Below, piece after piece: positions 1 to 64,000 of a stretch of DNA of 64,000 nucleotides. Position numbers and translations under genes: made by a program. The stretch is from a bacterium (GTDB taxonomy: Bacteria > Bacillota > Bacilli > Lactobacillales > Streptococcaceae), in assembly GCA_905221505.1 (NCBI GenBank), contig CAJNDL010000002.1, positions 43,922 through 107,921 of the forward strand. Direction: 5' to 3'. Positions within the stretch are counted from its first letter, which is position 1, and every line of letters starts with the position of its first letter. A model generated the notes under the pieces. That model made no database searches and was not told the origin of the DNA. It saw nothing but the letters and a program-made list of their open reading frames with translations.

Positions 1-58
1 ACAACGCATTTCCTCCGCCAACAACATTTTCTAAGTCATTAATAGCTAAATCAATCAT
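1..58 (-). CDS. Double-glycine bacteriocin peptide, 5' end only (blp operon)
   Basis: This is the first 19 codons of a minus-strand gene cut off by the window edge. The peptide begins MIDLAINDLENVVGG followed by GNAL, so it has a double-glycine leader of the kind cleaved by C39-peptidase transporters such as BlpA. An AGGAG ribosome site lies five bases before the ATG. The gene lies in the divergent operon driven by the BlpR-type promoter at 355-421, where blp bacteriocins are expected. The leader is only 15 residues, shorter than most blp leaders. The mature peptide is outside the window, so the bacteriocin class cannot be named. Confidence 0.75.
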   Translation of the reverse strand, partial: MIDLAINDLENVVGGGNAL

Positions 59-221
59 TTTTTCTCCTTTTGTATTTCTTATAATTAACATGACACGATA
101 TAATGGAAGTAATAATTAACGTACATCCAATAATAAAGTTTAATAAATCCTGATGGTCTACAACTAAGTACAGACCAAATAAACATAGGCCAAATTGCGA
201 ACTACAGTTTTGAAATTTCAT
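51..221 (-). CDS. Small two-helix membrane protein in blp operon (56 aa)
   Basis: This ORF encodes 56 residues (MKFQNCSSQF... to ...YKRRKND). It has two hydrophobic segments, about residues 7-22 and 27-43, and a strongly basic tail. Its stop codon overlaps the start of the downstream bacteriocin ORF by 8 nt, which suggests translational coupling. It sits in the transcript of the BlpR-type promoter at 355-421. I do not recognise the family. Size and topology would fit an immunity or accessory protein, but that is inference. Its start overlaps a 21-codon ORF upstream, and losing one G from the G5 tract at 226-230 would fuse both into a single 71-aa protein. Confidence 0.5.
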   Translation of the reverse strand: MKFQNCSSQFGLCLFGLYLVVDHQDLLNFIIGCTLIITSIISCHVNYKKYKRRKND

Positions 222-267
222 CAAGCCCCCATTTTACAAAATTGATATACACTCTAACTTGATCCAT
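202..267 (-). pseudogene. 21-codon upstream ORF, probable 5' part of a split gene
   Basis: The ORF reads MDQVRVYINFVKWGLDEISK followed by L and stop. An AAGG ribosome site lies 8 nt before its ATG, a better signal than that of the following 56-aa ORF. The ORF runs through a G5 tract (226-230) and ends 17 nt past the start of the next ORF, in a different frame. With four Gs instead of five, the reading continues KWGLMKFQNC into the 56-aa ORF. It is either the 5' half of a frameshifted gene or a short coupled peptide. Confidence 0.4.
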
Positions 268-354
268 ACAATATACCTTATAAGTATTTACTATGAATAA
301 AACCCATAAGATTAATACATTTCTTTTTTGTCTTGTTGCAACTTTGACAAGTTT

Positions 355-421
355 AGTGTATCATTGTTTTTTTAAATTTTTCATCCAAATCTTGAATTGC
401 CATCGAAACATCTTGAATTAG
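355..421 (-). promoter_or_regulatory. BlpR-type promoter for the divergent bacteriocin operon
   Basis: On the minus strand, direct repeats CTAATTCAAGA (421-411) and GCAATTCAAGA (400-390) start 21 bp apart, with TTTCGATG between them. Exactly 29 nt further is an extended -10, TG-A-TACACT (TACACT at 360-355). The repeat family, 21-bp phase and distance match the blpA and blpT promoters in this window. Transcription would start near 348, leaving about 290 nt before the bacteriocin ORF, part of which codes for the small ORFs. Activation by phosphorylated BlpR is inferred from the known blp regulon. Confidence 0.75.
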
Positions 422-478
422 CTTTTTTATTTGAAACCACCTCTAAATTAAAAAAAAGATAATTTCTAATCATTTTTT

Positions 479-545
479 ACCATTCAGGAAGTTTCAATGA
501 CTATTCAAGATTTCATAAAGCACAAAATTGTTTTTATGTCATAAT
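479..545 (+). promoter_or_regulatory. BlpR-type promoter for blpABC
   Basis: Direct repeats ACCATTCAGGA (479-489) and ACTATTCAAGA (500-510) are spaced 21 bp start to start, with TTTCAATG between them. An extended -10 (TG-T-CATAAT, CATAAT at 540-545) follows after 29 nt. No -35 hexamer is visible, as expected for an activator-dependent promoter. The first start codon downstream is blpA at 577. Confidence 0.8.
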
Positions 546-576
546 AGACCTATCCACTATATGAAAGGAATTGCCA

Positions 577-2730
577 ATGACTTCTTATAAACGTACATTT
601 GTTCCTCAAATAGATGCGAGAGACTGCGGTGTTGCTGCCTTAGCCTCGATTGCTAAATTCTACGGTTCAGATTTTTCTCTAGCTCACTTGAGAGAACTTG
701 CAAAGACCAATAAAGAAGGGACGACTGCTCTTGGCATTGTAAAAGCCGCTGATGAAATGGACTTTGAAACAAGACCTGTTCAAGCAGATAAAACGCTCTT
801 TGACATGAGTGATGTCCCCTATCCATTTATCGTTCACGTTAACAAAGAAGGAAAACTCCAACATTACTATGTTGTCTATCAAACAAAGAAAGACTATCTG
901 ATTATTGGTGATCCTGACCCTTCTGTAAAAATCACTAAAATGTCAAAAGAACGCTTTTTCTCTGAATGGACTGGAGTAGCTATTTTTCTAGCTCCCAAAC
1001 CCAGCTATCAACCCCATAAAGATAAAAAGAATGGTCTACTAAGCTTCCTTCCTCTGATTTTCAAACAAAAATCTCTCATTGCTTACATTGTTCTCTCAAG
1101 CTTATTAGTCACTATTATCAATATAGGTGGTTCTTATTATCTCCAAGGAATCTTAGATGAATACATCCCAAATCAGATGAAATCAACTTTAGGAATCATC
1201 TCAGTTGGTCTGGTTATCACCTATATCCTCCAACAAATTATGAGCTTCTCCAGAGATTATCTCCTAACTGTTCTGAGTCAGAGATTAAGTATTGATGTGA
1301 TTTTATCCTATATTCGCCATATTTTTGAACTTCCTATGTCTTTCTTTGCGACACGTCGTACAGGAGAAATCATTTCACGGTTCACAGATGCTAACTCTAT
1401 TATAGATGCTTTGGCTTCTACCATTCTTTCTCTTTTTCTGGATGTTTCCATTCTGATTCTTGTAGGAGGCGTCTTACTGGCACAAAACCCTAATCTCTTC
1501 CTTCTTTCTCTTATTTCCATTCCTATATACATGTTCATCATCTTCTCTTTTATGAAGCCTTTCGAAAAAATGAACCATGATGTCATGCAAAGTAATTCTA
1601 TGGTTAGCTCTGCCATTATCGAAGATATCAACGGGATTGAAACTATAAAGTCGCTCACGAGTGAAGAAAATCGCTATCAAAATATAGACAGCGAATTTGT
1701 AGATTATTTGGAAAAATCCTTTAAGCTCAGTAAGTATTCTATTTTACAAACGAGTTTAAAGCAGGGAACAAAATTAGTTTTGAATATCCTTATCCTATGG
1801 TTTGGCTCTCAATTAGTCATGTCGAGTAAAATTTCTATCGGTCAGTTGATTACCTTTAACACACTTCTTTCTTACTTTACAACTCCTATGGAAAATATTA
1901 TCAACCTCCAAACCAAACTCCAATCTGCGAAGGTTGCTAATAACCGTTTGAACGAAGTCTATCTAGTCGAATCTGAATTTCAAGTTCAAGAAAACCCTGT
2001 TCATTCACATTTTTTGATGGGCGATATTGAATTTGATGACCTTTCTTATAAGTATGGTTTTGGACGAGATACCTTAACAGATATTAATCTCACGATTAAA
2101 CAAGGAGATAAGGTTAGCCTAGTTGGAGTTAGTGGTTCTGGTAAAACAACTTTAGCCAAAATGATTGTCAATTTCTTTGAACCCTACAAAGGACATATTT
2201 CTATCAATCATCAGGATATTAAAAACATTGATAAAAAAGTCTTGCGCCGTCATATTAATTACCTACCCCAACAAGCCTATATCTTTAATGGCTCTATCTT
2301 GGAAAACTTAACCTTAGGTGGTAATAATATGATTAGCCAAGAAGATATTCTAAGAGCTTGTGAATTAGCTGAAATCCGTCAAGACATTGAAAGAATGCCT
2401 ATGGGCTATCAAACTCAGCTCTCTGATGGAGTCGGTCTATCAGGAGGACAAAAGCAACGAATCGCTCTAGCTCGTGCTCTTTTAACTAAAGCTCCTGTTT
2501 TAATACTAGATGAAGCTACTAGCGGTCTTGATGTCTTGACTGAGAAAAAAGTTATAGATAATCTTATGTCCCTCACTGATAAAACTATTCTCTTTGTAGC
2601 CCATCGTCTCAGTATAGCCGAACGAACTAACCGTGTCATTGTTCTTGACCAGGGGAAAATCATTGAAGTTGGTAGTCACCAAGAGTTAATGCAGGCGCAA
2701 GGCTTCTACCATCATCTATTCAATAAATAA
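577..2730 (+). CDS. blpA: BlpA, C39-peptidase bacteriocin/pheromone ABC exporter
   Basis: The 717-residue protein is a fused protease, permease and ATPase that cleaves double-glycine leaders and exports BlpC and blp bacteriocins. The N-terminal C39 peptidase shows Cys17 in DARDCGVAA, a histidine in LQHYYV and an aspartate in GDPDPS. Membrane segments fill roughly residues 165-450. The C-terminal ATPase has Walker A GVSGSGKTT, signature LSGGQKQR and Walker B LILDEAT. The frame is open end to end. Many pneumococci carry a frameshifted blpA and cannot secrete, so this strain looks secretion-competent. I chose ATG 577 because GAAAGGA (563-569) lies 7 nt upstream; the in-frame TTG at 571 is too close. 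blpB follows 10 bp after the stop. Confidence 0.95.
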   Translation: MTSYKRTFVPQIDARDCGVAALASIAKFYGSDFSLAHLRELAKTNKEGTTALGIVKAADEMDFETRPVQADKTLFDMSDVPYPFIVHVNKEGKLQHYYVVYQTKKDYLIIGDPDPSVKITKMSKERFFSEWTGVAIFLAPKPSYQPHKDKKNGLLSFLPLIFKQKSLIAYIVLSSLLVTIINIGGSYYLQGILDEYIPNQMKSTLGIISVGLVITYILQQIMSFSRDYLLTVLSQRLSIDVILSYIRHIFELPMSFFATRRTGEIISRFTDANSIIDALASTILSLFLDVSILILVGGVLLAQNPNLFLLSLISIPIYMFIIFSFMKPFEKMNHDVMQSNSMVSSAIIEDINGIETIKSLTSEENRYQNIDSEFVDYLEKSFKLSKYSILQTSLKQGTKLVLNILILWFGSQLVMSSKISIGQLITFNTLLSYFTTPMENIINLQTKLQSAKVANNRLNEVYLVESEFQVQENPVHSHFLMGDIEFDDLSYKYGFGRDTLTDINLTIKQGDKVSLVGVSGSGKTTLAKMIVNFFEPYKGHISINHQDIKNIDKKVLRRHINYLPQQAYIFNGSILENLTLGGNNMISQEDILRACELAEIRQDIERMPMGYQTQLSDGVGLSGGQKQRIALARALLTKAPVLILDEATSGLDVLTEKKVIDNLMSLTDKTILFVAHRLSIAERTNRVIVLDQGKIIEVGSHQELMQAQGFYHHLFNK

Positions 2731-2740
2731 GGAGAATGTC

Positions 2741-4102
2741 ATGAATCCTAATCTTTTTAGAAGCGTCGAGTTTTATCAGAGACGTTACCATAACTATGCG
2801 ACAGTGTTAATTATACCTCTTTCATTATTATTTACTTTCATCTTGATTTTCTCCCTTGTTGCCACAAAAGAAATTACTGTTACTTCCCAAGGAGAAATCG
2901 CCCCTACAAGTGTCATTGCATCTATTCAGTCAACCAGTGATAATCCTATCCTTGCTAATCATTTAGTGGCAAATCAAGTAGTTGAAAAAGGGGACTTACT
3001 CATCAAATACTCTGAAACAATGGAAGAAAGTCAGAAAACTGCCTTAGAAACTCAATTACAAAGACTTGAGAAGCAAAAAGAAGGACTTGGAATTTTGAAA
3101 CAAAGCTTAGAAAAAGCGACTGATCTTTTTTCTGGCGAGGATGAATTTGGCTACCATAATACCTTTAGGAATTTTACTAAACAATCCCATGATATTGAAC
3201 TGGGTATCACAAAGACTAACACTGAGGTTTCAAATCAAGCCAATCTTGCCAATAGCAGTTCATCAGCTATTGAACAAGAAATCACAAAAGTTCAACAGCA
3301 GATTGGAGAATACCAGGAGCTGAGTGATGCTATCATAAATAAAAGGGCTCGCTTACCAACTGGCAATCCGCACCAGTCAATTTTGAATCGTTATCTTGTA
3401 GCCTCACAAGGACAAACACAAGGAACTGCAGAGGAGCCATTTTTATCTCAAATTAATCAAAGTATTGCAGGTCTTGAATCATCTATCACAAGCCTCAAAA
3501 TTCAGCAAGCTGGTATCGGAAGTGTAGCAACTTATGATAATAGTTTAGCAACCAAAATTGAAGTACTCCGCACACAGTTTTTACAAACAGCCTCACAGCA
3601 ACAACTAACCGTGGAGAATCAATTAACAGAATTAAAAGTACAACTAGATCAAGCGACACAGCGCTTAGAAAACAATACCTTAACCGCTCCAAGTAAAGGT
3701 ATCGTTCATCTGAACAGCGAATTTGAAGGTAAAAATAGAATTCCAACTGGTACAGAAATTGCTCAAATATTCCCTGTCATCACAGATACAAGAGAAGTAC
3801 TAATCACTTACTACGTATCTTCTGACTATCTACCTCTACTAGATAAAGGACAAACTGTAAGATTAAAACTGGAGAAGATTGGAAATCACGGCATTACCAT
3901 CATCGGCCAACTTCAGACAATTGATCAAACTCCTACCAGAACAGAGCAAGGAAATCTCTTTAAATTAACCGCTCTTGCAAAACTATCTAATGAGGATAGT
4001 AAACTCATCCAATATGGCTTACAAGGTCGCGTCACTAGTGTAACTGCAAAGAAAACATATTTTGATTATTTCAAAGATAAAATTTTAACCCATTCTGATT
4101 AA
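2741..4102 (+). CDS. blpB: BlpB, accessory protein of the BlpA exporter
   Basis: This 453-aa protein is the membrane-fusion-like partner of BlpA, homologous to ComB of the competence exporter. One N-terminal transmembrane helix (about residues 20-42, ATVLIIPLSLLFTFILIFSL) precedes a long extracytoplasmic region. That region has two coiled-coil stretches, around residues 95-125 and 165-330, flanked by a lipoyl/HlyD-like fold (EIAPTSVIAS... and LTAPSKGIVH). The SD AAGGAG lies just before the ATG. blpA and blpC are adjacent in the same orientation, so the BlpR-activated transcript covers all three. Confidence 0.93.
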   Translation: MNPNLFRSVEFYQRRYHNYATVLIIPLSLLFTFILIFSLVATKEITVTSQGEIAPTSVIASIQSTSDNPILANHLVANQVVEKGDLLIKYSETMEESQKTALETQLQRLEKQKEGLGILKQSLEKATDLFSGEDEFGYHNTFRNFTKQSHDIELGITKTNTEVSNQANLANSSSSAIEQEITKVQQQIGEYQELSDAIINKRARLPTGNPHQSILNRYLVASQGQTQGTAEEPFLSQINQSIAGLESSITSLKIQQAGIGSVATYDNSLATKIEVLRTQFLQTASQQQLTVENQLTELKVQLDQATQRLENNTLTAPSKGIVHLNSEFEGKNRIPTGTEIAQIFPVITDTREVLITYYVSSDYLPLLDKGQTVRLKLEKIGNHGITIIGQLQTIDQTPTRTEQGNLFKLTALAKLSNEDSKLIQYGLQGRVTSVTAKKTYFDYFKDKILTHSD

Positions 4103-4158
4103 TTTTCAGATAACACTCTATAACTATTTATTATCTTATCAAAAAGGAGAATCATAAC

Positions 4159-4314
4159 ATGGATAAGAATCAAAACCTAACTTCATTTCAAGAACTAACA
4201 ACTACCGAACTCAACCAAATTACAGGTGGAGGATGGTGGGAAGATTTCTTTTATAGCGTTAGTAGATATTCTCATAGCATCACACAAGGACTTCATCAGC
4301 CAATACAACTATAA
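4159..4314 (+). CDS. blpC: BlpC, blp peptide pheromone precursor
   Basis: The 51-codon gene is too short for a usual ORF cutoff. It encodes a 24-residue leader (MDKNQNLTSFQELTTTELNQ, then ITGG) ending in Gly-Gly, followed by a 27-residue mature peptide. The mature peptide begins GWWEDFFYSVSRYSHSIT and ends QGLHQPIQL. The GWWED start and PIQL end are shared with known BlpC pherotypes, but the middle matches none that I can recall with certainty. BlpAB would cleave after Gly-Gly, and the peptide would signal through BlpH on the opposite strand. AAAAAGGAG lies 8-9 nt before the ATG. Confidence 0.93.
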   Translation: MDKNQNLTSFQELTTTELNQITGGGWWEDFFYSVSRYSHSITQGLHQPIQL

Positions 4315-4356
4315 AAAATAAGATCGAGATAAAAGAACTCTCGGTCTTATTTTTTT
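4313..4356. terminator. Bidirectional terminator between blpC and blpH
   Basis: A 10-bp stem (AAGATCGAGA 4320-4329 with TCTCGGTCTT 4339-4348, one G-T pair) is flanked by A-rich sequence on the left and ATTTTTTT on the right. It can therefore stop both the blpABC and the convergent blpSRH transcripts. Confidence 0.88.
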
Positions 4357-4358
4357 CA

Positions 4359-5699
4359 TCATTCTGTATGTATCACAGTAAGTACCTGACGAAAGACTTG
4401 ATTTTGACAGGTGGTATTTAAACTAGTATTAGGATAAGTTTCCACAAGCTTCATAACGGTATAGAGACCAACTCCTCTCTCCTCCCCTTTAGAACTGGCT
4501 CCAAAGGAGAAAATCTCAGAAATATCGATGCTCTCTTCTTTGATGGAGTTTTCAATGATAAAGGTCTCCTGTTCTCCATTTTTTAAAAAGGCAATTGAAA
4601 CATGAGGTTGACTGGCCTCTACACTGGCTTCAATAGCATTGTCACAAAGGATAGACACAATGGTTAGAAAATCAAGTAGTCTCATCCCCTCGACCTGAAT
4701 CTCCTCAGGAACTTCGACATTAAAGACAATATCCTTTTCTCTAGCTTTTATAAATTTTCCTGCTAGAAGACTTTTGAGGGCACGGTCGCGAATATTCACC
4801 AATCGGCCCAGATCATATTTATTGTCCTGCAATTTCTGACTAGAATCCTTTAAGACCGAGTCGTAGACCTCTTTTATCTGCTCCATATCCTCCTCTTCAA
4901 TACCCAGACGTAAGCTGGTCAAGAGGTTTGTATAATCATGACGAAAGCTCCGTACTTCCTTATAAAGCTCCTCTATATGCAGACTATAGCGCTCCATATC
5001 TCTGTAGCGCAAAGCCTGTTCTTGGTTCAGTTTCTCCTGAAGTTTTTCCTTCAAATAGGTATCCAATTTCTTGATAATCCCCATAAAAAAAAGGAGGTAA
5101 AAAACTAGGATGAGATGGCGAACAGTCTTTGATTGGATATCGTATGCATATTCAAAGTAAGACAGACTTTCCATGACTAGAAAGTAAGCCCCCATTATCC
5201 AGTTAATCTTAGTCAAGGATTTTTGAAAATCTTTATCTAGGCTCTCCCTTCTCAAGCTAGTGAAATCATAGTCCAACCATTTCAAAAAGACTAATACTAT
5301 GGAGTAAACGAATATCATAATCAACAAAAAGAGAGGATTTCCATATCCATCTACAAGCCCTTTCCCCAAAAACGGAAACACAAAATAGGAGACACTTCTG
5401 TAAAAAATATCCATCAATACAATTGGAAAGAGACCATAAAAGAAAAGGAATTTTTTAGGAAGCCCTCTTAACAATAAGGAAGACAAGCTGATGCCGAACA
5501 AGGGTTCTATAAAGTATGACAGATAGTCAGTCAAGACTAAAAATTTAAAAGTTGTAACAATTGCTGCTATAAGAAATTTTAGAAGAAAGGCCTTAAAAAT
5601 TCTATCGAAAGTGAGACTAATTCCATCTACCTTAAAGAACATGATAATTTCTAGCCCACTAATAGCTAGTGAATACAATATCATCCAAAAAATATACAT
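4359..5699 (-). CDS. blpH: BlpH, BlpC-sensing histidine kinase
   Basis: The 446-aa membrane kinase of the HPK10/AgrC-ComD type binds extracellular BlpC and phosphorylates BlpR. The N-terminal half is a polytopic sensor with about six or seven hydrophobic helices up to residue 215. The phosphoacceptor motif is EVRSFRHDYTNLLTS (around residue 250). The C-terminal ATPase has the N-box LCDNAIEASVEA and a glycine box ERGVGLYTV. The N-terminal sensor normally co-varies with the BlpC pherotype, so it should match the peptide encoded next door. The gene is 13 bp downstream of blpR and ends at the shared terminator. Confidence 0.93.
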   Translation of the reverse strand: MYIFWMILYSLAISGLEIIMFFKVDGISLTFDRIFKAFLLKFLIAAIVTTFKFLVLTDYLSYFIEPLFGISLSSLLLRGLPKKFLFFYGLFPIVLMDIFYRSVSYFVFPFLGKGLVDGYGNPLFLLIMIFVYSIVLVFLKWLDYDFTSLRRESLDKDFQKSLTKINWIMGAYFLVMESLSYFEYAYDIQSKTVRHLILVFYLLFFMGIIKKLDTYLKEKLQEKLNQEQALRYRDMERYSLHIEELYKEVRSFRHDYTNLLTSLRLGIEEEDMEQIKEVYDSVLKDSSQKLQDNKYDLGRLVNIRDRALKSLLAGKFIKAREKDIVFNVEVPEEIQVEGMRLLDFLTIVSILCDNAIEASVEASQPHVSIAFLKNGEQETFIIENSIKEESIDISEIFSFGASSKGEERGVGLYTVMKLVETYPNTSLNTTCQNQVFRQVLTVIHTE

Positions 5700-5712
5700 A
5701 AATTCTCCTCAC

Positions 5713-6450
5713 TCAGTGTAAGTTATTGATAGCCTCAGACACTTCCCTGACCTTATAGCGCGCAATCAGACAGCTTCCACCATTGGGAAAGTAAAGTAGT
5801 TTTTCTTTCTTATCTAAACGAACCACATTGGCTGGATTGATGAGAAAAGAGCGATGGCATTGCAAGAGACGGGGCTCCTGCTTGAGAACTTCCTCTAAAC
5901 TCGCCGTAAATTCCAGCCTATCCGTCTTGGTATAGAGAATGACACGATGAGCTCTGGGCGATGTTTCGAGATAATAAACCTCTTTAAAAGGATACTGGAA
6001 TTGGGCAAATTTTGATTTAAAGTAAAAGCAATCTTCCGCCAGACTTTTACTATCTTGACTATTGGCATAGAGAAGGGCTGTCTCGATCCGAGATTCAAAC
6101 TCCTCTGCCGAAAGAGCCTTATCAATGTAGTCTAAAGCAGAGACTTGATAGCGAAAGGACAGGGGCATAAACTCCGAGTGAGTCGTCACAAAGACGATCA
6201 AGGCATAAGGGTCCCGATCCCGAATCTTTCTTGCCACTTCTAAGCCTTTCATCTCCTCATTTCGAATCTCAATGTCCAAAAAGAATAGCTGATGGGATCC
6301 CTTCTCATGCACCTCTGCCAGCAGTTGGTCTGGCTTGCCAAAGATCTCAAAAGAGCTGGGAGTGATATGATGTGCTTTCAAAAGTTTCTCAATCGTCGTT
6401 TCAATCCTAGTCTGCTGGGAAAAATCATCTTCTAAAACAAATATTCTCAT
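5713..6450 (-). CDS. blpR: BlpR, LytTR-family response regulator
   Basis: The 245-aa protein has an N-terminal receiver domain (EDD near residue 8, likely phosphoacceptor Asp in FFLDIEIRNEE). A LytTR DNA-binding domain covers roughly residues 135-240 (FPFKEVYYLETSPRAHRVIL, CHRSFLINPANVVRLDKKEK). Phosphorylated BlpR binds paired direct repeats ahead of blp genes, and three such sites lie in this window (355-421, 479-545, 6941-7007). blpS ends 4 nt upstream and blpH follows 13 bp downstream, forming the blpSRH operon. Confidence 0.94.
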   Translation of the reverse strand: MRIFVLEDDFSQQTRIETTIEKLLKAHHITPSSFEIFGKPDQLLAEVHEKGSHQLFFLDIEIRNEEMKGLEVARKIRDRDPYALIVFVTTHSEFMPLSFRYQVSALDYIDKALSAEEFESRIETALLYANSQDSKSLAEDCFYFKSKFAQFQYPFKEVYYLETSPRAHRVILYTKTDRLEFTASLEEVLKQEPRLLQCHRSFLINPANVVRLDKKEKLLYFPNGGSCLIARYKVREVSEAINNLH

Positions 6451-6454
6451 CTTT

Positions 6455-6793
6455 TTACTCTCCCTCTTTCAACCATTTTTGACGAATTTCTCTATAGCGA
6501 CGTCTGGAATACTTGACAGCGTATTGACCTTCTTCTCCAAGAAAAAGGATTCTTTCTTGAAAATCAATCGATTTTACTTTATCAAGATTGACCAAACAAT
6601 TTCGATGACATCTCATCAAGGTTTCCCCATATTGGTTCTCAAGATTACTTAAATTTTGAACCATATTAAAACTAGCTTCTTCTGTAACAATCTGTACGGT
6701 ATGTGCTTTAGTTGGATGCATTTGGATATAGTAGATATCGTCGACGTTTACTTTATAGACTGTTTTCTGTGTCTGAATAATCATATGTTTCAT
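6455..6793 (-). CDS. blpS: BlpS, stand-alone LytTR DNA-binding protein
   Basis: This 112-aa protein consists of little more than a LytTR domain (VYKVNVDDIYYIQMHPTK, MRCHRNCLVNLDKVKSIDF) and has no receiver. It therefore resembles the DNA-binding half of BlpR and may modulate the same repeats, although its role is less well established. The ATG at 6793 is chosen because AGGAGGAG lies 6 nt upstream. It is the first gene of blpSRH. Its promoter must lie in 6794-6940, where TG-A-TAAAAT (6917-6922 on the minus strand) is a possible extended -10. Confidence 0.9.
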   Translation of the reverse strand: MKHMIIQTQKTVYKVNVDDIYYIQMHPTKAHTVQIVTEEASFNMVQNLSNLENQYGETLMRCHRNCLVNLDKVKSIDFQERILFLGEEGQYAVKYSRRRYREIRQKWLKEGE

Positions 6794-6940
6794 TGGATTC
6801 TCCTCCTAAGAAAAGAATAACAGAAAAGGTCTAGCACAAGCACACCCAATCCTAAACAGTCTTTGAAAGCTCCTAAAAGGATTATTTTTCTACAACATCA
6901 TGATGAGGTTACAACTATTTTATCATAAAATCTACTCATT

Positions 6941-7007
6941 GCCATTCAAGACATTTCAAGAACAATTAAAGATTTGAAGGCGAAAAAGGAGATAAAAGTG
7001 ATAGACT
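6941..7007 (+). promoter_or_regulatory. BlpR-type promoter for blpT
   Basis: GCCATTCAAGA (6941-6951) and ACAATTAAAGA (6962-6972) start 21 bp apart, with a third imperfect copy ATTTCAAGA between them. Twenty-nine nt later is an extended -10, TG-A-TAGACT (7002-7007). This is the geometry of the other two blp promoters. A second extended -10 (TG-C-TATAAT at 7030-7035) lies closer to blpT and may give basal expression. Confidence 0.7.
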
Positions 7008-7069
7008 AACAGTACCAAAACACAATTGCTATAATCAAAACTAGCACCCAGATTAGAGGAGGAATTCTC

Positions 7070-7399
7070 ATGACAGATACAGACCCCATCAAAAGAGCTC
7101 AGACTTTGATTACGGATTTAAACAAAGCCTACCAAGCATGCAAACAGGCAACAGCTGACGACATCCGCTTTCAGGAGCAATTAAACTCTATTCTTGGCTT
7201 TCTAGCCAAGTCTGAGACAGTGGATAATCGAGTATTGATTGAACTGGAAAAATTTTACCAGACTTCCAGTCTTCTCATGGGACTCAGTGCCCTCAATCCA
7301 GATGCTCCTACTCGCGCCGCTTGGCGGGCCTATGACCGTTTCCACTTTGACCAAGTCAAGACCAAGTTGAGTCTTTACGGTCCAACCATTATCTTGTAG
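7070..7399 (+). CDS. blpT: BlpT, blp-regulated protein of unknown function
   Basis: The 109-aa soluble, mostly helical protein matches BlpT, the gene conventionally found beside blpS at the edge of the pneumococcal blp locus. I see no signal peptide, membrane segment or enzymatic motif. Its fold is not assigned here; helical content and locus would suit an immunity-like role, but that is inference. AGAGGAGG (7055-7062) lies 7 nt before the ATG. It is transcribed away from blpSRH and ends at a bidirectional terminator. Confidence 0.9.
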   Translation: MTDTDPIKRAQTLITDLNKAYQACKQATADDIRFQEQLNSILGFLAKSETVDNRVLIELEKFYQTSSLLMGLSALNPDAPTRAAWRAYDRFHFDQVKTKLSLYGPTIIL

Positions 7400-7403
7400 A
7401 AAA

Positions 7404-7443
7404 TAAAAGAAGCTGAGCTAAATTAAACTCAACTTCTTTTTTA
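7404..7443. terminator. Bidirectional terminator, blpT / ecsB
   Basis: AGAAG-c-TGAG (7408-7417) pairs with CTCA-a-CTTCT (7428-7437), followed by TTTTT on the plus side and a matching A-rich flank for the minus-strand gene ending at 7462. Confidence 0.8.
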
Positions 7444-7461
7444 GTGTCATATAAGTACATG

Positions 7462-8511
7462 TTAGTCCTGCATCTGACGTTTCACCTGATAAGGCAGGTA
7501 CAAGACTAGTAAAACCAAACCAGCACCCAGCAAGGCTAGAAGGGCCAGTTTTTCTTGGAAGGTCACAAGGCCGACGACTAATTCCACCACTAAGACCAAA
7601 CTGGTCAATCCTCGGACTACCGCCTGCAAGCCTTTTTCCTTCTGCCCCTTGTCCAGCGGGAAGAGTTGGGTCAAATACTGGTAGTCAAAGGCATGATAGA
7701 GGGCCAACAACTGGAAGAGCAAGAGGTAGTTAAACAGTACTACCACTGCTGTCGCAATCCAAGCTTGCTCGATAAAGATCTGCGCCAGCAAGGAAAGTAA
7801 GAGCAGACGAAGGCTGAGGGCAAAGAGGTCTCCATTTCGCAGATAAGAACGCAGATAGAGATTTTGCCAAATCTTTCCAGGTACTTTTTGAACAGTCTTT
7901 AGGATAAAGTCCAGATAGGCACGACGCTTAACGCTGTTTGAAATTCCCTTGACCTGCGTAAAGAGAGCAAAGAAACGAAGCAAGACCTGCTTGCGCTTGC
8001 TTTCTTGGGAAATGACATAGTCCCAGTCGAGACCAGTTTCAGTGAAAAATTTGCTGGCCTTTTGACGAAAAAGCAGATATTTCCCTACCCCAAATAAAAG
8101 CACATAGACTAGAAAAACTGGCAAGCCATAACCCATGGCTAAAAATAAAGGCGCAAATAAAAGCAAGAAAAGGGTCTGGACAAAGAGCCAAAAGACTAGG
8201 GAAGTGGCAGTTTGACGCTTTAGATGGAGCTTGATTTCCTCTTCACCAACCAAGAGAAAGAGCTTATCTGGTGCCTCCATATAAGTAGCAATTCCACCCC
8301 AAAGCAAAAGTAAAACAGAGGTAATGCCTACAAACAAAAAGATAGGCCAATGATTTTCAGGAAAATGTTGCAAGAGTTGACTGTACTGGTAGGCTAGAAA
8401 GCCCAGCAGGACAAGCAGGAACAGGACAAAGTGGTCATTGAGAACATAGCGCAGATAACCGACACACTCCTTACGAAAAACCTGCTTTCTCTTTAAAAAC
8501 AAGTCTTTCAT
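7462..8511 (-). CDS. ecsB: EcsB-type ABC transporter permease
   Basis: The 349-aa integral membrane protein has at least eight hydrophobic helices and the charged cytoplasmic loops of the EcsB family. It forms a transporter with the ATPase encoded immediately upstream; the ATGA start-stop overlap (8508-8511) indicates translational coupling. In Bacillus, Ecs affects secretion and intramembrane proteolysis; in streptococci the substrate is not established. The family name rests on resemblance of sequence and pairing, not on a conserved active site. Confidence 0.78.
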   Translation of the reverse strand: MKDLFLKRKQVFRKECVGYLRYVLNDHFVLFLLVLLGFLAYQYSQLLQHFPENHWPIFLFVGITSVLLLLWGGIATYMEAPDKLFLLVGEEEIKLHLKRQTATSLVFWLFVQTLFLLLFAPLFLAMGYGLPVFLVYVLLFGVGKYLLFRQKASKFFTETGLDWDYVISQESKRKQVLLRFFALFTQVKGISNSVKRRAYLDFILKTVQKVPGKIWQNLYLRSYLRNGDLFALSLRLLLLSLLAQIFIEQAWIATAVVVLFNYLLLFQLLALYHAFDYQYLTQLFPLDKGQKEKGLQAVVRGLTSLVLVVELVVGLVTFQEKLALLALLGAGLVLLVLYLPYQVKRQMQD

Positions 8512-9239
8512 AACTCCTCCTCTTTGGTCAAAGCCAAGTAAATATCATTCAAACTAGCCTCAGGCATATCAAAGACTTCGCGCAGTTGTGGGAGATTCCC
8601 CTTGGCACGCACCTCTCCCTTGTGGAGAATAACGAAGGCATCACACATCTTCTCCGCCGAATCCAGCACGTGGGTACTCATGAGAATAGACTTGCCCTTT
8701 TGCTTTTCCACTTCCAAAAGCTGAATTAAGTCAGAAATCGCCAGCGGATCGAGACCAAGGAAAGGCTCATCCACGATGAAAAGACTCGGGTCCACCACAA
8801 AAGCACAGATAATCATGACCTTCTGCTTCATCCCTTTTGAAAAATGAACAGGGAACCAGTCCAATTTCTGGTCCAGACGGAACATTTTTAACAAAGGTTC
8901 TACTCGCTCAAAAGCCAATTTTTGCTCAATACCATAAGCCATAGCAACCGTTTCTATATGCTCTCTCAGGGTTAATTCCTCATACAAACTAGGCGTCTCT
9001 GGGATATAGCCAATCTGCTTGCGATAGTTAGTCGCATCTTTTTGCAAAGTCAAACCGTTGATATTGATAGAACCGCTATAAGGTGTCAACAGACCGATAA
9101 TTTCATTAATGGTCGTTGATTTCCCAGCACCATTGAGACCAATCAACCCGACCAACTGCCCACTTTCAACAGTAAAGGACACATCTTTCAAGACAGGGAC
9201 ATGAACATAGCCACCTGTCAGGTTTTTTATTTCTAACAT
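8508..9239 (-). CDS. ecsA: EcsA-type ABC transporter ATPase
   Basis: This 243-aa ATP-binding subunit has Walker A GLNGAGKST, a Q-loop near GYIPETPSLYEEL, the degenerate signature HFSKGMKQKV, Walker B LFIVDEPFLGLD and the switch histidine in STHVLD. It is the first gene of the ecsAB pair and overlaps ecsB by 4 nt. The bidirectional promoter region at 9254-9279 lies just upstream. Confidence 0.88.
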   Translation of the reverse strand: MLEIKNLTGGYVHVPVLKDVSFTVESGQLVGLIGLNGAGKSTTINEIIGLLTPYSGSININGLTLQKDATNYRKQIGYIPETPSLYEELTLREHIETVAMAYGIEQKLAFERVEPLLKMFRLDQKLDWFPVHFSKGMKQKVMIICAFVVDPSLFIVDEPFLGLDPLAISDLIQLLEVEKQKGKSILMSTHVLDSAEKMCDAFVILHKGEVRAKGNLPQLREVFDMPEASLNDIYLALTKEEEL

Positions 9240-9253
9240 ATTTTCTCCAAATC

Positions 9254-9279
9254 TGGTATAATGTAGCTATATTATATCA
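9254..9279. promoter_or_regulatory. Overlapping divergent extended -10 promoters (hit / ecsAB)
   Basis: On the plus strand TG-G-TATAAT (TATAAT 9257-9262) faces the HIT gene. On the minus strand TG-A-TATAAT (TATAAT 9276-9271) faces ecsA. Both are extended -10 elements within 26 bp, so initiation on one strand should interfere with the other. Confidence 0.65.
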
Positions 9280-9306
9280 AAATTCAATACAGTAGAGGTA
9301 GATTTT

Positions 9307-9717
9307 ATGTCAGATTGCATTTTTTGTAAAATCATCGCAGGGGAAATTCCTGCATCAAAAGTATATGAAGATGAGCAGGTTCTTGCCTTTCTTGATATCT
9401 CTCAAGTGACACCAGGACACACCTTGGTCGTACCCAAAGAACACTATCGCAATCTTTTGGAAATGGACGCTACGAGCGCCAGCCAACTCTTTGCCCAAGT
9501 ACCAAAAGTAGCTCAAAAAGTCATGAAAGCTACCAAGGCTGCTGGCATGAATATCATCGCCAACTGTGAAGAAATCGCAGGTCAAACAGTCTTTCACACC
9601 CACGTTCACCTCGTACCTCGCTACAGTGCAGACGATGACCTCAAGATTGATTTTATCGCCCACGAACCAGACTTTGACAAACTTGCTCAAGTAGCTGAAA
9701 CTATCAAAAACGCCTAA
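9307..9717 (+). CDS. hit: HIT-family nucleotide hydrolase
   Basis: This 136-aa protein belongs to the histidine-triad superfamily (Hint/PKCI branch), which hydrolyses nucleoside phosphoramidates and related adenylates. The N-terminus CIFCKIIAGEIPASKVYED and the C-terminal triad FHTHVHLVPRY are diagnostic, and length is normal. The cellular substrate is not known in streptococci. The 95-aa gene behind it starts 9 nt after the stop and is probably cotranscribed. Confidence 0.93.
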   Translation: MSDCIFCKIIAGEIPASKVYEDEQVLAFLDISQVTPGHTLVVPKEHYRNLLEMDATSASQLFAQVPKVAQKVMKATKAAGMNIIANCEEIAGQTVFHTHVHLVPRYSADDDLKIDFIAHEPDFDKLAQVAETIKNA

Positions 9718-9726
9718 GGAGTTGCC

Positions 9727-10014
9727 ATGAAATTATCTAATCTACTGCTATTTGCAGGAGCTGCAGCCGGAAGTTATTTGGTCACAAAAAATCGCCAAGT
9801 CATCACAGATGAAGTTTTGAACACTACCGACCGCGTTCAAGCTATCAAGGATGACGTGGATATTATCCAAAACAGCCTGCAAATCATCGACCAGCAAAAA
9901 GAACTGATCAAGGAATACCAAGAAGACCTGACTTACAAGTTTAAGGTCTTGGAAAAAGATATCCAGACTAGACTAGCTGTGATCAAAGAAACACAGGAAA
10001 CTGAAGATAAGTAA
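9727..10014 (+). CDS. Small membrane-anchored coiled-coil protein
   Basis: The 95-aa protein has one short hydrophobic N-terminal segment (LSNLLLFAGAAAGSYLV) followed by a charged helical stretch (about residues 40-90) with coiled-coil periodicity. I do not recognise a functional family; similar small proteins follow hit in related streptococci. It lies in an operon with hit and ends directly at an intrinsic terminator. Confidence 0.75.
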   Translation: MKLSNLLLFAGAAAGSYLVTKNRQVITDEVLNTTDRVQAIKDDVDIIQNSLQIIDQQKELIKEYQEDLTYKFKVLEKDIQTRLAVIKETQETEDK

Positions 10015-10036
10015 AAAGAGCCGAGTGGCTCTTTTT
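10013..10036 (+). terminator. Intrinsic terminator after the hit operon
   Basis: AAAAAGAGCC (10013-10022), loop GAGT and GGCTCTTTTT form a perfect hairpin with a U tract. The same 24-bp sequence recurs at 10276-10299. Confidence 0.9.
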
Positions 10037-10275
10037 ATGACGTAAACAAGTTATATCCCATCAACTATACATCACAATTTAGACAACTCATTCACCGTTT
10101 CATAACTAAATCGAATGCTTTCCCAGACTTTCCGCCGTAATGAAAACACATGAAATAGTTTGGTTTCAGGTATTCGGAAACTTTGAGACCTAGGCTCAAA
10201 GTTTAGGTATGGAACTTCGAAGAAGGTCGCTACCGTCCGTCATTACTTAAGGAAAGTCTTAAAAAATCTATAAAC
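10037..10275. repeat. Nested inverted-repeat element of unknown type
   Basis: This gene-free stretch between two identical terminators contains nested inverted repeats. The outer arms are AGACTTTCC (10125-10133) and GGAAAGTCT (10251-10259). Inner arms are GTAATGA (10137-10143) and TCATTAC (10240-10246). A central 10-bp perfect hairpin pairs AAACTTTGAG (10178-10187) with CTCAAAGTTT (10195-10204) around ACCTAGG. No ORF of note is present. The layout resembles a short non-autonomous element or a structured RNA; I cannot match it to BOX, and I do not remember the RUP or SPRITE consensus well enough to test those. Confidence 0.5.
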
Positions 10276-10299
10276 AAAAAGAGCCGAGTGGCTCTTTTT
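10276..10299 (-). terminator. Intrinsic terminator after dnaJ
   Basis: A second copy of AAAAAGAGCC-GAGT-GGCTCTTTTT. Being self-complementary it also works on the minus strand, four bases past the dnaJ stop codon. Confidence 0.88.
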
Positions 10300-10302
10300 A
10301 CT

Positions 10303-11442
10303 TTATTCTCCATCAAAGGCATCTTTTATATGATCAAAGAAACCTTTTTTCTTTGGATTGACTTTTAAGTCACCTGCAGCTGCGAATTCTTTCAAGGCTG
10401 CTTTTTGGCGATCGTTCAATCCTGTCGGAGTCACGACATTGACGGTAACGTATTGGTCACCAACTGCACCACCACGAAGACTCGGAGCTCCTTTGCCACG
10501 TAGGCGGAATTTCTTACCAGTCTGAGTTCCCTCTGGAATAACCAATTCAACATCACCGTGAACAGTTGGGATATCTACTGTATCACCAAGAGCCACTTGG
10601 ACAAAGTTGAGGTTTAGATTGTAGAAGATAGTGGTTCCTTCACGTTCAAACTTGTCGCTAGCTTCCACAGAAACTACTACATACAAGTCACCATAGGGTC
10701 CACCGTTAAAGCCTGCTTCACCTTGACCAGCTAGGCGAATTTGTTGACCAGTTTCCACACCAGCAGGGATTTTCACATGTACGCTATGAGCTTGTTTTTC
10801 ATGACCTGTACCGTGACAAGTTGTACATGGATCTTTGATTTCTTTTCCGCGACCATGACAGACATCACAGGTTACTTGGCGACGCATCATACCAAGAGGA
10901 GTCTGCGTATCGACGTTAATGACACCAGCACCATGACAGCGTCCACAAGTGACTGGACTTGTTCCTGGCTTAGCACCAGAGCCATTACATGTACGACATC
11001 CAGCTTCTCGGTTGTACTTAACTTCCTTCTCTGTACCGAAAATAGCTTCTTCAAATGTCAAATTCACACGATACTGGAGGTCATCCCCTTGGCGAGGAGC
11101 GTTTGGATTGCGCGAAGCACCGCCTCCGCCGAAAAAACTTGAGAAGATGTCCTCAAAACCACCGAAACCACCTGCTCCGTTGAAACCGCCAGCTCCACCA
11201 CCGAAGCCTCCAAATCCACCATTGGCGCCTGCAGCACCATATTGGTCATAGGCAGCCCGTTTTTGGTCGTCACTCAAAGTCTCATAGGCTTCCTGGACTT
11301 CCTTGTACTTTTCCTCAGCACCAGGCTCCTTGTTGATATCTGGGTGATATTTTTTGGAAAGCTTACGATAAGCTTTTTTGATCTCGTCTGCCGAAGCGTT
11401 TTTTGACACCCCCAGACGATCATAAAATTCAGTATTGTTCAT
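10303..11442 (-). CDS. dnaJ: DnaJ, Hsp40 co-chaperone
   Basis: The 379-aa protein stimulates DnaK ATPase activity and delivers substrates. The J domain covers residues 4-70, with HPD inside [10 protein letters not shown] Gly/Phe-rich linker spans about 75-125. Four CxxCxGxG zinc motifs follow: [24 protein letters not shown] and CTTCHGTG. Then come the C-terminal substrate-binding domains. The length is normal for streptococcal DnaJ. It is separated from dnaK by a small gene and a structured 318-bp spacer, so it may be expressed partly independently. Confidence 0.97.
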
Positions 11443-11760
11443 AATTCAAGATACAAAGGGCGTCAAACGGACACAGCCAAAAAAGGAGTTTTGACGACGG
11501 ACGCTTGCGTCCTAGAAAAACTATCTTTTTGGCACAGTCCGTAGCCCGTGTTCAGTTACTCGAACACCCTTGTTCCTTTCTGTTAATATTACGGAACGAA
11601 TCCTCAATCTAGGTCGGATTCAATTACTTTCTTTTATATTGATGAGACAAAACCCAAATAAATCAGGTTTAGTCCCTTTTTATCGAAAAACAGAGGCTGG
11701 GTTGCAACCTCTGGATTTCCAATTTGTATTAATTAAACCATTTAAATTGAAATGACTCTT
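11443..11760. other. Structured spacer between the 114-aa gene and dnaJ
   Basis: I see no credible gene here; the 61-codon plus-strand ORF has no ribosome site. The spacer holds a terminator hairpin for the upstream minus-strand gene (11686-11713) and two compact perfect hairpins in the presumed dnaJ leader. These are GGACGC-TT-GCGTCC (11499-11512) and GTGTTC (11548-11553) with GAACAC (11562-11567). I found no CIRCE operator in it. Confidence 0.55.
11686..11713 (-). terminator. Terminator downstream of the 114-aa gene
   Basis: CAGAGG (11691-11696) pairs with CCTCTG (11708-11713), with extra G-C pairing in the loop. On the minus strand the stem is followed by TTTTTCG. It would end most dnaK-operon transcripts before dnaJ. 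Confidence 0.7.
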
Positions 11761-12105
11761 TTATTTTTTATACTTCAACTGATACTTTTTCTCTACTGCG
11801 TCATAGCTAGCAACTGAAATCATAATAATGTCTTCATCACTGTAATTCTCAGCCCTTACTTGTCGTGTTATAGAATAATCGTCATCACCTGAGTTTTCCT
11901 CGACACATGCTAAATATGTTGGAAAGACTGTATCTGTATGAAATTTTACTCTTGTAATTTCATCATCTTGACTATAATGGATTTCTAAAAATTTATTACC
12001 AACGATATCATCCAAATAATACAACGAAATTTGTTGTTCATTATTCTTACGGTAGATTTCTAAACCGTTTTTCTCAAGTTTGGCAATTAATTCATCAACT
12101 TTCAT
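11761..12105 (-). CDS. Conserved hypothetical protein between dnaK and dnaJ
   Basis: The 114-aa acidic soluble protein has no signal peptide, membrane segment or recognisable catalytic motif. It sits 21 bp downstream of dnaK in the same orientation and is followed by an intrinsic terminator. A small hypothetical gene at this place is, to my memory, common in pneumococcal genomes. An AGGAG ribosome site precedes the ATG. I assign no function. Confidence 0.75.
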   Translation of the reverse strand: MKVDELIAKLEKNGLEIYRKNNEQQISLYYLDDIVGNKFLEIHYSQDDEITRVKFHTDTVFPTYLACVEENSGDDDYSITRQVRAENYSDEDIIMISVASYDAVEKKYQLKYKK

Positions 12106-12126
12106 TAAATCCTCCTGATTTATAGT

Positions 12127-14225
<2,099 letters not shown>

Positions 14226-14750
14226 CTAATTGTAGACCACTACCATTGCTGGGCGTAGGATGCGGTCATGGAGTTTGTAGCCTTTTTGGAAGACTTGGGC
14301 GATGGTATCTGCTGGGTGTTCATCGTCTGCTGGGAGAGTTTGGATGGCCATATGGTAGTTATGGTCAAATTCACCATCAGCTGCGATTTCTTCGATTCCT
14401 TCTTCTTTCAAAGCGTGAATCAAGCTTTCTTGCACCATCTCCAATCCTTTTTTGACATCATCTGTCAAACCTTCAACTGCGAGTGCACGCTCTAGGTTAT
14501 CCAAAGAAGGGAGAATTGCTTTTGCCAAGTCCTGACTACGATAACGTTGCAAGTTTTGACGCTCTTCATTGGCACGGCGTTGGATATTTTGCATTTCTGC
14601 ATGAGCGCGAAGATATTTGTTTTCGAACTCATCTGCACGTTCATTTGCCAAGTCCAACTCAGACTTCTCAGAAGTTGTTTCTTCAGCTGTTTCCACAACT
14701 TCCTCTTCTTGAACTTCTTCTACTTCTTCATTTTTTATATCTTGGGCCAT
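14226..14750 (-). CDS. grpE: GrpE, nucleotide exchange factor for DnaK
   Basis: The 174-aa protein has a disordered, Glu-rich N-terminus, a long dimerising helix (residues 35-90: [20 protein letters not shown]) and a C-terminal beta domain ([10 protein letters not shown]...[12 protein letters not shown]). It releases ADP from DnaK. I chose ATG 14750 (MAQDIKNEE) because GGAGG lies 5-6 nt upstream; a reading frame extending to 14774 has no ribosome site. It follows hrcA by 26 nt. Confidence 0.96.
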
Positions 14751-14776
14751 TTTCGCCTCCTTTAATGATTTCAATC

Positions 14777-15811
14777 TTAATGTACTTCGTAATGATTACT
14801 GCTGAGGTAGCGGTAAAAATCTGTCAACTTCATGGTCAAAACACGATTGACTACATTGACTTGGTTGATTAGCTGTTGGTAATCCAGATTGACCGGACCG
14901 ATAATGGCTAGAATTCCAACTCCCCGATAAGGAATGAGGAACTTGCTACTAATCACCGCTAGGTCTGCTAGACAGGACTCTTGACTGTCCGCAACTCGGA
15001 CATTTTGCATCTGATCTTCATGCAGCCCTTCACGAATCTCCAAGGCAACCTTTTGCGGTTGATCAAAGAACTGATAGGCTGCCAGATTGGCAAAATTCAA
15101 GAGATTGACCTTGCCTGCCACCACAATGTTTTCGTTGAACATTTCCTTAAAGATGTGTTCAAAGAGATCCATGACATTATCCGTTGTTGTAAAGTAACGC
15201 TGGATAATCTGCGGAATCTCCGTCCGAATCTTGTAGTGGATATCTAGAACAGTGTGACCGAGGAAACGTTCCTGAATGATTGCCTTCAGTTTCAGTAAAT
15301 CTTCCTGCAAGAAGTTCCTTGGAATTAGAAACTGACTGGTAACCGTTCGAGACTCGTCTAGGGTGAATACTGCTAAAGCTGTATGTTGCCCTAAAACAAC
15401 GATATCAAAGGCTGTCAGACGTTGCCTGCTCGGCTCAACATCCAGCGCCACTACCGTACAGCCACTCAAGTCCGTGAGTAGATTAGCAGCCTCTTGCAGA
15501 ATATCCTCCAATTTGAAGAATTCCTGATCAAAGGCTTTGACAATCTCATAAACCTCATTTTCAGCCAGTCGGTCAAAATCCAGTGAGTGTTTCACATAGT
15601 ACTGAAAACCAGCAACACTTGGCATCCGACCACTTGAAGTATGAGCCTTCTCAAGCAAACCTTGCTTTTCTAGAGCCGCCATGTCATTACGAATGGTTGC
15701 ACTGCTAGAGTTAATAGACTCTTGCAAAGCTTTGGATCCGACAGGTTCGTGCGTTTTGGTAAAGATGTCAATAATTAGATTTAAAATATCCTGCTGACGC
15801 TCTGTAACCAT
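14777..15811 (-). CDS. hrcA: HrcA, heat-shock repressor
   Basis: The 344-aa repressor binds CIRCE. An N-terminal winged helix ([41 protein letters not shown]) precedes a GAF-like domain. The ATG at 15811 follows AGGAG (15823-15819) at a good distance; an upstream ATG in frame (15853) lies inside the first CIRCE and lacks a ribosome site. Two CIRCE elements and a sigma-A promoter lie immediately upstream, giving autoregulation of hrcA-grpE-dnaK. Confidence 0.96.
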
Positions 15812-15837
15812 CTCATCACTCCTCTCTGTCTGATCAA

Positions 15838-15864
15838 TTAGCACTCGATACATCCAAGTGCTAA
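15838..15864. promoter_or_regulatory. CIRCE operator 1 (proximal, one mismatch)
   Basis: TTAGCACTC (15838-15846), 9-nt spacer, AAGTGCTAA (15856-15864). The arms pair except for one position relative to the canonical GAGTGCTAA. It lies just downstream of the hrcA -10, in the transcribed leader. Confidence 0.93.
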
Positions 15865-15875
15865 CTCATGATTCT

Positions 15876-15903
15876 ATTATACACCCTTAGAAGAGAATGT
15901 CAA
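15876..15903 (-). promoter_or_regulatory. Sigma-A promoter of the hrcA operon
   Basis: On the minus strand, TTGACA (15903-15898) and TATAAT (15881-15876), both consensus, are separated by 16 bp. The promoter lies between the two CIRCE operators, so HrcA can flank it from both sides. Confidence 0.92.
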
Positions 15904-15920
15904 GACAAAAACTCAAAAAA

Positions 15921-15947
15921 TTAGCACTCTTTTACCAAGAGTGCTAA
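15921..15947. promoter_or_regulatory. CIRCE operator 2 (distal, perfect)
   Basis: TTAGCACTC (15921-15929), 9-nt spacer, GAGTGCTAA (15939-15947): a perfect CIRCE upstream of the -35 element. Confidence 0.96.
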
Positions 15948-15966
15948 AAATCAGTCTGAAGACCTA

Positions 15967-15994
15967 GAAAAAAAGATCACCTTCAGGTAATCTT
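15967..15994 (-). terminator. glnA terminator
   Basis: AGAT-c-ACCT-tc-AGGT-a-ATCT (15974-15993) with A7 on its left gives, on the minus strand, a stem followed by TTTTTTT, ten bases past the glnA stop. Confidence 0.83.
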
Positions 15995-16003
15995 TCCTCT
16001 ATA

Positions 16004-17350
16004 TTAGTAAAGGTCTAAATAATTATCAATTTCCCATTGTGAAACGAAGGTTGCATAACTTGCCCATTCGATTCGTTTGGCTTCAAGGAAGCTAGTATAG
16101 ATATGTTCTCCAAGAGCCGCTCTGACAACTTCATCTTCTGTCAAAGCTTTCAAAGCGTTGTGAAGAGTTGATGGAAGGTCTGTAATACCAGCTTCCTTAC
16201 GCTCTTCAGCTGTCATGATGTAGATATTTTCTTCGATAGGAGCTGGTGCTTCGATTTTATTTTCAATACCATGCAAACCAACTTCCAATAGAACCGCCAT
16301 AGCGATGTATGGGTTGGCCATTGGATCCACTGAACGCAACTCAAGACGAGTTCCCATACCGCGTGAAGCAGGCACGCGCACAAGTGGAGAACGGTTACGA
16401 CCAGCCCAAGCAATGTAAACAGGCGCTTCATAACCTGGAACCAAACGTTTGTATGAGTTAACCGTTGGGTTCATGATAGCAGTATAGTTGTAGGCATGTT
16501 TGATCAAACCACCAAGGAAATGGTAGGCCGTTTCAGACAACTGCATTCCTTTTGGATCATTTGGATCAAAGAAGGCATTATTTCCTTCTGCATCAAACAA
16601 GGACATATTACAGTGCATACCTGATCCGGCAATACCAAATTTTGGTTTCGCCATAAAGGTTGCGTAAAGTCCGTGTTTGCGAGCAATAGTTTTAACAACA
16701 AGTTTAAAGATTTGAATCTTATCACAAGCACGGAGGACTTCATCATACTTAAAGTCAATCTCATGCTGTCCAACAGCAACCTCGTGGTGACTGGCTTCTA
16801 CTTCAAATCCCATTTTGGTCAAGACATTTACAATCTCACGACGTGTATTGTCCGCAAGGTCAGTAGGCGCCAAATCAAAGTAGCCACCCTTGTCATTTAC
16901 TTCAAGTGTTGGGTCACCATTTTCATCCAACTTAAATAGGAAGAATTCTGGCTCTGGACCAAGGTTGAAAGATTTGAATCCTACTTCTTCCATGTGACGA
17001 AGAGCTCGTTTCAAATTGCCACGAGGGTCACCTGCAAATGGTTCACCTTCTGTTGTATAGACATCACAGATCAAACCTGCAACACTTCCATTTTCATCTC
17101 CCCAAGGGAAGACTGTCCATGTATCCAAGTCAGGGTACAAGTACATATCTGACTCATTGATACGTACAAAACCTTCAATAGAAGATCCATCAAACATCGC
17201 CTTGTTTGACAAGACTTTATCTAACTGTTCATCTGTAGCAGGAATTTCGACGTTTTTCATGGTTCCCAAAATATCTGAGAACATAAGACGAATAAAGGTA
17301 ACATTTTTTTCCTTGACTTCACGACGAATATCTGCAGCTGTGATTGGCAT
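16004..17350 (-). CDS. glnA: GlnA, type I glutamine synthetase
   Basis: The 448-aa enzyme makes glutamine from glutamate, ammonia and ATP and is the last gene of glnRA. Typical motifs are DGSSIEGF (substrate loop), GPEPEFFLF and [13 protein letters not shown] (metal ligands), [18 protein letters not shown] (ATP region) and [13 protein letters not shown]. It has the short Gram-positive GSI-alpha length and no adenylylation-site extension, consistent with control by GlnR and feedback rather than adenylylation. It follows glnR by 36 bp. Confidence 0.97.
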
Positions 17351-17386
17351 GAGTTTTCTCCTTAATGTATGACTACTTGCGGTTAC

Positions 17387-17743
17387 CTAACCGCGACCAA
17401 AAGGTGACCGTACTGAAGCAAAGCGACCCTGTTGGAGGAGTTCATTGTGAAGTGCTCGACGCACCTCAGTCTGACTCACCGCTTTCTTAGATTTCGCTTC
17501 ACGTTCAGCATATTTTTTCTTAATGGCAGCGATATTATAACCTTCAGAGATATAATCTTTGATTTCAAGCAGACGATCCATGTCATTCAAGGAATACATG
17601 CGACGATTTCCTTCGTTTCGATCAGGTTTAATCAACTCTTGATCTTCATAATAACGAATCTGACGCGCCGATAGATCGGTCAACTTCATAACACTGCCGA
17701 TAGGAAAAACAGCCATATTTCGGCGAAATTCTTTTTCCTTCAT
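17387..17743 (-). CDS. glnR: GlnR, MerR-family nitrogen regulator
   Basis: The 118-aa repressor has an N-terminal MerR winged helix (IGSVMKLTDLSARQIRYYEDQ, RRMYSLNDMDRLLEI). Its C-terminal tail (about residues 85-118) is the part that in other Firmicutes senses feedback-inhibited glutamine synthetase. It represses its own operon; a GlnR operator with the family half-site pattern lies upstream (17803-17819). Confidence 0.95.
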   Translation of the reverse strand: MKEKEFRRNMAVFPIGSVMKLTDLSARQIRYYEDQELIKPDRNEGNRRMYSLNDMDRLLEIKDYISEGYNIAAIKKKYAEREAKSKKAVSQTEVRRALHNELLQQGRFASVRSPFGRG

Positions 17744-17766
17744 TTACAATTTCCTTCTTTCTGTCT

Positions 17767-17819
17767 ATTATAGTCTAAAAAAAGACAAACGTCAATTGAT
17801 AATGTTATAAAATGTAACA
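17767..17819 (-). promoter_or_regulatory. glnRA promoter with GlnR operator
   Basis: On the minus strand, TTGACG (17795-17790), 17-bp spacer, TATAAT (17772-17767). Immediately upstream, TGTTA-N7-TAACA (17803-17819) fits the GlnR consensus TGTNA-N7-TNACA exactly, as a perfect dyad. Confidence 0.88.
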
Positions 17820-18347
17820 TTATTTTTCTTTTTTCTCTAAAAAGAGCCGAATGCGATCAATATCGTAATTTACGAGAATTGCGACAAAAACTCCCATGAA
17901 AGTTTCTGATACACGCGCAAACACGTACAAAATTGTTTCACCACTCGGAATCGATAGGGTAATGATTAACATAGCCGCTACACCACCAATAACCCCTGCT
18001 TTGTTATTCATGGCTACGTTTGTCATAATGGTTAACATGGTGCAGATGGGAACAACAACCAAGGTCACCCAAAAAGCCTCGTGGAAAAAGGTATTTAATA
18101 GGAAGAAGAGGAGGGCATAGAGGCCACCGATACTATTTCCTAAAATACGCGAAGTCCCAAAATGGACACTCTTATCAAAACTCTCCCTCAGGCTAAACAC
18201 GGCTGTCAAAGCACCGATTTGAAGACCTTTCCAGCCAAAAAAGCCAAAAATCAAGAGAACTAGAAAAACAGCAATACCTGTTTTAAAGGTTCGCATACCA
18301 AGTTTGAACTGGGATTTATCGAATTTATATTTTTTAAAATAACTCAT
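17820..18347 (-). CDS. Aromatic-acid-exporter-like (FUSC/ArAE) membrane protein
   Basis: The 175-aa protein has about four to five hydrophobic helices (AVFLVLLIFGFFGW, LYALLFFLLNTFF, FWVTLVVVPICTMLTIM, GVIGGVAAMLIITLSI). The motif RTFKTGIAVFL...LQIGALTAVFSLRESFDKS resembles the N-terminal half of ArAE/FUSC permeases. Substrate unknown. The short length is typical of the half-size Firmicutes version. It is followed within a few bases by the GlnR operator of glnRA. Confidence 0.78.
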   Translation of the reverse strand: MSYFKKYKFDKSQFKLGMRTFKTGIAVFLVLLIFGFFGWKGLQIGALTAVFSLRESFDKSVHFGTSRILGNSIGGLYALLFFLLNTFFHEAFWVTLVVVPICTMLTIMTNVAMNNKAGVIGGVAAMLIITLSIPSGETILYVFARVSETFMGVFVAILVNYDIDRIRLFLEKKEK

Positions 18348-18430
18348 AATCTCAACTTTCTATTTCCATTTTATCATAATTTGGGTGATTTTATGAACAA
18401 TAGTTGAGAGGAAGCGTTTTTATTTCAAGT

Positions 18431-18468
18431 AAAAGAAAAGAGGAACTTTCATTCCCCTCTTCTTTAAT
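18431..18468 (-). terminator. pgk terminator
   Basis: AAGAGG (18438-18443) pairs with CCTCTT (18456-18461), with A-rich sequence before it (U-rich on the minus strand) and TCTTTAATTT after it. It lies 15 bp past the pgk stop. Confidence 0.75.
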
Positions 18469-18482
18469 TTATTTATGAAATC

Positions 18483-19679
18483 TTATTTTTCTGTCAAGGC
18501 TGCAAGTCCTGGAAGAACTTTACCTTCAAGAAGTTCCATTGATGCTCCACCACCAGTAGAGATCCATGAGAACTTGTCTGCACGTCCAAGGTTGATTGCT
18601 GCGGCAGCTGAGTCACCACCACCGATGATTGATTTCACGCCTGGTTGTTTCACGATAGCGTCCATCACACCGATTGTACCAGCTTGGAAGTCTGGGTTTT
18701 CAAATACACCCATAGGTCCGTTCCATACAACTGTTTTGGCACCAGTCAAAGCTTCATCAAATTTAGCGATAGATTTTGGACCGATGTCAAGACCAAGGAA
18801 GCCTTCAGAAACTGCTTCACCTTCAGTGTCACGCACTTCAGTGTAACCCGCAAATGCGTTAGCTTCTTTAGAATCAACTGGCAAGATCAATTTACCGTTT
18901 GCTTTTTCAAGAAGAGCTTTGGCAACATCCAATTTGTCTTCTTCTACAAGTGAGTTACCGATTTCGATACCTTGTGCTTTGTAGAATGTGTAAGTCATAC
19001 CACCACCGATAAGAACTTTATCAGCTTTTTCAAGCAAGTTTTCGATAACACCGATCTTGTCTGAAACTTTTGAACCACCAAGGATAGCCACGAATGGACG
19101 TTCTGGAGTTTCAACTGCTTCTTGGATGTAGGCAATTTCGTTTTCAAGAAGGAAACCAGCAACTGCTTTTTCAACGTTTGCTGAGATACCAACGTTAGAT
19201 GCGTGTGCACGGTGAGCTGTACCGAATGCATCGTTTACGAAGATGCCATCTCCAAGTGATGCCCAGTATTTACCAAGTTCAGGATCGTTTTTAGATTCTT
19301 TTTTGCCGTCAACATCTTCGTAACGAGTGTTTTCAACCAAAAGAACTTGTCCATCTTCAAGAGCGTTAATAGCTGCTTCCAATTCAGCACCACGAGTTAC
19401 ACCTGGGAAAACAACATCTTGACCAAGTTTTGCTGCCAAGTCTGCCGCTACAGGAGCAAGTGATTTACCAGCTTTATCAGCTTCTTCTTTCACACGTCCA
19501 AGGTGAGAGAAAAGAATTGCACGTCCACCTTGTTCGATGATGTACTTAATAGTTGGAAGAGCTGCTGTGATACGGTTGTCGTTAGTGATTACGCCATCTT
19601 TCAATGGTACGTTGAAGTCAACACGAACGAGGACTTTTTTACCTTTCAAGTCAACGTCTTTAACAGTAAGTTTTGCCAT
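18483..19679 (-). CDS. pgk: Phosphoglycerate kinase
   Basis: The 398-aa glycolytic enzyme transfers phosphate from 1,3-bisphosphoglycerate to ADP. The N-domain signature is [16 protein letters not shown], with [10 protein letters not shown] and GTAHRAHAS nearby. The C-domain nucleotide site is [12 protein letters not shown] and [14 protein letters not shown], and the hinge and catalytic segment [11 protein letters not shown] is present. It is monocistronic between its own promoter and a terminator. Codon use is strongly biased, as expected for a highly expressed gene. Confidence 0.98.
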
Positions 19680-19715
19680 GTTACAAAAACCCCTTTATTT
19701 ATTTTATTCGAAACT

Positions 19716-19724
19716 ATTATATCA
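19716..19724 (-). promoter_or_regulatory. pgk extended -10
   Basis: On the minus strand TG-A-TATAAT (TATAAT 19721-19716), 36 bp before the pgk ATG. No convincing -35 is seen at 17 bp. Confidence 0.6.
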
Positions 19725-19918
19725 CACTTTGGAAATATAAGGAAAGATTTCACAAGATTTTTCGATATTTAATCTTTGTGACATGCTAGAGTCTATTATT
19801 TTTACTTTTTCTCACGAATTTTCTTTCTAAAATCTTAGCTTAACACTTGTTAGATTTACTTTTATCCTTTAAAATAGAATAGGAGAAATTCCGTTATTAT
19901 TTTTCGGAGGAAAAAGAA

Positions 19919-21550
19919 ATGTCCATTAATTGGCAGGAAATTTTATTTCACTTTTTAGGTGGTCTAGGACTATTCTTATATAGTATCAAGACCATGGGAG
20001 ACGGTTTGCAACAAGCTGCTGGAGATCGCCTTCGTTTTTACATTGACAAGTACACTAGCAATCCCTTTTTAGGTGTTCTAGTAGGGATTGTCGTGACTGC
20101 CCTGATTCAGTCAAGTACAGGAGTGACAGTTATCACGGTTGGACTGGTCAGCGCTAGTCTGCTCACTCTTAGACAGGCTATCGGAATTATCATGGGAGCC
20201 AACATCGGAACCACCGTTACTTCCTTTATCATCGGTTTCAAACTTGGCGAGTATGCTTTACCCCTGATTTTCCTTGGAACCATGTTCCTCTTCTTTACAA
20301 AAAACAGAACAGCAAACAATATCGGGCGCATCCTGTTTGGTGTGGGGGGAATCTTCTACGCCCTCAACCTCATCAGTGCCGGTATGAGCCCTCTTAAAGA
20401 TTTACCACAATTCAAGGAATATATGGTAACCTTGGGACAAAATCCTGTGTTGGGAGTTTTTGCTGGTGCGGTGATTACCGTTCTCATTCAGGCTTCTTCT
20501 GCGACAATCGGGATTTTGCAAGGTCTCTATGCAGGCGGATTCCTTGACCTTAAAGGTTCGCTACCAGTTCTCTTCGGGGATAATATCGGGACAACCTTAA
20601 CCGTTATCATCGCGGCAGCTGGAGCCAATGTCTCTGCGAAACGAGTTGCTGCAACTCACGTCACCTTTAACGTATTAGGAACTGTTCTTTGCTTAATCTT
20701 ATTAGGCCCCTTTACGTCTATGATTGAGTACTTCCAAGCACTCCTTCACCTCTCACCTGAGATGACCATCGCCTTCTCGCACGGTGCCTTTAACGTAAGT
20801 AATACCATTGTACAATTTCCATTCATCGGAGCCTTGGCTTACTTTGTAACCAAGCTCATCCCTGGTGAAGACGAAGTTGTCAAGTACGAGCCACTTTATC
20901 TTGATGAGCATTTGATCAAACAAGCTCCATCAATCGCTCTCGGAAATGCGAAAAAAGAACTCCTTCACTTAGGAAATTATGCTTCTAAAGCCTTCGACCT
21001 TTCATACAACTACATCATTGACCTCAATGAAAAGGTTGCTGAAAAAGGCCACAAGACAGAAGAAGCCATCAATACCATTGATGAAAAATTGACTCGTTAC
21101 CTTATTACTCTTTCAAGTGAAGCCCTTAGCCAGAAAGAAAGTGAAGTGCTCACCAATATCCTTGATTCATCCCGTGATTTGGAACGGATTGGGGACCACG
21201 CAGAAGCGCTAATCAATTTGACTGACTACCTTCAACGTAAAAATGTTGAGTTCTCTGAAGCTGCTTTGCAGGAATTGGCTGATATCTATCAAAAGACTAC
21301 TGGTTTTATCAAAGATGCCCTTGATAGCGTGGAAAACAATGACATTGAAAAAGCGCAAAGTCTGATTGAACGCCATAAAGAAATCAACAATATGGAACGT
21401 GTTCTCAGAAAGACCCACATCAAACGCCTCAACAAGGGCGAGTGTTCAACACAAGCTGGGGTCAACTTTATCGACATTGTTTCCCACTACACTCGTGTAT
21501 CTGACCACGCTATGAATTTAGCTGAAAAGGTCATTGCTGAACAAATCTAA
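19919..21550 (+). CDS. Na/Pi cotransporter family protein with PhoU domain
   Basis: The 543-aa protein has two NaPi_2 repeats. The QSST/QASSA signatures ALIQSSTGVTVITVG (around residue 65) and VLIQASSATIGILQ (around residue 190) are characteristic, within eight or so helices. The C-terminal 200 residues are a cytoplasmic PhoU-like helical domain (SSRDLERIGDHAEALINL and SHYTRVSDHAMNLAEKV). This suggests phosphate import or homeostasis. GGAGG lies 9 nt before the ATG. Confidence 0.9.
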   Translation: MSINWQEILFHFLGGLGLFLYSIKTMGDGLQQAAGDRLRFYIDKYTSNPFLGVLVGIVVTALIQSSTGVTVITVGLVSASLLTLRQAIGIIMGANIGTTVTSFIIGFKLGEYALPLIFLGTMFLFFTKNRTANNIGRILFGVGGIFYALNLISAGMSPLKDLPQFKEYMVTLGQNPVLGVFAGAVITVLIQASSATIGILQGLYAGGFLDLKGSLPVLFGDNIGTTLTVIIAAAGANVSAKRVAATHVTFNVLGTVLCLILLGPFTSMIEYFQALLHLSPEMTIAFSHGAFNVSNTIVQFPFIGALAYFVTKLIPGEDEVVKYEPLYLDEHLIKQAPSIALGNAKKELLHLGNYASKAFDLSYNYIIDLNEKVAEKGHKTEEAINTIDEKLTRYLITLSSEALSQKESEVLTNILDSSRDLERIGDHAEALINLTDYLQRKNVEFSEAALQELADIYQKTTGFIKDALDSVENNDIEKAQSLIERHKEINNMERVLRKTHIKRLNKGECSTQAGVNFIDIVSHYTRVSDHAMNLAEKVIAEQI

Positions 21551-21570
21551 GAACCAAGAAGCTATCCTAA

Positions 21571-21676
21571 TACTCAATGAAAATCAAAGAGCAAACTAGG
21601 AAACTAGCCACAGACTGTACTTGAGTACGGCAAGGCGACGTTGACGTGGTTTGAAGAGATTTTCGAAGAGTCTAAA
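21571..21676. repeat. BOX element (boxA-boxC, no boxB)
   Basis: The sequence begins TACTCAATGAAAATCAAAGA and ends in a boxC-like module with ACGGCAAGGCGACGTTGACG, then GATTTTCGAAGAGT, the hallmark of pneumococcal BOX repeats. The palindrome GTAC-TTGA-GTAC marks the A-C junction. A second copy at 37498-37603 is very similar. It lies between genes that I believe are far apart in reference pneumococcal genomes. Confidence 0.92.
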
Positions 21677-21751
21677 TGGGATGGCTTTTTCTTCTCCTAA
21701 TCAAGAATAGCTTTTCCTACACATAAAAAAATGCTTTGATTCACAATGGAA

Positions 21752-22048
21752 TCAAAGCATTTTAAAGAGTTCTCCGTACATAAGCGCAGATGCTGCAGTT
21801 CCTCTGTACTTGGCTTCTTCTCTTTTGATAAAGCGAGCCAAATTGAGCAACTCAGGTGCTGGATGTCTAGGATTCTTGAGCAATTCACGATTGACCAGTC
21901 CTGAGAGACGGACTGCCAGCAATTGCTCATTTGTAGCAGGCAGTTTTTTAGCAGTCTCTAGGAGAGCAGCAACTAAATCTTCACTCAAATCATGTCGAGC
22001 ATGATTGTAAAGATCTTTTATAAGGCTTTCTAGGTTTGGTTCTACCAT
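21752..22048 (-). CDS. Enterocin A-type bacteriocin immunity protein
   Basis: The 98-aa protein is rich in helix-forming residues and resembles the EntA_Immun family of four-helix cytoplasmic immunity proteins (LIKDLYNHARHDLSEDLVAA, ATNEQLLAVRLSGLVNR, LLNLARFIKREEAKYR). It has no signal or membrane segment. It is not next to a bacteriocin gene, so it is an orphan immunity candidate. ATG 22048 is preferred because AGGGAGG lies 8 nt upstream; the in-frame ATG at 22057 is only 3 nt from it. It follows pepA by 21 bp and is likely cotranscribed. Confidence 0.75.
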   Translation of the reverse strand: MVEPNLESLIKDLYNHARHDLSEDLVAALLETAKKLPATNEQLLAVRLSGLVNRELLKNPRHPAPELLNLARFIKREEAKYRGTAASALMYGELFKML

Positions 22049-22069
22049 CCCATCCACCTCCCTTATGGT

Positions 22070-23134
22070 TTAATAATTTTTAATCAAATCAACCGTTGAA
22101 CGATCCAATTTTTTCACCAAGGCTTGCAAGAATGCTTGAGCTTCTAGGAAGTCATCCATAGCGTAGAGGGTTTGGTGAGAATGGATATAACGGGCACAGA
22201 CACCGATAGTTGTAGATGGGACACCACCATTTTTCAAATGAGCTGCACCAGCGTCTGTTCCGCCTTTACCACAGTAGTATTGGTACTTGATACCAGCTTC
22301 TTCAGCCGTTGTCAAAAGGAAATCCTTCATTCCTGGGAGAAGCAAGTGACCTGGGTCGTAGAAACGAATCAAGGTTCCATCTCCGATTCTTCCTTGACCA
22401 CCGTAGACATCACCTGCTGGTGAGCAATCAACTGCTAAGAAGACTTCTGGGTCAAACTTGGTTGTGGAAGTATGAGCACCACGGAGACCAACCTCTTCTT
22501 GGACGTTAGAACCAAGATAGAGTTCATTTCCGAGTTTTTGACCTGATAAAGCTTCAGCTAGCTCGCTTACCATGAGGACACCGTAGCGGTTATCCCAAGC
22601 TTTTGAGATGATATTTTTTTCATTGGCTGTCAAGATAGCAGAGCTATCAGGGACAATGGTGTCACCAGGACGGATGCCAAAGCTTTCTGCCTCAGCCTTG
22701 TCCGCAAAACCACCATCAAAAACGATATCGGCAATGGCTGGCATGGTTGGTCCACCCTTTCCACGAGTCAAATGTGGAGGAACAGAGCCTGAAATCACTG
22801 GAATTTCACGACCATCACGAGTCAAGAGTTTGAAACGTTGGCTGCTGACTACCATAGGATTCCAACCACCGATTTCAACCACACGGAAGGTACCGTCTGG
22901 CTTGATTTCGCTGACCATAAAACCAACTTCATCCATGTGAGAAGCAACCAAGACGCGCGGCGCATCTGCAGCTTCTGAATGCTTGATCCCGAAAATACCA
23001 CCCAAGCCATCTGTTACGACTTCATCCACATGCGGTGTCAATTTTTCACGAAGATAAGCACGGACAGGCGCTTCATGACCTGAGATCGCAGCAAGTTCTG
23101 TTACTTCTTTGATTTTTGAAAATAATGTTGTCAT
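22070..23134 (-). CDS. pepA: PepA, M42 glutamyl aminopeptidase
   Basis: The 354-aa cytosolic metallopeptidase of family M42 removes N-terminal Glu/Asp residues. Metal ligands and catalytic residues appear in VASHMDEVGFMV (His/Asp), AWDNRYGVLMVSEL, NVQEEVGLRGA (general base and ligand Glu), AVDCSPAGDV and the C-terminal SHQTLYAMDD. The length is normal. It precedes the immunity-like gene on the minus strand. Confidence 0.94.
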   Translation of the reverse strand: MTTLFSKIKEVTELAAISGHEAPVRAYLREKLTPHVDEVVTDGLGGIFGIKHSEAADAPRVLVASHMDEVGFMVSEIKPDGTFRVVEIGGWNPMVVSSQRFKLLTRDGREIPVISGSVPPHLTRGKGGPTMPAIADIVFDGGFADKAEAESFGIRPGDTIVPDSSAILTANEKNIISKAWDNRYGVLMVSELAEALSGQKLGNELYLGSNVQEEVGLRGAHTSTTKFDPEVFLAVDCSPAGDVYGGQGRIGDGTLIRFYDPGHLLLPGMKDFLLTTAEEAGIKYQYYCGKGGTDAGAAHLKNGGVPSTTIGVCARYIHSHQTLYAMDDFLEAQAFLQALVKKLDRSTVDLIKNY

Positions 23135-23369
23135 TTCAGTTCCTTCTTTCTTTCATCCATTTTATCACTTTTTATAGGAGAAGGATAGCGGGAAGGTGGA
23201 TTTCTAAATTAGTATCTTAGTCTTACTGTGTCTTAGAAAAAATCGTATTCTCTGCATGTGAGGTGAAATCTAAGAACTATTCCAAGACCAACCAAAACCT
23301 TAATTTCCAAACAAAAAAACAATTCAATGCTATGTTTGTTCAGTTTTTCATGAAATTTACAGAAAATAG

Positions 23370-23398
23370 TTGACTTTTACTTGCTCTTTCTTTAAAAT
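23370..23398 (+). promoter_or_regulatory. galE promoter
   Basis: TTGACT (23370-23375), 17-bp spacer, TAAAAT (23393-23398), 29 bp before the galE ATG. The rest of the 292-bp gap (23135-23426) shows no gene. Confidence 0.75.
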
Positions 23399-23426
23399 AG
23401 TACAAAACTAGGAAAAGGAAAAAATC

Positions 23427-24425
23427 ATGACCAAAACAATTCTTGTTACAGGTGGAGCTGGCTATATTGGCTCCCATACCGTTAAAGCTCTTTTAAATGC
23501 TGGCTATCAGGTGCATGTCCTCGATAATCTCTCTACAGGAAATCGTTCGGCTGTGGATAGTCGTGCTAGCTTTAAACAACTGGATGTTTATGATGCTAGT
23601 GCCCTAAAAGCTTACTTAGAAGAAAATCAAATTGATGCTGTTCTGCATTGTGCAGGTGAAATTGTTGTGAGCGAAAGTATTGAAAACCCAAGCAAATACT
23701 TCACTGCCAATGTTGCTGGTATGAATCAAGTTCTCAAAGTCCTATCTGAAGTTGGCATTCAAAAAATCATGTTCTCTTCAACTGCTTCTCTCTATGGTAA
23801 TAACTGTATTGACAAGCCAGCGACTGAAGATACCCTGCTCGACCCTGTCAACCCTTATGCAGAAACAAAACTGATGGGTGAACGAATGATTTACTGGATG
23901 GCCAATCGCTACGATTGGAAATATGTCATTTTCCGTTACTTTAATGTAGCTGGGGCTGAAATGGATGCTTCAAACGGTCTGCGTGTGAAAAATCCAACTC
24001 ACATCATTCCCAACATCAACAAGACCGCATTGGGTCAAAATGAGAGTCTAAAAATATTTGGAGATGACTACGATACACGTGACGGTTCATGTATTCGGGA
24101 TTACATTCATGTCTTAGACCTTGCACAAGCCCACGTTAAAGGGATGAATTACCTCTTTCAAGAAAACAGTTCTTCTCAAATCTTTAACTTAGGAACTGAA
24201 AAAGGCTATACTGTCAAAGAAATCTTTAAAACTGCTGAAGAATTGCTGGATCAAAAAATTCCACACGAGATTGTTGCGCGTCGTGCTGGTGACCCAGCTA
24301 GCGTCCTAGCAGATGCATCAAAAGCTAAACAATATCTTGATTGGAAGGCTAGCTACTCCCTCGAAGATATTATTTTATCAGATTATCACTGGCGTGTGAA
24401 AGAGGGTAAAAACATTTTGGAATAG
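23427..24425 (+). CDS. galE: UDP-glucose 4-epimerase
   Basis: The 332-aa short-chain dehydrogenase/reductase interconverts UDP-glucose and UDP-galactose. The NAD-binding loop GGAGYIGSHTVKAL starts at residue 9. The catalytic Ser/Tyr/Lys set is in FSSTASLYG and NPYAETKLMGE, and FRYFNVAGA is typical of GalE. It is a stand-alone gene with its own promoter and terminator, away from any Leloir operon in this window. Confidence 0.93.
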   Translation: MTKTILVTGGAGYIGSHTVKALLNAGYQVHVLDNLSTGNRSAVDSRASFKQLDVYDASALKAYLEENQIDAVLHCAGEIVVSESIENPSKYFTANVAGMNQVLKVLSEVGIQKIMFSSTASLYGNNCIDKPATEDTLLDPVNPYAETKLMGERMIYWMANRYDWKYVIFRYFNVAGAEMDASNGLRVKNPTHIIPNINKTALGQNESLKIFGDDYDTRDGSCIRDYIHVLDLAQAHVKGMNYLFQENSSSQIFNLGTEKGYTVKEIFKTAEELLDQKIPHEIVARRAGDPASVLADASKAKQYLDWKASYSLEDIILSDYHWRVKEGKNILE

Positions 24426-24430
24426 AAAAA

Positions 24431-24466
24431 CAGAGGAGAAAGTCCTAGTGCTTTCTCCTTGTTTTA
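24431..24466 (+). terminator. galE terminator
   Basis: GGAGAAAG (24435-24442), 8-nt loop, CTTTCTCC (24451-24458), then TTGTTTTATT. Confidence 0.88.
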
Positions 24467-24490
24467 TTCATTAAATTGTCAGAAAATTTG

Positions 24491-24519
24491 TTGACAGATT
24501 AAAGAAATCGTGTTACAGT
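24491..24519 (+). promoter_or_regulatory. piu operon promoter
   Basis: TTGACA (24491-24496), 17-bp spacer, TACAGT (24514-24519), 49 bp before piuB. The plain sigma-A form gives no direct sign of an iron operator. Confidence 0.7.
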
Positions 24520-24568
24520 AATATCCACGGGTATCTTTCGATACCAAATCTACATGAAAGGTCTGGGT

Positions 24569-25528
24569 ATGAAACTTTCTCATTATTTAATTGGCTTACT
24601 TCTACTCCTAGTCTTTCTCTCTATTAGCATTGGGACCAGTGATTTTTCATGGGGAAAACTCTTTGCTCTGGATCATGAAACTTGGCTTCTCTTTCAAGAG
24701 TCCCGTCTTCCAAGGACGATTAGTATTCTCCTGACAGCCTCTAGTATGAGTATGGCAGGCCTTCTCATGCAGACCATCACTCAAAATCAGTTTGCTGCTC
24801 CGAGTACAGTTGGGACCACTGAAGCCGCCAAACTAGGAATGGTACTGAGCCTCTTTGTCTTTCCATCGGCTAGTCTGACCCAAAAGATGCTCTTTGCTTT
24901 TGTTTCATCCATCTTATTTACCCTCTTCTTTCTGGCCTTTATGACTATTTTCACCGTAAAGGAAAGGTGGATGTTGCCCTTGATTGGGATCATTTATAGT
25001 GGGATTATCGGTTCTGTGACAGAAGTTATCGCCTATCGTTTCAATCTGGTTCAGAGTATGACTGCTTGGACCCAGGGGTCCTTTTCCATGATTCAGACCC
25101 ATCAGTATGAGTGGCTCTTCTTAGGTCTCATTATCCTGATTGCCGTTTGGAAATTGTCCCAAACCTTTACCATCATGAATCTGGGTAAGGAAACCAGTGA
25201 GAGTTTGGGGATTTCTTACTCCCTACTTGAAAAACTGGCCCTCTTTCTGGTTGCGCTAACGACAAGCGTCACCATGATTACCGTGGGTGGCTTACCATTT
25301 CTCGGGGTCATCGTTCCCAATCTTGTTCGCAAGCGCTATGGAGATAATCTGAGTCAAACCAAACTCATGGTCGTACTGGTCGGTGCCAATCTGGTTTTGG
25401 CCTGCGATATCCTCTCTCGAGTTCTGATTCGGCCCTATGAGCTATCTGTCAGTCTCCTTCTAGGAATCATCGGTAGCCTCGTTTTTATCCTACTTCTTTG
25501 GAGAGGGGGACGAAAAGATGCAGTCTAA
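24569..25528 (+). CDS. piuB: PiuB, iron-compound ABC permease
   Basis: The 319-aa FecCD-type permease has about nine hydrophobic helices. The FecCD signature is visible in ESRLPRTISILLTASSMSMAG and the cytoplasmic coupling segment GGLPFLGVIVPNLVRKRYG. It works with PiuC, PiuD and PiuA to import ferric-siderophore or haem-type iron. I prefer ATG 24569 (MKLSHYLIG) because AAAGG (24557-24561) is 7 nt upstream; the ATG at 24554 lacks a ribosome site. It overlaps piuC by 11 nt. Confidence 0.92.
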   Translation: MKLSHYLIGLLLLLVFLSISIGTSDFSWGKLFALDHETWLLFQESRLPRTISILLTASSMSMAGLLMQTITQNQFAAPSTVGTTEAAKLGMVLSLFVFPSASLTQKMLFAFVSSILFTLFFLAFMTIFTVKERWMLPLIGIIYSGIIGSVTEVIAYRFNLVQSMTAWTQGSFSMIQTHQYEWLFLGLIILIAVWKLSQTFTIMNLGKETSESLGISYSLLEKLALFLVALTTSVTMITVGGLPFLGVIVPNLVRKRYGDNLSQTKLMVVLVGANLVLACDILSRVLIRPYELSVSLLLGIIGSLVFILLLWRGGRKDAV

Positions 25529-26474
25529 AAGCAAACATACCAAGCTCTTCTGCCTTCTCATTATTCTAGCCATCGGAGCTTGTCTTCTCTACTTTTGGCC
25601 CATCACCCAGCTGTCTACCTTTGCCTGGAAGTTGCGTTCCCAAAAAATCATCGTTTATCTCTTGGTAGCCATCGCGACAGGGATTTCAACCATTAGTTTT
25701 CAAACCCTGACGGAAAATCGCTTCCTGACACCTAGTATTTTAGGAATTGAATCCTTCTATGTCTTGCTACAAACCCTACTACTGGTTTTTGAAAGCAAAT
25801 TTCTTCAACTTGGGAAGTCTCCTATCTTAGAATTTCTAGTCTTGCTTCTGCTCCAATCCCTCTTCTTTCTCGCCTTACAAGGCTACTTGAAGACACTGAT
25901 GAAGCAAGACCTAATCTTCATTCTGCTGATCTGTCTAGCGCTCAGAAGTCTCTTTCGAAATATCAGTACCTTCCTTCAGGTCCTGATGGATCCAAATGAA
26001 TACGATAAACTGCAGAATAGTCTCTTTGCCTCCTTTCAACATCTCAACACTTCTATCCTAGCCATCGGTTCTCTGATTATCCTTGCTTTGACAATCTTTT
26101 TCTTTCGAAAAGCAGTCATTCTGGATGTCTTGCACCTGCAAAGAGAAACAGCTCAGATATTGGGACTCGATGTTGAAAAAGAACAGAGAGAACTCCTCTG
26201 GGGCATCGTGCTTTTGACCTCAACGGCCACTGCCTTGGTAGGGCCTATGGCCTTCTTCGGCTTTATGCTGGCCAATCTTACCTACCTAATCGTCAAAGAT
26301 TATCGGCATAAGTTGCTCTTTATCGTAGCCATTCTGATTGGATTTATTAGTTTGACCTTGGGGCAAGCCCTTATCGAACGAGTCTTTGCTTTGGAAATTC
26401 GTATCAGTATGATTATTGAGAGCGTTGGAGGTCTCTTATTCTTTATCTTACTATACAGGAGGTCACGTCGGTGA
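25518..26474 (+). CDS. piuC: PiuC, iron-compound ABC permease
   Basis: The 318-aa second FecCD-type permease forms a heterodimer with PiuB. It has hydrophobic helices throughout and the coupling-helix region LVGPMAFFGFMLANLTYLIVKDYRH. The N-terminal region (TGISTISFQTLTENRFLTPS) matches the FecCD loop that faces the binding protein. It overlaps piuB by 11 nt and piuD by 4 nt, implying coupled translation. Confidence 0.92.
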   Translation: MQSKSKHTKLFCLLIILAIGACLLYFWPITQLSTFAWKLRSQKIIVYLLVAIATGISTISFQTLTENRFLTPSILGIESFYVLLQTLLLVFESKFLQLGKSPILEFLVLLLLQSLFFLALQGYLKTLMKQDLIFILLICLALRSLFRNISTFLQVLMDPNEYDKLQNSLFASFQHLNTSILAIGSLIILALTIFFFRKAVILDVLHLQRETAQILGLDVEKEQRELLWGIVLLTSTATALVGPMAFFGFMLANLTYLIVKDYRHKLLFIVAILIGFISLTLGQALIERVFALEIRISMIIESVGGLLFFILLYRRSRR

Positions 26475-27223
26475 AACTGGAAAACATTGACAAATCCATT
26501 CAAAAACAGGATATTCTGCAAGGTATTTCTCTTGAAATCAGTCCTCAGAAACTAACAGCCTTCATTGGTCCAAATGGTGCTGGAAAATCGACTATCCTCT
26601 CCATCATGAGCAGACTGACAAAGAAGGATCAGGGAATTCTCAGTATCAAAGGCCGTGAAATCGAGAGTTGGAATTCGCAAGAACTAGCCAAAGAACTGAC
26701 TATCCTAAAGCAGAAGATTAATTATCAAGCCAAATTAACCGTTGAAGAACTGGTCAGTTTTGGACGTTTTCCCTACAGCCGTGGTCGACTGAAGGCAGAA
26801 GACTGGGAAAAAATCCGAGAAACTCTGGACTATCTGGAACTGACCAACTTAAAAGACCGCTACATCGATAGCCTGTCTGGTGGACAGCTGCAACGTGTCT
26901 TTATCGCTATGGTCCTAGCCCAGGATACAGATTTTATCTTACTAGACGAACCGCTTAACAATCTTGATATCAAGCAAAGCGTCAGCATGATGCAGATTCT
27001 TCGACGACTGGTGGAAGAACTCGGCAAAACCATTATCATCGTCCTCCACGATATCAACATGGCCAGTCAATATGCGGATGAAATTGTTGCCTTCAAGGAC
27101 GGTCGAGTCTTTAGCAAGGGAAGAACCGATCAAATCATGCAGGCTGACCTGCTCAGTCAACTCTATGAGATTCCCATCACGCTGGCGGATATCAATGGCA
27201 AAAAGATCTGTATCTATAACTAG
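26471..27223 (+). CDS. piuD: PiuD, iron-compound ABC ATPase
   Basis: The 250-aa ATP-binding subunit has Walker A GPNGAGKST, signature LSGGQLQRV, Walker B FILLDEPLNNLD and the switch histidine in IVLHDINMA. This is the FepC/FhuC class. The start is GTG (26471), overlapping the piuC stop. A perfect 12-bp hairpin lies between its stop and piuA. Confidence 0.94.
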   Translation: MKLENIDKSIQKQDILQGISLEISPQKLTAFIGPNGAGKSTILSIMSRLTKKDQGILSIKGREIESWNSQELAKELTILKQKINYQAKLTVEELVSFGRFPYSRGRLKAEDWEKIRETLDYLELTNLKDRYIDSLSGGQLQRVFIAMVLAQDTDFILLDEPLNNLDIKQSVSMMQILRRLVEELGKTIIIVLHDINMASQYADEIVAFKDGRVFSKGRTDQIMQADLLSQLYEIPITLADINGKKICIYN

Positions 27224-27254
27224 TAACATAGAAACTCAAGCTAGAAAACCCTCG

Positions 27255-27285
27255 GTCTATTAGCTAACAAACCTAGCTAATAGAC
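27255..27285 (+). promoter_or_regulatory. Perfect hairpin between piuD and piuA
   Basis: GTCTATTAGCTA (27255-27266), 7-nt loop, TAGCTAATAGAC (27274-27285): a 12-bp perfect stem. It is followed by CCCTACATCG, not a U tract. It is therefore better explained as an RNA processing or 5'-protecting element for piuA, or as an operator dyad, than as a terminator. Confidence 0.55.
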
Positions 27286-27322
27286 TCCCTACATCGTTAT
27301 CACATTTTAAAAAGGAGAAATT

Positions 27323-28288
27323 ATGAAAACATCCCTTAAATTTTATCTCACTGCCCTAGTGGCCAGCTTCTTGCTCTTGCTTGGTGCATGTAGTACAAAC
27401 TCAAGCACTAGTCAGACGGAGTCAAGTAGCTCTGCTCCAACAGAGGTAACCATTAAAAGTTCACTAGGTGTAGTCACACTTTCAAAAGTCCCTGAAAAGA
27501 TTGTGACCTTTGACCTCGGTGCTGCGGATACTATTCGCGCTTTAGGTTTTGAAAAGAATATCGTCGGAATGCCTACAAAAACTGTTCCGACTTATCTTAA
27601 AGACCTAGCTGGAAAAGTTAAAAATGTTGGTTCTATGGTTGAGCCAGACCTAGAAGCCCTTGCTGCTCTTGAACCAGACCTAATTATCGCTTCACCACGT
27701 ACCCAAAAATTCGTAGATAAGTTCAACGAAATCGCTCCGACTGTTCTCTTCCAAGCAGGCAAAGATGACTACTGGACTTCTACCAAGACTAATATCGAAT
27801 CCCTAGCAAGCGCCTTCAGCGAAACAGGTACACAGAAAGCCAAGGAAGAATTGGCCAAGCTTGACAAGAGCATTCAAGAAGTCGCAACTAAAAATGAAAG
27901 TTCTGACAAAAAAGCCCTTGCCATCCTCCTCAACGAGGGAAAAATGGCAGCCTTTGGTGCCCAATCTCGTTTCTCTTTCTTGTACCAAACCTTGAAATTC
28001 AAGCCAACTGACACTCAATTTGAAGACTCTCGCCACGGACAAGAAGTCAGCTTTGAAAGTGTCAAAGAAATCAATCCTGACATCCTTTTTGTCATCAACC
28101 GTACCCTTGCCATCGGTGGTGACAACTCTAGCAACGATGGTGTCCTAGAAAATGCCCTCATCGCTGAAACTCCTGCTGCTAAAAATGGCAAGATTATCCA
28201 ACTAACACCAGATCTCTGGTATCTAAGTGGTGGCGGTCTTGAATCAACTAAACTCATGATTGAAGACGCTCAAAAAGCTTTGAAATAA
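27323..28288 (+). CDS. piuA: PiuA, iron-compound-binding lipoprotein
   Basis: The 321-aa substrate-binding lipoprotein has signal peptide and lipobox LLGAC (Cys at residue 23), then a Ser/Thr-rich linker. The fold is the FepB/CeuE type (EKIVTFDLGAADTIRALGFE, EPDLEALAALEPDLIIASPR). It delivers iron complexes to PiuBCD and is a known pneumococcal surface antigen. AAGGAG lies about 8 nt before the ATG. It is separated from piuD by 99 bp containing the perfect hairpin, which could raise its expression relative to the permease genes. Confidence 0.94.
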   Translation: MKTSLKFYLTALVASFLLLLGACSTNSSTSQTESSSSAPTEVTIKSSLGVVTLSKVPEKIVTFDLGAADTIRALGFEKNIVGMPTKTVPTYLKDLAGKVKNVGSMVEPDLEALAALEPDLIIASPRTQKFVDKFNEIAPTVLFQAGKDDYWTSTKTNIESLASAFSETGTQKAKEELAKLDKSIQEVATKNESSDKKALAILLNEGKMAAFGAQSRFSFLYQTLKFKPTDTQFEDSRHGQEVSFESVKEINPDILFVINRTLAIGGDNSSNDGVLENALIAETPAAKNGKIIQLTPDLWYLSGGGLESTKLMIEDAQKALK

Positions 28289-28324
28289 GCTGTTTCAAAC
28301 TCAATTTAAGTAAAATTTTGACAT

Positions 28325-28377
28325 TCTAAAACGCATCCTATCAAGCTCACTCAAACCTGATAGGATGCGTTTTTATC
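28325..28377. terminator. piuA terminator, probably bidirectional
   Basis: AAAACGCATCCTATCA (28328-28343) pairs with TGATAGGATGCGTTTT (28358-28373), then T. This 16-bp perfect stem separates piuA from the convergent yidD. Confidence 0.92.
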
Positions 28378-28401
28378 ATTTTGAAATCTGTTTACCCAGC
28401 C

Positions 28402-28644
28402 TCATTTCCCTTCTTGATTGCGTTTGAGAGAAAAGTGGTCTGGGACGGGGTCCTTACCTGTTTTCGACCAGGGATGGCAACGTAAAATCCGAGACAAGCC
28501 CATCAAAACACCCTTAAAGCCATGTTTTTCAATAGCCTGAATCATGTAATTGGAACAAGTCGGCTCAAAGCGACAAGAGGCTGGAAAGGCTGGCGAGATA
28601 AAACGTTGGTAAAAGCGCACAGGCGCTATTAAGATTCGTTTCAT
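28402..28644 (-). CDS. yidD: YidD, membrane protein insertion efficiency factor
   Basis: The 80-aa protein has the three-Cys YidD/haemolysin-like pattern [26 protein letters not shown] and [11 protein letters not shown], with an amphipathic N-terminus. It assists YidC/Sec-dependent membrane insertion. It is the last gene of the scpAB-rluB run; its start overlaps the rluB stop. Confidence 0.92.
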
Positions 28645-29366
28645 TATTTCTTGGTTACAGCCATGGTGTGTAGTTGGCTGATTTCTTTTTTATTCAGACG
28701 ACGGGATTCACCTGGACGAAGGCCTGTCAAGTCTAGGTGCCCAAAACGTGTACGCGACAACTTGTCCACTTGAAGACCAACAGCTTCAAACATTTTTTTA
28801 ACCTGATGGTTACGCCCTTCATGGATGGTCAACTGTACTACTGAGCGATTTTTAACTGGGTCCACTTTGAGAATTTCATAAACAGCTGGCTTGGTTTTCT
28901 TGCCATCAATTTCAAGGCCGCGGGTCAAGGGACGGAGATTATCCTTATTGGCCACACCTTTAACACGCGCAACATAAACCTTGTCAATCTCATTACGAGG
29001 GTGAATCATTTCATCCGTAAAGTCCCCGTCATTGGTCAAAATCAAGACTCCTGATGTATCCCAGTCCAAACGTCCAACTGGGTAAATACGCTCTTTGACA
29101 TTAGGCAAGAGGTCGACAACCGTCTTACGCCCCTTATCATCTGTCACACTGGAAATGACACCGCGCGGTTTGTTAAGCAGATAGTAGACCTTTTCTTCGT
29201 TGTAGATTGGTTGGCCTTCCACTTCGACCTTATCACCTGACTTAATGGTCGTTGCGAGTTCACGTACCACCTGGCCGTTGACCGTCACCAAGCCTTGCTT
29301 GATTAACTCTTCTGCTTTTCTCCTACTGGCCACACCTGCGTGGGCAATATACTTATTGATTCTCAT
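28644..29366 (-). CDS. rluB: RluB-type 23S rRNA pseudouridine synthase
   Basis: The 240-aa protein has an S4 domain ([22 protein letters not shown]) and an RsuA/RluB catalytic domain with [18 protein letters not shown], in which the first Asp is the nucleophile. It is expected to modify U2605-type positions of 23S rRNA. The start overlaps scpB by 14 nt. Confidence 0.92.
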
Positions 29367-29922
29367 CTTCTTCTATCCTTTCACCAAATAATTGGCTTTC
29401 TTGGGCTTGAATCTCAAGCTCATCAATCACTGGTAATTCTTCCAAATGGTTTATTCCCATGTAATCCAGGAAATAATCCGTAGTCACATAGAGGTTGGGG
29501 CGACCCAACACTTCTTTTTTCCCGTCTTCCTTTATCAGGTCAAAGGCCTGCAACTTTGCCAAAGCCCCACTCGAGTTAACTCCACGAATAGCATCAATCT
29601 CTATCCGTGTGATGGGTTGCTTGTAGGCAATGATGGACAAGGTCTCAAGGGCAGCCCGAGATAAACTCTGGTTGATAGGTGCCTTAGAGTATTCCTTCAA
29701 AACCTCTGAAAACTGAGGCTTGGTCACCAATCTATAAGCGCCCCCTGTCTCAATCAGAGCCAAACTGGAATCTGGGTCCTTTTCATACTTCTGGACTAAT
29801 TTTTCTAAACTCTGTTGGATACCTGTCGGTGGCAGAGAGAGGAGTTCAGCTAACTGACGGATCCTAATCCCATCTTCACCCGCTACAAACAAGAGCGCTT
29901 CTATTTTTGCTAAAGTACTCAT
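29353..29922 (-). CDS. scpB: ScpB, condensin subunit
   Basis: The 189-aa kleisin-associated subunit has two winged helices ([23 protein letters not shown] and [23 protein letters not shown]). It acts with ScpA and SMC in chromosome condensation and segregation. Located directly after scpA on the same strand. Confidence 0.94.
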
Positions 29923-29940
29923 CTTTCCTCTCTATCAAGT

Positions 29941-30669
29941 TTAGCTTTGGGCTACTTGACTTTCTTCCTTCTTTTCCATGAGATAGATATCTCCGAAACT
30001 CTCCTCTTGCAAGAGGATCAGTTCCTGGGTTTTGATTAACTCTAGGGTTGCCAAAAAGAGGGTAATGACCTCTTGGAGATTCTGGGCTTCCTTAAACAAA
30101 TCCTGCAAGCGCAATTGATCTCGTCCAGTCAAGGACTCTTTCACGATGACCATCATGTCCTCAATCTTATACTCATCCCGCAGGATAGTTGTATGATTCT
30201 GAGCAAACTCCTCTTTTTTCTTGGCTAGGATATTTGAAAAAGCCAAAAAGAGGTCAATGGTCGTCTTGTCATGCATAAGCTCCGCATCTTCGTAAATCAA
30301 CTCTGTCGGCGCTTTGGAATAGTACTGGGCCCGTTCTTGGTGCTTGGCTTCCAAGTGCTCCCCCAAGAGCTTGAACTTGCGGTATTCTTCGATTTGAGAG
30401 AGAAGATCCTGCTCTAGGTCATCCTCCAAGTCTGTCACTTCTGCCACCTTTGGAAGAAGCTTGCGGCTCTTAATCAGCATCAGCTGACTGGCCATGACCA
30501 TATACTCACCCGTCACTTCCAGACGCATGGCCTGCAGGGTTGAGACATAGGCTAGGTACTGCTCGATGACTTCTGTGATGGGCACATCGTAGATATCCAT
30601 CTGATACTTAGAAACCAGGTGCAAAAGCAAATCCAGAGGCCCTTCAAAATCTTTTAGTTTAATATCCAT
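29941..30669 (-). CDS. scpA: ScpA, condensin kleisin
   Basis: The 242-aa kleisin bridges the SMC heads. The N-terminal motif [21 protein letters not shown] and the C-terminal winged helix near [21 protein letters not shown] are typical. Its ATG overlaps the xerD-like stop codon by one base. It forms the conserved xerD-scpA-scpB-rluB cluster. Confidence 0.95.
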
Positions 30670-31409
30670 TATCTATATTTTTCTAAGGTCAGGACTGTTT
30701 TTAATCCTAATTTTTTTGCAATTTCGTACAAATTGACCTTGTTTTCAATTTGTCTTAAAATAAACTGTTCCCGCAAGGCTTGGGCTGATAAGGTTGGAAA
30801 ACCTTTCTCCTTGACAAAGGACTCTAGCTGACGGAAGGCCCACTGACGAGAATAAGCTTTCCCTCCCCTTTCAAAAAGATAGGTCTGCCCCATCAAGGGT
30901 TCCAGCTCTGAAAGCAAGGTTGTGGGAATGGTGACAATCCTTTGTTGGGAAGCCTTGCTGATTCGCAACACCTGAAAATCCAGATTGATATCCGCAACCT
31001 TAAGGGCCAAAATCTCACTCGGCAAGAGCCCTATTTCCAAGATAAGAAGCGCCAGTAAACGGCCCTCTGGATAGTCGCTTTCCTGCCAAAAAGAGTCTAG
31101 GTCTAACAACTCTGGCTTTCCAATCTTCTTTTCAGCCTGTTTGGCTAATTCCAAACGATAAAAGCTGTCCACCTCTCCTTTTTGATAGAGAAAGTAGAGA
31201 AATTGGTTACAGGCCGAAATCTTCCGCTTCTGGGCGCTGATTTTCAGATTGGCTAGCTGGGATTGGAAAATCTTGAGACTTGTCTCTGAAATCCGCTCGC
31301 CCACAATGTCTAAAAATTGTTCCAGATCATACTTATAGGACTGCTTGGAATTAGCAGACAGACCCTGCTTTTCCTCTAAAAAGGCTGAAATCCTATCTCT
31401 CATCTGCAT
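30669..31409 (-). CDS. XerD-like protein lacking recombinase catalytic residues
   Basis: The 246-aa protein has the phage-integrase fold: SAM-like N-domain (about residues 1-80) and a catalytic-type domain. The active site is degenerate. The first catalytic Arg, in the motif usually read TGLRxSEL, is replaced in [14 protein letters not shown]. The HxxR segment reads SAQALREQF. Only the C-terminal Tyr in LEKYR is left. In streptococci XerS does dimer resolution, so this XerD-like protein is unlikely to recombine DNA. It may have a structural role linked to ScpAB, but that is inference. Confidence 0.88.
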
Positions 31410-31861
31410 CGAATCTCATATTCCTTACTAAAGTCATGCAAGAGAGCATTGACAGCCTTGAGGATAGATTTGCGCGTGATAATCCCTTGGAAAATACCCT
31501 CTGCGTCCACAACCGGTAAGAAAGACTCATCTACCAGCTTGTGCAAGACCTCCGTAATGGTAAAATCTGGCGAAACAACCGCTACATTCCTTTTCGTCAT
31601 ATGAACGATATCCGTATCCGCCATGATTTCTTGACTCAAGTCATGCTCCATCTGATAAGCCATAATATCTCTGAGCCCAATCGTCCCAACAAACTGCTTT
31701 TCATCTGTCACAACAGGAACACGGGTGTAGGTCATCTGACTGAGCAAGAGGGTCGCATGATCCGCATTATGGGTATCAATCAACACAGCTAGATTTTCAG
31801 CAGGGGTCAAAAAAGTTTCCTCTTGCCCCAGCAAGAAAGTCTCAAACTCCTTGGCAATCAT
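31400..31861 (-). CDS. CBS-pair regulatory protein (YkuL/CbpB-like)
   Basis: The 153-aa protein consists of two CBS domains (MTYTRVPVVTDEKQFVGTIG and DESFLPVVDAEGIFQGIITR). Such stand-alone proteins bind adenine nucleotides; B. subtilis YkuL/DarB binds c-di-AMP, so a similar role is possible here but not shown. It overlaps both neighbours by a few bases, so it is part of the murI-to-yidD operon. Confidence 0.85.
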   Translation of the reverse strand: MIAKEFETFLLGQEETFLTPAENLAVLIDTHNADHATLLLSQMTYTRVPVVTDEKQFVGTIGLRDIMAYQMEHDLSQEIMADTDIVHMTKRNVAVVSPDFTITEVLHKLVDESFLPVVDAEGIFQGIITRKSILKAVNALLHDFSKEYEIRCR

Positions 31862-32379
31862 CGGCTAAACTCCTTGGACAAGCCTGGATACACCTCGTGG
31901 TCTCGTGTCAAAAAGTCGACTTTGAAGTAACTATCATCAATCTCCACACGAGCATAGAGACATTCTCTGATAGTCCCACGTGGTTGGCTGATGGAACCTG
32001 GATTTAGAAAGAGAGTTTTGCCTTCCATCCAAGCGCTTGGCACATGCAAGTGGCCATAAAGGCAGATATCGGCCTCTTCTTCCTGAGCCCAATAGTCCAA
32101 CTTTTGAAAGTTGAAATTGATGTCAAATAGGTGACCATGGGTTTGGATAATCTTGGTCGAACCAAGCTCAGTCACCAAACGTTCTGGGTAGCCTGCATAA
32201 AAGTCCATATTCCCTTTAACAACACGGATTCCCTCCCAAAGGGGAGAATCAGGACGCAGTTCAGAATCTCCGTTATGAAAAACGGCGTCAACTTTTCCCA
32301 CATAGCGATCACGGATTTCTTCCACAATCAAGCTATCGCCATGAGAATCGCTCATTACAATGATGGTTTGCTTTGCCAT
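31858..32379 (-). CDS. YfcE/MJ0936-family metallophosphodiesterase
   Basis: The 173-aa calcineurin-like phosphoesterase has the metal-binding set [29 protein letters not shown] and LYGHLHVPS. The natural substrate is unknown. Its stop overlaps the CBS gene start by 4 nt, and its start lies inside the 3' end of the rdgB-like gene. Confidence 0.9.
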
Positions 32380-33326
32380 GATGGAAATACCTCCAAAAGT
32401 TTCTTAACGGCTAAGGCACGGTGAGATTGACTATTTTTTTCTTCAAGGGTTAATTCAGCTGAGGACTTGCCTGTCTCTCCTACAAGGAAGAGAGGGTCAT
32501 AGCCAAAGCCATTTTCACCCTTAGGTTCAAAGTTAATGTAGCCAGGCCAGTCTGCTTCAACAACCAAGCTTTCCTTGTTTGGACTGGCTACGACTAGGGT
32601 TGTATGGAATTGAGCCGAGCGGTCCTTGAGTTCAAAGACCATGGCCAATTCGTGCAAGAGTTTAGCATTGTTTTCACGGTCAGTTGCCCCCACACCTGCG
32701 AAACGAGCTGACCAGACACCTGGCAAGCCACCTAGGACATCGACTTTGAGTCCAGAATCATCTGCCAAAACCATCTTGCCTGTTAATTGAGAAATGGTTT
32801 CTGCCTTGAGACGGGCGTTTTCTTCAAAGGTCATGCCTGTTTCTGCTACTTCAGGCAGGTCAGGATAGTCATTGAGATTTTCCACATCGTAGCCTAACTT
32901 GTCAAAGATAGCACGAAATTCCTTGGTCTTGCCTTCGTTACGAGTCGCAATCAACAAGGTTTCTCTAACCTTGTTTGTCTCAAAGAAATCATGAACATTG
33001 ACCCCTTCTTTGGGCAATTCCACATACAAGAGTTGGCCATTTTCAACCAAGAGCAAAGTCCCCTGACGTTGGATGACTTCTAGATTGCGACCTGCTTCTT
33101 GGTTGAGGATCTCCACCACAAAAGACAATAAACGGTAGAGAGAACCATAGCGTAAAACAATCACAGAAACAGGAAAACCTTGTTCCTCATCTCGAAATCT
33201 TTGGGCAAATTCCAATAGAGGAAAATCCAAGTCATCACCATTCAAAGTCCGGACACCACCAAAAATACTATAGTTTCCAACATACCAGTCCTGGTCATCC
33301 TTGTATTCATAAATTTTATTTGTCAT
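32355..33326 (-). CDS. rdgB: Non-canonical purine NTP pyrophosphatase (RdgB/HAM1)
   Basis: The 323-aa enzyme hydrolyses dITP, ITP and XTP to prevent their incorporation. The HAM1 domain begins near residue 125 ([61 protein letters not shown]). The N-terminal ~120 residues are the extra domain seen in streptococcal versions. The start is ATG 33326, which overlaps the murI stop in an ATGA arrangement. Confidence 0.94.
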
Positions 33327-34117
33327 AATTCTACATGCTCCACATGAATTTCTTTTTCCAGCCATTCTTCACCTATTTGGGCAAAACTTTGGCTGCTAGC
33401 TGTTGTGTAAAAACGGTGTTGGAGTGGTCCAGCATCGCGACCACGATTGATTTCAAAATAATTGAGTAAGACTGAGATATCCCGTACGCACTCTGCCCCA
33501 CTATCAATGAGCTGAACCTTGGGTCCCATGACATTTTGAATAATGGGTCTGAGAAGTGGATAATGGGTACAGCCCAAAATCAGGCTATCCACCTTTCCTA
33601 CCAAGGGACGCAGAGTTTCATAAACCACTTTCTTGGTGACACTGGTTGACAGGGCACCTGACTCCACCAAGGGGGCAAACTTGGGACAGGCCAAACTCTC
33701 CACCTGTAAGTCCGGATCCAGATCATGGATTTTCTGACGGTAAATATCTGATTGGACCGTCATAGGCGTTCCAATCACTCCGATTTTCCCACCTTGGCTA
33801 GACTTGATAGCTGCCGAAGCTCCTGGCAAAATCACACCCAAGACAGGAATGTCTAGTTGAGCCTTGATTTCTTCCCAGACGACCGCAGTCGCAGTGTTAC
33901 AAGCAATGACAATCATCTTGACATCCTTGGTCAAGAGAAAGTTGACCAGCTGCCAAGTATATTCACGAATTTGCTCAGCAGGACGGGGACCATAAGGCGC
34001 CCGCGCCGAATCTCCAATATAGACGATTTCTTCATGAGGAAGCTGGCGCATAAGCTCACGCACAACAGTCAAGCCCCCGACACCCGAATCCAAAAAACCA
34101 ATTGGTCGATTATCCAT
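33323..34117 (-). CDS. murI: Glutamate racemase
   Basis: The 264-aa enzyme supplies D-glutamate for peptidoglycan. Both catalytic cysteines are visible, in [10 protein letters not shown] (around residue 74) and [10 protein letters not shown] (around residue 185), with [11 protein letters not shown] and GDSARAPYG at the N-terminus. First gene of the minus-strand run murI-rdgB-phosphodiesterase-CBS-xerD-scpAB-rluB-yidD, in which most neighbours overlap or nearly touch. Confidence 0.95.
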
Positions 34118-34282
34118 ACAGTCTTCTTTCTAGTCTTTTTTCTGATTGATAGTTCATTATGATTACTTGTCTTCAAGAACTGAAGGACAGCTTCAACAAC
34201 TACTATCTCTCTTAATCATAATCAAATATCAATAGAATGCAAGGAAAAAGTCTCATCCCTAAACCATAGCCAACATAGTGAG

Positions 34283-34308
34283 AAGTCTGGAACTTTCATC
34301 CCAGACTT
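34283..34308 (-). terminator. Possible terminator after the UPF0154 gene
   Basis: AAGTCTGG (34283-34290) pairs with CCAGACTT (34301-34308), an 8-bp perfect stem 8 bp past the stop of the UPF0154 gene. The U tract on the minus strand is weak (TTCTC), so efficiency is doubtful. Confidence 0.5.
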
Positions 34309-34316
34309 TTCCTTAT

Positions 34317-34565
34317 TTATTTTTTCTTTTTATTGTTAGCAAGGGCTGCCTTTTGTTGGCGGATGATTTGGTGGTAAACTTGTTGTACCTTAGCTTCGCT
34401 TGGTTTTTGACCATTTGCACTCAAAAGAGTACGAACTGCTTCAGCATTCAAACGTGGGTTGTCAGCGAATTCTTTTTCAATTTGCTTACGAACCAAGTAC
34501 ATTCCTCCAAGAGCTCCTCCTAGAAAAGCTAACACAATCAATACAATTGCTAAAAGTAAATCCAT
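34317..34565 (-). CDS. UPF0154 (YneF-like) membrane protein
   Basis: The 82-aa protein has one N-terminal transmembrane helix ([23 protein letters not shown]) and a basic cytoplasmic tail ([19 protein letters not shown]). It matches the UPF0154/YneF family; the function is unknown. Two adjacent ATGs exist; the second (34565) is 7 nt from AGGAG and gives the family length. Confidence 0.9.
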
Positions 34566-34735
34566 CATTTTTCTCCTGTTTCTTTTTGAGTCCCTTTCAT
34601 TATACCACAAACTAGCCACCCTGACCAGTTTGTTCTACACTTTCAGGGATGGAATAGACAGCAAAAAGAACCCTGCTTTTCTGCAAAAGAGGGCTCCTTA
34701 CTAAGTTTAATTTACATAGATAGCCAGTGTAAGAA

Positions 34736-34764
34736 ATAAAAGACTGAAACACTAGATTTCAGCC
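34736..34764 (-). terminator. Terminator of the TrpX-type ABC operon
   Basis: GACTGAAA (34742-34749) pairs with TTTCAGCC (34757-34764; one G-T), followed on the minus strand by TTTTATTTC. Confidence 0.8.
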
Positions 34765-34771
34765 TTTTTCT

Positions 34772-35575
34772 TTATCCCAAAACCAATTCATCACTGACCA
34801 GACTTTGGCCACTATTTTTCTGGAAGAGATGCATGAGGTCTTCAACTGTCAGATGCTTTTTCTCTTCTCCTTTTACATCCACCACTATCTTACCCTGATA
34901 GAGCATAATGAGACGATTGCCGTATTCAATCGCATGGTTCATATCGTGGGTAATCATCAGAGTAGTCAACTGATGGTGCTCCACAATCTTTCGCGTCAAG
35001 TCCATCACCATTTGACTGGTTTTCGGGTCAAGTGCCGCAGTGTGTTCATCCAAAAGCAAGAGCTTAGGTTTCACCAAGGCTGCCATGACTAGGGTCAAGG
35101 CCTGTCTTTGTCCTCCTGAAAGGTATTGAGTATCCACTTTCAAGCGATTTTCAAGACCGATATTCAACTCTTTCAATGCCTCTTGGAACTGGATTCTGTC
35201 CTTTTCCTTCACGCCCCAGCCAAGTCCTCTCTTTTGTCCACGTCTCAAGGCAATGGCCATATTCTCCTCAATCGTCAAACGAGAAGCTGTCCCCATCTTA
35301 GGATCTTGAAAAACACGGGCAATATCCTTGGCTCTCTTTCGTACACTCAGATTTTTAATGGATTTCCCTTCCAACAAAAGGTCCCCTTCGTCCACAGATA
35401 GATTTCCAGCCAAGATATTCATCAAAGTGGATTTCCCTGCGCCATTTCCACCAATCACAGAGATAAAATCTCCCTCTTCAACCTCTAAATCTAATCCTTT
35501 GAGGACATGGTTCTCATTGACCGTCCCTGCTTCAAATGTTTTGTGAATATTTTCAAGTGTTAACAAACTTGCCAT
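34772..35575 (-). CDS. ABC transporter ATPase of TrpXYZ-type system
   Basis: The 267-aa ATP-binding subunit has Walker A GGNGAGKST, Q-loop VFQDPKMGT, signature LSGGQRQAL, Walker B LLLLDEHTAALD and switch His in ITHDMNHA. It resembles LivF/LivG-type ATPases. It is the third gene of an operon with permease and binding protein, whose relatives are called TrpXYZ or ABC_sub_bind systems. The substrate is not proven; the operon leader suggests aromatic amino acids. Confidence 0.88.
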   Translation of the reverse strand: MASLLTLENIHKTFEAGTVNENHVLKGLDLEVEEGDFISVIGGNGAGKSTLMNILAGNLSVDEGDLLLEGKSIKNLSVRKRAKDIARVFQDPKMGTASRLTIEENMAIALRRGQKRGLGWGVKEKDRIQFQEALKELNIGLENRLKVDTQYLSGGQRQALTLVMAALVKPKLLLLDEHTAALDPKTSQMVMDLTRKIVEHHQLTTLMITHDMNHAIEYGNRLIMLYQGKIVVDVKGEEKKHLTVEDLMHLFQKNSGQSLVSDELVLG

Positions 35576-35587
35576 AACTTTCTCCTC

Positions 35588-36481
35588 CTATTCATTTCTC
35601 AATTTCAGACCACGAATCTTTAATCTCTTTTGCAATTCTGGTGCAAATAAAACTAAAGCGAGCAAGATTGCATTAAAGAGACGTACCAAGTTTTGATCTA
35701 GATTTGGGATTTCATAGATATTTAAAATAATCAAACGGTAAACAATGGCACCAATTCCGATAGATAACAAGCGACCTCCAATGGTCAAGTCGTGTATCAA
35801 GACTTCCGCAATAATGACTGCACTCAAACCAACAACGATTGTTCCTGTCCCAGAAGTCACATCTGAAAATCCATCATTTTGAGCAAACAAGGAACCACAT
35901 AGGGCAATCAAACCATTTGAAATCATGTAACCAACAATCTTCATGGTGTCTACATTGACCCCATTGGCCTCACTCATAGGAATATTGTCCCCAGTCGAAC
36001 GCAAGACCAAGCCAATCTCTGTTTTCATCAAAAGAGTCAAGACCAAACAAACAAGTAAGAGACAGGCCAAACTGAATGAGAAAACAGCTTCTTCATTTGT
36101 CAGTCCCAAGCTAGCCAACTGTTTAAAAACAGTTGAAGAATCTCCCAAGGAAAGATTGGGCACACTTCCCATGATTTTAATATTGATTGAATAAAGCCCT
36201 GTCAAGGTCACAATCCCTGTCAAGAGAGCTGGGATTTTCATCTTGGTGTGGAGCATTCCTGATACAAGACCTGCTCCCATACCTGCTAGCAAAGCAAGTA
36301 AAGTCGCAATCCAAGGATTTGTCCCTGCCTGTATCTGAGATGCGACGACAGCCGCCCCCAATGGAAAGGCTCCTTCAGCAGTCATATCCGCAATATCCAA
36401 AATACGGAAAGTCAAGTAGACCCCAATGGCCATAATCGACCACAACAAACCTTCTGATAAACTAGATAATACAAAACTCAT
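35588..36481 (-). CDS. ABC transporter permease of TrpXYZ-type system
   Basis: The 297-aa permease of the BPD_transp_2 (LivH-like) family has about eight to nine helices (LLWSIMAIGVYLTFRIL, LLALLAGMGAGLVSGML, ACLLLVCLVLTLLM, GTIVVGLSAVIIAEVLI). The conserved TVEGAFPLGAAV-like motif reads MTAEGAFPLGAAVVAS. It lies 11 bp after the binding-protein gene and 12 bp before the ATPase gene. Confidence 0.88.
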   Translation of the reverse strand: MSFVLSSLSEGLLWSIMAIGVYLTFRILDIADMTAEGAFPLGAAVVASQIQAGTNPWIATLLALLAGMGAGLVSGMLHTKMKIPALLTGIVTLTGLYSINIKIMGSVPNLSLGDSSTVFKQLASLGLTNEEAVFSFSLACLLLVCLVLTLLMKTEIGLVLRSTGDNIPMSEANGVNVDTMKIVGYMISNGLIALCGSLFAQNDGFSDVTSGTGTIVVGLSAVIIAEVLIHDLTIGGRLLSIGIGAIVYRLIILNIYEIPNLDQNLVRLFNAILLALVLFAPELQKRLKIRGLKLRNE

Positions 36482-36492
36482 CTTAAACCTCC

Positions 36493-37470
36493 CTATTCCT
36501 TGCTTTCTAACTTACTAATATCAATTCCTAGTGCATCTGCCATTTCTTGATTGGTATGCAATTCCAATTTTTCAGGCAACTCAACTGCTATATTTTCTGG
36601 CTTCTCACCTTTTAAAACACGAATCAACATGCGGGCTGTCTGCCGTCCCAATTCTTCATAATTGGTACCGTAGTTATACAAGCCACCAACCGCAATCATT
36701 TCTGTTGAACCACCAAATACTGGAACCTTGTGTTTAATAGAAACCTGCTTAACTGTTTCCATGGTTGACGAAATGATATTATCCGTTGGTACAAAAACCA
36801 TATCCACCTCTGCCATCAAGCTTTCTGCAGCCGCCTTAACGTTGTTACTGTCCAAGATTGTTTTTTCAACAACGGTAAAGCCTTTTTCTTCCAGAAGGCG
36901 CTTAGCTTCATCCTTTTGGACAACCGAATTGGGCTCACTCTGAGTATAAAGAATTCCAATTGTTTTAGCTTTTGGCAACACTTTCTTTATCAAATTGATT
37001 TGGGTTGAAATGGCATCTGATGACTGATCGCTAGTCCCGGTCACATTTCCCCCAGGATGCTCTCTTGACTCAACCAACTTGGCACTGACAGGATCTGTTA
37101 CCGCTGAAAAGATAACAGGTGTCGTTTGTGTTGTATTAGCCAAGCTCTGAGCAGAAGGCGTTGCGATGGCTAGAACGACATCACTAGATTCTACTAGTTG
37201 CTGGGAAATGGTTTTTAGATTTCTTTGTTCTCCCTGTGCATTTTGCAAATCAATCTCGATATTTTTCCCTTCAATATAGCCTTGCTTGGCCAGCTCATCC
37301 ACAAAACCTTCTCTAGTAGCGTCTAGGGACTGGTGGGTAATAAACTGCGAAATACCGATACGAAACACATCTTTTTTCTTATCTGCCTTCAACTGATGCA
37401 AACTGATCAGAGAGGTCAAGAGGATCCCCACTACCAAGAGGGGGGCTAGTAATTTTCGAACAACTTTCAT
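36493..37470 (-). CDS. ABC_sub_bind substrate-binding protein (TrpX-like)
   Basis: The 325-aa binding protein of the ABC_sub_bind (PF04392) family has typical segments DVVLAIATPSAQSLANTT, IFSAVTDPVSAKLV and GILYTQSEPNS. Its N-terminus (basic, then LLVVGILLTSLISLHQLKA) has no cysteine, so it lacks the lipobox expected of a Gram-positive binding protein. It may stay anchored by the uncleaved segment or be released. Expression appears to be controlled by the attenuator at 37613-37838. Relatives are called TrpX and linked to tryptophan, but the leader here encodes Phe/Tyr codons. Confidence 0.85.
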   Translation of the reverse strand: MKVVRKLLAPLLVVGILLTSLISLHQLKADKKKDVFRIGISQFITHQSLDATREGFVDELAKQGYIEGKNIEIDLQNAQGEQRNLKTISQQLVESSDVVLAIATPSAQSLANTTQTTPVIFSAVTDPVSAKLVESREHPGGNVTGTSDQSSDAISTQINLIKKVLPKAKTIGILYTQSEPNSVVQKDEAKRLLEEKGFTVVEKTILDSNNVKAAAESLMAEVDMVFVPTDNIISSTMETVKQVSIKHKVPVFGGSTEMIAVGGLYNYGTNYEELGRQTARMLIRVLKGEKPENIAVELPEKLELHTNQEMADALGIDISKLESKE

Positions 37471-37497
37471 AATGAAACTCCTTCTCAGAAAAGATAA

Positions 37498-37603
37498 AAC
37501 TCAATGAAAATCAAAGAGCAAACTAGGAAACTAGCCGCAGGCTGTACTTGAGTACGGCAAGGCGACGTTGACGTGGTTTGAATTTGATTTTCGAAGAGTA
37601 TAA
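37498..37603. repeat. BOX element (boxA-boxC) in the transporter leader
   Basis: This is almost the same as the BOX at 21571-21676 (ACTCAATGAAAATCAAAGAG ... GATTTTCGAAGAGTATA) and again lacks boxB. It lies between the attenuator terminator and the first structural gene, so it is part of the untranslated RNA when read-through occurs. Confidence 0.9.
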
Positions 37604-37728
37604 AACAAAAAACCGCCTAGATAATACCTAAACGGATGCTTGAAATAATCTAACAAGTTACAACTTAGCTAGTCCATTTAGATATTCATCTATATGGACC
37701 ACAATCAAAAATCTTAGCCACATAGATA
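37602..37728 (-). promoter_or_regulatory. Attenuator: mutually exclusive helices ending in a terminator
   Basis: The terminator is CCGTTTAG (37635-37628) with CTAGGCGG (37620-37613), then TTTTTTGTTTT. Its 5' arm TCCGTTTAG (37636-37628) can instead pair with CTAAATGGA (37681-37673), one wobble, forming an antiterminator. CTAAATGGA also lies in a hairpin with GTCCATATAGAT (37699-37688). That hairpin's 5' arm, CCATATAGAT (37697-37688), can pair with ATCTATGTGG (37727-37718), one wobble. ATCTATGTGG overlaps segments complementary to the leader-peptide codons (TAGATA 37785-37780, TTAGC 37795-37791). The chain fits a stalled-ribosome attenuator. Pairings are read directly; the mechanism is inference. 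Confidence 0.7.
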
Positions 37729-37778
37729 CAAACAAATTGCTTGAACTGTTTGCATCCATGGTGACATGTCTACAAACA

Positions 37779-37838
37779 CTATCTAAAGTAGCTAAAGTAA
37801 AAGTTTTGATTCATAATTACAGCTTGTCTTTTATTCAT
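37779..37838 (-). CDS. Aromatic-rich leader peptide (19 aa)
   Basis: The ORF encodes MNKRQAVIMNQNFYFSYFR and stops. Five of the last seven residues are Phe or Tyr, none is Trp. It starts about 26 nt after the predicted transcription start. An internal ATG (37814) would give an 11-aa version. The ribosome site is weak (AGAAAG upstream). It precedes the attenuator helices, and its last codons are complementary to attenuator region 37713-37728, as in phe/his/trp-type leaders of other bacteria. Confidence 0.65.
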   Translation of the reverse strand: MNKRQAVIMNQNFYFSYFR

Positions 37839-37870
37839 TTCTTTTTCTGCTTTCTTTTTTGATGTTTCCT

Positions 37871-37899
37871 ATCTTACCACCTTTTTTATCAGCTGTCAA
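37871..37899 (-). promoter_or_regulatory. Promoter of the TrpX-type transporter leader
   Basis: On the minus strand, TTGACA (37899-37894), 17-bp spacer, TAAGAT (37876-37871). Transcription would start near 37864, giving a leader of about 390 nt before the binding-protein gene. Confidence 0.82.
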
Positions 37900-37975
37900 G
37901 AATATTTCAGAATTTTTTAAAATTTTTCGAAAATTCTTTCAAGGCACTTTCAAAGTTTTTTCAAATCAGTCCAAC

Positions 37976-38025
37976 AAAAAAAGGTTTATAATTTCCATAA
38001 AAGTTGACATGGAAATTATAAAACC
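37976..38025 (-). terminator. ami operon terminator
   Basis: GGTTTATAATTTCCAT (37983-37998) pairs with ATGGAAATTATAAAACC (38009-38025) with one bulged A; on the minus strand it is followed by TTTTTTTGTTGG. It lies just past the amiF stop. Confidence 0.93.
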
Positions 38026-38029
38026 ATTA

Positions 38030-38956
38030 TTAGTTTAAACCTTGTTGGTAACGCGCTAATTCGGCTTGGTTAGCCCAAACATAGTGACCTGGACGGATTT
38101 CTACCATAGATGGCTTATCAGTCTCATAGTCGTGTTGACTTGGGTCGTATACCTTCAAGACCTTCTTACGTTCCAAGATTGGATCTGGGATTGGTACCGC
38201 TGAAAGCAAGGCTTGAGTATATGGATGAATTGGATTGTTAAACAATTCTTCTGTTTCTGCAACCTCTACAATAACACCCTTGTAAATAACTGCGATACGA
38301 TCTGAAATAAAACGAACGACCGACAAGTCATGGGCGATAAAGAGATAGGTCAAACCAAGTTCTTTTTGGAATTTTTTGAGCAAGTTCAAGACTTGGGCAC
38401 GTACAGAAACGTCCAAAGCTGAAATTGGCTCATCTGCAATAACAAAGTCTGGTTGCATAACCAAGGCACGGGCAATACCGATACGTTGACGTTGACCACC
38501 TGAGAATTCATGAGGGTAACGAGTCAAGTGCTCAGCAAGAAGACCTACTTCACGGATAATATTTTTAACCTTCTCTTTACGTTCTTCTTCATCCTTAAAC
38601 AAACGGTGATTGTAAAGACCTTCAGAAATAATATAATCAACAGTCGCACGTTCATTCAAACTTGCTGCAGGGTCTTGGAAAATCATCTGGATACGACGAA
38701 TCAATTCCGCAGCTTGTTCACGCGATTTCTTACCATTGATCTTTTGACCATCAAAAATGATATCACCATTACTTGTATCATTTAGACCAATAATGGCACG
38801 ACCAATAGTTGTTTTCCCACTACCTGACTCACCTACAAGCGAGAAGGTTTCTCCCTTGTTGATAAAGAAGTTGGCATTTTTGACCGCGACAAACTTCTTA
38901 CTTCCTTCACCGAAGGAAATTTCTAAATCTTTGATTTCTACTAATTTTTCAGACAT
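38030..38956 (-). CDS. amiF: AmiF, oligopeptide ABC ATPase
   Basis: The 308-aa OppF-type ATPase has Walker [10 protein letters not shown], signature FSGGQRQRI, Walker [13 protein letters not shown] and the C-terminal oligopeptide-family extension ([16 protein letters not shown]). It energises the AmiCD permease together with AmiE. ATG 38956 ([10 protein letters not shown]) follows GGAGGAAGG; the longer reading to 39025 overlaps amiE without a ribosome site. Last gene of the operon. Confidence 0.95.
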
Positions 38957-38966
38957 TTCCTTCCTC

Positions 38967-40034
38967 CTAGTCTGCCAGATGGGCAAATCCCATTTTTTCA
39001 CGGATCTTATCGTGGAGATTTGCAATCACAGCTGGTTTTTCTACTTTTGGAGCATCCTCATGAAGTAGCCAAGTTTTAGCCCAATGTGTCTCTGATACTG
39101 AGAATTGAGGGGCTTTTTGCTCGAAGTCAATTTGCATTGCGTAGTCTGAACGCAAGGCAAAGGCATCCCCTTTCAGGTCAGTATAAAGTGACGGAGGTGT
39201 TCCTGGGATTGAGTAAAGATCCCCTTTATCATCAGCAAGCTGAGGCAAGCTAGACAAGAGACTCCATGTATATGGATGGCGAGGATCATAGAAGACTTCC
39301 TCAACAGTTCCATATTCAACGATTTCTCCTGCATACATAACCGCTACCTTATCCGCAATACTTGCCACCACACCAAGGTCGTGAGTGATAAAGATTGTTG
39401 TGAAATGGTACTCGTTTTGTAATGATTTGAGCAAATCAATAATCTGTGCTTGAATGGTCACATCCAAGGCAGTTGTTGGCTCATCACAGATCAAGACATC
39501 AGGTCGGCAGGCAAGGGCAATAGCAATAACGATACGTTGACGCATTCCTCCAGAATATTGGAATGGGTATTCATCAAAACGTCTATCTGCGTCTGGAATC
39601 CCAACCTTATTCATGTAGTCAATAGCCAATTCTTTCGCTTCTTTGGCTGTTTTCCCTTGGTGTTTTACAATAACTTCTGTAATCTGACTACCAATTGTTT
39701 TAATTGGGTCCAAACTAGTCATTGGATCCTGGAAGATAGTCGCAATCTTAGCACCACGAATTTGTTCCCAATCCTTGTGAGAAGACAAGGCTGTCAAATC
39801 CTGACCACGGTAGTCAATGCTACCTTGGGCAATACGACCATTTTCTTCAAGCATACCTGTAAAGGTCTTTGTCAAAACAGATTTACCTGATCCTGACTCA
39901 CCTACCAAGGCCAACACTTCACCTTCAACTAGTTCAAGGGAAACGCCGCGAATGGCTGTCAATACTTTGTCACGAACGTCAAATTCCACGACAATATCGC
40001 GAGCAGTCAAAATTACATTTTTTTCTTTTGTCAT
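38967..40034 (-). CDS. amiE: AmiE, oligopeptide ABC ATPase
   Basis: The 355-aa OppD-type ATPase has Walker [10 protein letters not shown], signature YSGGMRQRI, Walker [13 protein letters not shown] and switch His in FITHDLGV, followed by the oligopeptide C-terminal domain ([14 protein letters not shown]). Partner of AmiF. It lies 8 bp after amiD and 10 bp before the amiF start. Confidence 0.95.
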
Positions 40035-40042
40035 TTCTACTC

Positions 40043-40969
40043 CTATCTATGTGTACGTGGATCACTAGCATCCGCTAAGTTTTGACCAACTACGAAAAGG
40101 GACAAGGATACCAAGACAAGAGTTGTCAATGGAATCCAGAACAAGTAAGCATTGGTTGTTACGTTTTGTGAATAATCTGAAATCAAACGACCCAAACTTG
40201 GCACTGTAATCGGTAATCCAAGACCGAAGAAAGACAAGAAGGCTTCGTATGAGATAAAGCTTGGAAGCATTTGAGTCATGGTTGTCACAATAACAGATAC
40301 CAATTGTGGCATGATGTTTTTGGCAACAATCTTCAAGGTTGGTGTTCCCAAAGTACGTGACGCCAAGTTGTATTCCAAATCACGATAACGTAAGATTTGC
40401 ACACGAATCATGAAGGCAATTCCAATCCATGTTGTCACACTCATGGCAAAAATCAGATTCCAGAATCCAGCTCCGATTGAGTAAGTCAAGACAATGACGA
40501 TCAAAAGAGATGGGATGTTTGAGATGACGTTGTAAACTTCCATCATGACACGGTCAACTGATTTTGAAATACCCCAAATACCGCCGACAAAGACACCGAT
40601 AACCAAATTAATCACTGTCGCAATCACAGAAATGAGGATAGAGTTACGAGCTCCGAACCAGACACCGTCAAAGAGCGATTTACCATTGCTGTCTGTACCG
40701 AACCAATGCTCAGCATTTGGCTTGATATAACGAGCACTAAAGTCGTTTACCTTGCTGACATCATTAAAATCAAACTTAGAAAACATCGGATAGATGAAAC
40801 TCATCAAAATGATAGCCACCAAAATTCCCAACATGACTACAGTTGATTTTTTCTTCATAAATTGTCTAAACACTGATCCCCAGTAAGAATATGCTGGCGC
40901 ATCAATGGCTTCAGAGGCAAAATCGTCACGTTTTACGAACTGAAATTTTTCTTTATCGATTGTAGACAT
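40043..40969 (-). CDS. amiD: AmiD, oligopeptide ABC permease
   Basis: The 308-aa OppC-type permease has an N-terminal cytoplasmic segment, one helix near residue 40 ([21 protein letters not shown]) and a BPD_transp_1 domain with five helices. The coupling motif is [20 protein letters not shown]. It forms the channel with AmiC. Its start codon overlaps the amiC stop by one base. Confidence 0.95.
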
Positions 40970-42465
40970 TATTTGCCTCCTTTCTCAGTCAATTTAATAC
41001 GTGGGTCAATAATCGTCATCCAAATATCTCCCAAAAGAAGTGAGAAGATAGAAATACATGTAAAGATGAAGACAAGACCAACGACCATAGAGTTATTAGA
41101 TGCTTTTACAGAGTCAATCAGCATTTTACCCATACCTGGGAAGGCGAAGACTGTTTCAGTAAGAGTTGCACCACCGATAACCCCGATAACGGCACCAGGA
41201 ATTCCTGAAACCAGAGGAACCATGGCATTTTTAAAGATGTGTTTGTTTGAAATTTCTTTTTCAGACAAACCTTTTGCACGAGCAAAACGTACAAAGTCTT
41301 GTGATTGCAAGTCAATCATATAACGACGAATCCAAATAGCTGTACCAGGAGCCCCCAATAAACCAAGGATAACTGCTGGTAAAACATAAGAACGCCAATC
41401 TCCAGCACCCAAGATAGGGAATGAATCTGGCAAACCAATTGAAGAACCAGCCAAACGAACGATATAAACCAAGGCGATTGTTGGAAGAGCCATCAAGAAG
41501 GTCAAAGCCCCTGTTGAGAAGCTATCAATCCAAGTGTTCTTGAAGCGAGCCATAGCTGAACCAAGTGGCACGGCAATCGCATAAGAAATCACCAAACCAA
41601 TCAATCCCACGACAGCAGAGCTGGCAATCATAGAAGGATATTGGTAGTTACTTTCAGTGGCTGTATAAGGATCATCTTTCCCGTAGTTGGCTACTTCACG
41701 AGAGTCAGCCTGACTAGGTGATTTGTAGGTTCTTGAGTAAATATTTACAGAAGAAGTTTTCTTACCTGTTGGGAACTGAACTTGAGCTGTTTTTGTTTGC
41801 CCTTGTCCCTGAGTAATAACCTGTAAAACAGGACTATTAGCATAGGTTGGATAAGAGTCACCTAAATTAATGTTCACAAAGTTTTGATGAACGAATGGGA
41901 ACTGACTGTTGAAGTACAAGAGATATTTGTGTTTAGTTCCTGAACCGACCAATGACCATCCGATTGCTGGATCGTTTTCGAAACGAAGATAACGTTTCAA
42001 GTCTGGGTTTTCAGGGTCTTGAATTTTATTTGTATGGTCAATGTCAATCAAGTTAGCATAGAATTTGAAAACACGTTCAAAAATTGGGATTTCACGAGTA
42101 GCGTAGAATTGGCCACTTTCAGTAAATTCTCCCAAGGTCCAACCATGACCGATTTGTTTGATGTATTTTTCATAGATAGCCTTGTTGGTGTCATTAGCTT
42201 CAACTGTTACAGAAGCATCCATCTGGCTAGCTTTTTCTTGCAACTCTTTGGTATCGTAGTATTCGATATAGCCCATACGCTCATAAACAGTGTTCTCATA
42301 GTTATCACGCTTATCAGCAGTTGTCGCAATCTTGTTATAGTTGGTATCCTGTTTGAAAATCAATTTTCGAGGAACCATTGTATAGATAATCGTGTAAGTC
42401 AAGGTTGTTACTAAGAAGATAGAAACCAATGACCGCAAAACACGCATAAAAATATATTTTTTCAT
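40969..42465 (-). CDS. amiC: AmiC, oligopeptide ABC permease
   Basis: The 498-aa OppB-type permease is longer than enteric OppB because of a large extracytoplasmic insert (about residues 35-275) between helix 1 and the BPD_transp_1 domain, as in streptococcal AmiC. Helices cluster in residues 280-490 ([58 protein letters not shown]). It imports oligopeptides, including signalling peptides, with AmiA/AliA/AliB-type receptors. Confidence 0.95.
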
Positions 42466-42531
42466 ATCATTTCCTTTAAAAATCCCAAAAGAACCTTCTC
42501 CTCATGGAGAGAAAGTTCTATTGAAAATTAT

Positions 42532-44520
42532 TTACTTCACATGACTTGCCAATTCTTTTTGAGCTTTTTCATTTGACTCAGTCTTTTCTTTCAACCATTT
42601 TTCACGAGCTTTTTCATACTCTTCTTTGGTGATTGCTTTTTCACCAACTTCAGTATACTTCAAGTATCCTGCATTTTCACCTTTAAGACCAGCTACAGAA
42701 TATGAAGAGCTAAATGGTAGAACTTTTGAAACATATGAAACGGCTGTTTCTTTAGGAGAAGCCATTACCGGAATTGTCAAAGCATTGTCAGTCAACCAAG
42801 CTTGTGCTACTGCGTATTTTTCATAACGTTTTTGAACATCTTGGTTTTCGCTGTTTGCGTCATCAAGTAATTTTCCATAGTCAGCTAAACCAAGTTTGCT
42901 TAATACTGATGCATCAGTGTTTTGGTCAATACCAAGGTAAAGACGAGTACTTCCTCCCTTAAGGACGAACTGATCCAAGAAAGTAGAAGGATCTTGATAG
43001 TCAGGGTTCCATCCTAGCAAGGTATGGATATCCCAGTCTTGCTCTTTAGCTGTTGGAGCACTAAATGAAATTGGTAAAGCTTCTGCTTGAGTCATTTGTT
43101 GCAAGTCTACAACAACATTTTCTGAACCCAATACTTTTTCAATCGATTGCTTCAATGATTGGACACGGTTTACAACCGCTGTTGATTCTTGGATAACCAA
43201 GGCATCCAAGTGAATTGGGAATTCAACACCTTCAGCCTGTAGGCTTGATTTAGCTTTAGCAAAAACTTCTTTCGCTTTTTCTTCACTGTAAAGGCCATTT
43301 TGAGAATCTGCTAGAGATACGTTTGACCAAGTAGAAGAATTTGTCTTAGCCAAGCTATCTTGTACCAATTCACCAAATGTTTTCTTACCAACTTGAAGAT
43401 TATATGGTGCAAATGTATTACGGATGGCTACTGCAGCTCCATCAGTACCATTTGTTTGAGCTGAATAAGAACTGCGATCTACCGCAAAGTTCAAGGCTTG
43501 ACGGAATTCCTTGTTCAACAAGGCTTTCTTAGTAGATGTCTTTTGGGCATCACTTGTCTTAGCAGTGTGGTTATAAGTTGTACGACCATAGTTCAAGCTG
43601 ACAGTTGCAACACCCGCACCTGGTTCGTTAAAGTAAATGTTATCTTTGAAGTCAGCTGCATATTTTTCATATGTAGAACTTGTAGGGAAGATACGAGCTT
43701 TGCTATATTGACCATCAGAAAAACCTTTGGCAATTACATCTTGATCCTTACCATCCCAGAAAGTGAACTTAACGTTCTCAATTTTTACATTCTCTTTATC
43801 CCAGTAAGCGTCATTTTTAGCCATCTCGATAGATGATTTAGGAGTTACAGCCTTCAAGACAAATGGACCGTTATAAAGAATAGAGTTGGCATCTGTTGGG
43901 GCACCAAAACCTTCCCCTTTTGAAGCTAAGAATTCTTCATTAACTGGCATCAAAACACCACTAGTTGTCTTGTCATTCCAGAAAGTTTCTGGCTGGTTCA
44001 AGGTATATTCTAGTGTTTGATCATCAACTGCTTTTACTCCAACGGTTGAAAAATCACTTGTTTCACCCTTGATGTATGCTTCTAATCCTTTAATAGAAGA
44101 GCTAACGATTGAAAGTCCTTTTGATTTTCCATCTACGGCATGTTTCAAACCAGTGACGAAATCTTTAGCAGTGACAGGAGCATATTCTTCTCCCTCTGCA
44201 GTTACCCATTTAGCATCCTTACGGATTTTATAGGTATAAGTCAAACCATCTTTTGAAACTGTCCATGATTCAGCAATAGAAGGAACTAGATTACCATATT
44301 TATCGTTAGCCAACAAACCATCTACAGCATTTGTTGTGATGAAAGATGTTGAATCGATATTGCTAACGATATAATCCAAGGTTTCTGGATCTGTTTGATA
44401 AACATATTGGTAATCTTTTGCTAGTTTAGCATTATTTGAACTAGTGTTTGAACACGCAGCTAGAACTCCTGACGCTAATAAGGTAGCTCCTGCTACAGCA
44501 AGCACTTGACTTTTTTTCAT
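42532..44520 (-). CDS. amiA: AmiA, oligopeptide-binding lipoprotein
   Basis: The 662-aa SBP_bac_5 lipoprotein has lipobox LAAC (Cys23, in GVLAACSNTSS). The family core includes YKIRKDAKWVTAEGEEYAPVTAKDFVTGLKHA, seen in segments at residues 95-130, and the usual binding lobes. It is the receptor encoded with the AmiCDEF transporter. It lies 66 bp before amiC. The tail after residue 625 is highly charged (EEYEKAREKWLKEKTESNEK). Confidence 0.94.
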   Translation of the reverse strand: MKKSQVLAVAGATLLASGVLAACSNTSSNNAKLAKDYQYVYQTDPETLDYIVSNIDSTSFITTNAVDGLLANDKYGNLVPSIAESWTVSKDGLTYTYKIRKDAKWVTAEGEEYAPVTAKDFVTGLKHAVDGKSKGLSIVSSSIKGLEAYIKGETSDFSTVGVKAVDDQTLEYTLNQPETFWNDKTTSGVLMPVNEEFLASKGEGFGAPTDANSILYNGPFVLKAVTPKSSIEMAKNDAYWDKENVKIENVKFTFWDGKDQDVIAKGFSDGQYSKARIFPTSSTYEKYAADFKDNIYFNEPGAGVATVSLNYGRTTYNHTAKTSDAQKTSTKKALLNKEFRQALNFAVDRSSYSAQTNGTDGAAVAIRNTFAPYNLQVGKKTFGELVQDSLAKTNSSTWSNVSLADSQNGLYSEEKAKEVFAKAKSSLQAEGVEFPIHLDALVIQESTAVVNRVQSLKQSIEKVLGSENVVVDLQQMTQAEALPISFSAPTAKEQDWDIHTLLGWNPDYQDPSTFLDQFVLKGGSTRLYLGIDQNTDASVLSKLGLADYGKLLDDANSENQDVQKRYEKYAVAQAWLTDNALTIPVMASPKETAVSYVSKVLPFSSSYSVAGLKGENAGYLKYTEVGEKAITKEEYEKAREKWLKEKTESNEKAQKELASHVK

Positions 44521-44556
44521 TTCTTTACTCCTCTTATAAAGTATAGGTTATCATCA

Positions 44557-44584
44557 ATTATACCATAGATTTCAAGAAAAGTAA
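44557..44584 (-). promoter_or_regulatory. ami operon promoter
   Basis: On the minus strand TG-G-TATAAT (TATAAT 44562-44557) with a weak TTTACT-like -35 about 17 bp upstream. It lies 37 bp before the amiA ATG. Confidence 0.65.
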
Positions 44585-44636
44585 ACGAATTTTCAGAATA
44601 TTTAGGCTTATTGACACAAAAAATCTGAAAAAGCTA

Positions 44637-44665
44637 TTGACTGAAAATCATTTTCAAGGTATAAT
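44637..44665 (+). promoter_or_regulatory. tRNA-Cys promoter
   Basis: TTGACT (44637-44642), 17-bp spacer, TATAAT (44660-44665), 12 bp before the tRNA 5' end. Confidence 0.85.
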
Positions 44666-44677
44666 AATAAACGTTAA

Positions 44678-44748
44678 GGCGGTATAGCCAAGTGGTAAGG
44701 CACGGCTCTGCAAAAGCTTGATCGTCGGTTCAAATCCGTCTACCGCCT
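44678..44748 (+). tRNA. tRNA-Cys (GCA)
   Basis: Acceptor arms GGCGGTA (44678-44684) and TACCGCC (44741-44747) pair fully, with discriminator T. Anticodon GCA lies at 44710-44712 in the loop CTGCAAA. The T arm reads CGGTTCAAATCCG. The length is 71 nt with no encoded CCA. It is a lone tRNA gene, transcribed divergently from ami with its own promoter and terminator. Confidence 0.96.
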
Positions 44749-44783
44749 TCTATAACTTGATTTATCAGGTTTCACATGAACAG

Positions 44784-44817
44784 AAAGCCCAATTTGAAGG
44801 GCTTTTTTTATTTTTCT
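44784..44817 (+). terminator. tRNA-Cys terminator
   Basis: AAAGCCC (44784-44790), 8-nt loop, GGGCTTT (44799-44805), then TTTTATTTTTC. Confidence 0.9.
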
Positions 44818-44905
44818 TTGAATCAATACGGATAACTTACAAAAACTTTTGGGGCGAATTGGGGCAGAGTTTTTCGAGGATACTATTCCCTTTTAAAATC
44901 AACTG

Positions 44906-44937
44906 AAAAAAGCTTTGTCACGCATGATGACAAAAGC
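44906..44937 (-). terminator. CNNM gene terminator
   Basis: GCTTTGTCA (44912-44920) pairs with TGACAAAAGC (44928-44937), one bulge; on the minus strand it is followed by TTTTTTC. Confidence 0.83.
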
Positions 44938-44944
44938 CTCTAAT

Positions 44945-46276
44945 TTACTCTGTTTCCTCTTCTATTTCGACTTCTGTGATTTGGACTTTTACCTTGGTAA
45001 CACGTCCATTTTTCACTTTATCATTGGTTAGGATAAGCTGTTTGTTTTGGCTGACCAATTCATAGCTGAGTTTCTCAGTCGTTGGAATGGTCCCAACTCC
45101 TGTCAAATAATAACCAGCGATGGTATCAACGTCATCACTTTCCAGTTCAACATCAAAGTAGTCATTGAAATCATTGAGATTCATGGTACCTTGAACGATA
45201 TAAGTGTCTTCTCCGATTTGATGAACTTCGATTTCAGCCTTATCTGTTTCGTCATCGATTTCCCCTACAATTTCCTCTAAGAGGTCTTCTAGGGTCACCA
45301 AACCAGCCATCCCACCGTATTCATCTAGCAAGATTGCCATTTGATTTTGCGTATTGCGAAGAGCTTTCAAAAGATCATCCACAAAAATCGTCTCTGGTAC
45401 AAAAAGCGGTGTTTGTAAAATACGTCTCCAAACAATATTGTCGAAGCCATCAACAAAGGCTGCATTGAGCAGGCGCTTGGTATGAATCAAACCGATTACA
45501 TTATCCTTGTCTCCATCATAGACAGGGATACGAGAATAATTTTGCTTTAAAATACTTTCAATAATAGCCTGATTGTCATCCTGAATATCGACCATGAAGG
45601 CATCCGTCCGAGGAACCATGACTTCTCTGGCCATCAATTCGTCCAGTGAAAAAATCCCCTGTAACATCTCAATTTCGTCAGCATCAAGTGTTTCTTCACT
45701 ATTGGTCAACATGTACTCAATTTCATCACGGGTCATTTTTTCGTCAGCATCGTCAAAGGTCATTGGAGTCAAACGACTCAAAAGATTGGTAGACGCAGAT
45801 AAGAGCCAGACAAAGGGACTAACTAGTTTCCCCAGGCCAATGATAACTGGCGCTGTACGAATTGCCAAGGCATCCTTTAGATTAAGAGCGATTCTCTTAG
45901 GATACAATTCCCCAAAAACGATGGAAATATAGGTCAAAAATGCTAAAGATAGAAAACTCGCAATAGCATAAGCTGTTTCGCCATTTCCAAGCCAAGATGC
46001 AATTTCTCGTCCCAGAGTTTCTGCCAAACTTGCCCCTGACAAAATCGTAATCAAGGTAATCCCTACTTGAATAGTTGATAAAAAGTGGTTAGGATTTTCT
46101 AGTACCTTCAGCAGACGGATATAGCGTCTATCTCCTTCTTCTGCCTTTTGTTCAACACGCGCACGGTTTAGTGACACCATGGCCATTTCTGTGGCTGAGA
46201 AAAAGGCATTTAATACCGTCAAGATAAACAATAAAACAAATTGTAGCAACAAATTCTGACTACTTGGGTCTTCCAT
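44945..46276 (-). CDS. CNNM/CorC-HlyC family membrane protein
   Basis: The 443-aa protein has a DUF21/CNNM transmembrane domain (about residues 5-190, four helices), a CBS pair (residues 215-335: REVMVPRTDAFMVDIQDDNQ, QNQMAILLDEYGGMAGLVTL) and a C-terminal CorC_HlyC domain (DDVDTIAGYYLTGVG). Family members handle Mg2+ or other divalent cations; the old name haemolysin is misleading. It is monocistronic. Confidence 0.92.
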   Translation of the reverse strand: MEDPSSQNLLLQFVLLFILTVLNAFFSATEMAMVSLNRARVEQKAEEGDRRYIRLLKVLENPNHFLSTIQVGITLITILSGASLAETLGREIASWLGNGETAYAIASFLSLAFLTYISIVFGELYPKRIALNLKDALAIRTAPVIIGLGKLVSPFVWLLSASTNLLSRLTPMTFDDADEKMTRDEIEYMLTNSEETLDADEIEMLQGIFSLDELMAREVMVPRTDAFMVDIQDDNQAIIESILKQNYSRIPVYDGDKDNVIGLIHTKRLLNAAFVDGFDNIVWRRILQTPLFVPETIFVDDLLKALRNTQNQMAILLDEYGGMAGLVTLEDLLEEIVGEIDDETDKAEIEVHQIGEDTYIVQGTMNLNDFNDYFDVELESDDVDTIAGYYLTGVGTIPTTEKLSYELVSQNKQLILTNDKVKNGRVTKVKVQITEVEIEEETE

Positions 46277-46385
46277 AGTTCTTCTCCTAAAATAGTATCT
46301 TATCCTTTATTATATCACAAAATTTAATCCAGTACATATTATTTTTTCTCAGTGTCTATTCTAGTCCTACTTAAATGGTCCAAAA

Positions 46386-46419
46386 AAGAACCCCTACATC
46401 CACAAGTGACATAGGAGTT
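46386..46419 (-). terminator. endA terminator
   Basis: AACCCCTA (46389-46396) pairs with TAGGAGTT (46412-46419) with one mismatch-type pair; on the minus strand it is followed by CTTTTTT. Confidence 0.75.
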
Positions 46420-46430
46420 GATCTTATCTT

Positions 46431-47474
<1,044 letters not shown>

Positions 47475-47482
<8 letters not shown>

Positions 47483-48758
47483 CTTCATCACTTGCCTCAA
47501 TCCGCTGAATCTTAGCGCCCAGCTGCGCTAACTTCTCATGAAAACGGTAGTAACCTCTATCCAAGTGAACCAATTTACCAACCACGGTCTCTCCTTGTGC
47601 TACCAAACCTGTTAAAATCAAGGCAGCACTGGCACGAAGATCAGTTGAAAGAACTTCTGCTCCCTGCAAAGGCTGTCCACCAACAATACGTGCCGTATCA
47701 CGGATAATCTCAGAGTGCAAACCCATGCGGCGCATTTCTTCTAAATGTTGGAAGCGATTTTCAAATACCGTCTCTACCATAGTTGATTCGCCTTTTGCGA
47801 CAGTCATCAAGGCTGTAAATTGAGCCTGCATATCTGTTGGAAATCCTGGGTGGGGCAAGGTTTTCACATGGACAGCTTTTAGATTTTCTAGTTGAGAGCG
47901 AACTCGAATTCCTTCAGTCTCCTCTGTCACTTCCACTCCCATTTCAAGCAATTTGGCAATCAAGGGACGATTGTGCTCCCAAACAGCGTCTTTAATCAAG
48001 ACATCACCACCAGTCATGGCAGCAGCCACCATAAAGGTTCCAGCTTCAATACGGTCTTGAACCACACTGTGAGTCGTACCGTGAAGTTTCTCCACACCAG
48101 TAATGGTAATGGTCTCTGTACCAGCCCCTTTGACCTTAGCTCCCATTTCATTTAGGAGAATGGCTAGGTCCACAATCTCAGGCTCACGCGCAGCATTTTC
48201 AATCACTGTCACTCCATCAGCCAGCGTCGCTGCCATCATCAAGTTCTGCGTAGCACCAACACTTGGGAAATCCATGTATATATGAGCTCCATGTAAGCGA
48301 TCAGCCTTGGCTTCGATGTAACCAGCTGTCTGACTAATCTTAGCCCCCATAGCTTCTAGACCTTTCAAATGAAGATCAATAGGACGGCTACCAATCGTAC
48401 AACCACCTGGCATGGATACCTTGGCATGACCTACACGGGCAAGAATTGGTCCCAAGACAACGATGGATGCACGCATCTTGCTGACATACTTGTAAGGAGC
48501 TTCCTCAGTGATATCGCCAGTCGCGTCCACCTCGACAAGATGAGCCTCCTCATCAAAATCCACCTTGGCATTCAAACCACGAACCACCTGATTCATAGTG
48601 AAAACATCTGACAAGATAGGAACATTCTGCAAGACGGTCTTTCCTTCACTGGCTAGAATAGTCGCCGCCAACAAGGGCAAGACCGCATTTTTTGCTCCCT
48701 CGATCGTAACACTTCCTACCAGACGATTATCGCCACCTTGAACCACAATTTTTTCCAT
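47475..48758 (-). CDS. murA: UDP-N-acetylglucosamine 1-carboxyvinyltransferase
   Basis: The 427-aa enzyme catalyses the first committed step of peptidoglycan synthesis (PEP plus UDP-GlcNAc) and is the fosfomycin target. Motifs are [22 protein letters not shown] (in part), the catalytic Cys in [20 protein letters not shown] (Cys around 117) and [11 protein letters not shown]. Streptococci have two MurA paralogs; synteny with epuA-endA points to the one beside DUF1146, but I do not assign 1 or 2. Confidence 0.94.
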
Positions 48759-48781
48759 ACTTATTTCCTTTACATTTGATT

Positions 48782-49012
48782 TTATAATAATCCTCTAAAC
48801 GCTTCTTGCCACAACTGATATAGGCTGATAAAGAAAGAACTCATGATGTAGCCCATTACAATGCTAAAAAAGGCTACTAATAAACGAACTTTTCTTGTAT
48901 TCTCAGTTGTCACTTTTAAAACCTTTTCCCATCTAACAAGATTCTTTAAAAGGTAAAAACTCACATAAATAAAGAGCATATGACTGCTTAGAGTGAATAA
49001 TAATTGAACCAT
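48782..49012 (-). CDS. DUF1146 family membrane protein
   Basis: The 76-aa protein has two helices ([19 protein letters not shown] and [20 protein letters not shown]) with a W-E-K loop between them ([10 protein letters not shown]), the DUF1146/YwzB pattern. Function unknown. It lies 23 bp upstream of murA and is likely cotranscribed. Confidence 0.85.
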
Positions 49013-49068
49013 TTGACTATTATACCATCTTCTCTGCTTGTGCGCTAGTTTGGAAACTTACCTTAAAA

Positions 49069-50106
49069 CTAGGGATTGTTTTTCAAGTAATCAATTGCAT
49101 CTTGTAGGGTTTTAACAGGCACGATTTTCATATCCGTCTTAATTGTTTTAGCTGCTTCCAAAGCTGTTTGGTAGTTGTTTTTCGCATCCGGATGCGCTTT
49201 TTGTTCTTCTTCGCTAACAGGGTTATCAGGTGCAAAGAAAATCACAGCACCTTCTCTAGCTGAAGCTACAACTTTCTTATCAATACCTCCAATGTCCCCC
49301 ACATTGCCATCGCGGTCAATGGTTCCTGTGCCGGCAACTATACGGCCATTACGAAGGCCTGGGTCAGCTATTTGAGTATAGATAGCCAGACTAAACATGA
49401 GACCAGCACTTGGACCGCCGATACCGGCTGTTGAAAAGCGAATTGGGACATCACTGGTCACTTCCGTACGGTCAATCAAGCCGATTCCAATTCCATTTTT
49501 GCCATTTTCCAAGGTGATAATCTTTCCTTCTGCAGATTTGGTTTGCCCATCCTCTTCATAGGTGACCTTGACGGAGTCCCCTAATTTTTGAGAATTGACG
49601 TAATCAATCAAATCTTTGGAACTGTCAAAAGTCTGATCATTGACTGCTGTGACTGTATCAGAGATGTTGAGAATCCCTTTAAAGGTCGAATTATCCGTCA
49701 CAGTCAAGACATAAACTCCAAGGTATTTAAGTTCTATATCTTTACCAGCTGTTTTTAGTCCTTGATACTTGGCCATATTTTGTGATGTCTGCATGTAGAA
49801 TTGATTGATCCGCATAAATTCAACATCTGAAGATCCACCTGTAGTCTCCTGAGCACTACGAATATCTGTAAAAGGCGTCAACCAAGCATAAATCATATGA
49901 GCCAAAGTGGCATGTTGGACACCGACCGTAACGAAGTGATAGGCACCAGCTTCCTTATCTTCTGTGTCATTGACTTTGAGGACCTGGCGAATATCTTCCG
50001 AACCACCTGGAACCTCTATATAGTAGGGCAAGGGCACTACAAATGCCAAGAAAGTCGCTATCAAGGCCGCAATGACATATAAGGGCCATCTAATCTTTTT
50101 TTTCAT
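49069..50106 (-). CDS. SepM-like membrane protease (PDZ + Lon-type)
   Basis: The 345-aa protein has an N-terminal anchor (residues 8-25), a PDZ domain (about 125-205) and an S16 Lon-type protease domain. The catalytic dyad is Ser233 in GIGGPSAGL and Lys278 in [10 protein letters not shown]. In S. mutans the ortholog SepM trims the competence peptide; here a role in pheromone or other peptide processing is plausible but unshown. Its start overlaps the coaD 3' end by 17 nt. Confidence 0.9.
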
Positions 50107-50578
50107 TTCTTATTTCCTCCAAAATACTCTCGGGAACATAGCATGTAATATCTTGACCAAACTTCAAAAGCTCTCTAACGCCTGATGAACTAATATAGAG
50201 ATGCTCAGGTCGGCTATGTAAATAAATGGTCTCTATATCAGGAGACAGCTGATGGTTGTAGTAATCAAAACTGGCTTCATATTGCAAATCCATTGCATTT
50301 CTCAAGCCCCGCACTAGGCAAGTAGCCCCCAGTCTTTTTGCGACATTAACCACCAATTCATCATGAGAAGACACGACTGCAACATTTTCCAAATGCTCCA
50401 AAGCCTTTTCTAGTCCCCGTTTACGATTTTCGATAGGGAGAAATCCTTGTTTGTGAGGATTAAAAAAAATACCTACATAGAGCTTATCAAAGAGTTTGCT
50501 AGCCCGTTCAATCATATCAAGATGCCCATTTGTCATCGGATCAAATGAGCCTGTGAATAAGCCAATCTTATCTGACAT
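50090..50578 (-). CDS. coaD: Phosphopantetheine adenylyltransferase
   Basis: The 162-aa nucleotidyltransferase makes dephospho-CoA. Motifs are the start [21 protein letters not shown] (TNGH nucleotide loop) and the C-terminal ISSSGVREL. It overlaps rsmD by 11 nt. Confidence 0.95.
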
Positions 50579-51107
50579 AGACTGTCACCTTACTAATTCC
50601 ATAAATTTTTTCCTTCCAGATGCCCAGGCAGGCAATTTCTTCTGGAAGTTCAACGGCTTTATCCGTCTCACACACGACCATGACATCTTCAGAAAAAAGC
50701 TCTCTCTCAGCCATTTTTTCAATATCTGCTACGATTTGTTCCTTGGCATAAGGAGGGTCTAAGAAAATGAGGTCGAAAGGCCCAGATACCTGCTCCAAGG
50801 CTCGTTCCGCCTCCATCTTGAGGAGTTGAAATTTTCCAACTTCCTTGGTCATCTGGATATTTTCAGCCACGATAGCCTGAGCCTTACGATCTCGCTCCAC
50901 CAAAACAGCGCTAGCCATGCCACGCGATACTGCCTCAATAGATAAGCCACCACTGCCTGCATAAAGGTCCAAGACCCGTCCCCCTTCAAAGTAGGGACCA
51001 ATCATGTTAAAAATAGCTCCCCTAACCTTATCCGAAGTAGGTCTTGTCGTCTTTCCTTCTAGTGTCTTGAGGGGACGTCCCCCATAGATTCCTGATACGA
51101 TTTTCAT
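50568..51107 (-). CDS. rsmD: 16S rRNA m2G966 methyltransferase RsmD
   Basis: The 179-aa SAM methyltransferase has the N-terminal [24 protein letters not shown] motif [19 protein letters not shown] and catalytic DPPY in [12 protein letters not shown]. It is the first gene of rsmD-coaD-sepM. Confidence 0.94.
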
Positions 51108-51140
51108 ACCGTTTATTATACCAAATTATAGGCAAAAAGA

Positions 51141-51169
51141 GAAAGAAAATCGAACCTTGCGGTTCGATT
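51141..51169 (-). terminator. asnA terminator
   Basis: AATCGAACC (51148-51156), loop TTGC, GGTTCGATT (51161-51169), followed on the minus strand by TTCTTTCTCTTTTTG. Confidence 0.88.
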
Positions 51170-51171
51170 CT

Positions 51172-52164
51172 CTACAAAATATTTTCGTAAGTATCGCGGA
51201 CTTCTTGAGGCCAAACACTTGTTTGCACTTCTCCGATATGTTTCTTGCGAAGTAAGAACATGGCCATACGAGATTGTCCAATTCCTCCACCGATTGTCAA
51301 TGGGAATAGACCATTCAACAAAGCCTTGTGCCATTCCAATTCCAATCGGTCTTCATCACCTGTGATTTCTACCTGACGGCGAAGGGTTTCTTCATCTACA
51401 CGGATCCCCATAGAAGACAACTCAAAGGCTCCGCCTAGAGACTCATTCCAGACAAGAATGTCTCCATTAAGACCCTTGTAGCCATTTTCAGACTCACTTG
51501 TCCAGTCATCGTAGTCTGGTGCACGTCCATCGTGCGGTTTACCGTCTGGTAATTCCCCACCGATACCAATCAAGAAGACAGCTCCAAATTCTTTACAGAT
51601 AGCATTTTCACGTTCTTTTGGAGTCAAGTCTGGGTAGCGTTCTACCAACTCTTCTGTGTGGATAAAGGTGATTTGTTTTGGCAAGATAGACTCGATGTCA
51701 TAGCGAGCTTCAACAGCTAGCTCAGTCAAGCGAATGGCCTTGTAAATCCTCTCAACAGTTTCTTTTAGGTAAGCAATGTTGCGTTGACCATTTGGAATGA
51801 CCTTTTCCCAGTCCCACTGATCCACAAAGACAGAGTGAGTCGCATCCAGCGAGTCTTCGTCTGGACGAAGGGCCTTCATGTGGACGAAAAGACCTTCACC
51901 CTCACCGAAACCAAAACGAGCCAAAGTATGACGTTTCCATTTAGCAAGTGAGTGCACCACTTCATAGGTTTCATCAGGAATCTGCAAAACCTTAACAGAT
52001 ACTGGATTTTCCACACCAGACAGGTTATCCTGCATCCCGTCACCGACCTTGCTCAAGATAGGACCTTGAACTTCGACGACTTCTAGCTTATCTTTCAAAT
52101 ACTGGGTAAAAGTGTTTTTGACAAAAGAAATTTCTTCTTGTTGATGGATAAAACTTTTCTTCAT
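51172..52164 (-). CDS. asnA: Aspartate-ammonia ligase
   Basis: The 330-aa ammonia-dependent asparagine synthetase has the class II aminoacyl-tRNA synthetase fold. Recognisable are [19 protein letters not shown] (start), [32 protein letters not shown] and the C-terminal [16 protein letters not shown]. Length matches the family. It is monocistronic with its own terminator. Confidence 0.96.
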
Positions 52165-52233
52165 AGGCTACTCCTCAAAAATTAATTAAAAGCATTATAC
52201 ACCTATTTCCAAAAAAAGAAAAGAGAAAATTTA

Positions 52234-52262
52234 AAAAAATCAGTGCTCCTTGGAACACTGAT
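52234..52262 (-). terminator. Terminator of the Bax-inhibitor family gene
   Basis: ATCAGTG (52239-52245) pairs with CACTGAT (52256-52262), followed on the minus strand by TTTTTTAAATTT. Confidence 0.85.
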
Positions 52263-52274
52263 GTCATGAACTCT

Positions 52275-52958
52275 CTAGTCATTGCGACCAAAGATACGTA
52301 AAATACTTAGGAAAAGATTAATAAAATCAAGATAAATACTGAGAGCCATTGACACAACCCAGCCTGTCGCTACACGACCTTGCGATTGTTCATAAGCGAG
52401 ACGAATTCTTTGGTTGTCCCAAGCAATCAGCCCAGAGAAGACCAAAACCATGGCTAGGCTAATCATATAATCAAAGAAACCACTAGCCAAGAAAATATTG
52501 ACTACCATGGCAATAATCAAACCGATAAGAACCGCCATCATTGCTCGACCAATCCCACTCAAGTCTTTCTTGGTAAAGATACCAACTGCCGCCATGACAA
52601 AGAAGAGAAGAGCGCTCGACACAAAGGCGGATAAAACTGTACCCGGAGTATAGAAGGCCACCACAAAACTGAGGGTAAAGCCGTTTAAAACGGAGTAAAG
52701 TAAAAATACTGGAAGAGCAGCTGGACTATTCTTTGAAGCCATACTGCTGGCAACGAAGACTAGTGCTAGCTCCGCAAGGGTTGCAATGGTCAACCAGAGA
52801 CGTCCCTGCATCAAAAAGTAAACCAACTGAGACTGAAAAACAGTCAACATGAGGCCAGATACCAAGGCGGATAGACCGATGCCTAATCCAACAAAGGCAT
52901 AGACCTTAGCGTAAAATTGGTTGATACCAGTACGGTCTTGTATAATAGTATGATTCAT
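52275..52958 (-). CDS. Bax inhibitor-1 family membrane protein
   Basis: The 227-aa protein has seven helices in the BI-1/YccA (TMBIM) pattern. The C-terminal family signature is LSIYLDFINLFLSILRIFGR, with DNQRI after helix 6. Bacterial members are proton-sensitive Ca2+ leak channels or FtsH modulators; the role here is not established. Monocistronic. Confidence 0.92.
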   Translation of the reverse strand: MNHTIIQDRTGINQFYAKVYAFVGLGIGLSALVSGLMLTVFQSQLVYFLMQGRLWLTIATLAELALVFVASSMASKNSPAALPVFLLYSVLNGFTLSFVVAFYTPGTVLSAFVSSALLFFVMAAVGIFTKKDLSGIGRAMMAVLIGLIIAMVVNIFLASGFFDYMISLAMVLVFSGLIAWDNQRIRLAYEQSQGRVATGWVVSMALSIYLDFINLFLSILRIFGRND

Positions 52959-53012
52959 CTTTTCTCCTTTTCTATGAATGTCTTTCCTTGATTATAACAA
53001 AGAAAGTTAAAA

Positions 53013-53753
53013 TTAGCTTAAATGGAAAATCAAAATACCTGCTGCAACTGCAACGTTCAGACTCTCTGCCTGACCCTTCATGCTAATGTGAACCAACTGG
53101 TCTGCACTTTCAGCCATGAGGGGACTAATTCCTTGACCCTCATTTCCCATGACCAAGACAAACTGATCTAAATGTGGCACGTCACGATAGTCTTTAGAAT
53201 CCTTGGAAAGTGTGGTTGCTAGCACAGGGATACCTGCCTTTTTAGCTTCATCGAGAAGCGCTTGGCTCGACATCCGGTAAATGGGCAGATGGAAATGACT
53301 GCCTTGCATAGAACGCAAGGTCTTAAGACTATAGATGTCTGCCGACTTATCTGAAACAATCACTCCTGTAAAGCCTGCTGCATCCGCAGTCCGAATGATA
53401 GTGCCCACATTACCAGGATCTTGCACATCTTCCAAAAATAAGAACTTGCCCTGACTAAAATCAGCTTGTCCTACTTCTTCTTTTTGAACCACGGCAACAA
53501 TTCCCTGTGGAGTCTGAGAATCTGCCAAATCCAGCAAAATATCCTCTGACACCCAGACAGTTTGCGAAAAAGCAGCTAACTGATCTCGGTAACTTTCTAG
53601 GGTAAAGATTTTCTCAATCGTCACTCCAGCTTGAACAGCTTCTTCAAACAAGTGCCAACCTTCAATCAAATAGGTAGACTTGCGGTATTTTTTTTGGTGT
53701 AATTTCTTGGCATTTTTTACCACAGAATTGGCTTTTGAGGTTATAATAGTCAT
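53013..53753 (-). CDS. TrmH/SpoU-family RNA 2'-O-methyltransferase
   Basis: The 246-aa SPOUT enzyme has an N-terminal SpoU substrate-binding domain (SKANSVVKNAKKLHQKKYRK) and the knotted SAM domain with motif 1 LEDVQDPGNVGTIIRTADA, motif 2 LVMGNEGQGIS and motif 3 HISMKGQAESLNVAVAAGIL. Probably modifies 23S rRNA. ATG 53753 is used; an extended -10 ends 7 nt upstream, so the transcript may start at the A of the ATG (leaderless). A longer reading to 53771 would have its start inside the promoter. Confidence 0.92.
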   Translation of the reverse strand: MTIITSKANSVVKNAKKLHQKKYRKSTYLIEGWHLFEEAVQAGVTIEKIFTLESYRDQLAAFSQTVWVSEDILLDLADSQTPQGIVAVVQKEEVGQADFSQGKFLFLEDVQDPGNVGTIIRTADAAGFTGVIVSDKSADIYSLKTLRSMQGSHFHLPIYRMSSQALLDEAKKAGIPVLATTLSKDSKDYRDVPHLDQFVLVMGNEGQGISPLMAESADQLVHISMKGQAESLNVAVAAGILIFHLS

Positions 53754-53759
53754 AGAAAT

Positions 53760-53768
53760 ATTATAACA
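53760..53768 (-). promoter_or_regulatory. Extended -10 giving a probable leaderless transcript
   Basis: On the minus strand TG-T-TATAAT (TATAAT 53765-53760) ends 6 nt before the ATG at 53753. Normal start-site spacing would place +1 on the ATG. No ribosome site exists between them. Confidence 0.6.
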
Positions 53769-53786
53769 CAATCAAAGGGGATTGGT

Positions 53787-54065
53787 ATGCAAAAGGTTAG
53801 AATGATTGCCCAAGGCAGGGTTCAGGGAGTCGGCTTTCGTTGGGGTGTTTACAGCCTGGCGCTTGAAATTGGTGGCATCACAGGCCGAGTATGGAATAAC
53901 GACGATGGTACAGTCGAAATCTTAGCTCAAGCAGACTCATCTGCCATCATGGCGAAATTTATCCAAGAAATACGAACAGGACCCACACCTTTTTCAAAAG
54001 TCAGCTACTTAGATGTCCAACTGAGCAACTTTCCTCCTTACCCTGACTTCAAAATTGCAAATTAG
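53787..54065 (+). CDS. acyP: Acylphosphatase
   Basis: The 92-aa enzyme hydrolyses acyl phosphates. Active-site motif GRVQGVGFRWGVYSLALEIG (Arg near residue 20) and GRVWNNDDGTVEI (Asn near residue 38) are both intact. AAAGGGG lies about 8 nt before the ATG. Divergent from the methyltransferase gene. Confidence 0.94.
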   Translation: MQKVRMIAQGRVQGVGFRWGVYSLALEIGGITGRVWNNDDGTVEILAQADSSAIMAKFIQEIRTGPTPFSKVSYLDVQLSNFPPYPDFKIAN

Positions 54066-54143
54066 GTCTCTAGAACTATTGTATATTTTGTAAAAAAACA
54101 GTAGAATAGAAAGGTATTATTTTTAAAAGAAGGAATGAACAAA

Positions 54144-55070
54144 TTGAAAGCTATTAAACGTTTTGCACTCTCGGCTATGGGAGTGGCTATGTTGCTTGTC
54201 TTAACTGGCTGTGTCAATGTCGATAAAGCCACAGGCCAGCCAACAGGATTTATTTGGAATACTATCGGAGCGCCTATGGCTGAAGCTATCAAGTACTTCG
54301 CTACTGATAAAGGTCTAGGATTTGGTATGGCTATCATTATCGTAACCATTATCGTGCGCTTGATTATCTTGCCACTTGGTATCTACCAATCATGGAAGGC
54401 AACACTTCACTCTGAAAAGATGAACGCCCTCAAGCATGTCCTTGAGCCACATCAAACTCGTCTCAAGGAAGCAACAACTCAAGAAGAAAAACTTGAAGCT
54501 CAACAAGCTCTCTTTGCCGCTCAAAAAGAGCATGGTATTAGTATGTTTGGTGGTGTAGGATGTTTCCCTATCCTCCTTCAAATGCCTTTCTTCTCTGCTA
54601 TCTACTTCGCTGCCCAACACACTGAAGGGGTTGCTCAAGCAAGCTACCTAGGAATTCCTCTAGGTTCTCCAAGTATGATTTTAGTTGCCTGCGCTGGTGT
54701 TCTTTACTATCTTCAATCGCTCCTTTCACTTCACGGAGTAGAAGATGAAATGCAAAGAGAACAAATCAAGAAAATGATTTACATGAGCCCACTCATGATT
54801 GTCGTCTTCTCCCTATTCTCACCAGCTAGTGTTACACTTTACTGGGTTGTCGGTGGTTTCATGATGATTCTCCAACAGTTTATCGTCAACTATATCGTTC
54901 GTCCAAAACTTCGCAAAAAAGTCCGTGAGGAACTAGCGAAGAATCCACCAAAAGCAAGTGCTTTCTCAACAGCAAACGGACGAAAAGACGTTACTCCTGA
55001 ACAACCAACTGCTATCACAAGCAAGAAAAAACACAAAAATCGCAACGCTGGAAAACAACGTTCGAGATAA
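54144..55070 (+). CDS. yidC: YidC, membrane protein insertase
   Basis: The 308-aa lipoprotein-type YidC/Oxa1 insertase (SpoIIIJ class) has lipobox LTGC, then five helices (MAIIIVTIIVRLIILPLGIYQ with the conserved Arg, FPILLQMPFFSAIYFA, PSMILVACAGVLYYLQ, MIVVFSLFSPASVTLYWVVG) and a very basic C-terminal tail (SKKKHKNRNAGKQRSR) for ribosome binding. I prefer the TTG at 54144: the ribosome site GAAGGA (54129-54134) directly abuts the ATG at 54135 but is 9 nt from the TTG. The 3' end lies 13 bp from a decayed insertion sequence. Confidence 0.9.
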   Translation: MKAIKRFALSAMGVAMLLVLTGCVNVDKATGQPTGFIWNTIGAPMAEAIKYFATDKGLGFGMAIIIVTIIVRLIILPLGIYQSWKATLHSEKMNALKHVLEPHQTRLKEATTQEEKLEAQQALFAAQKEHGISMFGGVGCFPILLQMPFFSAIYFAAQHTEGVAQASYLGIPLGSPSMILVACAGVLYYLQSLLSLHGVEDEMQREQIKKMIYMSPLMIVVFSLFSPASVTLYWVVGGFMMILQQFIVNYIVRPKLRKKVREELAKNPPKASAFSTANGRKDVTPEQPTAITSKKKHKNRNAGKQRSR

Positions 55071-55083
55071 AGCTGCGTAGATT

Positions 55084-56418
55084 GGCTCTTTGTCAACTGT
55101 AGTGGGTTGAAGAAAAGCTGAGATCTAGAAAGGACAAATTTCGTCCTTTCTTTTTTGATATTCAGAGCAATAAAAATCCGTTTTTTGAAGTTTTCAAAGT
55201 TTCGAAATCCAAAGGCATTGCGCTTGATGAGTTTGATTAGATTATTGGTGGCTTCCAATTTAGCATTGGAATAGGGTAACTGAAGGGCATTGATGATTTT
55301 CTCTTTGTCCTTTAGAAAGGTTTTAAAGATAGTCTGAAAAAGAGGATGAACCTGCTTTAGATTGTCCTCAATGAGTCCGAAAAATTTGTCAGGCTTTTTA
55401 TTCTGAAAGTGAAACATCAAGAGTTGATAGAGATTATAGTGGTATTTCAAGTCTTCTGAATAGCTCAAAAGTTTATCTAGAATCTCTTTATTGGTCAAGT
55501 GCATGCGAAAAGTAGGGCGATAAAAACGTTTATCGCTGAGCTTCCGACTATCTTGTTGAATGAGTTTCCAGTAGCGCTTGATAGCCTTGTATTCATGGGA
55601 TTTTCGTTCAAACTGATTCATGATTTGGACACGAACACGACTCAAGTGTTGGACAATATGGAAACGATCAAGAACGATTTTAGCACACGGAAAAAGCTAT
55701 TTAGCTAAGTCAAAGTGATTTCGAATGATAGCTTGTGTTCTGCCCTCAAGAACAGTGATGATATTGAGCTTGTCAAAATCTTGTGCAATGAAGCTCATCT
55801 TTCCCTCGGTGAAGGCGTACTCATCCCAAGACATAATCTCAGGAAGGCGAGAAAAATCATGCTCAAAGTAAAAATCATTGAGCTTGCGAATAACAGTTGA
55901 AGTTGATATGACCAGCTGATGAGGCAATATCGGTCATAGAAGTCTTTTCAATCAACTTTTGAGCAATCTTTTGGTTGATGATACGAGGGATTTGGTGATT
56001 CTTCTTGACGATAGAAGTTTCAGCGACCATCATTTTAGAGCATTGATAGCACTTAAAACGGCGTTTTTTCAGAAGGATTCTGGTAGACATACCAGTCGTT
56101 TCGAGGTAAGGAATCTTAGATAGTTTTTGAAAATCATATTTCTTCATTTGGCTTCCGCAATCAGGACAAGTTGGAGCCTCATAATCCAGTTTAGCGATGA
56201 TTTCTTTGTGGGTATCTCTATTAACGATATCTATAATTTGGATATTAGGGTCTTTGATATCGAGAAGTTTTGTGATAAAATGTAATTGTTCCATATAAAT
56301 CTTTATAATGAGTTATTTTGTCGCTTTTCATTATAGATCTTATGGGACTTTTTTTCTACAACAAAATAGGCTCTATAATATTCATAGGGGATTTACCCAC
56401 TACAAATATTATAGAGCC
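55084..56418 (-). mobile_element. Decayed ISL3-family element (IS1167-like), 1335 bp
   Basis: The left end (plus) is GGCTCTTTGTCAACTGTAGT and the right end (minus) is GGCTCTATAATATTTGTAGT. They share GGCTCT and TGTAGTGGGT, the ISL3-type terminal repeat. The flanking 8-mers (cgtagatt and gaatatca) are not a target duplication. The transposase is broken (see pseudogene). The right end also forms a 14-bp perfect hairpin (GGCTCTATAATATT 56369-56382 with AATATTATAGAGCC 56405-56418). Confidence 0.85.
55119..56294 (-). pseudogene. ISL3-family transposase, frameshifted and interrupted
   Basis: The reading starts MEQLHFITKLLDIKDPNIQI with zinc-finger CPDCGSQMKKYDF and CYQCSKM (ATG at 56294). The frame shifts near 55925 (after TSMTDIAS), then continues TSTVIRKLNDFYFEHDFSRL. 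After TQAIIRNHF about 23 residues expected in this family are missing, and an amber codon follows DLAK at 55699-55697. The same frame continues LFP...AKIVLDRFHIVQHLSR to KKERTKFVLSR. The normal stop is lost, so the frame runs antisense into the yidC 3' end. It cannot make active transposase. Confidence 0.88.
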
Positions 56419-56496
56419 GAATATCACTTCTGAGAACTTTCTCATTAGTCTTAATGTGGAATAATTCTTAAAGTTGAGTTAATCCATCACTAATAA

Positions 56497-59400
56497 CTAG
56501 TTTTTTATATTTTTCTTTCTCTTATTTGAGATGATTCCAAAATGAGCCGTTGCTAAAGCAATAATACCTGCCAACTCAAAACCATAACCATATTCACTAC
56601 TTGTATTTGGTAAATAACCTTTAGTTCTTATGGTTGTTTCTTTTGATGAAAAAGGTTCTGAAGACGATTGATTCATCACTACTTGCTCTATCTTAGTATT
56701 TATTACAGTAGAAACCCCTTGATGCTCTTTCGTAATATTATTACGTTCGATTCTATTAACCTCAATTAGTGCAACATCCGGAACGTGAGATACCTGTTTT
56801 GTTCCTCGATAAACCTTCTTAGCTTGCGGTTCAATACGTGATAATTCTTTTTCTGTACTTGATTGTAATTCACCATTTACATATACGTCTGTGATTTCTA
56901 CTAAAACTTTTCCGTTTATTGCTGCAACTTCTCGAACTTTGCCTGCATCAAGACTTGAATCATCAACATATTCAATCTTATCTGTCTTAAGAACTCGAAT
57001 TTCTTGACGAACCTTAGTTTCAATAATAGCCTCTGGTTTATTATTCTCCATTGGTGCAACATTTGGGACGTGAGATACCTGTTTTGTTCCTCGATAAACC
57101 TTCTTAGCTTGCGGTTCAATACGTGATAATTCTTTTTCTGTACTTGATTGCAACTCACCATTTACATAAATGTCTGTGATTTCTACTAAAACTTTTCCGT
57201 TTATTGCTGCAACTTCTCGAACTTTGCCTGCATCGAGACTTGAATCATCAACATATTCAATCTTATCTGTCTTAAGAACTCGACTTTCTTGACGAACCTT
57301 AGAAGTCATTTGTTTTTCTGTCAATTTATTTTGAATCAAATAAACCCCTAAAGTTGATGTGGTTAAGGAAATGTTCTTTTCCTTTTCATTCCAATTAAAT
57401 GGTACCTCCTCAAAAGTCGACTTATCTTTTACATAATGTAACACCTTATAAGGTTTTCTACCTGAAATCACTGCTAGTTCAATTTTAGCGTCTTCAGATA
57501 AGGATACTACATTACCACCATCATCTAAAGCTTGAATTTCCATAAGAAGGTTATTATGATCCCCAACCTTTTCCAAGATATCAGCATTAGTAACTTCCTT
57601 TTTAACAACCTTGCCAATCACATTTACATCATTTCCAGAAACTGTCACCGTAACAACGTTATCATCATCACTTAAAATTTTTGTGTCCTTTTCCCACTTA
57701 GCATAAAGCACCTTGTCACCTGCTTTATCGAACAATGTATTAAAGAAAGGTTCACCTGAGAAATTTTCATCTAAATACCATCCTGTAAAAACGTATCCTT
57801 TACGAACAGGATAAGGCAACTCCGTATCTACATCAGTTTGGTAACTCCTTGGAACATCTTCCTTTAATATGCCATCTCCAACTTTATAAGCTATCTTATA
57901 GGACAATGGTTTCAAGTTAAAGTGTACTTCTGTCTGAGGTGGCGGTACCGGTAGCCAATCAGACTCTGCAGACTCATATCCCTCTTTACTTACCTTGACT
58001 TTCCAGAAGCCTTCAGGCACATCCCAAGCATACTCACCATTAACTGTCGTCACCAAAGGATTAAACTGGGAATACTCCCCTGCATCCCATAAAACCTCCT
58101 CACCATTCTCTCCTTGATAATAAAGATTAATTGTTGCTCCCGTTACTGGATTCTTTGAAACATTATTTATTACTATTCCTGATGGGTCAACAACGAATTT
58201 AAAAGCTGGTATATTAAATGAAGTAAATCTAGATAAATTATTATGAGGTGTAGTGTATCTTACAGAAAATAAATTTGAGGCATCAAGTGAATTAGAATTG
58301 ACTTTTGTGCCTATATCTTCTTCTCTTGTATTATTGGAATTTGTATTATTGGAAGGAGTTTTTACCTTCCAGTTAGTTAATGTTGGAGCACCAATTTTTA
58401 AATCATCAATAATATTTTCATAAAATGACTCAGGGAGACCCGATACTGTAGGAATGCGTTCCCATTTCTCTAGCTTACCACCTAAACCTCTACTAAAATT
58501 ATAAAGAGTTGCACCAAAATCATATATTAGAGCACCTAAACGTACGTGAATACCAATAGAAGCAGCGCTAACCCCAATTGACTTAATTGAAGAATTAATA
58601 AAATTATTTTTCTCTCTTTTGATAGTTTGAAGTGCATTATATTTGTAATTCCCTTGAATTACTAGTTTAGGTTCTTCTAAAAGTTTTTCGAGTAATTCTA
58701 ACATGGACCACTTCAGCACAAAATTTCCTAATTCTTGAAAAAGCCCTATATTATTTACTACCTTGTCTAAACCAGGAACTTTTGCGATTTCATCTTTAAC
58801 AGCTTTATTTTCAAGTAGTTTATCCTTAATACCATCAAACACATTGTCACTAACGGTAGTAAGATCTTTTGAAAGACCTGCATACTTTCTAAAAATTAAT
58901 TCTGGTATTTTGTATAATTCATCGAGTGCAAATTTTGCAGGATTGAGAAATTGATTCAGATTAATTATTCCTGCTTCTTCCAACAATAAAGCATAAAATA
59001 GATTTAATATAGGTTCTCCCTTGGTTCCTTCAGCAGACCTAAATCCTAAATTATTTTCTTTCTCTTTAACTAAAATTGAAGATTTTTTAGGTTGAGATTC
59101 AGAATTGTTTTGAATATTATCAAACAATTCTTTTAATATATCTATTGATATTTCTTCTGTTAATACAACCTTCTGTGTTTCCCTATTGATAATTCGAGTA
59201 ACAAACTTATCTCGGTTTAACTCGTCAATTATTTTATATTTTTCTTTAAAGTCACTGCTTAAATAGTCAATCTTTTTACCTTCTAATTCAACTAGAATAG
59301 AGGGAATACGTTTTTCCTTATTAATAATCTGAAGTTCTAATTTTCCTGGGACATAAGAAGTATTTTTTTCATCAAAATAGCCATGATAAATATATTTTTT

Positions 59401-62400
59401 AAAATTTTCATCATAATAAAGCTGAACATACTTTTTGATTCCCTCTCTGACACTCACCAAATAAATATTTTCTATCTGTTCAGTATTCGTATATTCAACC
59501 TCAAAATCAAATTGTCCACCAGGTCTAAAACTGATGACTGGAACTTTGTCTTGGTTCTCTTTCAAATTATAAGTATAGCCATTATGACGCATGATAAAGT
59601 TCACTAACTCAGGATAATTTTTCTCATAGCGAACTGTTGTTGTCTCACTGATTTCTCGACCATCTGATGATAAAGCCTTCACTTTGATTGTATATTCTTT
59701 GTTGTCTACAGGAGTTACCAGAGGTATATCAAAGGTATAACTTCCATCTTTTTTGATCTTGACTTGACCAACAACCATATCATCAAGATAAGCAATTACC
59801 TTGTCATTAGGGTCAGCTACTCCACTAATACGAGAGTAACTCCTTGATGTTACCTGATTAGCTGTTAGTGTTAAGACAGGGATATTAACATTGATAGCTC
59901 CAATATTTTCGGATATTTTTTTTCTATCTTTTTGATAGGAAAGCTGTGCAAATAAACGAACATTAGTGAGTTCTCTATTTTCTGTCATCAGCATTAACTT
60001 AATCTTACCCACCTCTTCTGAAACTGGAATATCTAGATAACCATTAGAAACTGTTGCCGTTACATCTTGGCCATTTACTCGTATTTTACTTTCAAAAACT
60101 TTCGTTGTAGATGGTATATTGAGGTGAAGAACATACTTACCATCATCACTTGATTTATCTTTTTTTATAGCATACTTTAGGTCTAGACCTAAATATCCTT
60201 GTCGACGAGTACCTGTTGTCGTTGTCAGATAGTAGGAATTGCTACTGTCTAATACTTTACTGTCATCATTTGCTACATTTTCATCACGAAGTTTAAAGTT
60301 AAGTTGTTTTTCAATCATATATTCTAAAGCAAAAGAATCCAGATAAACATGGTATTCTACGCTTTCAGAAGGTGTATTCCAGGACTGAACGAAAGCTGTC
60401 AAACTTTTTGGAAGATACACAGACTTCAGTGTTGGAATATTGGCTAAAGTGTAATCATCAAGATAAGTCACACCTTCTGGGATCTCAATTGTTTCAAGCT
60501 TGGTGTTTCGAAAAGCTCCACTACCGATTACTTGCAAACCATAAGGTAAATTAATTACCTCAAGTGGAGTACTATTAAAGGCATAAGAGCCAATTTCCCT
60601 AACACTAGAAGGAACCGACATATTTGTCAACCGTGTCCCACTAAAAGCAGAATGTCCTATCTTCGTTAGCGTACTTGGTAATACTACCTCTTTCAAACTA
60701 GAACCTGAAAAAGCTGAAGAACCTATTTCGGTGATGCCTTCTGGAAGGGTAAGTTTTGTCAATTGTGTCCCACTAAAAGCAGAGTCGCCTATCTTCGTTA
60801 ACGTTTTTGGTAATACTACTTCCTTCAAACTAGAACCTGAAAAAGCTGAAGAACCTATTTCAGTAACACCCTCTGGAATCACTAGTTTTTCAATTCCTGT
60901 TCCAGAAAACAATCCACTTGGAATTGTCTTCCAATTTCCACGAAGCGCTACTTCCTTGAGATTCTTCTGTCCATAGAATGGTGAACTAGTTGATTGCAAC
61001 TCTGATGGCAAGCTAACTTTAGTAAGAGAAGGTAAATCATTAGAATAGTTATCAGAAAAACTAAAGGAATTATCACCTAACTTAGTAACACTGTCTGGAA
61101 TATAAAGTTCTGTAATTCTTGTATTACGGAAAGCTTCGTATCCTATTTCAGTGACTGTCTTAGGAATTGTTATGCTCGAAATCCCTGAACCTTTAAAAAG
61201 ACCGTCAGCTATCTTAGTTATGCCTTCTTCAAAATGAATTGTCTTGAGATGTTGTGAACCCTCAAAAGCTCCATAAGCATTACTCAAATTCTTTGGAATA
61301 ACAACGCTGCTTAAACTATCAATAGATCCAAAGGCTCTACTTCCTATAGTTGTGACACTGGTTGGAAGAGTGATGTCTCTCAACTGTGTCTCATTAAAAG
61401 CATAACTGCCTATCTGTGTTAGCGTTTTTGGTAATACTACTTCCTTCAAACTAGAACCTGAAAAAGCTGAAGAGCCTATCTCAGTTACGCCTTCTGGAAG
61501 GGTAAGTTTTGTCAACTGGGTACCTCTAAAGGCAGAATCGCCTATCTTCGTTAACGTTCTTGGTAATACTACTTCCTTCAAACTAGAACCTGAAAAAGCT
61601 GAAGAACCTATTTCAGTAACACCCTCTGGAATCACTAGTTTTTCAATTCCTGTTCCAGAAAACAATCCACTTGGAATTGTCTTCCAATTTCCACGAAGCA
61701 CTACTTCCTTGAGATTCTTCTGTCCATAGAATGGTGAACTAGTTGATTGCAACTCTGATGGCAAGCTAACTTTAGTAAGAGAAGGTAAATCATTAGAATA
61801 GTTATCAGAAAAACTAAAGGAATTATCACCTAACTTAGTAACACTGTCTGGAATATAAAGTTCTGTAATTCTTGTATTACGGAAAGCTTCGTATCCTATT
61901 TCAGTGACTGTCTTAGGAATTGTTATGCTCGAAATCCCTGAACCTTTAAAAAGACCGTCAGCTATCTTAGTTATGCCTTCTTCAAAATGAATTGTCTTGA
62001 GATGTTGTGAACCCTCAAAAGCTCCATAAGCATTACTCAAATTCTTTGGAATAACAACGCTGCTTAAACTATCAATAGATCCAAAGGCTCTACTTCCTAT
62101 AGTTGTGACACTGGTTGGAAGAGTGATGTCTCTCAACTGTGTCTCACTAAAAGCATAACTGCCTATCTGTGTTAGCGTTTTTGGTAATACTACTTCCTTC
62201 AAACTAGAACCTGAAAAAGCTGAAGAGCCTATCTCAGTAACGCCTTCTGGAAGGGTAAGTTTTGTCAACTGGGTATCTCTAAAGGCAGAATCACCTATCT
62301 TCGTTAACGTTCTTGGTAATACTACTTCATTCAAACTAGAACCTGAAAAGGCTGAAGAACCTATTTCGGTGACTCTATAATTAGAAATTCTTTGAGGAAT

Positions 62401-63024
62401 AATCAGTTTTTTAATTGTTTCTTTTCGCTTGATATCAGTAATTGTCACTTCTTGATTGTGTATATCGTAAATTAAATTATCACCACTTTCCTCTTCATTA
62501 TTACTATTAGTAGAATGTTCTACTAGTGTTTCAGAGTGGCTTTTAACTTCAGCTACTGCCCCCTCTGAAGTTGATGAATGCTTTGGATCTTCCGATAAAG
62601 TTGAGGGCACTAGCGTTTCAGAACTGTCGGTTGACTTAGTTGGTGCGACTTCAGAAAGACTAGCCAATACTGAGGTTGAGGTCTCTGTAGTCGCCACATC
62701 ACTTGTGACTAAAGAAACAGTTGACGATTCACTCATCAAATATTCTGGTGTGGTTTTGGCACTTGAATCAACGTGTCCTGTAGATGGTAAAGTAGCTACC
62801 TCATGCCCTCGATTATTTGTTCCTAAATTTTCACTACTTAAAGGAGAGGGGGAGTCCGTTAAATTAAATTTATTACTATTTGATGCCTCAATCGGGTATG
62901 TTTGAGTATCATCTGCAAAAACCACTGTATTCCCGATTGTCATACATGCACCAATTAATACCATACCAGCAACAGTTACCCATTGGCCTGTTCTGCGTTT
63001 TCTTAGTTTTAAAACTTCCTTCAT
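56497..63024 (-). CDS. Giant LPXTG-anchored BspA-type leucine-rich-repeat adhesin
   Basis: The 2175-aa surface protein has a long signal peptide (cleavage after VFA37) and a Ser/Thr-rich segment (about 40-180). BspA-type LRR_5 repeats cover about 205-880 (unit like GVTEIGSSAFSGSSLKEVVL). Ig-like and other modules follow, with a carboxypeptidase-regulatory-like module at about 1625-1705 and an InlB-type repeat at about 1708-1788 (KGYVFTGWYLDENF). Two G5 domains lie at about 1905-2090. The sorting signal LPNTS is at 2138, followed by a hydrophobic helix and KRKK tail. It is likely an adhesin or matrix protein linked by sortase A. It stands alone between two IS relics, suggesting acquisition by transfer. 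Confidence 0.92.
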   Translation of the reverse strand: MKEVLKLRKRRTGQWVTVAGMVLIGACMTIGNTVVFADDTQTYPIEASNSNKFNLTDSPSPLSSENLGTNNRGHEVATLPSTGHVDSSAKTTPEYLMSESSTVSLVTSDVATTETSTSVLASLSEVAPTKSTDSSETLVPSTLSEDPKHSSTSEGAVAEVKSHSETLVEHSTNSNNEEESGDNLIYDIHNQEVTITDIKRKETIKKLIIPQRISNYRVTEIGSSAFSGSSLNEVVLPRTLTKIGDSAFRDTQLTKLTLPEGVTEIGSSAFSGSSLKEVVLPKTLTQIGSYAFSETQLRDITLPTSVTTIGSRAFGSIDSLSSVVIPKNLSNAYGAFEGSQHLKTIHFEEGITKIADGLFKGSGISSITIPKTVTEIGYEAFRNTRITELYIPDSVTKLGDNSFSFSDNYSNDLPSLTKVSLPSELQSTSSPFYGQKNLKEVVLRGNWKTIPSGLFSGTGIEKLVIPEGVTEIGSSAFSGSSLKEVVLPRTLTKIGDSAFRGTQLTKLTLPEGVTEIGSSAFSGSSLKEVVLPKTLTQIGSYAFNETQLRDITLPTSVTTIGSRAFGSIDSLSSVVIPKNLSNAYGAFEGSQHLKTIHFEEGITKIADGLFKGSGISSITIPKTVTEIGYEAFRNTRITELYIPDSVTKLGDNSFSFSDNYSNDLPSLTKVSLPSELQSTSSPFYGQKNLKEVALRGNWKTIPSGLFSGTGIEKLVIPEGVTEIGSSAFSGSSLKEVVLPKTLTKIGDSAFSGTQLTKLTLPEGITEIGSSAFSGSSLKEVVLPSTLTKIGHSAFSGTRLTNMSVPSSVREIGSYAFNSTPLEVINLPYGLQVIGSGAFRNTKLETIEIPEGVTYLDDYTLANIPTLKSVYLPKSLTAFVQSWNTPSESVEYHVYLDSFALEYMIEKQLNFKLRDENVANDDSKVLDSSNSYYLTTTTGTRRQGYLGLDLKYAIKKDKSSDDGKYVLHLNIPSTTKVFESKIRVNGQDVTATVSNGYLDIPVSEEVGKIKLMLMTENRELTNVRLFAQLSYQKDRKKISENIGAINVNIPVLTLTANQVTSRSYSRISGVADPNDKVIAYLDDMVVGQVKIKKDGSYTFDIPLVTPVDNKEYTIKVKALSSDGREISETTTVRYEKNYPELVNFIMRHNGYTYNLKENQDKVPVISFRPGGQFDFEVEYTNTEQIENIYLVSVREGIKKYVQLYYDENFKKYIYHGYFDEKNTSYVPGKLELQIINKEKRIPSILVELEGKKIDYLSSDFKEKYKIIDELNRDKFVTRIINRETQKVVLTEEISIDILKELFDNIQNNSESQPKKSSILVKEKENNLGFRSAEGTKGEPILNLFYALLLEEAGIINLNQFLNPAKFALDELYKIPELIFRKYAGLSKDLTTVSDNVFDGIKDKLLENKAVKDEIAKVPGLDKVVNNIGLFQELGNFVLKWSMLELLEKLLEEPKLVIQGNYKYNALQTIKREKNNFINSSIKSIGVSAASIGIHVRLGALIYDFGATLYNFSRGLGGKLEKWERIPTVSGLPESFYENIIDDLKIGAPTLTNWKVKTPSNNTNSNNTREEDIGTKVNSNSLDASNLFSVRYTTPHNNLSRFTSFNIPAFKFVVDPSGIVINNVSKNPVTGATINLYYQGENGEEVLWDAGEYSQFNPLVTTVNGEYAWDVPEGFWKVKVSKEGYESAESDWLPVPPPQTEVHFNLKPLSYKIAYKVGDGILKEDVPRSYQTDVDTELPYPVRKGYVFTGWYLDENFSGEPFFNTLFDKAGDKVLYAKWEKDTKILSDDDNVVTVTVSGNDVNVIGKVVKKEVTNADILEKVGDHNNLLMEIQALDDGGNVVSLSEDAKIELAVISGRKPYKVLHYVKDKSTFEEVPFNWNEKEKNISLTTSTLGVYLIQNKLTEKQMTSKVRQESRVLKTDKIEYVDDSSLDAGKVREVAAINGKVLVEITDIYVNGELQSSTEKELSRIEPQAKKVYRGTKQVSHVPNVAPMENNKPEAIIETKVRQEIRVLKTDKIEYVDDSSLDAGKVREVAAINGKVLVEITDVYVNGELQSSTEKELSRIEPQAKKVYRGTKQVSHVPDVALIEVNRIERNNITKEHQGVSTVINTKIEQVVMNQSSSEPFSSKETTIRTKGYLPNTSSEYGYGFELAGIIALATAHFGIISNKRKKNIKN
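56784..57354 (-). repeat. 285-bp tandem duplication (G5 domains)
   Basis: The segment beginning near 56785 recurs near 57070, offset 285 bp (95 codons), with only scattered base differences. It encodes the two G5 domains (VLKTDKIEYVDDSSLDAGKV ... KKVYRGTKQVSHVP). Confidence 0.88.
60790..62338 (-). repeat. 753-bp in-frame tandem duplication in the LRR region
   Basis: The sequence around 60928 recurs at 61681, an offset of 753 bp (251 codons). Over the hundreds of bases compared (for example 61021-61380 against 61774-62133) the copies are almost identical, with single-base differences. Each copy holds about ten LRR_5 units including the distinctive DNSFSFSDNYSNDLPSLTKV segment. Confidence 0.9.
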
Positions 63025-63613
63025 TTAAATATCTCCTATTGCAATAATATCTTTCAAGTTACTCTTTGACTGTCTTTTTGATTATCAAATTATTTATTCT
63101 TCGTAAAATCTGTCTTAATACTCCTTTCCAGAAAAGTCTGTGCTATACAAAGTAAAGGTTAAACCATTTCTCAAAAAACTCTATTCAAATATGGTAGGAC
63201 AATTAATTTTTGTCGTCACCTAAACTAATACTTATACGTTGAAGTAGAACGTGACTAAATTGTTCTCAAACTTTTCATTACTTACAAATAAAATCAATCC
63301 TATTTTTGAAAGGCCGTAAAATTATGAAATATCTACAAATTACACTGTACGGCTGAAATAATCTGATAATTTACACCTCTTTAGTATTTTAACATAATTC
63401 TATTTTTTAAAAATAAGATTTTTATGAAAATCCGTTTTTAGCAAGCATTTACATTTTTTAGATACGCCTTTTAATGTTTTATTATTAAACAATTTGAAGA
63501 TTAGATATATAAAAGACAAACATTAAAAACTTAGCCCACTGAAAAAATAAGCCTCTTACTTTTAATAAACTGAAAACCGAGGAATCTCTCATCAATTTGA
63601 GCGAATTCCTCGG
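63025..63613. other. AT-rich region upstream of the adhesin gene
   Basis: No gene of useful length is present on either strand. It should hold the adhesin promoter; a possible extended -10 on the minus strand is TG-T-TAAAAT (TAAAAT 63391-63386), but no good -35 accompanies it. The adhesin's ribosome site is AGGAG a few bases before its ATG. A terminator for the transposase gene closes the region on the right. Confidence 0.5.
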
Positions 63614-63615
63614 TT
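63570..63615 (-). terminator. Terminator at the end of the IS1182-type transposase
   Basis: AACCGAGGAAT (63575-63585) pairs with ATTCCTCGGTT (63605-63615), an 11-bp stem; on the minus strand it is followed by TTTTCAG. Its base overlaps the stop codon of the transposase. Confidence 0.83.
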
Positions 63616-64000
63616 ATTTTGTATTTATTAAGGTCATAATTCGTTTCATATTGACCACGAATATGCTTGTTGCTGCCTGTAATTCCATGCTGAAAAGACC
63701 CGATGCTCTCGCGACATCAAAGCCATGTCTCTGTTTTAGTTCGGCATTCTTCGCTTCGATTTTATAGCGATGTCTGGTAATTTCTTTAAAATAAGATGTT
63801 CCCTGAAATTTCTTCTGGAAAAGATGGTCGTTCCTCTTAATAGCTAATGAATAAGTTTTAGACTTTGTCCCCTCCTTATAACAACCTTCCTTGGAAAGGC
63901 AACTCTTGCACTTCTCAATGTCAAAGTAATGAGTGACAACTTGATTCTTATTTTGATATTTTTTCCCTGTCCTTGTTTTGCGAATAGCCATGTGTCCTTC
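63614..64000 (-). CDS. IS1182-family transposase, C-terminal part (cut by window edge)
   Basis: The visible frame is open to the window end. It encodes the C-terminal region of an IS1182-type DDE transposase: TRTGKKYQNKNQVVTHYFDI, the cysteine pattern CKSCLSKEGC, YKIEAKNAELKQRHGFDVAR (the C-terminal catalytic Glu region) and a closing FVVNMKRIMTLINT. An internal ATG at 63991 is not a credible start. Whether the upstream part is intact is not visible. Confidence 0.82.
   Translation of the reverse strand, partial: EGHMAIRKTRTGKKYQNKNQVVTHYFDIEKCKSCLSKEGCYKEGTKSKTYSLAIKRNDHLFQKKFQGTSYFKEITRHRYKIEAKNAELKQRHGFDVARASGLFSMELQAATSIFVVNMKRIMTLINTK

Follow-up and report, generated by a model that had tools for sequence, protein, structure and literature searches.

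The minus strand of the window (the whole 64,000-nucleotide stretch of Streptococcaceae DNA that was analysed, from contig CAJNDL010000002.1 of assembly GCA_905221505.1) carries, from 37899 to 37602, a promoter-like site, a 19-codon open reading frame (ORF), a series of mutually exclusive complements and an intrinsic terminator, followed by an ABC transporter operon. Comparison of sequences strongly supports this element as a leader-peptide attenuator. It is a real, probably ribosome-controlled attenuator inside a codon-swapping family. As the best explanation, we consider it highly probable that it senses a shortage of charged Phe and Tyr tRNA and belongs to a Bacillota family in which one scaffold is kept while the codons are exchanged. 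An initial annotation had proposed a Phe/Tyr leader-peptide attenuator ahead of a TrpX-type ABC operon. Its parts (promoter-like site, 19-codon ORF, exclusive segments, terminator and TrpX-like operon) were re-read and confirmed, and the proposal itself was supported by the comparisons given below.

Layout of the leader and its operon

The promoter-like site TTGACA-17-TAAGAT with TGn (37871..37899, minus strand, as are all features of the leader and operon) matches the consensus at 10 of 12 positions, by sequence match only, and places the predicted transcription start near 37864. Taken alone this match is weak because two promoter-like sites were found where 1.8 were expected; for terminators, one was found against 0.4 expected. 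The leader ORF, MNKRQAVIMNQNFYFSYFR, was read directly at 37779..37838 (19 codons plus TAG) and ends in FYFSYFR. Its first sensor codons, F-Y-F, lie at 37802-37794 and are followed by S-Y-F-R. No Shine-Dalgarno sequence of the kinds scored was found at the leader start in the window's species group.

Downstream pairing was described with eight segments. Segment L is the end of the leader ORF (37779..37805), in which TAGATA was read directly at 37785-37780, and pairs with c in the predicted OFF state. Segment a (TGTTTGTAGACATG, 37765..37778) lies directly 3' of the stop codon and pairs with b (CATGGATGCAAACA, 37747..37760) in the ON state. In the OFF state b pairs instead with c (TTGTTTGTATCTATGTGGCTAA, 37714..37735), through the stretch 37735-37721. 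Segment c, in which ATCTATGTGG was read at 37727-37718, can thus pair with L or b (OFF) or with d (ON). Segment d (GGTCCATATAGAT, 37688..37700; CCATATAGAT read at 37697-37688) pairs with c (ON) or e (OFF), and the anti-terminator segment e (ATCTAAATGGAC, 37672..37683) with d (OFF) or f (ON). The intrinsic terminator f:g (CCGTTTAGGT / ATCTAGGCGG, 37613..37635) is followed by T6GT4 at 37612-37602; TCCGTTTAG and CTAGGCGG were read directly at 37636-37628 and 37620-37613, T6GT4 standing after the latter. The 263-nt leader folded at -72 kcal/mol (z = -4.92), and none of 200 shuffles was as low.

T-box covariance models gave no match at gathering score in the whole window or at E ≤ 10 in 37400-38030; a T-box identity for the leader was rejected on both thresholds, in line with the earlier statement that no T-box core is present. 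A second ORF of 17 codons, MSPWMQTVQAICLYLCG (37714-37767), overlies a, b and c. Similar ORFs occur in all of the loci L001-L036 and are mostly absent from more distant Streptococcus loci; they may be a by-product of the RNA pairings. Elsewhere in the window, Rfam RF02822 (Srn266) matched 56307-56418 with 117 bits.

The operon begins with a TrpX-like substrate-binding protein (ABC_sub_bind, 36493..37470), which scored 333 bits with NF041285, below the TrpX cut-off of 390. A permease (BPD_transp_2, 35588..36481) and an ATPase (ABC_tran, 34772..35575) follow, both recognised by domain match. Approximately 105 bp between the terminator and the first gene (within 37490-37601) resemble a mobile pneumococcal repeat of RUP type. 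Among named loci whose TrpX is 94-99% identical to that of the window, the distance from leader to gene was approximately 205, 295-311 or 354-358 nt, as if this RUP-like piece were present, absent or altered. A tree was built quickly for 134 substrate-binding proteins, each assigned a leader type according to the search that had yielded it (55 Trp, 79 Phe/Tyr); some of its branches are long. Leader type changed once in this tree, at a branch whose SH-aLRT support is full, and none of 500 shuffles needed so few changes. The window protein falls in the Phe/Tyr-leader half. As a prediction, the 'TrpX' operon of the window would carry Phe/Tyr, not Trp.

Leader peptides and the genes behind them

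Following blastn with the window leader, matches were obtained in 99 of 197 Streptococcus genomes and none in the remaining 98. In G093, one of the 99, and at second places in three other genomes, only a short piece before the sensor codons was matched. The 88 Streptococcus loci compared have an ORF rich in Phe and Tyr that ends at a conserved position (FYFSYFR, RYYFSFFR, YFYGYFR, YYYFSFFR, EFEFSFFR and similar). In L072 it reads YFYSYF, the arginine being lost. At L083, two leader-like matches lie approximately 1.67 kb apart on one contig.

Two Rfam families were used to reach further leaders in 198 Lactobacillales genomes. At E ≤ 1, RF02863 matched 112 of them, 48 above its cut-off, and 69 of 70 fetched loci encode peptides of the [FY][FY](F)S[FY]FR type. 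RF04312 gave hits in 188 at E ≤ 1, many of them weak (41 above cut-off), and an upstream ORF with Trp was present in 70 of 70 fetched Lactobacillales loci (typically WQNWRR or WQSWRR), all of them high-scoring hits (E 3e-13 to 7e-6). Each set of 70 comprised 30 loci supplied by the search and 40 picked from the high-scoring end; Streptococcus places among the RF02863 hits were left aside when picking. Of the 70 Trp ORFs, 67 of 67 were found by script, each with a Shine-Dalgarno sequence, and three (L091, L119, L182) came from earlier listings. Because the RF04312 model starts downstream of the Trp ORF, the ORF was not selected by the search, although the script did seek Trp: scripts run on RF04312-found sets required or preferred Shine-Dalgarno ORFs, and that for the Trp set required Trp. 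At L221 a Phe/Tyr leader is interrupted by an in-frame stop, with the RNA scaffold kept and a DAHP-synthase-like start behind it.

A terminator was located 140-220 nt past the leader end in 114 of 116 Phe/Tyr leaders from Streptococcus and RF02863 loci. This set contained the window, 86 loci of L001-L090 and 29 RF02863 loci; the total is 116 because L072 and L081 failed the peptide pattern and L086 and L087 hold no leader. An ATG-started frame of at least 8 codons was found in the leader frame of 140 of 141 distinct Phe/Tyr leaders, compared with 0 and 3 in the other frames. A Shine-Dalgarno sequence preceded 112 of these 141 and none in the other frames; the 29 that fail the test include the window's group. 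For 61 distinct Trp leaders the corresponding numbers were 60 open frames (59 with Shine-Dalgarno) versus 5 and 2 (0 with). Of the 141 Phe/Tyr leaders, 128 encode Y or F 21 nt before the stop and 139 do so 18 nt before it. From -15 onwards the residues partly reflect the peptide and DNA patterns with which the loci were collected, and the first Trp of the Trp leaders is given by the definition of that set. The position of the stop codon itself varies, FYFSYFRYCL and WQSWRRSLYR each being directly followed by a stop. A short ORF rich in codons of the putatively regulated amino acid was found by these comparisons.

Behind the 70 Trp leaders, a TrpX-type protein was present at 62 loci and a TrpB-like start at five (TrpB confirmed for L096), with three unclassed. 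Behind the 70 RF02863 loci, a TrpX-type ABC gene was present at 41 (at L227 recognised by its permease), and the other 29 mostly have AroE- or DAHP-synthase-like starts (L131 and L200 confirmed). Downstream genes of these and of the clostridial loci below were classed by blastp to the window proteins or by protein start; NCBIfam or Pfam was run on 27 downstream proteins. A further list of 80 named loci, among at least 118 stretches, includes S. pneumoniae, S. mitis, Enterococcus, Tetragenococcus, Vagococcus, Atopobacter, Aliicoccus, Clostridium, Eubacterium and Terrisporobacter. The Shine-Dalgarno test was passed by 57 of these 80, and at one of them (L265) the leader start was not found. Genes behind the 80 also include aroC-tyrA, aroK, DAHPS-pheA, NSS and BrnQ. 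Behind Phe/Tyr leaders there is thus a TrpX paralogue, or else aroE, DAHP synthase, aroC-tyrA, aroK or DAHPS-pheA.

Leaders with other codons came from RF04312 searches at relaxed scores; these covered eight genomes to which named loci had led, and in one clostridial family they gave matches in 33 of 146 genomes. In the eight-genome search, 17 of 20 loci were examined (L356, L367 and L368 were left out); L353 and L354 are Trp leaders of enterococci and were entered in no count. Five loci (L398-L400, L355, L361) were dropped as weak RF04312 matches lacking the scaffold or a sensor leader. The codon types found were His runs (LHHHHHR, IHHHH), Leu runs (NLLLLANL, RVLLLLAEL), Phe (FFFNSQFR) and Tyr (YYYNYYR). 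Among 55 clostridial loci, the gene behind each of the 11 His leaders is hisS-like (8 loci), hisZ-like (2) or of the polar amino-acid ABC type (1). NCBIfam hisS was above cut-off in seven of the eight (L366, L376, L380, L381, L389, L392, L394), hisZ was the best family yet under cut-off in L357 and L369, and hisG was above cut-off in L357, which shares its genome with the Terrisporobacter locus L256. The eight Leu leaders all lie ahead of one NSS clade, and the 36 leaders of Phe/Tyr type precede NSS (22), TrpX-type (9), BrnQ (3) or other (2) genes. Of the last two, L379 starts like BrnQ, and at L409 the ORF in this position is reverse-transcriptase-like, as would be seen after insertion of an intron behind a Phe/Tyr leader. 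In the NSS tree the Leu label occupies one side of a branch, while Phe-only, Tyr-rich and mixed labels intermingle; labels changed 8 times in all, compared with a least possible 3 and a shuffled mean of 17.0. As far as sequence can tell, codon identity matches the downstream pathway, and the clostridial NSS and BrnQ transporters could be given substrates from their leader codons. In another Bacilli family, L441 has a leader-like ORF ending in YYYFGWFS (Tyr, Phe and Trp codons) with a transketolase-like start behind it.

Alternative helices and the position of the ribosome

Leaders were cut into L and a to g, and the duplex energy within species was compared with that of 2000 re-pairings between species. 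In 65 Phe/Tyr leaders, L:c, a:b, b:c, d:e, e:f and f:g each beat all 2000 re-pairings, and none of eight unpredicted control pairs was significant. Left out were L140 and the two of 116 leaders lacking a terminator in range; for d, the anchor puts the segment in the wrong place in a small number of leaders, L037 and L143 among them. Segments a and b shared as many as 6 nt, and with the overlap removed a:b and b:c still gave 0 of 2000. In 54 dereplicated Trp leaders (L091, L119 and L182 left out; a and b overlap in 4 of 67), L:c, a:b, b:c and the terminator again beat all re-pairings, the pairing of c to the terminator, counterpart of c:d, was weak (28/2000), and the lowest count among eight control pairs was 60/2000 (L:b). 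In 51-52 clostridial leaders (L366, L394 and L414 left out for L:c), L:c, a:b and b:c beat all re-pairings, and two controls gave 107 and 907 of 2000. His-type L paired best with His-type c (-14.7 versus -10.3 to -13.2 kcal/mol), c changing with L.

Across codon types, 40 leaders were aligned, none from Streptococcus; ATCTATG of segment c is invariant among them. On this alignment RNAalifold picked a:b unprompted, with two-sided changes in 9 of 12 pairs. For a:b, 92.1% of cells were paired (80.2% in shuffles and at most 46.2% for slid partners), with 62 two-sided cells versus 19.2 in shuffles. For b:c the values were 90.4% versus 87.1% and 25 versus 10.2, and the number of pairs with two-sided changes was not unusual (4 versus 2.8; 78 of 500 shuffles). 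The shuffles leave relatedness in place, and the control pairs and slides serve as guard.

The chain of five helices proposed initially is therefore incomplete: its segments are present, but a (37778-37765) and b (37760-37747) had been left out, and a:b and b:c compensate too. Its second helix, c:d, stands as a complementarity, though in the Phe/Tyr set compensatory change is absent, 1400 of 2000 re-pairings being as good; for its third, the segments exist and the range quoted (37699-37672) covers both arms rather than one. The comparison of orthologous leaders, which the initial annotation had proposed as a check, otherwise came out in its favour by sequence: the ORF and its frame are conserved (140 of 141 distinct leaders), and L:c, d:e, e:f and the terminator f:g compensate alongside a:b and b:c. 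An anti-terminator and a terminator that exclude each other were found 3' of the ORF, e:f and f:g both compensating. Judged by these changes, the compensating helices are alternatives, not one fixed aptamer fold.

The switch point was scanned in silico, from structure only. In short, RNA was removed up to a moving ribosome edge and the sequestration of f was computed before g exists. The edge was taken 13 nt past the first base of the A-site codon, an assumed value; 12, 14 and 15 nt gave the same picture. For the 65 Phe/Tyr leaders, sequestration of f was 0.70-0.75 with edges -10 to +4 nt from the stop, lower upstream (0.53-0.60 at -30 to -14) and at +8 to +16 (0.57-0.59), and climbed again when the edge covered b. 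The high zone is where the A site would be occupied by one of the three successive aromatic codons or by a codon near them; the stop codon belongs to the low zone. Means were 0.74 at aromatic codons, 0.58 at the stop and 0.56 upstream; aromatic exceeded stop in 56 of 65 leaders and upstream in 52 of 65. The 67 Trp leaders gave 0.60 at the first Trp, 0.42 at the stop (53 of 67 lower) and 0.50 upstream (48 of 67 lower). Clostridial leaders, scanned with L408 left out, gave 0.66 versus 0.51 at the stop for His (9/11), 0.85 versus 0.70 for Leu (5/7) and 0.84 versus 0.55 for Phe/Tyr (32/36). The modelled P_on contrasts are thus moderate, with exceptions, and in the model the structural switch point agrees with the sensor codons in most leaders.

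For the window's own leader, f was sequestered at 0.91-1.00 for edges -22 to +8 and at approximately 0.6-0.7 for +10 to +16; since it is sequestered at nearly all edges, the contrast with upstream codons is weak, and that with the stop remains. The full-length terminator probability of the window was 0.86 at edge -30, 0.01-0.07 at -12 to -4, 0.70-0.87 at -2 to +16 and low again from +22. For full-length RNA at equilibrium, the terminator was kept in most species of the Phe/Tyr set (mean P(f:g) 0.83-0.94 at all ribosome positions), so the switching effect would depend on timing, f being judged before g is made.

Operation of the leader can be proposed as follows. A ribosome waiting on the consecutive aromatic codons would cover L and leave a free; a:b, then c:d, then e:f would form, the terminator would be blocked and the transporter operon read (ON). 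With aromatic tRNAs charged, the ribosome would get to the stop codon and cover a too; b:c, d:e and then f:g would form and transcription would end (OFF). After release, or when the leader is not translated, L:c would hold c off d, again giving OFF. Through a:b and its rival b:c, a ribosome on the aromatic codons can be distinguished from one at the stop. Of this scheme, we infer the starvation signal, the ribosome footprint geometry and the c:d step.

The same strong RNA structure (window leader z of -4.92) would also suit a riboswitch, in which the RNA binds an aromatic amino acid or a precursor and the ORF is incidental, and gbs1262/gbs2033 (PMC4448216) and the trpB motif (PMC11109978) have been read in that sense in print. 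We consider this very unlikely. Among distinct leaders the ORF is open in one frame in 140 of 141 (Phe/Tyr; other frames 0 and 3) and in 60 of 61 (Trp; other frames 5 and 2), the sensor codons (Trp, His, Leu, Phe or Tyr) vary together with the gene behind them, and the helices that compensate do not describe a single aptamer.

Nascent-peptide sensors of the type of TnaC and SpeFL offer another reading, in which free Phe/Tyr would be bound by the peptide inside the ribosome tunnel, making the ribosome stall at the stop. The C-terminal [SG][FY]FR is strongly conserved in the Phe/Tyr set, as this reading would have it, although it is partly fixed by locus choice and the L:c pairing also demands conservation near the stop. 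The position of the stop varies (FYFSYFRYCL, WQSWRRSLYR), simple runs (HHHH, LLLL, YYY) make up the sensor and change from operon to operon, a ribosome at the stop sits in the lower zone of the scan, and plenty inducing import would be odd logic; a sensor of this kind is accordingly very improbable. Most doubtful of all is a trans-acting small RNA with the terminator as its own 3' end and the ORF and operon as mere neighbours, which would account for the Northern blot bands of E. faecium sRNA_2410 (PMC5593968) but not for identified downstream genes that nearly always serve amino-acid transport or synthesis and match the leader codons, nor for the compensation of anti-terminator e:f. A second role of the short RNA besides attenuation may exist.

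Family extent and relation to known systems

The full RF02863 (sRNA_2410) model covers window 37795-37618 with 56 bits (E 2.1e-8); as the gathering score is 61, the window element is by that rule a relative of RF02863 and not a member. RF04312 (trpB motif) matched 37696-37601 with 29.1 bits, well below its gathering score of 59. A covariance model, R1, built from the 40 non-Streptococcus leaders, found the held-out window element at 37808-37713 with 66.7 bits (E 1.1e-12). Its next-best window match, at 3772-3859, was weak (20.4 bits, E 0.05). At E ≤ 1e-4, R1 matched 25 of 250 genomes of the class, six of them outside the order; the latter matches include FYFSYF ahead of DAHP-synthase-like genes and an HHHH leader ahead of hisZ- and hisG-like genes, all named by their starts. 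At the same threshold RF04312 matched one of 249 genomes of the phylum, and at that sensitivity the element is therefore no general feature of Bacillota. By sequence comparison the family reaches at least into Lactobacillales, other Bacilli and Clostridia, and its sensor codons are exchangeable.

More broadly, it appears likely that one ancestral attenuator has been repeatedly reprogrammed in Bacillota by swapping its sensor codons together with a matching c, making it a codon-addressed counterpart of the T-box, that riboswitch-candidate and small RNA entries, together with a published pair of 'riboswitches', are its pieces, and that the codons can label the substrates of unassigned transporters. 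The codon set in that reading is Trp, Phe/Tyr, Phe, Tyr, His and Leu, from streptococci, enterococci, other Lactobacillales, other Bacilli and Clostridia. Leader-peptide attenuation requires a ribosome close behind the polymerase. Transcription and translation have been reported as uncoupled in B. subtilis (Johnson 2020, as cited in PMC7858274). An attenuator of this type, if widespread among other Bacillota, would lend itself to studying how they maintain coupling.

The initial annotation knew of no description of this leader; relatives have, however, been published. RF02863, taken by name and length to be the sRNA_2410 of E. faecium, resembles the window element by its full-length match and by the Phe/Tyr peptide at 69 of 70 loci; it is filed as a small RNA, and the part of PMC5593968 available names no leader peptide or attenuation. 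RF04312, the trpB motif, shares the b:c hairpin, the terminator and the TrpX/TrpB genes. It was presented as a strong riboswitch candidate, classic attenuation being a possibility that its authors could not rule out (Narunsky 2024, PMC11109978); the model starts downstream of the Trp leader ORF, and no leader peptide is named in the accessible text. The 5'UTR elements gbs1262 and gbs2033 of S. agalactiae (2015), with short and long transcripts, were read as aromatic amino-acid riboswitches and lie ahead of paralogous ABC operons, with further cases at aroFBC-tyrA and trpB; the word 'peptide' occurs 0 times in the main text (PMC4448216). From that text they are very probably the Trp and Phe/Tyr types of the window family, and would by inference add to the published relatives. 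A leader-peptide attenuator would explain, in a way that can be tested, both a published strong riboswitch candidate and an orphan small RNA family, and the hunt for a trpB motif ligand may therefore be misdirected.

Leader-peptide attenuators of Bacillota have been described before. His-leader attenuators were predicted in Peptostreptococcaceae (C. difficile kin), Erysipelotrichales and the B. cereus group (accessible parts of PMC9413887 and PMC2965389). They share His runs ahead of his genes, Terrisporobacter included, with the family described here; they were treated separately, lineage by lineage, and in those parts are not joined to the trpB motif or sRNA_2410. The Leu-rich ilvD attenuator of S. 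aureus, for which mutant evidence exists, is likewise leader-peptide attenuation in a Bacillota and was compared by mechanism (PMC5794164). In the open-access literature searched, no paper was found that joins these families or names the Trp and Phe/Tyr leaders, and the codon-swapping family as a whole was found to be unrecognised there. The enteric attenuators, six-segment his and four-segment trp, work by a relay of exclusive helices, end-product codons and an intrinsic terminator. The window element resembles them in these three features of design; as a point of difference, its family keeps the scaffold sequence and changes the codons.
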